Shown: piece by piece, positions 1-34,868 of the stretch
How positions within the stretch are numbered: the first letter of the stretch is position 1
How the letters are laid out: each line of letters starts with the position of its first letter
NCBI RefSeq assembly: GCF_009765865.1
Contig: NZ_LMUQ01000076.1
Span: 177,779-212,646, forward strand
DNA from: Acidisoma sp. L85
GTDB lineage: Bacteria; Pseudomonadota; Alphaproteobacteria; Acetobacterales; Acetobacteraceae
Reading direction: 5' to 3'
Length of the DNA stretch: 34,868 bases
Position numbers and translations under genes: made by a program
Notes under the pieces: generated by a model
Databases searched by the model: none
The model's input: the letters and a program-made list of their open reading frames with translations, nothing else
Told to the model about the DNA's origin: nothing

Positions 1-389
1 GCGCGGGCATGGGTGTGCAGCCCGGTGAACGCCGGCAACAGGCTCGGATGGATGTTGATCATCCGCCCCGCCCATCGTGCGACGAGCCACGGGGTGAGCA
101 GCCGCATGTAACCCGCGAGACAGATCAACTCGACCCCATGAGCGACCAGCGCGGCATCCATAGCCGCCTCATGCGACGCGCGGTCCCGCCCGAACGTCCG
201 ATGGTCGATCGCCTCAGTCGCCACGCCCCGCGCGGCGGCGCTGGCAAGACCCTCGGCCTCCGGGTTGTTCGACAGCACGAGCGCGATCTCGGCGGGGAAA
301 TCGGGTGCCGCCGCCGCCGCGACCAGCGCCATCATGTTGGAGCCTCGGCCGCTGATCAGGATGCCGACCCGGCGGCGAGAAACGCTCAT
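1..389 (-). CDS. purN: Phosphoribosylglycinamide formyltransferase, 3' end cut by window edge
   Basis: PurN transfers a formyl group from 10-formyl-tetrahydrofolate to GAR, the third step of purine synthesis, in the cytoplasm. About 129 codons are visible, from the ATG at 389 to the window edge. The N-terminus has the phosphate-binding GRGSN loop (residues about 14-18), and the last visible part has [10 protein letters not shown], which carries the catalytic Asn and His of the family. The catalytic Asp region lies outside the window. The ATG overlaps the purM stop codon (ATGA), so the two genes are probably translationally coupled. This purM-purN order is common in proteobacteria. Identity is secure; only completeness is unknown. 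Confidence 0.95.
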
Positions 390-1480
390 CCCAGCCAGTC
401 GGCCGGCGTCCGCACCTCGACCGTGGCCGGACCCGGACCCGCGCCCGCGTCGACCTTGCCGATGGTGAAGACGCTTTCGCCCTCTGCTTCGAGCATCGAC
501 CGTGCCGCATCCACATCCGCCGCCGCGACTACCAGCGTCATGCCGATGCCGCAGTTGAACACCCGCAGCATCTCCTCATGCGCGACGCCACCGGCCCGAG
601 CGAGCCAGCGGAACACTGGCGGTACATCCCAAAGGGCCGCGTCCAACCTTGCGACAGTGCCTTCCGGCAGAGCGCGGTTGAGATTGCCCGGCAATCCGCC
701 GCCGGTGATATGCGCCGCCGCCTTGAGCAGCCTGGCACGATGCAGCTTGAGCAGCGGCAACACATAAAGCCGCGTTGGCGTCATCAGTGCCTGCGCCAGG
801 GTCTGACCCTCGGTGAAAGGGCAGGGGCCATCGAGATCGGCACCGGCCCGCTCGGCCACGCGCCGCACCAGCGAAAAGCCGTTTGAATGCACGCCCGAAC
901 TGCCCAGACCCAGCACCACGTCACCCACCGCCACGTCGCGTGGCAGCAGCGCGCCGCGTTCCGCCGCCCCCACCGCGAAACCGGCGAGGTCATAGTCGCC
1001 ACCCTGATACAGTCCCGGCATCTCCGCGGTCTCGCCACCCACCAGCGCGCAGCCGGAGAGGCGGCAACCCTCGGCGATGCCGGCGATGACCTTTGTCGCC
1101 GCCGCGACATCCAGCGATCCGGTCGCGAAATAGTCGAGGAAGAACAGCGGCTCGGCGCCCTGCACGATGAGGTCGTTGACGCACATCGCCACCAGGTCGA
1201 TGCCCACGGTCTCATGCAGCCCATGGTCGATCGCGATCTTGAGCTTGGTGCCGACGCCATCGGTGGCCGAGACCAGAACCGGATCGGTGAAGCCTGCCCC
1301 CTTAAGGTCGAACAAGGCGCCGAAGCCGCCCAGCCCGCCCATGACGCCGCTGCGCGAAGTGGCGCGGGCGAGGGGTTTGATGGCCTCGACCAGCGCATCC
1401 CCGGCTGCGATATCGACGCCCGCCTCGCGATAGGTCGCACCATTTCCGCCGGCGCGCCCGGCGCTCGCCCCTGTGGTCAT
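386..1480 (-). CDS. purM: Phosphoribosylformylglycinamidine cyclo-ligase
   Basis: PurM (AIR synthetase) closes the imidazole ring of FGAM using ATP, the fifth step of purine synthesis. The 364-residue protein is slightly longer than the usual 345 or so because of a glycine/alanine-rich N-terminus. Family blocks are visible: [20 protein letters not shown], then [39 protein letters not shown] and [13 protein letters not shown]. The [13 protein letters not shown] block lies in the C-terminal domain. The start may lie a few codons downstream of 1480, because the first 15 residues are not conserved. The gene overlaps purN by four bases. It diverges from the gene at 1670 across about 190 bases, which should hold both promoters; I could not pick out clear -35/-10 boxes there. 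Confidence 0.97.
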
Positions 1481-1669
1481 GCTGGGCTCGTGCCTCTGGT
1501 CATCCGGGCCCTCGATGCGCTAGGCCTTGGCCGCTGTTCCGCCGCGTTTCGTGGCGGGCTTCAGAGGGTGCAAGGCACAGTCCTGTGACGAGGCGCGGAC
1601 ACAATCACAGCCGTCTCGCCGGCGCAACCGCCGTCCCAGCGAGATCGGGCAAGGGTCTGGGCGCCTTCG

Positions 1670-2236
1670 ATGCCTGACGGCGCTCGCATTTCCGGGCCAC
1701 ATTCCACTGCTCTGCTGACAGCTCCAAATCTCATAACGCTCGCCCGCATCGGCGCCGTTCCGTTAGCCGTCTGGCTCGTGCTGCGGCAGGATCTGTCGCT
1801 TGCCTTCTGGCTCTTTCTCGCGGCTGGCGTCTCGGATGCCATTGACGGCTGGCTGGCCCGGCGAGGGTCCGCCTCCGTCATCGGCGCGATACTCGATCCG
1901 GTGGCGGATAAGGCTCTGCTCGTCTCGATGTATGTGACGCTTGCGGCGGTCGGTGAACTGCCGCCGTGGCTCGCCATCCTCGTGGTGTTCCGCGACCTGG
2001 TGATCGTCGGCGGCATCCTGTGTCTGTCCTTTATCGGCGTCCGGGTGGCGATCAAGCCGCTCCGCATCTCGAAGTTCAACACGGTGCTGCAGATCACACT
2101 GGTTGCCTTAGTGCTGTTGATCAGCGGCTGGCATCTTGCGATCCCCGCTCTCGTGGACGCGCTGGTTGTCTGCGTCGCACTCAGTACCTGCGCTTCCGGC
2201 GCCGCCTATGTCTGGCAATGGACTGCCCGGCGGTGA
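1670..2236 (+). CDS. CDP-alcohol phosphatidyltransferase family protein (PgsA-like)
   Basis: This is an integral membrane enzyme of the CDP-OH-P transferase family, which displaces CMP from a CDP-alcohol (usually CDP-diacylglycerol) to build phospholipid headgroups. The 188 residues contain the signature D-x2-DG-x2-AR-x7-G-x3-D-x3-D in the stretch from SDAIDGW to LDPVADK (about residues 63-87), which supplies the metal-binding aspartates. The N-terminal NLITLARIGAVPL matches PgsA-type entries into the first membrane helix, and hydrophobic segments cover most of the rest. The acceptor (glycerol-3-phosphate or another) cannot be decided from the motif. Alphaproteobacteria often have a second, divergent PgsA-like protein at this locus beside the permease and hdaA. 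Its stop lies 9 bases before the next start. Confidence 0.9.
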   Translation: MPDGARISGPHSTALLTAPNLITLARIGAVPLAVWLVLRQDLSLAFWLFLAAGVSDAIDGWLARRGSASVIGAILDPVADKALLVSMYVTLAAVGELPPWLAILVVFRDLVIVGGILCLSFIGVRVAIKPLRISKFNTVLQITLVALVLLISGWHLAIPALVDALVVCVALSTCASGAAYVWQWTARR

Positions 2237-2245
2237 GGGTGGCGA

Positions 2246-3403
2246 ATGGCTGAGCGCATCGAACCGCCGCCGCTACCGCCGCAGGCACCAGTCGAGATGC
2301 CGGTCATCCTCGGGCGGCGGGCGACGCGAGGCCAGCGCATCGCCCTCGTCATCTGCATTCTGCTGCTCACCTGCCTCGTCTTCTACCTCTTCTCGAGCGT
2401 GCTGCTGCCCTTCGTGGCCGCGGCGGGCATCGCTTATTTCCTGGATCCGGTGGCGGTCCGCCTCAATCGCCTCGGCGTGCCGCGCTGGGTGGCGGCGCTA
2501 CTGCTGGTGCTTGCCCTCATCGCCCTGACCCTCACCTTCGTGCTGCTGCTCTATCCCATCATCCTGTCGCAGCTCGGTCTGTTGTTGCAGCGGGTGCCGA
2601 CCTATGTGGTCGAGGTCCAGGCCTGGGCCAACGGCACGCTGTCCCATCTGCAGGAACATCTCGGCCGCGATTTCGTGGACAGCAAGCTGCGCGAGATCGT
2701 GAGTTCGCATGCGGGCGCGATGATCCCTTATGCCGTCGGCGCGCTGACGCGGGTCATCGGCGGCGGCTTCGCCATCGTCAATGCCATCGCCCTGCTCGTC
2801 GTCACGCCGATCGTCGCCTTCTATCTGCTGCGGGACTGGCCGAGGCTGGTGGCGAGGATCGATGCGCTGCTGCCGCGTCGCTATGCCGGCGTCATCCGGC
2901 TCCAGGCGCTAGAAGTCGATCGCATCCTCTCCGCCTGGCTGCGCGGACAGCTGCTCTGCTGCCTCATGCTGGCGATCTTCTATGCCATCGGCCTCACGGC
3001 GGTCGGGCTCGATCTCGGCCTCATCGTGGGCATGACGGCGGGATTGCTGTCCTTCATTCCCTATGTCGGGACCATCACGGGCGCGGTGACCTCGATTGGT
3101 CTGGCGCTTGCCCAGTTTCCCAGCTGGAACGGCGTCTTCCTGGTTGCAGGGGTCTTCATCCTCGGGCAGATCCTGGAGGGCTACGTGATCTACCCGCGCC
3201 TCCTCGGCAACCGGGTGGAGCTGCACGATGTGCTGGTGATCTTCGCCCTGATGGCCGGCGGCGCGGCCTTCGGCTTCCTCGGCGTGCTGCTCGCGGTGCC
3301 GGTCACGGCGGCACTTGGCGTCCTGACGCGCTTCTGGCTCCGCCGCTACCTGGCGAGCCCGCTCTACCTCGATCCGCCGCCGCTCGATCGCTTCCGGCAC
3401 TGA
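2246..3403 (+). CDS. AI-2E family transporter (PerM/UPF0118)
   Basis: This is a 385-residue inner-membrane protein of the AI-2E exporter-like family. Members include TqsA-like and PerM-like proteins and some Na+/H+ antiporters, so the substrate is unknown. Strong hydrophobic segments occur near residues 30-60, 65-100, 150-190 and 225-365. The family's C-terminal region is clear: FIPYVGTITGAV, then ILGQILEGYVIYPRLLGNRV and GGAAFGFLGVLLAVPVTAAL. The ATG follows a GAGGG ribosome-binding sequence that overlaps the upstream stop codon, which supports co-translation with the phosphatidyltransferase. Permease-hdaA-ppk is a recurring alphaproteobacterial order. The name is a family label, not evidence of autoinducer transport. 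Confidence 0.92.
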   Translation: MAERIEPPPLPPQAPVEMPVILGRRATRGQRIALVICILLLTCLVFYLFSSVLLPFVAAAGIAYFLDPVAVRLNRLGVPRWVAALLLVLALIALTLTFVLLLYPIILSQLGLLLQRVPTYVVEVQAWANGTLSHLQEHLGRDFVDSKLREIVSSHAGAMIPYAVGALTRVIGGGFAIVNAIALLVVTPIVAFYLLRDWPRLVARIDALLPRRYAGVIRLQALEVDRILSAWLRGQLLCCLMLAIFYAIGLTAVGLDLGLIVGMTAGLLSFIPYVGTITGAVTSIGLALAQFPSWNGVFLVAGVFILGQILEGYVIYPRLLGNRVELHDVLVIFALMAGGAAFGFLGVLLAVPVTAALGVLTRFWLRRYLASPLYLDPPPLDRFRH

Positions 3404-3413
3404 CGCCGCGCTG

Positions 3414-4130
3414 ATGCGCCAGCTCGCCTTACCCTTCGCGCATGCCCCGCGCTTTCGCGCCGAGGACTTCATCGCCGCGCCCTCCAATGCCGAGGCACGC
3501 GCATGGCTCGACCGCCGCACGAGTTGGCCGGGCGGCCGCCTCGCGATCTATGGCGACGAGGGATCCGGCAAGAGTCACCTGCTCCATCTCTGGGCAGCTC
3601 GCCAAAACGCTGTCCAGCTCAGCGGCCCAGCTCTGAGGATCCTACCCAAACCGGGCGAGACCGGCCCGCTCGTCATCGACGATGCGGATGCCGCCCCTGA
3701 CGAGGCCATCCTGCTTCATCTCCTCAACCTCGCCGCTGAGGATGCTCGCCCGGTGCTCCTCGCGGGCCGCTTGGCACCCGCACATTGGCCCGTGCGCCTG
3801 CCCGATCTCGCGAGCCGCCTGCGTGCCATCTCCGCGGTACTCCTGAAACCCGCCGAGGATGATCTCCTGCAAGCGCTCCTGGCGCGGCTCCTATCGGATC
3901 GCCAATTGCTGCTGCCCGAAAGCCTCCAAGTCTGGATGCTGACCCGCCTGCCGCGCCATCCCGCCGCCTTGCGCGAGGCGGTTGCCCGGCTGGATCGACA
4001 AACCCTTGCCGAGGGCCGTCGGGTCACTCGAGCCGGCGCCGCTGCCGTACTCGCTGAAATCTGTGCGGAAAATGATGATTTCGATAACTCTCCGCCGCTA
4101 CTCTCCACAAATCCGGCGAGTCTCCTGTAG
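3414..4130 (+). CDS. hdaA: DnaA-related replication regulator HdaA (Hda homologue)
   Basis: This is a DnaA-domain-III-like AAA+ protein that, with the beta sliding clamp, promotes ATP hydrolysis on DnaA and so limits re-initiation. Near the N-terminus, QLALPF (residues 3-8) is a standard clamp-binding peptide. Walker A is GDEGSGKS (47-54) and Walker B is LVIDDAD (86-92). An arginine-rich lid region follows, and the tail is poorly conserved (last 25 residues). There is no C-terminal DnaA-type helix-turn-helix, which separates it from DnaA itself. The length of 238 residues fits Hda/HdaA. It lies 10 bases after the permease and 8 bases before ppk, so it is probably in the same transcript. I see no good Shine-Dalgarno sequence of its own. 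Confidence 0.9.
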   Translation: MRQLALPFAHAPRFRAEDFIAAPSNAEARAWLDRRTSWPGGRLAIYGDEGSGKSHLLHLWAARQNAVQLSGPALRILPKPGETGPLVIDDADAAPDEAILLHLLNLAAEDARPVLLAGRLAPAHWPVRLPDLASRLRAISAVLLKPAEDDLLQALLARLLSDRQLLLPESLQVWMLTRLPRHPAALREAVARLDRQTLAEGRRVTRAGAAAVLAEICAENDDFDNSPPLLSTNPASLL

Positions 4131-4138
4131 GGTAAGAC

Positions 4139-6325
4139 ATGAGCTCAGTCGCCCGGCTTCCCCCCGCCGCCGAAACCGAAATCCCCGCGATCGCGCCCGA
4201 CTCGCCGAGTCGCTTCATAAACCGGGAGCTGTCCTGGCTGGATTTCAACCACCGCGTGGTCGAGGAGGCCGAGAACCGCCACCACCCGCTGCTCGAACGC
4301 CTGCGCTTCATCTCGATCAGCGCCTCGAATCTCGATGAATTCTACTCGGTCCGCGTTGCCGGGCTGGTCGGCCAGGCCAAGGCCGGGGTCAACGTGCAGT
4401 CGCCCGACGGGCTGACGCCGGCCCAGCAGTTGCTCGACATCAACGCCCGCGCCCGCCGTCTCCTCGCGGACCAGCAGCACGCCTGGCGCAAGGTGCGCGA
4501 CGAGCTGGCCCATGCCGGGCTCGTGGTCTGCGATGCGGATGATCTGACGGCCGCCGATCGCGAATGGCTGAGTGCCTATTTTATGGAGCGCGTTTTTCCG
4601 GTTCTGACGCCGCTCGCCATCGACCCCGCCCATCCGTTCCCCTTCGTGCCGAATATGGGTCTGGTGATGGCCCTGCTGCTCGTCTCGAATGAAGACCGCA
4701 CGACGATGCGGGCGCTGATCCCGCTTCCCGCGCAGATCGAGCGCTTCGTGCGCCTGCCCTCGGAAGCGGGCAGCCCGATCCGCTTCATCATGCTCGAAGC
4801 GCTCGTCAACTTGTGCCTCCAACGGCTCTTCCCGGGCTATTCCAATGCGGGCGAGGGGCTCTTCCGAGTCATCCGCGACACTGATGTCGAGTTCGAGGAG
4901 GAAGCCGAGGACCTCGTTCTCTCCTACGAGACGGCGCTCAAGCGCCGCCGGCGCGGTGTCGCCATCAACCTCACCCTCCAAGCTTCAATGCCGGACGACC
5001 TCCGCGAGCTGGTGACCGAGGAGTTCGAGGTTCCGCCTGACGAGGTTTTCACCGAGGCCGGCATTCTCGGCGCCGTCGATCTCAAGCAGCTCATCGTCGA
5101 TGACAGGCCGGACCTGCTCTTCCCGCCCTATACGCCGCGCTTCCCCGAGCGGGTGCGTGACTTCGGCGGCGACTGCTTCGCCGCCATTCGCGCCAAGGAC
5201 ATCATCGTCCACCACCCCTTCGAGAGCTTCGACGTGGTAGTGCAGTTCCTGCGCCAGGCGGCAGGCGACCCGAACGTGATCGCGGTGAAGCAGACGCTTT
5301 ACCGCACCAGCAAGGACAGCCCCATCGTCAAGGCGCTGATCGAGGCGGCGGAGGCCGGCAAGTCGGTGACCGCCCTGGTCGAGCTGCGCGCCCGCTTCGA
5401 TGAGGAGGCCAATATCCGCCTCTCGCGCTCGCTGGAGGCGGCGGGCGTCCAGGTCGTCTTCGGCTTCGCCGAACTCAAGACCCACGCCAAGATTTCGCTG
5501 GTCGTGCGGCGAGAGGGCGGTGCGGTACGCTCCTACGCGCATTTCGGTACCGGCAACTATCATCCGATCACCGCGCGCATCTACACCGACCTCAGCTTCT
5601 TCACCTCCGACCCCGACCTCACCCGCGATGCCGCCCGGTTGTTCAACTACATGACCGGCTATGCGCGGCCCGAGAATATGGACGCCATCGCCTTCAGCCC
5701 GCTGACCACGCGGCTGACGCTCGAGTCGCTCATCCGGGCGGAGATCGCCAATGCCAAGGCGGGCAAGCCATCCGGCATCTGGCTCAAGGTCAATTCGCTC
5801 GTCGATGACCGGATGATCGACCTGCTGTATGAGGCGTCGCGCGCCGGCGTCAGCGTCAAATGCGTCGTGCGCGGCATCTGCTGCCTGCGTCCGGGCGTGC
5901 CGGGCCTGTCCGAGAATATCCGGGTAAAATCGATCGTCGGGCGCTTCCTGGAGCACGCGCGGATCTGCGTCTTCGCCAATGCCCATGCCCTGCCCAGCCG
6001 CCAGGCCAAGGTCTTCATCAGCAGCGCCGACTGGATGTCCCGCAATCTCGACATGCGGGTGGAAACGCTGGTGCCGATCCGTAACGCGACAGTGCATGCC
6101 CAGGTGCTCGATCAGATCATGGTTGTGGACCTAAAGGACAATGTGCAGTCCTGGGAACTCGGCGGCGACGGGGCCTGGAGGCGTGTTCAGGGTGGACGCA
6201 AGCCGATTTCCGCTCATAACTACTTCATGACCAATCCATCCCTCTCGGGCCGCGGCTCCGCGCTGCATGGCCCCGCGATGGCGGCCACGGCGGGGCGTCG
6301 CCCGCTTCACGCATTAAGGGACTGA
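4139..6325 (+). CDS. ppk: Polyphosphate kinase 1
   Basis: PPK1 reversibly polymerises the gamma-phosphate of ATP into inorganic polyphosphate. The 728 residues match the four-domain layout of the family. The N domain begins with [17 protein letters not shown]. The phosphorylated histidine is His449 in [10 protein letters not shown], equivalent to E. coli His435. The second conserved histidine is His468 in YAHFGTGNY, at the same 19-residue spacing as in E. coli. The C-terminal domain carries [19 protein letters not shown] in the hdaA stop region (about 4131-4134) serves as ribosome-binding site. The TGA stop at 6323 is in the same reading frame as the downstream exopolyphosphatase, an unusual junction described separately. 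Confidence 0.97.
6316..6320 (+). promoter_or_regulatory. Ribosome-binding site that places the ppx start at CTG 6329
   Basis: AAGGG sits 8 bases before a CTG codon at 6329, inside the last codons of ppk. The first ATG/GTG in the ppx frame is the GTG at 6437, which lies downstream of the conserved DLGSNS phosphate-binding motif and so cannot be the true start. No ATG, GTG or TTG exists in that frame between the ppk stop and this motif. The spacing of AAGGG to the CTG is ideal, so CTG initiation is the simplest reading. Confidence 0.55.
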
Positions 6326-6328
6326 CCG

Positions 6329-7804
6329 CTGACCCCGCCACGCTTCGCTGTCGTCGATCTCGGCTCCAACTCGGTCCGCCTCGTCGTCTATGAGGGTGAA
6401 TCCCGCAATCCGGTCGCGATCTTCAACGAGAAGGCGGTGCTGCGCCTCGGCCGTGGTCTGCAACAGACCGGGCTGCTGAACGAGGAAGGCGTCTCCCAGG
6501 CGCTGACCGTGATGAGCCGCTACCACGCGATCGCCCGCGCCATGCATGCCGACCCCTTCGAGGTATTGGCGACCGCCGCGGTTCGGGACGCAGAAAATGG
6601 CCCCGCTTTTGTTGCTGGTCTCCAGGCCCGCATGCCGGGCGTGCCCATCCGCGTCCTGCCCGGCAAAGAGGAGGCACGGCTCTCCGCCCAGGGCGTGGTT
6701 TGCGGCATTCCGGACGCCCAAGGCATCCTGCTCGATATCGGCGGCGGTTCGCTGGAGGCGGTGCGACTAGTACGCGGCACAGTGGTACAGAGCGAAACCA
6801 TGCGTCTCGGCGTCATCCGCCTCGCCGACCGCTCCGAAGGCGACCTGCTGCGGGCGCGCATCATCGTCGAGGAAGACACGGCGAAGGTGCCGTGGCTCGG
6901 CGATGGCGCGGGCGAGACGCTCTATCTCGTCGGCGGCGCCTTCCGGGCGCTCGCGCGCATCCACATGTCGCAGACGGGCTACCCGCTCAACATGATCCAC
7001 CAGTATTCCATCGCACGCGAGGAGGCGCGGGATCTGGCGGGAGTGGTGGCCGGCGCCAGCCGCCGCGCGCTGGAACGGCTGCCCGGCATCGCCCGGCGGC
7101 GTATCGACGATCTGCCCTTCGCCGCCGTCGTGCTGCGCCGCCTGCTACGGGTCACGGCCGCGGCCCGCGTCGTATTCAGCGCCAATGGTCTGCGCGAGGG
7201 TTGGCTCATGGAGCGCATGCCCATCAACGTGCGCGCCGAGGATCCCCTGCTGGCCGCCGCGCGCGATATGGCGACCCGTTTCGGTCGGGACGTGAACCTG
7301 CCGCCCGCTTTGTTCGAGTGGACAGCCCGGCTAGCCCTTCGCGAGACGCCCGACCAGCGGAGACTGCGGGAAGCCGCCTGCTGGTTCTCGGATGTCGCGA
7401 GCCACGACCATCCGGAATACCGCGCCGAGCAGGCGTTCCTCCGGGTTTTGCGCCAGCCGGAAACCGGCGTCAGCCACCATGCCCGCGCCTTCCTCGCCCT
7501 GGTCATCGCCATGCGCTACGAGGCGGAGCCCGATGCCGCCTTCCTCGGCAGCGCCAGGCTGCTGCTGGATATGGCCTCCGTGCAACGCGCTGAGGTGCTC
7601 GGTGTCGCTTTGCGCCTCGCCTATACGCTTTCGGGCGGCACACCCGACCTTCTCGCCGGCACTTCGCTGGGTATCGAGGAGGGAAGACTGATCCTCGACC
7701 TCAACGAGAATGCGGGTGTTTTCGCGGGCGAGAGCGTGATCCGGCGTCTTGGCCGAGTCGCGGCGGCCCTTGGCCTCGAACCGGCCGCCCGCGTCGCGCA
7801 ATGA
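6329..7804 (+). CDS. ppx: Exopolyphosphatase / Ppx-GppA phosphatase
   Basis: This protein hydrolyses terminal phosphates of polyphosphate and possibly (p)ppGpp, opposing PPK encoded just upstream. From the CTG at 6329 it has 491 residues. The ASKHA-fold phosphate-1 motif is VVDLGSNSVRLVV (about 8-20), and phosphate-2 is LLDIGGGSLEAV (about 134-145). An adenosine-type LVGGAFRALARIH follows. The C-terminal half holds an HD-like domain around WFSDVASHDHPEYRAEQAF. The start rests on the conserved N-terminus and a Shine-Dalgarno sequence, because no conventional start codon precedes the first motif. A GTG at 6437 would give 455 residues but would remove the first phosphate-binding motif. The gene is in frame with ppk across one TGA. 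Function is secure; the start codon is uncertain. Confidence 0.9.
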   Translation: MTPPRFAVVDLGSNSVRLVVYEGESRNPVAIFNEKAVLRLGRGLQQTGLLNEEGVSQALTVMSRYHAIARAMHADPFEVLATAAVRDAENGPAFVAGLQARMPGVPIRVLPGKEEARLSAQGVVCGIPDAQGILLDIGGGSLEAVRLVRGTVVQSETMRLGVIRLADRSEGDLLRARIIVEEDTAKVPWLGDGAGETLYLVGGAFRALARIHMSQTGYPLNMIHQYSIAREEARDLAGVVAGASRRALERLPGIARRRIDDLPFAAVVLRRLLRVTAAARVVFSANGLREGWLMERMPINVRAEDPLLAAARDMATRFGRDVNLPPALFEWTARLALRETPDQRRLREAACWFSDVASHDHPEYRAEQAFLRVLRQPETGVSHHARAFLALVIAMRYEAEPDAAFLGSARLLLDMASVQRAEVLGVALRLAYTLSGGTPDLLAGTSLGIEEGRLILDLNENAGVFAGESVIRRLGRVAAALGLEPAARVAQ

Positions 7805-7813
7805 TTGCCTCGC

Positions 7814-7838
7814 CGGCTGCCGGGTCCCCCGGAAGCCG
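7814..7838. other. Hairpin between convergent ppx and carboxypeptidase genes
   Basis: CGGCT-G-CCGGG, loop TCC, then CCCGG-A-AGCCG forms two 5-bp helices around a single G/A mismatch. It lies 10 bases after the ppx stop, between genes that converge. There is no T-tract on either side, so it may be a weak or Rho-assisted bidirectional terminator, or an mRNA 3'-end stabiliser. Confidence 0.4.
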
Positions 7839-7900
7839 AGAAGTGAATTGGGGCGCCGCCGCTGGATCCGGACGTCAAGAGCCGGCAAGCCGCGCGACGG

Positions 7901-9172
7901 TTAACGCTCCGCCACTTCGTTGCCTGCTGGCCGCACGGCGACGCAGGTGCGGCCATAATGGTTCATTGCGTTGCAGGCGGCGCGGGCACGGACTGGGCTG
8001 ACCGAGGCGATCCAGGCATGCCACTTGTGATGCCGCCCGATCTTGGCGGAAACCAGGTGAGCCGTGCCGCCGCCCGCCGCGCGGACCCCGATACGCAGCG
8101 CCGACTGCGCCAAGCCCTGGCTTGGATAGCTACCGAGATCCAGACTCCATGCTCCGGAAACGATGCGCTGGCCACTCCCGGTCTGGCTGCCGATCTGGCG
8201 CCGGCCATGCGGCAGCATGGCGGTCACCGGCACGATAGGACCGCTGCCCGCTACCCGCTGGGCGCGGCGGACCGCGGCATTGGCGGCCATGGCGGATAGG
8301 CCAGCCGATGGACCGAGCTCCGTGGCGAAGCCGTCATCCAGCATGCCGGTCATCTGGTGATCGCGAAAGCCGTTGGAGGGCGCCGCCATGACGACCCCAA
8401 TCAGCCGCACACCGCTCCGCTGGGCGCTTGTCACAAGGTTATGGCCGGCGGCATTGGTGAAGCCGGTCTTCAGGCCGTCCGCGCCCGGATAATATTTCAG
8501 GAGGTTGTCATGGTTGAAGACGACCCGGCCGCGAAATAGAAAGCTCGGCGCCGAGAAGTAATGGTAGTCGTCCGGGAAATCCTGGATCAGACGCCGGGCC
8601 AATACAGACATGTCCCGGGCCGTCGAGATCTGTGCTGGGTCTGGCAGGCCGGAAGCGTTGCGAAACACGCTGCTGTTCATGCCGAGTGAATGGGCCTTCA
8701 GTGTCATGAGAGCGCCGAACCGTGTCTCATCGCCGCCCGCAAGGAACTCTCCCGCAGCCGTCGCCGCGTCATTGGCAGAGAGTGTGACCATGCCGAGGAT
8801 CGCCTCTTCCACCGAAAGTCGCGAGCCTGGCCTCATGCCAAGCTTCACCGGCTGAACCGAGGCGGCATGGGCGGAGACCGGCATCATCTCGTCGAAGCTG
8901 ATGCGGTGATCCCGAATCGCCTCGAACAGCATGTAGAGTGTCATCAGCTTGGTCAGGCTGGCCGGATAGCGCGGCGCGTCCGCCTGTTGCTGGAAGAGCG
9001 TTTGCCCGCTCCGCGCATCGACGAGGACGGACGCCATGGGCGGTAGTTCATCGGCTCGCGCTGCGGCTTTGCCCATCACGCTGAGCACGGCCAGGCTGGC
9101 AATGAGCCTGAAAATCACCCGGATCGGGGAGCGTCGCCGCGGCTGATCGGCAGAATCGCTGGCTGCCGTCAT
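7901..9172 (-). CDS. Serine-type D-Ala-D-Ala carboxypeptidase with C-terminal SPOR domain
   Basis: This penicillin-binding-protein 5/6-type enzyme trims the terminal D-alanine from peptidoglycan stem peptides in the periplasm. It has 423 residues. A basic N-terminus and hydrophobic core (about residues 17-34) precede a cleavable-looking AAARADE. The catalytic triad of motifs is SLTK (72-75), SAN (132-134) and KTG (235-237). After a linker, roughly the last 75 residues (from WSLDLGSYPSQGLAQSAL to CVAVRP) read as a SPOR domain, which binds denuded glycan at division sites. That would target the enzyme to the septum. PBP5 of E. coli instead ends in a beta domain plus an amphipathic helix. It converges with ppx and diverges from the phasin gene. 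Confidence 0.93.
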   Translation of the reverse strand: MTAASDSADQPRRRSPIRVIFRLIASLAVLSVMGKAAARADELPPMASVLVDARSGQTLFQQQADAPRYPASLTKLMTLYMLFEAIRDHRISFDEMMPVSAHAASVQPVKLGMRPGSRLSVEEAILGMVTLSANDAATAAGEFLAGGDETRFGALMTLKAHSLGMNSSVFRNASGLPDPAQISTARDMSVLARRLIQDFPDDYHYFSAPSFLFRGRVVFNHDNLLKYYPGADGLKTGFTNAAGHNLVTSAQRSGVRLIGVVMAAPSNGFRDHQMTGMLDDGFATELGPSAGLSAMAANAAVRRAQRVAGSGPIVPVTAMLPHGRRQIGSQTGSGQRIVSGAWSLDLGSYPSQGLAQSALRIGVRAAGGGTAHLVSAKIGRHHKWHAWIASVSPVRARAACNAMNHYGRTCVAVRPAGNEVAER

Positions 9173-9332
9173 GCTCTGCCGTCCTCCATCACGTCGATCC
9201 TCTGTTTCGGCCGGCGCGGGAGCCGCTCACTGCCGCGAGAGGTTTGAAGCAAATCTACCGGAATTGCAATCAGTTGGAGGATGGACCTCACAAGCTTCCT
9301 ATGACCTTGGCGGAGATAGGAAAATTAAATTT

Positions 9333-9349
9333 ATTGTGCAGCGCACAAT
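9333..9349. promoter_or_regulatory. Inverted repeat, candidate PhaR operator upstream of phasin
   Basis: ATTGTGC-AGC-GCACAAT is a perfect 7-bp inverted repeat with a 3-base centre, in an AT-rich stretch before the phasin gene. Its core TGC-N3-GCA resembles the TGC-rich palindromes reported for PhaR, the PHB-sensing repressor that controls phasin genes in alphaproteobacteria. The sequence shows the repeat; PhaR as its ligand is inference, and no phaR gene is in the window. Confidence 0.5.
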
Positions 9350-9354
9350 TTCTC

Positions 9355-9383
9355 TTGAGTTAGCGGTGTTAGCTCTGTAAACG
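9355..9383 (+). promoter_or_regulatory. Possible sigma-70-type promoter for phasin
   Basis: TTGAGT (9355-9360), a 17-base spacer and TAAACG (9378-9383) weakly match -35 and -10 boxes. They lie between the two TGC-N3-GCA sites, where a repressor would block polymerase. The -10 match is poor, so position is most of the argument. Confidence 0.25.
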
Positions 9384-9388
9384 CGGTT

Positions 9389-9402
9389 TTGCTGCACCGC
9401 AA
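9389..9402. promoter_or_regulatory. Second TGC-N3-GCA site, candidate PhaR operator
   Basis: TTGC-TGCACC-GCAA has 4-bp inverted arms and also contains TGC-ACC-GCA, the same core as the repeat at 9333. The centres of the two sites are about 55 bases apart, roughly five helical turns, and they flank the likely promoter. This second site is a weaker palindrome. Confidence 0.35.
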
Positions 9403-9511
9403 CACGACGTCTCGCTGGCCTTTGCCACCGGACAAACCAAGGCGGGGCAACGCATTAGCAGAGCGCTCGGAAACCGGGTACTCGAATGAAACGAAACGGA
9501 GGGGCCAGCCT

Positions 9512-10081
9512 ATGGCAGACGAAGTGAAGAGCGCTATCGAAAAGAACACCGAAACCGCGAAGACGGTGACGGCGAAGGCTGTTGAGCAGACGAAAGCCGT
9601 GGTCGAGCAGACCAAGGCCGCCGCCGATCGCAGCTTCGACAACACGGTCGCGGCCGTCAAGGACGGCATGACCAAAGCCGCTTCGGGTTTCGAAGCATCG
9701 CAGGACCGCTATAAGGAAGGGCTTGAAAAGGCAATGAAGTCAGCTGAAGAAGTCGTCGCGTTCAACCAGGGCAACGTCGAGGCCTTCATCAAGTCGGGCC
9801 AGATTCTGATGGCCGGCCTGCAGGACCTTTCGCGCCAGATCGCCGAGTCGATGAAGGCGAGCTACGAAGAGTCTGTGAACAACGCCAAGGCGTTGACCTC
9901 GGTGAAGTCGCTCAAGGAAGCGATGGACCTCAATGTTGGCCTCGTTCGCACCGCGATCGAGAAGAGCGTGAGCGAGTCCGGCCGCTACACCGACGCTTCA
10001 ATTAAGCTCGCCGAGCAGGCCATGGCGCCGCTGACGAGCCGCGTGACCGTTGCCGTCGACAAGCTTGGTAAGGCCGCCTAA
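9512..10081 (+). CDS. Phasin family protein (PHB granule surface protein)
   Basis: Phasins coat polyhydroxybutyrate granules and control their number and size. The ATG at 9512 follows a strong GGAGGGG at 7-base spacing and gives 189 residues. The protein is almost entirely amphipathic helix, rich in Ala, Lys, Glu and Val with no cysteine. Its N-terminus has a heptad-like quasi-repeat (KTVTAKAVEQTKAVVEQTKA). The phasin_2-type core runs from about residue 60 to 170 and includes VEAFIKSGQILMAGLQDLSR. The open frame extends upstream to 9389, but that part is not phasin-like and lacks a ribosome-binding site. A strong terminator follows, so the gene is probably monocistronic. Regulation by PhaR is suggested by the upstream palindromes. 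phaB lies 22 kb away in this window; phaC and phaA are not here. Confidence 0.93.
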   Translation: MADEVKSAIEKNTETAKTVTAKAVEQTKAVVEQTKAAADRSFDNTVAAVKDGMTKAASGFEASQDRYKEGLEKAMKSAEEVVAFNQGNVEAFIKSGQILMAGLQDLSRQIAESMKASYEESVNNAKALTSVKSLKEAMDLNVGLVRTAIEKSVSESGRYTDASIKLAEQAMAPLTSRVTVAVDKLGKAA

Positions 10082-10106
10082 TTCCGCCTCGCCGAGACGA
10101 ATTGGA

Positions 10107-10136
10107 GGGCCCGGGTGGAAACGCCCGGGCCCTTTT
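10107..10136 (+). terminator. Rho-independent terminator of the phasin gene
   Basis: GGGCCCGGGTG pairs with CGCCCGGGCCC across a GAAA tetraloop, giving an 11-bp stem with one G-T wobble, followed by TTTT. It begins 25 bases after the phasin stop codon. This is one of the two clearest terminators in the window. Confidence 0.93.
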
Positions 10137-10140
10137 GCGT

Positions 10141-10442
10141 TCCCCGGGAGTAATCGCCCGGTGACACAAGGGGGCCTAGACTTCACAGCCGCGTCATGAA
10201 CTGCGGGCTGCCCCGTTGAAAGCAGATGCGCGGTGGCTCTTTTCTGCGCAGAATGGATTGCCCACATAGGGCCTGTCAGGGTCGGAAGAGCGACGCTGCA
10301 ATCTTGGACTTCCTGTCTCTTCGCCCATGCCCCTATGCTGAGTCTCGAACGGAGGCGGTTGGGCAGCCGCCTGGATCAATAAGGCAGATTGGCGCGGCCC
10401 GTCAGGTTCGCCCGGTCACCCAGAGGAAGTGCGATAGGCGCG
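10141..10442 (+). other. Intergenic stretch before clpS with crossing inverted repeats, no protein gene seen
   Basis: About 300 bases carry no convincing reading frame. Three pairings stand out: GATTGC (10256-10261) with GCAATC (10298-10303), CATAGGG (10265-10271) with CCCTATG (10331-10337), and an AGGCGG/CCGCCT hairpin (10353-10372). The first two cross, as in a pseudoknot. TCAGGGTCGGAAG at 10276-10288 faintly recalls the SRP RNA tip, but the flanking pairing does not fit. The stretch may hold the clpS promoter and an untranslated leader, or a small RNA. I cannot assign it. Confidence 0.3.
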
Positions 10443-10775
10443 ATGAGCGATAGCGGCAGGCGCAACGGCGACCAGGATACTCCGAACGTCGGAACCGTGG
10501 TGAAGACGCGCGCGAAAACGCGCAAGCCCACCATGTACAAGGTCCTGATGCTAAATGACGACTACACGCCGATGGAATTCGTGGTCCATATCCTGGAGCG
10601 CTTCTTCCAGAAGTCACGGGACGAGGCGACGCGAATCATGATGCATGTCCACCGGCGGGGTGTCGGGGTCTGCGGCATTTTCACCTACGAAGTCGCGGAA
10701 ACCAAGGTAACGCAGGTGATGGATCTCGCTCGGCAAAACCAGCATCCGCTCCAATGCACCATTGAGAAAGAGTGA
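10443..10775 (+). CDS. clpS: ATP-dependent Clp protease adaptor ClpS
   Basis: ClpS binds proteins with bulky hydrophobic N-terminal residues and hands them to ClpA (N-end rule). From the ATG at 10443 it has 110 residues, normal for the family. The N-degron pocket is visible as [12 protein letters not shown] (Asn38, Asp39) and MHVHRRG (His70), equivalent to E. coli Asn34, Asp35 and His66. The flexible N-terminal 25 residues before the core are needed for delivery in known homologues. An in-frame start at 10389 would add an unconserved extension. Candidate ribosome-binding sequences are AGAGGAAG (a little far, 13 bases) and AGG at 10436. It is followed by its partner clpA after a 217-base gap. 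Confidence 0.95.
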
Positions 10776-10992
10776 ATTGGTCAAAAAAGAATTAGGTGAG
10801 GAGGCGAAAAAGAGTGAGCCTGAGCAAAAGTTAATCTCTGCATCTGAACTCATGGTGCAGGATGATGACTCAATACGAGCCGCAGCCGCGGCGCGAAGGC
10901 GAATAGGAGACTGGCTACCCCTGGGCGGGCCTCGATCGACGGTGTGTCGGTGGCGTGCGTCGACAGGGGCGAAGTGAAGGAGCGTCGGACTG

Positions 10993-13332
10993 ATGTTGTC
11001 ACGTAATCTCGAACAGACCCTGCACCGCGCGCTCTCACTGGCTAGCGATCGGAAGCACGAATACGCGACCCTTGAGCATCTCTTGCTCGGACTCGCGGAA
11101 GACACGGATGCCGCCACGGTGTTGCGCGCCTGCGGCGTCGATCTCGATAAGCTGCGCGCCGACCTGACCGAATTCCTCGACAAGGATCTCGCCGGGCTGG
11201 CGACGGACCGGCCGGGCGACCCGAAACCCACGGCGGGCTTCCAGCGCGTGGTCCAGCGGGCCGCGATCCATGTTCAGTCCTCAGGACGGGATGAGGTGAC
11301 GGGCGCTAATGTTCTCGTCGCGCTGTTCAGCGAGCGGGAAAGCCATGCGGTGTATTTCCTGCAATTGCAGGACATGACCAGGCTCGATGCCGTCAACTTT
11401 ATCAGCCACGGCATCGCCAAGGCGCCGGGCAAATCCGCGCCTCGGGCGGATAAGGCATCCTCGTCCCAGGACTCGTCGGAGCAGGAGGAGAAGACGAACC
11501 GTCGCGGCCAGGACGCGCTGTCCAATTACTGCGTCAATCTCAACAAGAAGGCGCAGAACGGCAAGATAGACCCGCTGATCGGCCGCGAGAGCGAGATCGA
11601 GCGGACTATCCAGATCCTCTGCCGCCGCACGAAGAACAATCCGCTTTATGTCGGTGATCCCGGCGTCGGCAAGACTGCCATCGCCGAAGGGCTCGCCAAG
11701 CGGATCGTCGAGGGCGACGTGCCGGAAGTTCTGGCGAAATCGACGATCTACGCGCTCGACATGGGCGCGCTGCTCGCCGGCACCCGCTATCGTGGCGATT
11801 TCGAGGAGCGGCTGAAGGCCGTTGTGACGGAGCTGGAGGCACAGGCGGCCGCCGTGCTGTTCATCGACGAGATCCATACCGTCATCGGCGCCGGGGCGAC
11901 CAGCGGCGGGGCGATGGATGCCTCCAACCTGCTGAAGCCTGCGCTTGCCTCGGGCACCCTGCGCTGCATCGGCAGCACGACCTATAAGGAGTTCCGCAAC
12001 TACTTCGAGAAGGATCGGGCGCTAGTGCGCCGGTTCCAGAAGATCGACGTGGCGGAGCCCAGCACCGAGGATGCCTTCCGCATTCTGCGTGGCCTGAAGC
12101 CGGTCTACGAGAAGCACCACAAGGTTCGCTACACGGATGAGGCCATCCGCGGCGCGGTGGATCTCTCGGCGAAATACATCCACGACCGCAAGCTGCCCGA
12201 CAAGGCGATCGACGTGATCGACGAGGTGGGCGCGAGCCGGATGCTGCTCCCCGAGCATAAGCGCCGGAAGACCGTGACCTTGCGGGACGTCGAGGAGATC
12301 GTCGCCAAGATCGCCCGCATCCCCCCAAAATCCGTTTCGGCTGACGACAAGGAGACGCTTCGCAATCTGGAGCGTGACGTGCGCTCGATGGTCTTCGGCC
12401 AGGACAAGGCGATCGAGTCGCTGGCCGCCGCCATCAAGCTCAGCCGTGCCGGGTTGCGGGATCAGGAGAAGCCGATCGGCAGCTACCTGTTCAGCGGCCC
12501 CACCGGCGTCGGCAAGACCGAAGTCGCGCGGCAATTGGCGAGTGTCCTGGGCATCGAGCTCGTTCGCTTCGATATGAGCGAATACATGGAGCGGCACTCC
12601 ATCTCGCGCCTGATCGGTGCGCCGCCGGGCTATGTGGGCTTCGACCAGGGCGGCATGCTGACCGACTCCATCGACCAGCACCCGCATTCCGTGCTGCTGC
12701 TGGACGAGATCGAGAAGGCGCATCCGGATCTTTACAACATCCTGCTGCAGGTCATGGACCACGGGAAACTCACCGACCACAACGGCAAGACGGTCGATTT
12801 CCGTAACGTGATCCTGATCATGACGACCAATGCCGGCGCCGCCGATATGGCGAAACCCGCCATTGGCTTTGAGCGGGAAGCGCGGATCGGCGAGGACGAG
12901 GATGCGATCAAGCGTATGTTCTCGCCGGAATTCCGCAACCGCCTGGACGCGGTGATCGCCTTCGCGGGGCTTACGCCGGAAGTGGTGGCGCGCGTCGTCG
13001 AGAAGTTCGTCATGCAGCTCGAGGCCCAGCTCGCCGACCGCAACGTGACGATCGAACTGTCCTCGGCGGCCAAGGAGTGGTTGTCGGAGCGCGGCTATGA
13101 CAGGCTCTATGGCGCGAGACCGCTGGCGCGGGTCATCCAGGAATACGTCAAGAAGCCACTCGCCGAGGAGCTGCTCTTCGGACGCCTGGTGAAGGGCGGC
13201 GCGGTCAAGGTCGGCATGAAGGACGGCGCGCTCGACTTCGAAGTCACCGAGGCAGCGGCGCCAGCCGCGGTGTCTCGGCCGGGTGGCGGAGACGAGAGCG
13301 GGACGGAGAAGGAGCCGGAGGAGGTGGAGTAA
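10993..13332 (+). CDS. clpA: ATP-dependent Clp protease ATPase subunit ClpA
   Basis: ClpA is the AAA+ unfoldase that feeds ClpP and takes substrates from ClpS. The 779 residues show the N-domain double repeat (about 1-145), a low-complexity charged linker (150-175) and two ATPase modules. Walker A motifs are GDPGVGKT (221-228) and GPTGVGKT (502-509). Walker B motifs are VLFIDEIHT and [10 protein letters not shown]. The [10 protein letters not shown] and [15 protein letters not shown] blocks of the second module are intact. The tail is rich in Glu and Gly. AAGGAG lies 10 bases before the ATG. It ends at a strong terminator. clpP is not in the window, as is usual for proteobacterial clpSA loci. 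Confidence 0.97.
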
Positions 13333-13358
13333 TTCCTCCACCATCTGGCGTGAACTTT

Positions 13359-13386
13359 GGGCGGTGCCGTAGGGCGCCGCCCTTTT
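13359..13386 (+). terminator. Rho-independent terminator of clpSA
   Basis: GGGCGGTGCC pairs with GGCGCCGCCC around the loop GTAG (10-bp stem, one G-T wobble), followed directly by TTTT. It starts 27 bases after the clpA stop. Confidence 0.92.
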
Positions 13387-13517
13387 CGTATCGGCGGCGT
13401 CCTGGGAGCGTCGAATGTGTAGGGTTCGTCTCAGCGCGGTTCTGCAGGACCCGAGCTTCAATAAAAATTCAGCATTGCGTCGCAAGATAAGCGCCGCTCC
13501 GAATCTACTTTCACGGG

Positions 13518-13841
13518 ATGAAAATGGTCATCGAGATCCAGGGGGCATTCGGTCGCGCGCAAGACAACAGCGACCACACAGCAGCAGGGGCGGCTAGCGA
13601 GTGGTCCGCGATATACAGCGATCCTCCGCCACCTCATCCGAGCCACGATTTTGCACCGCCGCCCTATTTCGCCAAGACTCACGCAGTACCGCGCTCCTTT
13701 CGCCCGGGAGCGCCGGTGAGAATGCCTCCGTCACCTCCGGATTACAGCCTGCAACCTTGTAATTTCAGCCAGAGCCCGCCCGACGCCGAAACCTGGTGGT
13801 CGAAGCTGTTCTGCGGCTGTCTCCGTCCCGTCTACGACTGA
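13518..13841 (+). CDS. Small proline-rich hypothetical protein
   Basis: I do not recognise this 107-residue open frame. Its middle is proline-rich (SDPPPPHPSH, FAPPPYFAK, RMPPSPPDYS) and its end is distinctive: AETWWSKLFCGCLRPVYD, with paired tryptophans and a Cys-Gly-Cys. There is no signal peptide or membrane helix. Codon third positions are only moderately GC-rich, and the ribosome-binding sequence is weak. It stands alone after the clpA terminator and converges with ssuD. It could be a real lineage-specific protein or a chance frame. An overlapping minus-strand frame (13458-13682) looks less protein-like. Confidence 0.4.
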   Translation: MKMVIEIQGAFGRAQDNSDHTAAGAASEWSAIYSDPPPPHPSHDFAPPPYFAKTHAVPRSFRPGAPVRMPPSPPDYSLQPCNFSQSPPDAETWWSKLFCGCLRPVYD

Positions 13842-13899
13842 CGGCCGACGCTAGCTGAACCGCCACATCGTGGTCGCGGCAATGAAATCGCGAACCGGC

Positions 13900-15105
13900 C
13901 TAGCCCGCCGAGGCAACCTTCATCCGCGACGGCGCCGCTACATTGGCGATGACCTCACCGAATGGCCCGGCGTTACGTGCCGCGCCGAGGTCGTTGCCGG
14001 TCGTCTTCTTCAACGGCAACAACGGGAAGACCAGCTCGGCGAAGCGGTAGCATTCCTCGAGATGCGGATAGCCCGACAGGATGAAGCGGTCGATGCCGAG
14101 CGCCATGTATTCCTTCATCCGATCCGCGACCTGTTGCGGATTGCCGACCAGCGCCGTACCAGCGCCGCCCCGTACCAGACCCACGCCCGCCCATAGATTG
14201 GGGCTCACCGTCAGCTTGTCCTTGCGGCCGCCATGCAGCGCGCTCATTCGCTGCTGCCCGACCGAATCGAACCGCGAGAAGGCCTTCTGCGCCGTCGCGA
14301 TCGCCTCGTCATCGACATGCTTGATGAGCGAGTCGGCCGCAGCCCAGGCCTCTTCCTCGGTCTCGCGCACAATTACATGCAGCCGGATGCCGTAGCTGAA
14401 GGTCCGGCCCTCTTTGGCGGCCGCGGCGCGGGCGGAAGCGATCTTCTCCGCCACATCGGCCGGCGGCTCGCCCCAGGTCAAATAGACGTCGGCATGTTTG
14501 GCCGCTACCACCTGGCCATCGGCCGAAGACCCGCCGAAATACAAGGGCGGATGTGGCGCCTGCACCGGCGGATAGAGCAGCTTCGCGCCCTCCACCGTGA
14601 TGTGCTTGCCTTTGAAATCGAAGGTCTCGCCAGCCAGCATCCGGCGCCAGACTTCCAGATATTCGTCCGTCGCCTCGTAACGCTCGCCATGGCCGAACCA
14701 CACGCCGTCGCCATGCATCTCGAAGGGATCACCGCCAGCCACGACATTGACCAGCAGCCGCCCGCCGGACAGGCGGTCCAGTGTTGCCGCCATGCGAGCC
14801 GTCATGGAGGGTTCGGAAAGGCCGGGCCGCACCGCTACCAGGAAGCGCAGCCGCTGGGTCAGCGGCACCATCGCTGAGGCGACGACCCAGCTATCCTCGC
14901 AGGAACGCCCCGTCGGCAGCAGCACGCCAAAGTAACCCAGCTCATCGGCGGCTTTCGCGATCTGGCTGAGATAGCCGAGCGTCACATGCCGCGCGCCGAC
15001 CTCGCTCGCGAGGTATCGGCCGTCGCCATGCGTCGGCAGAAACCACAACACATCGGTCTCGGTGGCCGCCGGCACGCCCGAGATTCCAGTCACCGAACCG
15101 TCCAT
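13900..15105 (-). CDS. ssuD: FMNH2-dependent alkanesulfonate monooxygenase
   Basis: SsuD desulfonates alkanesulfonates to aldehyde and sulfite using reduced flavin from a partner reductase, a sulfur-starvation function. The 401 residues match the bacterial luciferase-like fold and follow E. coli SsuD closely: [12 protein letters not shown] (21-32), [46 protein letters not shown] and [13 protein letters not shown]. Its C-terminus has the GPFGEVIAN ending. A 20-residue N-terminal extension precedes the conserved core, so the true start may be slightly downstream. The usual partners ssuE, ssuA, ssuB and ssuC are absent here, so reduced flavin and uptake must come from elsewhere. It stands alone, converging with a small orphan gene. 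Confidence 0.93.
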
Positions 15106-15183
15106 TGTGAATTGCGCTCCACAGCCTGCATTCGACCGAGGGATATAGGATCGTTCAGCGGGGAAGAGAAGTATTTCCGCTAT

Positions 15184-15771
15184 TCAACGAGACGCCGAGG
15201 TGATTTGCGCGCCACGCTTAAGGCCAAGTCCGAGTTGCACCCAGGCAAAACCGTGGAACACCAATTCGACCGCGATCAGTGTTCCGACGGCCCAGAGTCC
15301 GGACCAGGGCAGCGAGGCATAAAGCAGTACGCCAACGACGAGACTCACCAATCCGCTCAGAACCACGAGCCACCACCCCGCCATGTGGCGATGCGTCGCC
15401 GCCATGATCAAGCGCGATATACCGGCGATGACCAGGATGACCGAAATGATCGAGGTGAGGATTACCGAGCCTCGCACCGGCTCCTCCATCAGCAACACGC
15501 CGCCCGCCATATAAAGGATGCCAAGCAGGAGGTTGAGCAGGAAGCCGCTCCAGCCGCGTACAGCGAAGGCGTGGACGAATTGCAAGACGCCGCCGATCAG
15601 CAGCAGCGCGCCGATCACGATCGTCCCGGCGATGCTGGCCGCCACCACATCGATCCAGGCCAGGATACCGATGATGATCTGCAGCACGCCGAGGCCGACG
15701 AACCAGCCCCAGCGATGGCTCGGCAATCTACCGGCAAGGTTGAGGGAAGGCGCTAAAGGAGATCCGGACAT
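15184..15771 (-). CDS. HdeD-family (DUF308) multi-pass membrane protein
   Basis: This inner-membrane protein has 195 residues and about six hydrophobic helices (near 22-45, 48-70, 78-96, 103-126, 131-153 and 157-178). It resembles HdeD, an acid-resistance protein of E. coli, in size, helix count and glycine-rich helix style (ISVILVIAGISRLIMA; WWLVVLSGLVSLVVGVLL). The biochemical role of the family is unknown. The ATG at 15771 is preferred over a TTG two codons upstream because GAGGA precedes it at suitable spacing. It lies 71 bases downstream of the lipoprotein pair on the same strand, so co-transcription is possible. Confidence 0.85.
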   Translation of the reverse strand: MSGSPLAPSLNLAGRLPSHRWGWFVGLGVLQIIIGILAWIDVVAASIAGTIVIGALLLIGGVLQFVHAFAVRGWSGFLLNLLLGILYMAGGVLLMEEPVRGSVILTSIISVILVIAGISRLIMAATHRHMAGWWLVVLSGLVSLVVGVLLYASLPWSGLWAVGTLIAVELVFHGFAWVQLGLGLKRGAQITSASR

Positions 15772-15842
15772 GGGCAATCCTCATTCTGACGGCGGCGCGA
15801 AGGGCAGAAGGGCCGCCGCACGCCGTTATGTTGAGGAGCGTG

Positions 15843-16340
15843 TTATTGCAATGAGCCCCATCGCGCTACCGCGGGCTCTGCCTCGGCCCATTTCCACCCG
15901 CCCGACTGGTGGCAGGCTGTCGTGACGTAGCGCGGGTCGTCGGGCTGCGGCGCCTTCTTTCGCGCGACCGAGAAGACCAGCTCCTTGCAATCGGCGAGCG
16001 CCGTGTCGATCACTCGCGTGACCTGCACCTCGCCATGTTCGTCGCCGATGGGAATGTCGTGCTGAATTTCCCAAGGCTGCACGACGCCGGGCGGGAGCGG
16101 CCCGATGACGGCCGCGATGGCATTCTGCTCGGCCTGCTGGCGCTTGCGCATGACGTAGCTCACGGCTGTATCGGTCGCCGCTCGCACGCCGACGGCGACC
16201 GCATAGCCAACCAGCGGGTTCATGCTGACCGAGCCGGTCGCCGCGCCGGCAACGGCACCGGCGATGCCGCCAGCGGCGCTGCAGCCCGTCAGGAGAATGA
16301 GCGCCCCGAGGCCGCAGGCCGCAGGCGTCAGGCGCTTCAC
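15843..16340 (-). CDS. Putative lipoprotein, second of a tandem paralogous pair
   Basis: This predicted outer-envelope lipoprotein has 165 residues from a GTG start. The signal peptide ends in the lipobox LLTGC, with the lipidated cysteine at residue 20. A glycine/alanine-rich segment follows, then an EQNAIAAVIGPLPPGV block and the C-terminal GWKWAEAEPAVARWGSLQ. The same blocks occur in the same order in the protein encoded just upstream, so the two arose by tandem duplication. Two conserved cysteines in the mature part (in DCKELVFSV and TTACHQ) could form a disulfide. The GTG overlaps the upstream stop as GTGA, which predicts translational coupling. An upstream frame extension to 16385 lacks a signal peptide. 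Function unknown. Confidence 0.85.
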   Translation of the reverse strand: MKRLTPAACGLGALILLTGCSAAGGIAGAVAGAATGSVSMNPLVGYAVAVGVRAATDTAVSYVMRKRQQAEQNAIAAVIGPLPPGVVQPWEIQHDIPIGDEHGEVQVTRVIDTALADCKELVFSVARKKAPQPDDPRYVTTACHQSGGWKWAEAEPAVARWGSLQ

Positions 16341-16861
16341 TGCAGGGCGCCCCACCGTTCGGTGGCGGGTTCGGCGGAGGCCCATTTCCAGGTCTCGCCG
16401 TCCCGGCAGACGGTCGCGGTATAGAAGGCCCGGACGAGCTGAGCCTTCTGGGTGGTATCGACGGAGAAGACGATCTCACGGCAAGCGAGCGTTGGCGTGC
16501 CGATCTCCCGGCTCACCACCACCTGGCCTTTCTCGTCAGCCTCCAGCGGCACAACATGCGTGACCGACCACGAGCCCACGGTGCCGGGCACGAGCCCTCC
16601 GGCGATCGCCGCGATCTCGTTCTGCTCTTTGCGATGAACCGCCCGCGCCTCGGCCTGAACACCGGTCTGGGCGACAGCCTGCACGCCGAGACCGATAGCC
16701 GTGGTGACGGTCGGATTATCCGTGATCGCGCGGGAGATGGCGGCGCCGCCGACACCGGCGGCGGCTGAGGCGCTCTCCCCGACCAGTGCATTGCAACCGC
16801 TCAGCGGCACGATCGCGGCCAGGAGGAGGCAGGCGAGGAGACGCGGATCGCTGTTTCGCAC
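16337..16861 (-). CDS. Putative lipoprotein, first of a tandem paralogous pair
   Basis: This predicted lipoprotein has 174 residues from a GTG start. The signal peptide has the lipobox PLSGC (Cys23). The mature protein opens with an Ala/Gly/Val-rich stretch that looks like a membrane-inserting or glycine-zipper-like region (about 30-65). It then has EQNEIAAIAGGLVPGTV, CREIVFSV and the C-terminal ETWKWASAEPATERWGALQ, all shared with the downstream paralogue. Two mature cysteines match those of the partner. A purine-rich AAAGAG lies close upstream of the GTG. A GGCGCG/CGCGCC inverted repeat near 16908-16921 is in the promoter region. I know no function for this family; an envelope-stress or assembly role would be guesswork. 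Confidence 0.83.
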   Translation of the reverse strand: MRNSDPRLLACLLLAAIVPLSGCNALVGESASAAAGVGGAAISRAITDNPTVTTAIGLGVQAVAQTGVQAEARAVHRKEQNEIAAIAGGLVPGTVGSWSVTHVVPLEADEKGQVVVSREIGTPTLACREIVFSVDTTQKAQLVRAFYTATVCRDGETWKWASAEPATERWGALQ

Positions 16862-17051
16862 CAGCTCTTTCTTTCGCGTAGCGCCGCCTGCGCGGCCCGG
16901 CTCAGTCGGCGCGGTCGCGCCTGCCTAAGTTTTGGAGAAAGATTCCAGCAGGCGCAATGGAGTATTGCCCAATGTTACGCAGGACGTACGACCGCGCGGC
17001 TCCTCCGGCGCGTATTCACGTCATCCACTTTGCTTTCGCGGGATGAAGTCC

Positions 17052-17075
17052 GGGGAGGCCGCAGCGAGCCTCCCC
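17052..17075 (-). terminator. Hairpin after the Tim44-domain gene, probable terminator
   Basis: GGGGAGGC and GCCTCCCC form a perfect 8-bp stem with an 8-base loop, 9 bases after the stop codon at 17085 on the minus strand. There is no T-tract after it on that strand, so termination would be inefficient or Rho-assisted. Confidence 0.45.
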
Positions 17076-17084
17076 GTCGCAACC

Positions 17085-18032
17085 CTATCGAGATTGCTGG
17101 ATGCCGGAGAGCACCCAGTGGCTGTTGCGGGCCCGCAGGAAGGTCCAGACCTCGGTCGCCAGACTGCGCGTCGTCGTACTGCCATCGACCACTTGGCCCC
17201 GGGCATCCTGCGTGACATCCAGCATGGAGAAACGGATCGCCACGGTGCCGTAGTCCATGCCGTTTTCGGTCCAGGCTTCGGACAGCTCCATGCCTTCGAT
17301 TCGGATGTCGGAGATGCGGTTACGCAGGCCCTGTCGCTGCAGGTTGGTCAGCTGCTCGCGGAAGTAGCCCACCATCTCCGGCGTCGCGGCGCGGCCGATG
17401 GCGTTGAGGTCCTGGTTGTCCCAGGCCTGCTGCGTGTAGAGAAAGCATTGCTCGAAGGCGCGGAAATCCTCCGGCGACAGTTGCAGCGGCGCACTCCCTC
17501 CCGCGCCGCCGCCCATGCCGCCCGCGATCCCGCCCCAGCCTGAGCCTTGATTTGCAGGCCCCCGGCTGAACGCGGGGCTCGCCCCGGCCATTCCCCCGCG
17601 ACCGCTGAAGAACCGGCGAAACAGCCAGCGTACGATGAAGAACAGGATGATCAGCTGCAGCAGCACACCGAACATGCCGCCGAAGCCGTAGCCTGGATGG
17701 AAGAAGCCGTGCCCAAAGAGCATTCCGCCGATACCAGCGCCGACCAGGCCGCCGAGCAAGCCGGTGGCGAAGGGATGCCGGCTGAACATCGACCCGCCAA
17801 GGCCGGCACCGGCGCCATAGCCGTTCTGGTTGTAGCCGCCAGCCGGCGCCTGGCTGCGCTGGAAGGGCTGCGCCGAGTTGGGCGAAAGCCGTGTCGAGGG
17901 TGAGGCGAAGTAGCTATGGCTGCCACGGCTGCCGAAGGAATGGCCGCCGCCAAGACGCGCATCGGCGTCTGGCACCAGAAGCGCGCCCATCAGCGGTAGA
18001 AGGGCAGCGAACAAAATCAGGAAGCGGCGCAT
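17085..18032 (-). CDS. Tim44-like domain membrane protein
   Basis: This 315-residue protein has a signal peptide or N-terminal anchor (RRFLILFAALLPLMGALLV). A Gly/Ser/Phe-rich low-complexity region (30-145) contains two hydrophobic stretches, TGLLGGLVGAGIGGMLFG and GVLLQLIILFFIVRWLF. The C-terminal Tim44-type domain spans about 180-315: EDFRAFEQCFLYTQQAWDNQ, MVGYFREQLTNLQRQG and WTFLRARNSHWVLSGIQQ. In mitochondria this domain tethers import machinery to membranes. In bacteria it is found in poorly characterised inner-membrane proteins. It stands between the lipoprotein pair and pmbA with gaps of 223 and 57 bases. Family assignment is firm, role unknown. Confidence 0.9.
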   Translation of the reverse strand: MRRFLILFAALLPLMGALLVPDADARLGGGHSFGSRGSHSYFASPSTRLSPNSAQPFQRSQAPAGGYNQNGYGAGAGLGGSMFSRHPFATGLLGGLVGAGIGGMLFGHGFFHPGYGFGGMFGVLLQLIILFFIVRWLFRRFFSGRGGMAGASPAFSRGPANQGSGWGGIAGGMGGGAGGSAPLQLSPEDFRAFEQCFLYTQQAWDNQDLNAIGRAATPEMVGYFREQLTNLQRQGLRNRISDIRIEGMELSEAWTENGMDYGTVAIRFSMLDVTQDARGQVVDGSTTTRSLATEVWTFLRARNSHWVLSGIQQSR

Positions 18033-18089
18033 GACGCGCTTGATCTCCTAAGGGGTGGAGATGACGATATGGTGATGGGGCGGCGAAAA

Positions 18090-19448
18090 TCAGGCGCCCG
18101 CCATCGTCATCCCATCGATGCGAATTGTCGGTGCATCGGTGCCGCGTTTGAACTCGAGGTCATTCGCGGGTCGCATCCCCGCGAACATCTCGATGAGATT
18201 GCCGGCGATGGTGATCTCCGCGACCGGCTCGGTGATGGCGCCATTGCGGATCATGAACCCGGCCGCGCCGCGGCTGTAGTCGCCGGTTGTGGGATTGATG
18301 CCGGAGCCGATCAGCTCGGTGAGATATAAACCTTCGGTTATATCCGCCATCAGCTCGGCAGGCGTGACCTGTCCCGGTGCGAGATAAAGGTTGGTCATCG
18401 AGGGGCTCGGCGGCCCGGAGGTACCACGCGAGGCATGACCGGTCGTCGTGAGGCCAAGCTGGCGCGCGCTGCGGATATCCAGCACCCAGCTCGTCAGAAT
18501 GCCATCGGCGATGAAGTCCCGCGCCATCGTTGGCTGGCCTTCGCCATCGAAGAGGCGTGATCGCAGGGAGCGGCGGCGGCGCGGATCGTCCCTGATGGTG
18601 ATGCCCGGAGCGAATATGCGCTGCCCCATGCGATCCTTAAGAAAGCTCACGCCGCGCGCGACGCTGCTACCATTGATCGCCCCAGCCATATGGCCGAGCA
18701 GACTGCCCGAGACGCGCGGGTCGTACACCACGGGCAGTTTCGCGGTTTTGGGGCGTCCAGGATACATCCGCGCCAAAGCCCGCTCGGCGGCGGAATGCCC
18801 GATCTCGGAAGGTTTCGCGAGGTCATCGGCATGCACCATGCTCGAGTAGTCGTAATCGCGCTGCATATCGACGCCGGCGCCCGCAATGGCCGTGGCGGAG
18901 ATGCTGTAGGTCGTGCGCGTGTTGCTTCCGACAAAGCCGCGGCTGGTCATGAGGATGGACAGACCGCGCGCGAAATTAGCGTCACCGCCCTCGCTATTGG
19001 TGATTCCCGGCACTGAGCGCGCGGCATCTTCCGCCTCTGCCGCCCAGCCTTGGAGCACGGCGACGTCGGGCTCGAAAGGGTCATCGAGATCGAGGTCATC
19101 GGCTGGAACCGGATGAACTTCGCCCAGGCTCGCCAGCGGATCAGGGGGCACCACTCGCGCCATCGCGACCGCGCGGTCCGCCATATCGGCGAAAGACGCC
19201 GGGTCCATCGCAGAGGCGGAGACGATCGCCGAACGCTCGCCAAGGAAGACGCGGAGGCCGAGATCGCGGCCCTCTTGCCGCTCCACATGTTCCGTCTTGC
19301 CGAGGCGGCACGCGACCGAAAGGGATGTGCCGGAAAACAAAATCGCGTCCGCCGCATCGGCCCCAGCGCGCTTGGCCTCGGCCAGCAACGCGCCGAGCCG
19401 GTCGGTCAGGGCAGCAACGCCAGCGTCGCTCGTGAGGGTCTCGCTCAT
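18090..19448 (-). CDS. pmbA: TldD/PmbA family protein, PmbA (TldE) type
   Basis: PmbA/TldE partners with the zinc protease TldD to degrade or process peptides such as microcin B17 precursor and CcdA. The 452 residues lack the HExxxH zinc motif seen in TldD, which marks this as the TldE subunit. Family blocks include HVERQEGRDLGLRVFLGER (about 54-72), DPRVSGSLLGHMAGAINGSS and GSGINPTTGDYSRGAAGFMI (near 400-419). The ATG overlaps the stop of the M16 peptidase gene (ATGA), so it is the third member of a coupled thrC / M16 / pmbA unit. No tldD is present in the window. It ends 57 bases before the Tim44-domain gene. Confidence 0.93.
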   Translation of the reverse strand: MSETLTSDAGVAALTDRLGALLAEAKRAGADAADAILFSGTSLSVACRLGKTEHVERQEGRDLGLRVFLGERSAIVSASAMDPASFADMADRAVAMARVVPPDPLASLGEVHPVPADDLDLDDPFEPDVAVLQGWAAEAEDAARSVPGITNSEGGDANFARGLSILMTSRGFVGSNTRTTYSISATAIAGAGVDMQRDYDYSSMVHADDLAKPSEIGHSAAERALARMYPGRPKTAKLPVVYDPRVSGSLLGHMAGAINGSSVARGVSFLKDRMGQRIFAPGITIRDDPRRRRSLRSRLFDGEGQPTMARDFIADGILTSWVLDIRSARQLGLTTTGHASRGTSGPPSPSMTNLYLAPGQVTPAELMADITEGLYLTELIGSGINPTTGDYSRGAAGFMIRNGAITEPVAEITIAGNLIEMFAGMRPANDLEFKRGTDAPTIRIDGMTMAGA

Positions 19449-20710
19449 GCCGCCAAGGTCTCCGTGATACTGGGGAGCGCGGGTACCTTATCGGCCGGAC
19501 CCATAACGGCGAGTGTCGGGGTAGCCCGGAAAAGGCGCGACGCGGTGCGGCAGACGTCATCGATCGTCACCGCCTCGATCTTGGCGACCATCTCAGACAC
19601 CGGCATCAGGCGGCCAAGGATCTGGATCTGCCGGGCGAGCTGCTCGCACCGGCTGCCGGTGCTTTCGAGCGACATGAGGATGCTCGACTTCGCCTGCGCC
19701 CGCGCCCGCGCCAATTCGACCTCGGTCACGTCATGCTGCACGCGGCGCAGTTCCTCCAGCGTGACGGGCATGAGTTCCTCCGCCTCGCTCTCGCCGGTGC
19801 CGGCATAGATGCCGAACAGGCCGGAATCCATCGCGGGCGCGGTGAAGGAATAGATCGAATAGACCAGCCCGCGCCGCTCACGCACCTCCTGGAACAGCCG
19901 CGAGGACATGCCGCCGCCGAGCAAGGTGGACAACATCATCGATGGGTAGAAGTCGGGGTCGCTGTAGGAGACCGAGGGAAAGCCGAGCACGATATGGACC
20001 TGGTCCAGATCCCGCGCCTCGCGGAATTCGCCGCCCCGATAGGCAGCGGCGTGCGGCATGTCAGGCGAACTGGTGGGCAAATCCGCGAAGTGCTTCGCGG
20101 CGAGCCGCACGACCTCCTCGTGCTTGAGGTTGCCGGCGGCGGCCAGCACCACGTTCCGCGTTCCATAATGGGCGCGCATATAGTTGGTCAGCGCATGGCG
20201 CGGCAGCGAACGGATGACGCCCTCTGTCCCCAGCACCGGACGGCCCATGGCCTGGCCGGGATAGGCGGTCTCCTGGAAGTGGTCGAAGATGATGTCGTCG
20301 GGCGTGTCGTTGGCCTGGCCGATCTCCTGCAGGATCACGCCGCGCTCGCGTTCCAGCTCCTCCGGCTCGAAGCTGCTATGGGTCAGGATATCGCCGATGA
20401 TATCGGCACCCAGCGCCAGGTCTTCCTTGAGGAGCTTGACGTAATAGGCGGTCTGCTCGCGGGCGGTATAGGCGTTGATATGGCCGCCGACCGCCTCGAT
20501 CTCCTCGGCGATATGCGCGGCGGTGCGGCTCTCCGTGCCCTTGAATGCCATGTGTTCGAGGAAATGGGAGACGCCATTCTCCTCGGCCTGCTCGTGCCGC
20601 GTGCCGGCCGCGACATAGGCCCCGAGCGAGACCGTTTCGACCCGTGTCATCTCCTCCGTCACCACCGTGAGGCCGGAGGGCAGGGTTTCGACCCGGATGG
20701 CATCGCTCAT
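19445..20710 (-). CDS. M16 family zinc peptidase (mitochondrial processing peptidase-like)
   Basis: This 421-residue protein has the inverted zinc motif HFLEH (49-53), with the third ligand likely in ERGVILQEI downstream. It follows the alphaproteobacterial MPP-beta-like family from end to end: SLGAYVAAGTRHE, ENGVSHFLEHMAFKGT, YTAREQTAYYVKLL, LGGGMSSRLFQEVRE and RGLVYSIYSF. These cytoplasmic or periplasmic peptidases degrade unfolded or targeting-type peptides; the natural substrate here is unknown. The bacterial form is regarded as related to the mitochondrial processing peptidase. There is no signal peptide. Its ATG overlaps the thrC stop and its own stop overlaps pmbA. Co-localisation with thrC is common in this class. 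Confidence 0.95.
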   Translation of the reverse strand: MSDAIRVETLPSGLTVVTEEMTRVETVSLGAYVAAGTRHEQAEENGVSHFLEHMAFKGTESRTAAHIAEEIEAVGGHINAYTAREQTAYYVKLLKEDLALGADIIGDILTHSSFEPEELERERGVILQEIGQANDTPDDIIFDHFQETAYPGQAMGRPVLGTEGVIRSLPRHALTNYMRAHYGTRNVVLAAAGNLKHEEVVRLAAKHFADLPTSSPDMPHAAAYRGGEFREARDLDQVHIVLGFPSVSYSDPDFYPSMMLSTLLGGGMSSRLFQEVRERRGLVYSIYSFTAPAMDSGLFGIYAGTGESEAEELMPVTLEELRRVQHDVTEVELARARAQAKSSILMSLESTGSRCEQLARQIQILGRLMPVSEMVAKIEAVTIDDVCRTASRLFRATPTLAVMGPADKVPALPSITETLAA

Positions 20711-22140
20711 GCGGCGGTTTCCTGTGTCTGTTGGGCGGGTGGCTGATTGGACTGGGCGAAGGCGCGGATGAGGCTCTCCACCGCGCCGATATCATTGGCG
20801 GCACGCGAGAAGCGCTCGGTGCCACTCATGAGATGGGCGAGGCGCGGCGGCAGAGGAGGGCGGATTCCGGTGGCCTGCTCTACCGCATCCGGGAACTTTG
20901 CCGGATGCGCGGTTGCCATGGCGATGATGGGCACGGGCTCAGGGAGGCTCGCCGCGCGGGCGGCGGCGATGCCGATGGCGGTATGGGGGTCCGCGAGATA
21001 GCCGCTCGCCGCATGGATGCGCCGGATTTCCGCGGCTGTTGCGGCATCGTCGAGAGCAAAACCCTGTAACAGCGCGGTAGCCTCACGCCAGGCCGCCTCG
21101 GGCACCGGCATGCGGCCGGTGGCGCGGAAGTCGCGCATGGTGGCGGCCGTTGCCTGGGCATCGCGGCCGAGCAGTTCGAAGAGCAGCCGCTCGAAATTGG
21201 AGCTGACCTGAATGTCCATGCTCGGCGACAGGCTGGGCTCGACCCCTCGCGCCGACATGTCATTCGCGGCGAGGAAGCGCGCCAGGATGTCGTTGCGGTT
21301 GGAGCCGATAATGAGCCGCTCGACCGGCAGCCCCATCCGCCGAGCCGCCCAGGCGGCGAGGACATTGCCGAAATTGCCCGTCGGGACCGCAAAGGCCACC
21401 GGCCGGTCCGGCGCGCCGAGCGCCAGGGCGGCTGCCACGTAATAGGGAATCTGCGCCGCGATCCGCGCCCAGTTGATCGAATTCACCGCCGAGAGATGCA
21501 TGTCCGTGCGGAAGGCCGTGTCCGCGAACAGCGCCTTCACCATGTCCTGGCAGTCGTCGAAGGTGCCGGCCACCGCGATATTGCAGACATTGGCGGCATG
21601 CACAGTCGTCATCTGACGCCGCTGCACCTCGCTGGTGCGGCCCTCGGGGTGAAGGATGGCGATCTTGATCCGCGCGCGGTCCCGGCAAGCCTCGATCGCC
21701 GCCGATCCGGTATCGCCGGAGGTCGCGCCGACGATGGTGATCCGCTCGTCCCGCTCGGCCAGCACATGCTCGAAGAGCTGCCCGAGCAGCTGGAGCGCCA
21801 TGTCCTTGAAGGCGAGGGTGGGGCCGTGGAACAGCTCCTGCACCCAGAGCCCGTCCTCAAGCTGAATCAGCGGCACGGTCGCCGGATGGTCGAAGCCGGC
21901 ATAGGCGCGGCGGCAGAGGGTCAGCAGCGTCTCGAAGGAGAGCGTTTCGCCCAGGAAGGGATGGATGACGCGGGCGGAAAGCTCAGCATAGGGCAGCCCA
22001 CGCATCGCACGCCACTCCGCGGCGGAGCGTTCCGGCCAGGTTTCGGGCATGAACAGCCCGCCATCCTCGGCGAGGCCAGCCAGCAGCACGCCGCCAAAGT
22101 CACGAGGGGGCGCCTCGCCGCGGGTCGAGATATAGCGCAT
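20707..22140 (-). CDS. thrC: Threonine synthase
   Basis: ThrC converts O-phosphohomoserine to threonine with pyridoxal phosphate. The 477 residues open with the typical MRYISTRGEAPPRDF start of the proteobacterial long-form enzyme. The PLP lysine is Lys112 in FHGPTLAFKDMALQ, the phosphate-binding region is GATSGDTGSAAIEA, and SVNSINWARIAAQIPYY and VPTGNFGNVLAAW are intact. The C-terminal 40 residues are not conserved and end with a Gln/Pro-rich tail. It is the first gene of a three-gene overlapping unit with the M16 peptidase and pmbA. The only room for a promoter is the poorly coding region upstream of 22140. Confidence 0.96.
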   Translation of the reverse strand: MRYISTRGEAPPRDFGGVLLAGLAEDGGLFMPETWPERSAAEWRAMRGLPYAELSARVIHPFLGETLSFETLLTLCRRAYAGFDHPATVPLIQLEDGLWVQELFHGPTLAFKDMALQLLGQLFEHVLAERDERITIVGATSGDTGSAAIEACRDRARIKIAILHPEGRTSEVQRRQMTTVHAANVCNIAVAGTFDDCQDMVKALFADTAFRTDMHLSAVNSINWARIAAQIPYYVAAALALGAPDRPVAFAVPTGNFGNVLAAWAARRMGLPVERLIIGSNRNDILARFLAANDMSARGVEPSLSPSMDIQVSSNFERLLFELLGRDAQATAATMRDFRATGRMPVPEAAWREATALLQGFALDDAATAAEIRRIHAASGYLADPHTAIGIAAARAASLPEPVPIIAMATAHPAKFPDAVEQATGIRPPLPPRLAHLMSGTERFSRAANDIGAVESLIRAFAQSNQPPAQQTQETAA

Positions 22141-22836
22141 CGGACGGAGCTATCCCAAGACCGCCTGAACCGCCAGCGGGAAGGCGGCATGGCGGGGGCG
22201 ATTGTGTGTCTTCGGGTCGTATCGGGAAGTTCCACGGTCCGCACTCGAGTGACCGGCACGTTTTGTCCGCCGGAGCTTCAGCGCCGATCAACCTCCCGGC
22301 AGCGAGATGCGCATTGCTGAAAAACCACTTCGAGGGTCCACCATGATCCCATTCGAACTGCTGTCGGCTGCAGCCGGGCTTCTGCCAAACTCGGTGAGAG
22401 GGCGTTGCGACCTTTCCCAATTCGCGTAACTGGCCGCTATCGCCAAGACACCGGCATCCTTGGCGCACCGCCGCATACTGGGATCCAGGCACCGCGCGAC
22501 GCTATTGGGCGAGGCATAATGCCGTTCGGGCACGCCGCTAGCTCCAAAGGCTTGAACGTCATCAGAATTTTCCTCCGCCCACCGCCCGATTTAACGCTCG
22601 CAAGAGTGTTAACGTGCAAACTGCACCGGCATGCGGTTGGGACCATCGGTGATCAGGCAGGCCACGCCTATCGCCTATTCAAACCAGCATGCAGAGGCTT
22701 GCAGCTGACAAGGTGTGCCGCGATGGTCGCAATAGTTACTCGGCAAGACCCCGCGTCATGGGTGGGACACTCCAAGGTCGCGCAAAATGCCGGAGCGTTC
22801 CAGCATGCTTTGCAAGTTCGTAGACCAGCGGCACAG
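22141..22836. other. Poorly coding 700-base stretch between thrC and the PP2C-like gene
   Basis: I see no recognisable gene here. On the plus strand the frame of the downstream phosphatase stays open back to 22405, but the translation is composition-like noise (many Arg, His and Pro, no motif). A minus-strand frame (22100-22492) overlaps the 5' end of thrC and is not protein-like either. Base composition is less GC-rich than the neighbouring genes. It must contain the thrC promoter and the start region of the phosphatase. It may be decayed sequence. Confidence 0.5.
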
Positions 22837-23787
22837 GTGAGGCACGCCCCCGAAACTACCACGGTCGCCGCCCGCCATCACATGGGCTACGGCGACGGCC
22901 GCTATCCTGACCAGCAGGATCGCGCCTTTTGGGGAACCAGCTCCCACATAGCCGACGCCAGAACGGCTAGAGAATTGCTGTGCCGAGCCGTGAAAGACAT
23001 CGACGACGCGACACAGCACTATATTGAAGGCGGTTCGACACTAAGCGCCGCCATCCTCACACCGGATCATAAGCTGACAACCCTGCAGATCGGCGACAGC
23101 CCCTTGGGTTACGTCTTGGTCAATAGAAGGACCGGAAAAGCCGACCTGCGCGATCTGACCGAAGACCAGAGTCCAGACGCACCGGCTGAGCTCGCGAGGA
23201 TCAAGAGGCGGGGCGGTAAGGTCGAGCACGGCCGCCAGGTCAATGGTAACGCGGATCTTGCACTTGCTCGGAGCTTCGGCGACCGTGAGTTCGTCGGCAT
23301 TACCGCCAAACCAACCATCCAGACGCTCGATCTGAATCAGGTTCTTGCCAATCCCGATATCGACGTCTTTGTGTTCTGTGCCAGCGACGGCCTGATTGAA
23401 TGCAACGACACAAAAGATTTCGAGGCCGAGTTCAAGCCGGGAGACAAGTCCGCGGATATCGCGAGACGCTGTATAGACCGCGCCCTCAAGAGCGCGGAGA
23501 AGGCGGGGGTGAAAAAGGGCGACAATATCTCCGTCTCCATCGCTCGGCTGAAACGAGATTCCAAGGTCGCCACCTACATTGGCGTGGCCGACGGCCATGG
23601 CGAAAACGCCGCCGAGGTGGCGGCCACGGTGCGGTCCGGCATCCACCATGCGCTTCATGCGCGCGAGACCGAGTCTGGGACGAGCCGGCGACATCATGCC
23701 TCAGCAAGGCCTCGGCTGGCAGCGCCTGAGCAATTGGCTGCGGCAGCAACATCTGCTGGCGAGCAGACAACAGGTGTTACAGGTTGA
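22837..23787 (+). CDS. PP2C-type protein phosphatase with rearranged motif order
   Basis: PP2C enzymes are metal-dependent Ser/Thr phosphatases. Numbered from the GTG at 22837 (316 residues), the motifs are a motif-1-like GRYPDQQDR (21-29), GGSTL (65-69) and IGDSPLGYVLV (from about 85). These are followed by the DQSP..E..RI..RGG block, LALARSFGD, FCASDGLIE (180-188) and GDNISVSIARL (228-238). The metal-binding VADGHGENAAE, normally between motif 1 and GSTL, instead lies at 250-260, after the last motif, preceded by a strand-like KVATYIG and followed by a helix. All metal aspartates are therefore present but in shuffled order. The start is uncertain: ATG 22882 is also possible, but the strand TTTVAARHH before it looks real. 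The gene is alone on its strand with composition unlike its neighbours, suggesting transfer. The 243 bases after it hold nothing recognisable. Confidence 0.75.
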   Translation: MRHAPETTTVAARHHMGYGDGRYPDQQDRAFWGTSSHIADARTARELLCRAVKDIDDATQHYIEGGSTLSAAILTPDHKLTTLQIGDSPLGYVLVNRRTGKADLRDLTEDQSPDAPAELARIKRRGGKVEHGRQVNGNADLALARSFGDREFVGITAKPTIQTLDLNQVLANPDIDVFVFCASDGLIECNDTKDFEAEFKPGDKSADIARRCIDRALKSAEKAGVKKGDNISVSIARLKRDSKVATYIGVADGHGENAAEVAATVRSGIHHALHARETESGTSRRHHASARPRLAAPEQLAAAATSAGEQTTGVTG

Positions 23788-24030
23788 GCTGATCGTTAGA
23801 GGCGGCTGTGAAGCAGCCTTGAGCCCCGTTGGCTCAGCGGCACCGAGGCCACGAATGGAGCGACCAAAAGTCGATCAAGAGATTGAAGTGTTCTGCGATG
23901 GAAGTGTGACGTTGCCAGCACGATACGACGTTCGCGGATAGCCCATTGCGATGCTAGTGTTGAGAGATGCCGCAGCGGGCGCCGGTGTCTAGCCTCATGA
24001 CAGCTTCATCGACGCTCCGGAGCGAGGCGT

Positions 24031-24468
24031 CTATCGCCGGTAAGGCGAAGGCAGCAGCGCGCGCACCGGCAGCTTGATGGGCGCCAGCAGCCCCGGCAGG
24101 ATCACCCGCGCTTCCGGGTCATAGTCCAGGATCATCTCCCGGCACGCGCCACAGGGCGAGACTATGGCGAGGCTCTGGTCGTCCTCTCCTGGCTTCGGAT
24201 GGCGGATCGCGACTGCCGTCTCGATCGTTCCGTCGCCTTCGAGAATGGCACGACCGAGAGCCACGGCTTCAGCGCAGACCTGCAGCCGGCCGACCGTCGC
24301 GCCTAGATGAATACCCGTCCAGACACGTCCGTCCCGCCCGCGCAGCGCGGCCGAGACCATGTGCCAGAAGGGCCGGTAATGCCGCGCGAGCGTCTCCCGC
24401 GCGGCCGCGATCAGTTCGTCATCCGCCTCGGTAAGCGGTTCGGCGGGGTCCAAGGCCCCGGCATCCAC
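24031..24468 (-). CDS. Cytidine-deaminase-like zinc deaminase
   Basis: This 145-residue protein has the zinc-deaminase core CAEAVALG (catalytic Glu with a Cys ligand) and SPCGACREMILDYDP (PCxxC zinc ligands). That places it with the CDD/blasticidin-S-deaminase branch, which act on free cytidine-type nucleosides. The first 20 residues are not conserved. It begins with GTG one base after the recA stop (TGA-C-GTG), so it is probably translated from the recA message and may share SOS control. The actual substrate (cytidine, deoxycytidine or a nucleoside antibiotic) cannot be read from the sequence. An ordinary salvage cytidine deaminase is the default interpretation. Confidence 0.82.
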   Translation of the reverse strand: MDAGALDPAEPLTEADDELIAAARETLARHYRPFWHMVSAALRGRDGRVWTGIHLGATVGRLQVCAEAVALGRAILEGDGTIETAVAIRHPKPGEDDQSLAIVSPCGACREMILDYDPEARVILPGLLAPIKLPVRALLPSPYRR

Positions 24469-24469
24469 G

Positions 24470-25510
<1,041 letters not shown>

Positions 25511-25586
25511 CGGGGTCTCCAAAAAACGGTGCCGAGTCGCAATCCGCGCTGTCCGAATCGGCCGGGCGCGGACACTGCCTAAATGT

Positions 25587-25601
25587 GAACGTTTAAGCAA
25601 C
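25587..25601 (-). promoter_or_regulatory. Candidate LexA (SOS) box of recA
   Basis: On the minus strand the sequence reads GTTG-CTTAAAC-GTTC, one mismatch from the alphaproteobacterial LexA consensus GTTC-N7-GTTC. It is 77 bases before the recA ATG, in the 117-base gap to pncA, where a promoter is expected. Identification rests on the motif and on recA being a universal SOS gene. Confidence 0.7.
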
Positions 25602-25627
25602 ACCGCATGGGGCGGCCTTCGTAAAGT

Positions 25628-26251
25628 CTAGCCGATAAGTTGTGAGATCGTTACGAAATTCGCACCCGCAACGGCCATATTGCGATGCGCCCGGGCCATC
25701 GAGCCATCGAGATCGATCGCCCGGCTGGCCTCCTCGATCACTTTCACGGTGAGCCCGAAATGGCGGCCGTCGCAGGCGGTCCAGCCGACGCAGAAATCGG
25801 TGGCGAGGCCGCAGACGACGACCTCCGTTATGCCCCGGCTGCTGAGCCAGCCATCGAGCCCGGTGCGCGTCTCGCGGTCGGCTTCCAGGAAGGCCGAATA
25901 GCTGTCGACCGCCTTGTGGTAGCCTTTGCGCAGGATCAGCCCGGCATGGCGGATATCCAGATCGGGGTGCAGCGCGGCGCCGTGGCTGCCCATGACGCAA
26001 TGATCGGGCCAGAGGATTTGCGGACCGTAGAAGGCGTCGATGGTCTCGTAGACCTGCCGCCCCGGATGGCTGGAGGCGAAGGAGGCATGGCCGGGGCAAT
26101 GCCAATCCTGCGTCAGCACGACATTGGCGAAGCGCTGGGCGAGACGATTGATCGGCTCGACGATCTCATGCCCGCGTGGCACAGCGAGCGCGCCGCCCGG
26201 CATGAAGTCGTTCTGCATATCGACGACGAGCAGCGCCGCATTCGGCGTCAT
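25628..26251 (-). CDS. pncA: Nicotinamidase
   Basis: PncA hydrolyses nicotinamide to nicotinate for NAD salvage. The 207 residues carry the full catalytic triad: Asp11 in LLVVDMQNDF, Lys109 in ILRKGYHK and Cys154 in ATDFCV. Metal ligands are visible as Asp49 and His51 in LTQDWHCPGH and His84 in WPDHCV. Length and motif spacing match the E. coli enzyme. The start ATG overlaps the gluconokinase stop (ATGA), indicating coupling. It is the last gene of a long minus-strand series and is followed by the recA promoter. Confidence 0.96.
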   Translation of the reverse strand: MTPNAALLVVDMQNDFMPGGALAVPRGHEIVEPINRLAQRFANVVLTQDWHCPGHASFASSHPGRQVYETIDAFYGPQILWPDHCVMGSHGAALHPDLDIRHAGLILRKGYHKAVDSYSAFLEADRETRTGLDGWLSSRGITEVVVCGLATDFCVGWTACDGRHFGLTVKVIEEASRAIDLDGSMARAHRNMAVAGANFVTISQLIG

Positions 26252-26772
26252 GCCGCATCCCGTGCGGCGAGGGCCTTCAGGACATTCGTCACCACCTCAT
26301 CGGGCGGCGGCCCCATCTCGATCGTCACGGCGGCCTCGTCGGCGCCCGGCTCCTCCAGGGTTGCGAGCTGGGTGTCCAGCAGGCTCGCCGGCATGAAGTG
26401 GCGCGTGCGGTGCTGCATGCGGTCGAGCAGCAGCGCCCGGCTGCCCTTGAGGTAGACGAAGAGCACATCGTCATGCCCGGCGCGCAGCACATCCCGGTAG
26501 CTGCGGCGCAGCGAGGAACAGGTGACGATCCCCTCCATACCGTTTTGCCGCCAGGCCGCGATCTTTCCGGCGATGATGCGCAGCCAGGGCCAGCGATCCT
26601 CGTCGGTGAGAGGCGTGCCAGCGGACATCTTGGCGATATTGGCGGCGGGATGAAGGTCGTCCCCTTCCAGCATCTGCAGCCCGAGCTTTTCGGCAACCCC
26701 GGCGGCGATGGTCGATTTCCCGCTGCCGGAAACGCCCATGAAGATGAGGGCGGTGGGTCGGTCGGCCGTCAC
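26248..26772 (-). CDS. gntK: Gluconokinase
   Basis: GntK phosphorylates gluconate to 6-phosphogluconate with ATP, feeding the pentose phosphate or Entner-Doudoroff route. The 174 residues have Walker A GVSGSGKST (13-21), then LEGDDLHPAANIAKMSAGTP and LTDEDRWPWL, hallmark gluconate-kinase blocks. CSSLRRSYRDVLR and HFMPASLLDTQLATLEEP follow. It overlaps pncA by four bases and starts 32 bases after a small unknown gene. No gluconate transporter or regulator is nearby, so this seems to be a housekeeping placement rather than a gluconate operon. Confidence 0.95.
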   Translation of the reverse strand: MTADRPTALIFMGVSGSGKSTIAAGVAEKLGLQMLEGDDLHPAANIAKMSAGTPLTDEDRWPWLRIIAGKIAAWRQNGMEGIVTCSSLRRSYRDVLRAGHDDVLFVYLKGSRALLLDRMQHRTRHFMPASLLDTQLATLEEPGADEAAVTIEMGPPPDEVVTNVLKALAARDAA

Positions 26773-26804
26773 GGCGGCTCCTGTCGCAATGGGTCGCGGA
26801 CGGC

Positions 26805-27005
26805 TCAGTAATGCGCCGGCACCGGCTTCACGCCGGCTTCGATTGCCCGCTGCTCTACGCGGCGAAGCAGTTCACGCTTCTCGGGCGTGCGGTTGAGGCC
26901 GCTATTGCGCAGCGCCTCAACCCCGGCCGGCGTATCAGTCATGCCGAGCGCCTTCTTCCGCGCATCGACTCGGGCCAGCAGATCTTCAAGCCTGATCGTC
27001 TTCAT
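26805..27005 (-). CDS. Small conserved-looking hypothetical protein, 66 residues
   Basis: I do not recognise a named family. The protein is soluble, charged and predicted helical (MKTIRLEDLLARVDARKKAL; TPEKRELLRRVEQRAIEAG). It contains NSGLNRTPEKRELL and ends in PVPAHY. A strong GGAGG lies 9 bases before the ATG, so expression is likely. It sits 21 bases after another small gene and 32 bases before gntK in an operon-like array. Its size and basic helical style could suit a regulator or toxin-antitoxin partner, but no motif shows this. Confidence 0.7.
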   Translation of the reverse strand: MKTIRLEDLLARVDARKKALGMTDTPAGVEALRNSGLNRTPEKRELLRRVEQRAIEAGVKPVPAHY

Positions 27006-27026
27006 GTTTCGAAACCTCCGACCGTC

Positions 27027-27245
27027 TCAGGGCTCCAGCAGCCCCAGGTCGCCACCTTCGTCGCGTATTCGTTTAGAGAGATAAGCGATGTCCAACCCGT
27101 CTGCCAGCCGGAACAAGGCCCGAGCTTGCTCAAGCCCCGAAGTGTCGAACGCGTTCCCGGCAGAATACTGAGCGAGGCGATCCGCGATCATATCCTCGAT
27201 CGCGGGGAGGAGTATCGCGTCGTCTTTGGCATGGCACTCCGTCAC
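27027..27245 (-). CDS. Small hypothetical protein coupled to ychF, 72 residues
   Basis: This unrecognised 72-residue frame starts with a GTG that overlaps the ychF stop (GTGA), a usual sign of translational coupling. The product is acidic and probably helical (IEDMIADRLAQYSAG; LEQARALFRLADGLDIAYL), with an unconserved Cys near the start. It has no membrane helix or known motif. It lies directly before the 66-residue gene on the same strand, so the two may act as a pair. The evidence is context and a coherent frame rather than homology. Confidence 0.5.
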   Translation of the reverse strand: MTECHAKDDAILLPAIEDMIADRLAQYSAGNAFDTSGLEQARALFRLADGLDIAYLSKRIRDEGGDLGLLEP

Positions 27246-28336
27246 ACGTTGAAGCGGAACAGCAAGACGTCGCCGTCCTTTACCACGTATTCCTTACCTT
27301 CGATCCGCAGCTTGCCGGCCTCGCGGGCGCCAGCCTCGCCTTTGAGTGCGACGTAATCGTCATAGGCGGTGGTTTCGCAGGCGATGAAGCCGCGCTCGAA
27401 GTCGCCGTGGATGGCGCCCGCGGCGCCCGGCGCCTTGGTGCCCTTCAGGATCGTCCAGGCCCGCGTTTCCTTGGGACCGACCGTGAAATAGGTGATGAGG
27501 CCCAGCAGGCCATAGCCTGCGGCGATGACGCGCGCGAGGCCGCTTTCGGTCAGGCCCAGACCCTCCAGGTATTCGCCCTGATCGGCCTCCGGCAACTGAC
27601 TGACTTCGGATTCGATGGCCGCCGAAACCACGACATAAGCCGCGCCTTGCCGCGCCGCCATCTCGGCGACCTTGGCCGAAAAGGCATTGCCGCTCGCGGC
27701 CGAGGCTTCCTCGACGTTGCAGACATAGAGCACCGGCTTGGCGGTCAGCAGTTGCAGCCGCTCCGCCGTGCGGCGATCAGCCTCCGGGATCGCCGTGCGC
27801 GCCGCCCGGCCTTCGGTGAGCGCCGCGATGATGGGCTCCACTAGAGCAAGTTGGGCGACGCTGTCCTTGTCGCCGCCGCGCGCCCGCTTCTGCAGGCCGA
27901 TCAGCCGCTTCTCCAGGCTTTCGAGATCGGCGAGCATGAGTTCGGTCTCGACCACCTCGGCGTCGCGTACCGGGTCGATATCGCCCTCGACATGGGTGAT
28001 GTCGCTATCCTCGAAGCAGCGCAGGACGTGGATGATGGCATCCGTCTCGCGGATATTGGCGAGGAACTGGTTGCCGAGGCCCTCCCCTTTGGAGGCGCCG
28101 CGCACGAGACCGGCGATATCGACGAATTCCAGGCTCGTCGGCAGAATCTTCGCCGATTTCCCGATGGTGGCCAGAATTTGCAAACGCGCGTCCGGCACCG
28201 CCACGCGGCCGACATTCGGTTCGATCGTGCAGAACGGATAATTCGCCGCCTGCGCCGCCGCCGTCGCCGTCAGCGCGTTGAAAAGCGTCGACTTGCCGAC
28301 ATTGGGCAGGCCGACGATGCCGCAGTTGAAACCCAT
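27242..28336 (-). CDS. ychF: Redox-responsive ATPase/GTPase YchF (OBG family)
   Basis: YchF is a universal P-loop NTPase that associates with the ribosome and affects stress responses and leaderless-mRNA initiation. The 364 residues show G1 GLPNVGKSTLFNALT (about 9-23), G3 DIAGLVRGASKGEGLGNQFL and a non-canonical G4 NVEE in place of NKxD, the feature linked to ATP preference. The C-terminal TGS domain runs from LITYFTVGPKETRAWT to the end, with AIHGDFERGFI. Its ATG shares one base with the pth stop (TAATG). The pth-ychF pair is widely conserved. It overlaps a small gene at its 3' end. Confidence 0.97.
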   Translation of the reverse strand: MGFNCGIVGLPNVGKSTLFNALTATAAAQAANYPFCTIEPNVGRVAVPDARLQILATIGKSAKILPTSLEFVDIAGLVRGASKGEGLGNQFLANIRETDAIIHVLRCFEDSDITHVEGDIDPVRDAEVVETELMLADLESLEKRLIGLQKRARGGDKDSVAQLALVEPIIAALTEGRAARTAIPEADRRTAERLQLLTAKPVLYVCNVEEASAASGNAFSAKVAEMAARQGAAYVVVSAAIESEVSQLPEADQGEYLEGLGLTESGLARVIAAGYGLLGLITYFTVGPKETRAWTILKGTKAPGAAGAIHGDFERGFIACETTAYDDYVALKGEAGAREAGKLRIEGKEYVVKDGDVLLFRFNV

Positions 28337-28914
28337 TACGATACGCTCCGCATCTTTTGCGCGACGGCTGTCATGAAATCTTCCGGCCGGTCCTCGGCCA
28401 GGAGCGGCGCGTCATCCGCCACGGCGTCCAGGAAAGGGATCAGCCAGTCGCGGTCGCCGGCGGAAAAGTCGCTCAGCACATGGCCCGTCACGCGGTCCTT
28501 GTGGCCGGGATGGCCGATGCCCAGCCGCACCCGGCGGTAATCCGGTGTCCCGAGCATCTGGTCTATGCTGCGGAGGCCGTTATGCCCCGCCGCTCCGCCG
28601 CCCTGCTTCACCCGCAGCTTGCCAGGCACCAGGTCGAGCTCGTCGTGGAAGACCGTCATCGCCGCCGGTTCGATCTTGAAGAAGGCTGCCGCCGCCTGAA
28701 CCGATTGGCCGGAGGCGTTCATATAGGTCAGCGGCTTGAGCGCCAGCACGCGCGCGGTGCCGACGCGGCCTTCGGCGATCAGCCCTTTGAAGCGCGGCCG
28801 CCATGGCCCGAAGCCATGGCGGATCGCGATGACGTCGAGCGCCATGAAGCCGATATTGTGGCGATTCCGGGCCATCCCCGGATCGGGATTGCCGAGGCCG
28901 GCCCAGAGCAGCAT
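28336..28914 (-). CDS. pth: Peptidyl-tRNA hydrolase
   Basis: Pth releases tRNA from prematurely dropped peptidyl-tRNAs. The 192 residues contain the family signatures [18 protein letters not shown] with catalytic His19, [33 protein letters not shown] and [10 protein letters not shown] (Asn112). [10 protein letters not shown] lies near 130. Length is typical. It lies 36 bases after rplY and overlaps ychF by one base, forming the classical rplY-pth-ychF ribosome-quality group. Confidence 0.97.
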
Positions 28915-28950
28915 CGCAGCGAAGCTAACCCTGTCCGGCCTGGCCAGCCC

Positions 28951-29688
28951 TTATTTCTTCTTCTGCGGTGCCTTCACGGCCGGGCCAGGGGTCGAGCCCT
29001 TGGCGGCAGCGGGTGCGGCACCTTTCGCGGCGCCGCCCTTGGCGGCCACAGCGGGCTTGCCGCCAGTCGGGGAGGCGGCGACGGCGGCGGCGGCATCCTC
29101 GGCCGCATCGGCCTCGGCCTGCTGCGTGGGCGGCGCGACCGTGGCGACTACGAAGTCACGCTCGACGATGGTCGGGCGCGTGCCCTCGGTGCCGCGCAGG
29201 TCCGAGAAGCGGATGTTGTCGTTGATGTCGAGTTCGCTGAGATCGGCATGGAAGGCTTCCGGCACTGTCTCAGGGTCGGCATAGACCTCGACCGTGTGGC
29301 GGACCACGTTCAGCACGCCGCCGCGCTTGATGCCGGGGGACACCGTGTCGTTCTCGAAGATCACCTGCACGGCAACGCGGATCTGCTCGCCGGGGGCGAG
29401 GCGCTGGAAGTCGACATGCTCGGGCTGGTCGCTCACCGGATGGAACTGCACGTCCCGGATGAGGGCGCGCGTGTTCTCGGTGCCGAGGTTCAGCTCATAC
29501 AGACGCGACCGCCAACCACCGCGATGCAGCTCCTTCATCACGGCGCGCGGCTCGAGCGAAATGAGGGTCGGCGCCTGCGAGGCACCATAGATAACCGCGG
29601 GAACTCTCCCCGCCCGGCGTGTCGCGCGCGCTGCCCCCTTACCTGCCCGCTCGCGCAGCTCGGCCGGAATAGACGTAAACTGGGCCAT
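28951..29688 (-). CDS. rplY: 50S ribosomal protein L25, long (CTC) form
   Basis: L25 binds 5S rRNA on the large subunit. The start at 29688 follows AAGGAG at 6 bases and gives 245 residues beginning with MAQFTSIPAELRERAGKGAA. The L25 domain (about 1-95) contains RRAGRVPAVIYGAS and FHPVSDQPEHVDFQRL. The TL5/CTC-type C-terminal beta domain follows (about 100-195; GVLNVVRHTVEVYADPE, FHADLSELDINDNIRFSDL). The last 45 or so residues are an Ala/Lys/Pro/Gly low-complexity tail ending in lysines, longer than in most homologues. An open frame reaching upstream to 29796 is not ribosomal in character. The gene heads the rplY-pth-ychF unit. Confidence 0.96.
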   Translation of the reverse strand: MAQFTSIPAELRERAGKGAARATRRAGRVPAVIYGASQAPTLISLEPRAVMKELHRGGWRSRLYELNLGTENTRALIRDVQFHPVSDQPEHVDFQRLAPGEQIRVAVQVIFENDTVSPGIKRGGVLNVVRHTVEVYADPETVPEAFHADLSELDINDNIRFSDLRGTEGTRPTIVERDFVVATVAPPTQQAEADAAEDAAAAVAASPTGGKPAVAAKGGAAKGAAPAAAKGSTPGPAVKAPQKKK

Positions 29689-29961
29689 AACCTGCTCCTT
29701 GGGTAAAACACTAAAAACGCCGGCCTCCAGGGGTGCCGACGTTCCGGGCGCGATGTAGCGGAAGCGAACAGGACGAGCAACCGCTAAGGGCCGCACGGCT
29801 GCCTCAAGCGGATCGCGCTTAACGGTGACTTTCTCGTTGCGGAACTTTTCGGCCGCGGTTTAAGTCAGATTCAACGAATAAATCGTTTCGGCGTCGCGAA
29901 AGCATAGCGCCTTCCGATGCTGGTTCCTGCTGCCTGATTTCCCTTCAAGAGGAGACTGGCT

Positions 29962-30048
29962 ATGCCGGGTTCAGTCCATTTCGCCAAGGAACAAGACCCG
30001 CCTGGGGGGCACGCCGATACTGCTCCCGCTGGTGCCGAGGGGCGGTAG
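29962..30048 (+). CDS. 28-codon leader ORF upstream of the membrane protein gene
   Basis: An ATG at 29962 preceded by AGAGGAG (29948-29954, spacing 7 bases) opens a 28-codon frame reading MPGSVHFAKEQDPPGGHADT and eight more residues ending in EGR. Its TAG is one base from the ATG of the next gene (TAG-C-ATG), so the two are positioned for re-initiation. It has the better ribosome-binding sequence of the pair. The peptide is hydrophilic and has no run of a regulatory amino acid. It could be a coupling leader or a real small protein. This is inference from position and the ribosome-binding site only. Confidence 0.4.
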   Translation: MPGSVHFAKEQDPPGGHADTAPAGAEGR

Positions 30049-30049
30049 C

Positions 30050-31186
30050 ATGTTTGGCAGTGCAATACTTGACGTCGGGATCGGGCTTGTCTTCGCGTTC
30101 CTTGCCGTCAGCCTGATCAGCAGCTCAATTGCCGAGGCGATCAATTCGCTCTTCAAGATCCGGTCAAGTTCTTTGCTGGGCGGGATCAAGGACCTGGTAA
30201 ATGATCCCGAGTTGCAGGGCCTCGCCAGGGTGCTTTACGGCCACGCCGCCATCAATCCGCGCGGCTTCCTGCCGCCGCTTTCCGCCCCACTCGTCGCTCC
30301 GGTGGCGGCGCCGGCCGCTGCGCAGGCAGGCGCGCCAGACGCTGCCCTGGCGCATGTCGTTGACGCCGCGAGAGCCGCCGCTGGTGCCGCTGCCACCCGG
30401 GCCGCTGCCCCGGGTCCCGTGCCGGCCAGTTGGGGATGGCAGTGGGCCCAGGGGAAGATCGTGGAGGTGTGGCGCGGCGGGACGCGCCTGCCCGCCTATG
30501 TCAACAAGATACAATTCGCCAACGCCCTGCTCGATGTCACAGGACTGAACGCCGCCAGCAGCGCCGCCGCTGCTGCGCCCGGACCCGAGGCGGTGCGTAA
30601 CCTCAAGGCGGCGCTGGCGGCCGGACTGGCGACGATTGGCCAAGTGGATCCTCAGGTGCAACAGCTTCTGGAGGGGATCATCGACCGCGCCGAGGGTGAT
30701 ATCAAAGAAGTCCGGACCGAGGTCGCGGACTGGTTCGATAGCGCTATGGACCGCGTCGGTGGCGCCTTCAAACGCTGGGCACAGCTTCTAACCTTCGTGA
30801 TCGCTCTGCTCGTTTCCGCCCTGGTCAATGTCGATACGATCCATCTGGCAACCTCCCTCTGGAGCCATCCCGAGCTAGCCGAGCAGTTGAAGATACCGGA
30901 CAGCATGAAGCCCACGCTCTTCGCAAACCCGACGAATCTCGCTGATTGGGCCACAGCCGCGACTGGCATGATTGGGCCGCTAGACAAGACGCTGCCGGTC
31001 GGCTGGCCGCCGGGCAGATGGGGCTCAGGCTTCACTTTGGAATCCGTGTTGGGCTGGCTGGTGACCGCATTCGCGACGCTGTTCGGCGCACCCTTCTGGT
31101 TCGATACGCTTCAGGGCTTCGTGCGTCTCAAAGGAGCCGGTCCTAGCCCGCAGGAGAAGACGGACAAGACCGCCGCCTCCGCGTAA
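30050..31186 (+). CDS. Unknown membrane protein with Ala/Pro-rich central region
   Basis: I do not recognise a named family for this 378-residue protein. The ATG at 30050 follows GAGGGG and puts a hydrophobic helix right at the N-terminus (ILDVGIGLVFAFLAVSLI), followed by a short basic segment and GGIKDLV. An Ala/Pro-rich region (about 70-130) is likely extended. A charged helix WFDSAMDRVGGAFKRWAQ leads into a second membrane segment (LLTFVIALLVSALVNV). The C-terminus has a third one (VLGWLVTAFATLFGAPFWF) and a hydrophilic tail. A GTG at 30032 would add six residues. The overall pattern resembles a widespread uncharacterised bacterial inner-membrane protein type. It is preceded by a coupled 28-codon frame. 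Confidence 0.8.
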   Translation: MFGSAILDVGIGLVFAFLAVSLISSSIAEAINSLFKIRSSSLLGGIKDLVNDPELQGLARVLYGHAAINPRGFLPPLSAPLVAPVAAPAAAQAGAPDAALAHVVDAARAAAGAAATRAAAPGPVPASWGWQWAQGKIVEVWRGGTRLPAYVNKIQFANALLDVTGLNAASSAAAAAPGPEAVRNLKAALAAGLATIGQVDPQVQQLLEGIIDRAEGDIKEVRTEVADWFDSAMDRVGGAFKRWAQLLTFVIALLVSALVNVDTIHLATSLWSHPELAEQLKIPDSMKPTLFANPTNLADWATAATGMIGPLDKTLPVGWPPGRWGSGFTLESVLGWLVTAFATLFGAPFWFDTLQGFVRLKGAGPSPQEKTDKTAASA

Positions 31187-31268
31187 AGTCCGGCCATGCC
31201 TGAGCGGTGCGGCTTGCCCGACGTGCGGCCATCCGCCATGGTCCCGGCCGCTCACCGCCTCGGGCCGC

Positions 31269-32327
31269 ATGACACTTCACGCCTCGATCCGCCACCTGGT
31301 CTTCCTCGCCGGCCTGGCGCTGCTCTCGGCGGCGGTCGTGCGGGTGATGATATCCGTCGGCTTCATGGACCACCCGAGCGAACGCAAGGTGCATGGCGCG
31401 CCGGTGCCCAAGATGGGCGGCGTCGGTATCGTGGTCGCCTATCTCCTCGGCATCGCGATCCTCTATCGCTACGCCGGCTTCGCCCGCATCGCGGATCCTT
31501 ATTTCCGCGGCATGATCATGTCGTCCTGCGCCATCGCGCTCGTCGCCTTCCTGGACGACCTCTACGACTATCCCTTCGTCATCAAGCTGGCGACGCAGGT
31601 GGTCGCGGCGCTCGCGGCGGTGGGCAGCGGTCTCTATGTCGGGCTGTATCGCGTGCCTTATGTCGGCGGCGTCGATGTCGGGCCGCTGGCGATCCCCTTC
31701 ACCCTGTGCTGGATCCTCTTCGCGACCAATACGATGAACTTCATCGATGGGCTGAACGGGCTCTCCTCGGGTACCGCGCTCATCACCTGCGTCTTCCTCA
31801 GCATCTTCGCGGCCCATGCCAATGGCTGGTTCACCTATCTCGCGGCGGCGCTGCTGGCGGCGGGCATCCTTGGCTTCCTGCCGTTCAACTATCCCCGTGC
31901 CCGCATCTTCATGGGTGATGTCGGCAGCCAGTTCTGCGGCTTCGTGCTGGCCATGCTCGCGGTCGCCTCCTCCCGATTCCAGACCCAGGAACTATCCTTC
32001 GTCCTGGTGCCGATGATGCTGGCGGGCGCGCTCTACGACGTCGCCTTCACGCTGGTGCGCCGCCTGTCGCGCGGCGAGAACATTACCCAAGCCCATCGCG
32101 GACATCTTTTCCATGTCGCGCACCGCGCCGGCATGGACCCGCGGCTGATCACCCTGATCTATTGGGGCTTCGCCCTGTTCGGCGCGGCCTCGGCCTGGTG
32201 TTTTCTGGCCGCGCCCTCGCCCTATAAGCCGCCGATCGTGCTGGTGCCGCTGCTGCCGCCGATCATCTGGACTTTCTATGTCGCCCATCGCGCCCGGCGG
32301 GCCGAGATTGGTCGATGGTCGCGATGA
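31269..32327 (+). CDS. Polyprenyl-phosphate HexNAc-1-phosphate transferase (WecA/MraY superfamily)
   Basis: This multi-pass enzyme moves a sugar-1-phosphate from a UDP-sugar onto undecaprenyl phosphate, starting O-antigen, exopolysaccharide or teichoic-type polymers. The 352 residues have the cytoplasmic HPSERKVHGAPVPKMGG entry typical of the WecA/TagO/RfE branch. The metal site is DDLYD (96-100), followed by NFIDGLNGLSS (157-167), FMGDVGS (214-220) and the histidine motif HRGHLFH (276-282). MraY itself differs in these loops and is normally in the dcw cluster, so a WecA-like role is more likely. The exact sugar is unknown. No other polysaccharide genes flank it here. The start at 31269 lacks a convincing ribosome-binding site. 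Confidence 0.9.
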   Translation: MTLHASIRHLVFLAGLALLSAAVVRVMISVGFMDHPSERKVHGAPVPKMGGVGIVVAYLLGIAILYRYAGFARIADPYFRGMIMSSCAIALVAFLDDLYDYPFVIKLATQVVAALAAVGSGLYVGLYRVPYVGGVDVGPLAIPFTLCWILFATNTMNFIDGLNGLSSGTALITCVFLSIFAAHANGWFTYLAAALLAAGILGFLPFNYPRARIFMGDVGSQFCGFVLAMLAVASSRFQTQELSFVLVPMMLAGALYDVAFTLVRRLSRGENITQAHRGHLFHVAHRAGMDPRLITLIYWGFALFGAASAWCFLAAPSPYKPPIVLVPLLPPIIWTFYVAHRARRAEIGRWSR

Positions 32328-32451
32328 ACCGCCTGTGCGGATCCCGAACTTCCCCTACATTGTCTTGAGGCCCGCAGAAGGCCGCATGGCCGCGCGGGAC
32401 TGGAAGACCGGCGAGAAACGTCGGAACCGGGAACAACAGGGAGGCTTAACC

Positions 32452-33174
32452 ATGGCTCGCGTCGCATTGGTCACCGGAGGCACGCGCGGCATCGGTGCCG
32501 CCATCAGCGTGGCGTTGCATAAGGCGGGGCGAAAGGTCGTGGCGAATTACGCCGGCAACACGGCCGCCGCCGAGGCCTTCACCGCCGAGACCGGCATCCC
32601 AACCATCCGATTCGACGCCGGCGATTTTGCCGCCTGCGAGGCGGCGGTCGCGCGGATCATCGAGGAGCACGGCGCGATCGAGATTTTGGTCAACAACGCC
32701 GGCATCACGCGGGACGGCACCATGGCGCGGATGAGCCGTGACATGTGGGATCAGGTGATCGACACCAACCTCGGCTCCTGCTTCAACCTCTGCAAGCTGA
32801 CCTTCGACGGGATGAAGTCCAAGAAATTTGGGCGCGTCGTCAATATCGGCAGCATCAACGGCCAGGCGGGTCAGTATGGCCAGGTGAACTACGCCGCCGC
32901 GAAGTCGGGCATCCATGGCTTCACCAAAGCCTTGGCGCAGGAAGGCGCGCGGTTCGGCATCACGGTCAACGCCATCGCGCCAGGATATGTCGATACGGAA
33001 ATGGTACGGGCCGTGCCTGAGGATGTGCTGGTGAAAATCGTCGCCCGGATCCCCATGGGCCGACTCGGCCACGCCGAGGACATCGCCCGAGGCGTCGCTT
33101 TCCTTACGGCCGACGAGGGCGACTTCATCACCGGTTCGACGCTATCGATCAACGGCGGCCAGCATATGTACTGA
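32452..33174 (+). CDS. phaB: Acetoacetyl-CoA reductase (NADPH)
   Basis: PhaB reduces acetoacetyl-CoA to (R)-3-hydroxybutyryl-CoA, the PHB monomer. The ATG at 32452 follows AGGGAGG at 7 bases and gives 240 residues, the normal size. Short-chain dehydrogenase features are VTGGTRGIGAA (7-17), NNAGITRDGT and the catalytic Ser134, Tyr147 and Lys151. The segment SINGQAGQYGQVNYAAAKSG is characteristic of PhaB rather than of FabG. FabG remains the main alternative. Together with the phasin at 9512 it indicates PHB storage. It is not linked to phaA or phaC here but precedes dapB by 24 bases. Confidence 0.92.
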   Translation: MARVALVTGGTRGIGAAISVALHKAGRKVVANYAGNTAAAEAFTAETGIPTIRFDAGDFAACEAAVARIIEEHGAIEILVNNAGITRDGTMARMSRDMWDQVIDTNLGSCFNLCKLTFDGMKSKKFGRVVNIGSINGQAGQYGQVNYAAAKSGIHGFTKALAQEGARFGITVNAIAPGYVDTEMVRAVPEDVLVKIVARIPMGRLGHAEDIARGVAFLTADEGDFITGSTLSINGGQHMY

Positions 33175-33198
33175 TGATAAACATATAATGATGTCTTT

Positions 33199-33960
33199 AT
33201 GTCTCTGAGGATCGGCATCGCCGGCATCACCGGCCGCGTCGGCAAGCTGCTGGTCGAGGAAGTGGCGGCCGCCGGCGCCGTGCTGGCCGGTGGCACGCGC
33301 GGGTCGGGCGGCGGGGAAGCGCCGCTCTTCCCAAACGTCGCCGCCCTCGCGGTGGCGAGCGATGTCGTGATCGACTTCACCCGTGCGGCGGCCGTTCAAC
33401 AGCACGCCGCTGTTTTGGCCGAGGCCCTTACACCTTGGGTGCTCGGCACCTCGGGCTTGTCGGCGGCGGACGAGATGGCCGTCAGCGAGGCGGCGAGGCG
33501 CGTCGCGATCGTCTATGCCGCGAATTTCGCGCCGGGCGTTACAGTCGTCGAAGCCCTGGCCGAGCGGCTGGCAGCCGCCCTGCCGCCGGAGAGTTACGAC
33601 GCTGAAATCGTCGAAATGCATCACCGGCAAAAAGTCGACGCGCCCTCCGGCACCGCGATCGCGCTGGGCCGCGCGGTGGCGCGCGGGCGCGGCGTGGCGC
33701 TTGAGCAGGTCATGCGGAGCGGGCGGGACGGCCATTCCGGCCCTCGCCCAACTGGCGAGATTGGTTTCGCCGCTTTGCGGGGCGGCCAAGTGGTTGGGGA
33801 GCATAGTTTACTCTTTGCGGGAGCAGATGAGCATATCGCTCTCATACATCGGGCCTTTGATCGCAGAGCCTTTGCGACAGGCGCCGTGCGCGCCGCTGCC
33901 TGGATAGCCACGCGGCCGCCCGGCCTTTATTCCATGCGGGATGTTCTGGGTCTTCACTAA
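33199..33960 (+). CDS. dapB: 4-hydroxy-tetrahydrodipicolinate reductase
   Basis: DapB makes tetrahydrodipicolinate for lysine and diaminopimelate synthesis. The 253 residues begin with the nucleotide-binding GIAGITGRVGKLL (6-18). VIDFTRAAAV and VLGTSGLS follow. The family signature EIVEMHHRQKVDAPSGTA spans about 136-153, with the catalytic histidines at 141 and 142 and the lysine at 145. RSGRDGHSGPRPTGEIGFAA and GEHSLLFAGADEHIALIHRA complete the fold. The region before the ATG is AT-rich and has no Shine-Dalgarno sequence. The N-terminal domain is short, with few residues between the first strand and the DF motif. Confidence 0.95.
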   Translation: MSLRIGIAGITGRVGKLLVEEVAAAGAVLAGGTRGSGGGEAPLFPNVAALAVASDVVIDFTRAAAVQQHAAVLAEALTPWVLGTSGLSAADEMAVSEAARRVAIVYAANFAPGVTVVEALAERLAAALPPESYDAEIVEMHHRQKVDAPSGTAIALGRAVARGRGVALEQVMRSGRDGHSGPRPTGEIGFAALRGGQVVGEHSLLFAGADEHIALIHRAFDRRAFATGAVRAAAWIATRPPGLYSMRDVLGLH

Positions 33961-33962
33961 CC

Positions 33963-33990
33963 GCCGCTGTATTGACCCCCTAGCGGCTTT
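33963..33990 (+). terminator. Weak terminator-like hairpin after dapB
   Basis: GCCGCT pairs with AGCGGC across a 13-base loop and is followed by only TTT. It begins 3 bases after the dapB stop, in the 92-base gap before metK. It is weak, so read-through into metK is plausible. Confidence 0.35.
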
Positions 33991-34052
33991 CGGCCAAACC
34001 CCCTGCGCGCCGCCCGGTGCGAACTATCCCTGTGGTCTGGAATCAGTAAGCA

Positions 34053-34868
34053 ATGCGTGACAGCGGCGAGTATCTCTTCACGTCGGAATCGGTGTCCGAA
34101 GGCCATCCGGACAAGGTCGCCGACCGTATCAGCGACACCGTGCTCGACGCCTATCTGACTGCCGACCCCTATGCGCGCGTCGCCTGCGAAACTTTGGTGA
34201 CCACGAATCGCATCGTGCTAGCCGGCGAGACCCGGGGACCGGATACCATCACGCCCGAATATCTCGCCCATCTCGCGCGCCTCGCGGTGCATGATATCGG
34301 CTACGACCAGTCCGGCTTCTCCTGGCGCAATGCCCAGGTGGATGTGCATCTGCATGCCCAGTCCGCCGATATCGCGGTGGGCGTGGACGCCGCCGGCAAC
34401 AAGGATGAGGGCGCCGGCGACCAGGGCATCATGTTCGGCTATGCCTGCCGCGAGACCGAGGATCTGATGCCCGCGCCGCTGTACTATGCGCATCTCATCC
34501 TCCGCCGGGTCAGCGAAATGCGCCGCAACAAGGATCTGCTGGTCGCCGGTCTGCAGCCCGACGCCAAGAGCCAGGTCACGCTGCGCTATGTTGATGGCAA
34601 GCCGGTGGGCGCCACCAGCATCGTCGTCTCGACCCAGCACGACGAGGGCGTCAGCCAGAGCAAGATCAAGGGCATGTTGTTGCCCATTATCGAAACCAGC
34701 TTGCCCGCCGGCTGGATGCCCCCTGAGAAAGAAATCTACATCAACCCGACCGGCAGCTTCGTGGTCGGCGGCCCGGACGGCGATTGCGGCCTGACCGGGC
34801 GCAAGATCATTGTCGATACCTACGGCGGCGCGGCTCCGCATGGCGGGGGCGCCTTCAGCGGCAAGGAC
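34053..34868 (+). CDS. metK: S-adenosylmethionine synthetase, 3' end cut by window edge
   Basis: MetK joins methionine and ATP to give S-adenosylmethionine. The first 272 residues are visible. Conserved parts are [20 protein letters not shown] (about 9-28), [20 protein letters not shown] (methionine-site block), [13 protein letters not shown]-like [32 protein letters not shown] and [18 protein letters not shown] at the window edge. The glycine-rich ATP loop is complete. No SAM-responsive riboswitch can be recognised in the 92 bases upstream. The ATG at 34053 fits the family N-terminus, though only a weak purine stretch precedes it. Confidence 0.97.

Follow-up and report, generated by a model that had tools for sequence, protein, structure and literature searches.

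Can a strand and a helix that carry part of a metal site change their place in the order of a protein phosphatase while the metal-binding residues are kept? This question is raised by a gene in a 34,868-nt stretch of DNA from Acidisoma sp. L85 (hereafter the window, meaning the whole stretch). PP2C is a very widespread fold of Ser/Thr phosphatases, and the order of its motifs is, to our knowledge, treated as fixed. The first-pass annotation of the window had read motif 1, GSTL, GDSP, ARSFGD, ASDG and GDN in one gene, with DGHG last, and translation of the frame agrees: ADGHG, at 23587 on the plus strand, is the final motif in order. The distance from GDN to DGHG, given there as about 20 residues, was measured as 23 (Asp229 to Asp252), and the metal aspartates, all of which had been said to exist, are located at D28, D184, D229 and D252. 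The features are listed below; the motifs from GGSTL to GDN are read directly from the sequence.

22159..24034, no strand: island flanked by the thrC side and the recA side; 4/4 congeners lack it at this site
22837..23787, plus strand: permuted PP2C gene (PF00481, E 8.5e-18, profile positions 92-220), collinear with the relative L031
22909..22929, plus strand: motif 1, DQQDRAF, aligned to QEDSAF of the relative L005 and QEDRI of L031
22948..23028, plus strand: alpha2-helix region, following motif 1 directly, with neither the DGHG strand nor alpha1 in between
23029..23043, plus strand: GGSTL motif
23092..23103, plus strand: GDSP motif
23266..23283, plus strand: ARSFGD, the RALGD-type block
23380..23394, plus strand: ASDG motif (ASDGL) with Asp184
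23518..23532, plus strand: GDN motif (GDNIS) with Asp229, where the strand that is normally last begins
23563..23667, plus strand: putative transposed segment, strand beta3 with DGHG (Asp252, Gly253) and helix alpha1 (shuffle test 0/2000)
23668..23787, plus strand: C-terminal tail of the ORF, codon score at or below -0.6 beyond about 23660

The frame is open on the plus strand over 22837-23784 (316 codons, or 316 residues from GTG 22837), and its longest ORF runs for 460 residues from a TTG at 22405; possible starts of the gene are GTG 22837, ATG 22882 or a codon further upstream. Only over about 23000-23660 do the codon scores of the frame come close to zero or exceed it; they are lower on either side, which leaves the start unsure and makes the last ~40 residues look non-coding; the tail is probably non-native, and the stop may have drifted. 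One minus-strand frame also has an above-zero codon score over much of 23120-23660, which is read as a shadow because the PP2C homology sits on the plus strand. Motif 1 of the protein has Gln in place of the Glu that is usual in this motif of PP2C, and its Arg is displaced by one residue. The alpha2 region that follows aligns in part with the sequence preceding GST in the normal-order viral PP2Cs L038 and L039, and it forms a helix (H41-62) in a low-confidence structure model.

That the unusual order stems from misassembly, from an error in sequencing or from a rearrangement that took place recently in this genome alone is very improbable, even if the gene is single-copy (a search of its own genome with the protein returned one match, itself) and lies in an insertion, because the same order, with the same spacing, is found in L031, a complete gene that aligns collinearly; L005, also from another genome, has the same layout. 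L031 (genome G343), from another family of the class, is an ORF of 291 residues with QGPRDYQEDR, GSTCTIALL, GDSP, SRALGDND, ASDG, KKGDNISV and then ILLAAVFDGHGGDRVADFAAQQL, the DGHGG lying close to the stop. BLASTP aligns residues 66-263 of the window protein with residues 70-266 of L031 (E 5e-9; 61/212 identical, 29%) in a single collinear run from GST through GDN to past DGHG. When all six frames of 22141-24030 were scanned for DG[HMAI][GS], the C-terminal site was the only one; there is no DGHG between motif 1 and GSTL, as had been stated, and no second copy upstream in another frame of the island, the presence of which the first-pass annotation had named as speaking against its reading. 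Homologues in normal order, which would have pointed to a misassembled copy, are not what the nearest relatives turned out to be, and the proposed profile search for proteins of the same order yielded L031 with the full order and L005 with the layout and a decayed motif.

L005 (genome G416, L005:1372-2481) is divergent and has long inserts; its neighbours we take, from the look of their translations, to be radC-like and adenylosuccinate-lyase-like genes. Its alignment to the window protein spans motif 1 to GDS (24/64 identical, E 7e-8), and MMDCSSSS replaces DGHGG, so that the Gly-His-Gly is gone. Its segment is not significantly similar to DGHG segments, 1421/2000 shuffles reaching its score, and profiles of normal-order proteins match it in the core only; together with DCSS in place of DGHG, this means that L005 backs the layout by position alone. 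The position is, on the other hand, exact: the GDN aspartate and the aspartate at the DGHG position are 23 residues apart in all three proteins (in L031 the spacing was taken from the positions of GDNI and FDGHG). Motif 1 and GST are 38, 43 and 38 residues apart in the three permuted or permuted-like proteins, in contrast to 59-90 in all seven normal-order PP2Cs. These three proteins, from three families of the class, are those found in scans that were not exhaustive.

L005 may be inactive, a pseudoenzyme with the same layout, and it might be asked if the whole permuted group consists of pseudoenzymes or decaying genes in which the fold is kept and catalysis is lost. Besides the missing Gly-His-Gly of L005, this would agree with the weak coding signal at both ends of the window gene and with its lone position in an island missing from 4/4 congeners. 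We consider it rather unlikely, as the metal-ligand motifs (the aspartate of motif 1, the DG of DGHG and the aspartates of ASDG and GDN) are all kept in both the window protein and L031, and the codon score is mostly positive across 23000-23660.

That a segment has actually changed its place is seen when the proteins are compared piecewise with normal-order PP2Cs. The score of the C-terminal segment of the window protein against normal-order DGHG segments was reached by none of 2000 shuffles, whereas the linker between motif 1 and GST was less distinct (95/2000), which makes a chance resemblance unlikely. A profile of three viral PP2Cs matches L031 as 9-27, 67-230, 27-51 and the window protein as 67-201, 28-43; one of seven normal-order PP2Cs matches them as 10-26, 77-242, 27-52 and as 82-243, 31-50, respectively, the small piece of the window protein alone having an E of 0.03 with each profile. 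Human PPM1K aligns to L031 in swapped blocks (28-64 with 240-276, and 101-222 with 69-195, at 11.9 and 14.3 bits, neither significant alone), and plant PP2C37 aligns with its residues 48-92 to the end and with 148-322 to the middle of the three-protein profile (12.0 and 24.6 bits, individually weak). When the segment was moved back in silico, the PF00481 score rose from 65.4 to 68.8 bits for the window protein and from 52.3 to 57.9 for L031, figures that stand without a shuffled-segment control, and the match became continuous, over profile positions 35-220 and 8-218; for L005 there was little change (14.3 to 15.1 bits). Alignments over the whole length were set aside: in one of normal-order PP2Cs with the window protein, DGHG fell against ADAR, and in one with fragments added, ASDG fell against DGHG. 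Owing to these mispaired motifs the second structure model was built with the core alignment A12 alone.

To which family, then, do these proteins belong? With respect to the curated PF00481 cut-off of 20.3 bits, the window protein (65.4) and L031 (52.3) lie above and L005 (14.3) below, the match being limited to profile positions 92-220 in the window protein and 86-218 in L031. The motifs 1, GST, GDS, RALGD-type, ASDG and GDN stand in the same relative order as in the PP2C/PPM proteins of PF00481 (PPM1K, PP2C37), and the DGHG strand with its helix is common to both; they differ in that this strand and alpha1 come last and not between motif 1 and GST. As a PP2C is recognized by DGHG between these two motifs, and DGHG is last here, the proteins are filed as a PP2C variant and not as ordinary members. 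Since ordered profiles score only part of their length, more permuted PP2Cs may hide among truncated-looking ones; among the 106 genomes of the class scanned with PF00481, one (G343) of the four matching genomes other than the window's own has the permuted order. The Stp1/IreP-type model NF033484, which requires at least 230 bits, gave 22.3 bits for L031, 32.4 for L005 and no match for the window protein. A scan of the window protein alone against the PADLOC models of anti-phage defence assigned it to no family, and in PHROGs there was one weak, unnamed match (E 0.009).

PP2Cs from viral contigs, L035, L038 and L039, are among the closest proteins of normal order that were found; in them the order is QED, DGHG or DGHS, GST, GDS, [ST]DG and DN; the core of the window protein is 26% identical to L038 over 178 columns. 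These viral genes (L035:4935-5684, L038:1989-2744, L039:1989-2714) have a motif 1 of the form GxRxYQEDR, and partial copies are present in L040, L041 and L042. At E 1e-3, neither the phage nor the plasmid collection contained a match to the L038 protein.

The first-pass annotation had offered a partial circular permutation via tandem duplication as one origin of the arrangement. The part of its reading that stands is the DGHG segment at the C-terminus; the arrangement is not circular in the strict sense because motif 1 stays N-terminal and one internal strand-helix unit has moved to the end. A present-day layout of tandem PP2C domains with a truncated second one was set aside, since only 22 residues separate the aspartates of GDN and DGHG and no second motif 1 lies there. 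It is doubtful, though a less remote prospect than a loss of function, that the order arose repeatedly, or that it goes back to a tandem duplication in which beta3-alpha1 was lost from the first copy and the second copy was truncated. The best tree of the core needs two order changes, and the segment of L031 pairs with PPM1K along FAADRSSILLAAVFDGHGG / FAQLTDEVLYFAVYDGHGG, a stretch which we take to lie just after motif 1 in PPM1K and which would fit a truncated second copy; no duplicated intermediate was found, however, and both the equal spacing of 23 residues in 3/3 proteins and the AU test, which leaves one clade unrejected (p 0.255), speak against a repeated origin. The core tree itself, of 10 proteins, is mostly unresolved (two of the seven inner branches are starred, and L005 sits on a long branch); the three permuted proteins do not group together in it, a single change occurs in 2% of the bootstrap trees, and p-AU for one clade is 0.255 with three proteins and 0.182 with the window protein and L031 only. 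One origin is favoured by the equal spacing but is not seen in the core tree.

That DGHG comes last, and does so again in L031, is observed; what this probably represents, in our reading, is a PP2C homologue in which a transposed beta3-alpha1 unit completes a metal-dependent phosphatase, the fold and the activity being predicted from sequence. Strand beta3, which carries the DG that binds metal in DGHG, and helix alpha1 would have moved from the gap between motif 1 and GST to a position after the last strand; after synthesis, this C-terminal unit would fold back into the slot left open by beta2 and beta4, and Asp28, Asp184, Asp229 and Asp252/Gly253 could thereby assemble the usual metal centre, which in turn would hydrolyse phospho-Ser/Thr. 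That the fold may tolerate such a change can be rationalized with the topology of the SpoIIE phosphatase domain as given in the available text of its structure paper (PMC3517971), where the sheets are ordered beta1-beta10-beta9-beta6-beta7 and beta2-beta3-beta4-beta5-beta8, alpha1 and alpha2 lie between beta3 and beta4 on top, the loop joining beta2 to beta3 sits at the base, and the N- and C-termini are near each other. By analogy with this topology, the base of the sandwich should hold both ends of the relocated unit together with the normal C-terminal end of the chain: beta3-alpha1 would begin and end there, alpha2 would begin there and the last strand would end there. All cut and paste points would then be base loops, for which reason the fold should tolerate the change, and two new base connections, from beta2 to alpha2 and from the last strand to beta3, would suffice.

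Structure prediction gave an AlphaFold2 model of pLDDT 34 for the window protein alone and of pLDDT 52 when the cores of three viral PP2Cs were added, in which strand pairing was not visible. At low confidence, the C-terminal part of the latter consists of strands 231-238 and 244-251 and a helix 258-274; with Foldseek, all nine matches of this model at E ≤ 0.001 are PP2C structures (best 6.4e-6), with query TM-scores of 0.34-0.40. In this weak model the C-terminal strands appear only about five residues apart (238 to 244), which might suit a domain-swapped dimer in which the C-terminal beta3-alpha1 of one subunit fills the gap of its partner and Asp252 is supplied in trans. A precedent, so far as the accessible text of the same paper goes, is the crystal dimer of the SpoIIE PP2C domain, in which strands 1-3 are swapped and the ligand Asp628 comes from the partner; as the same domain is a monomer in solution (PMC3517971), the swapped arrangement is an unlikely explanation for the proteins considered here, less so only than an artefact. 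The swapped crystal does indicate that beta1-3 can separate from alpha1 and refit into a PP2C core; it differs in that the chain order is unchanged there and the swap is between subunits (PMC3517971, part of text).

If the beta3-alpha1 unit is indeed transposed, regulation should be affected as well. In SpoIIE, alpha1 and alpha2 rotate as one rigid switch, a rotation which the authors propose to position the DG glycine for the M2 metal, and this element has been put forward as a common PP2C switch (PMC5468089, in the text available); it is the very element that a permuted PP2C cuts. In the permuted proteins alpha1 would follow the C-terminal DG glycine and alpha2 would be attached to motif 1, so the alpha1-alpha2 hairpin would no longer be covalently linked, and activation should differ; by analogy, the cut hairpin predicts either a constitutive enzyme or one controlled via its C-terminal unit. 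The fuller proposal, that the class harbours a lineage of active PP2Cs with a transposed beta3-alpha1 and a cut hairpin, in which the C-terminal unit may be a dockable on/off element, seems to us evenly balanced between being right and wrong. A non-cyclic rearrangement that keeps the metal-ligand aspartates would offer a test of a change in topology without loss of the metal site.

No permuted PP2C was found in the literature as far as titles and the beginnings of abstracts go, a scope with most subscription papers outside it. In the available part of the SpoIIE structure paper, "permuted" refers to a GTPase (PMC3517971), and the main text of a 2025 classification of bacterial PP2Cs does not contain "permut" (PMC12088040). 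SidD of Legionella, which is PP2C-like and known as an odd case, was considered and set aside: it has added strands and a moved flap, and "permut" is absent from the accessible text (PMC3656104). For the relation between proteasomal proteases and PP2C, circular permutation is mentioned, in the part of the paper at hand, among the changes that would be required to link the fold families (PMC5468089); that case is a hypothetical deep change between families, in contrast to the permuted proteins, where the order changes inside PP2C.

The island around the gene is about 1.9 kb long and is an insertion relative to 4/4 congeners: the thrC side is separated from the recA side by 1828-1880 bases in the window genome versus 124 (G053), 380 (G179), 96 (G217) and 79 (G130) bases in the congeners. 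The neighbours are, judged from the look of their translations, presumably thrC and a cytidine-deaminase-like gene that adjoins recA. The description of the island as poorly coding holds for its flanks as well as for the gene ends; that it is less GC-rich holds against the left side (0.58-0.61 in intervals over 22250-23999 versus 0.65-0.69), one interval to the right, 24500-24999, also having 0.61. The flanks, 22141-22836 and 23668-24030, have little coding signal in all frames. A 16-nt direct repeat (14/16) occurs in frame at 22766-22781 and 23555-23570, its second copy extending into the beginning of the transposed segment; it may be due to chance. In the congener G179 (L023, C1:179300-180800), 380 bases lie between the blocks, compared to 79-124 in the other three, and blastn gave no match of the island to this gap between the flanks. 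Searched with the island DNA, the window's genome gave no match besides the island itself, and the plasmid collection gave none.

Searches of whole genomes with the window protein returned 3/299 genomes of the family (its own and, chance-like, those of L003 and L004, rejected because their frames are antisense to ordinary-looking gene ORFs) and 2/385 of the class (its own and G416); with L005 as query, one of two genomes was returned in the family of G416 and one of two in its order, in each case L005 itself only. Profile searches gave 3/398 genomes of the phylum, 1/395 of the order (the window's own) and 1/376 of the class (G416); in the phylum, besides the window's own genome, L008 was rejected as a normal-order PP2C and L009 as a 43-position match with two stop codons. 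The PF00481 scan of the class hit 5/106 genomes: besides the window genome and G343, there were three whose PP2Cs are of normal order (L032, L033, L034, rejected for this reason). A search of 29 genomes including G343 matched in G343 alone. As G343, although within the genome range of the first class scan, was caught only by the Pfam model, the whole-genome negatives are weak. Among genome contigs, searched twice, and among phages no relative was confirmed, and on viral contigs no permuted one, the matches there being normal-order PP2Cs; plasmids, queried with the island DNA and with L005, L038 and the window protein, gave no confirmed relative. L031 matched 20 plasmid records with at most 73% query coverage and less than 30% identity; in the one examined, record H3, the PP2C gene lies beside tssM, tagF and a kinase gene.
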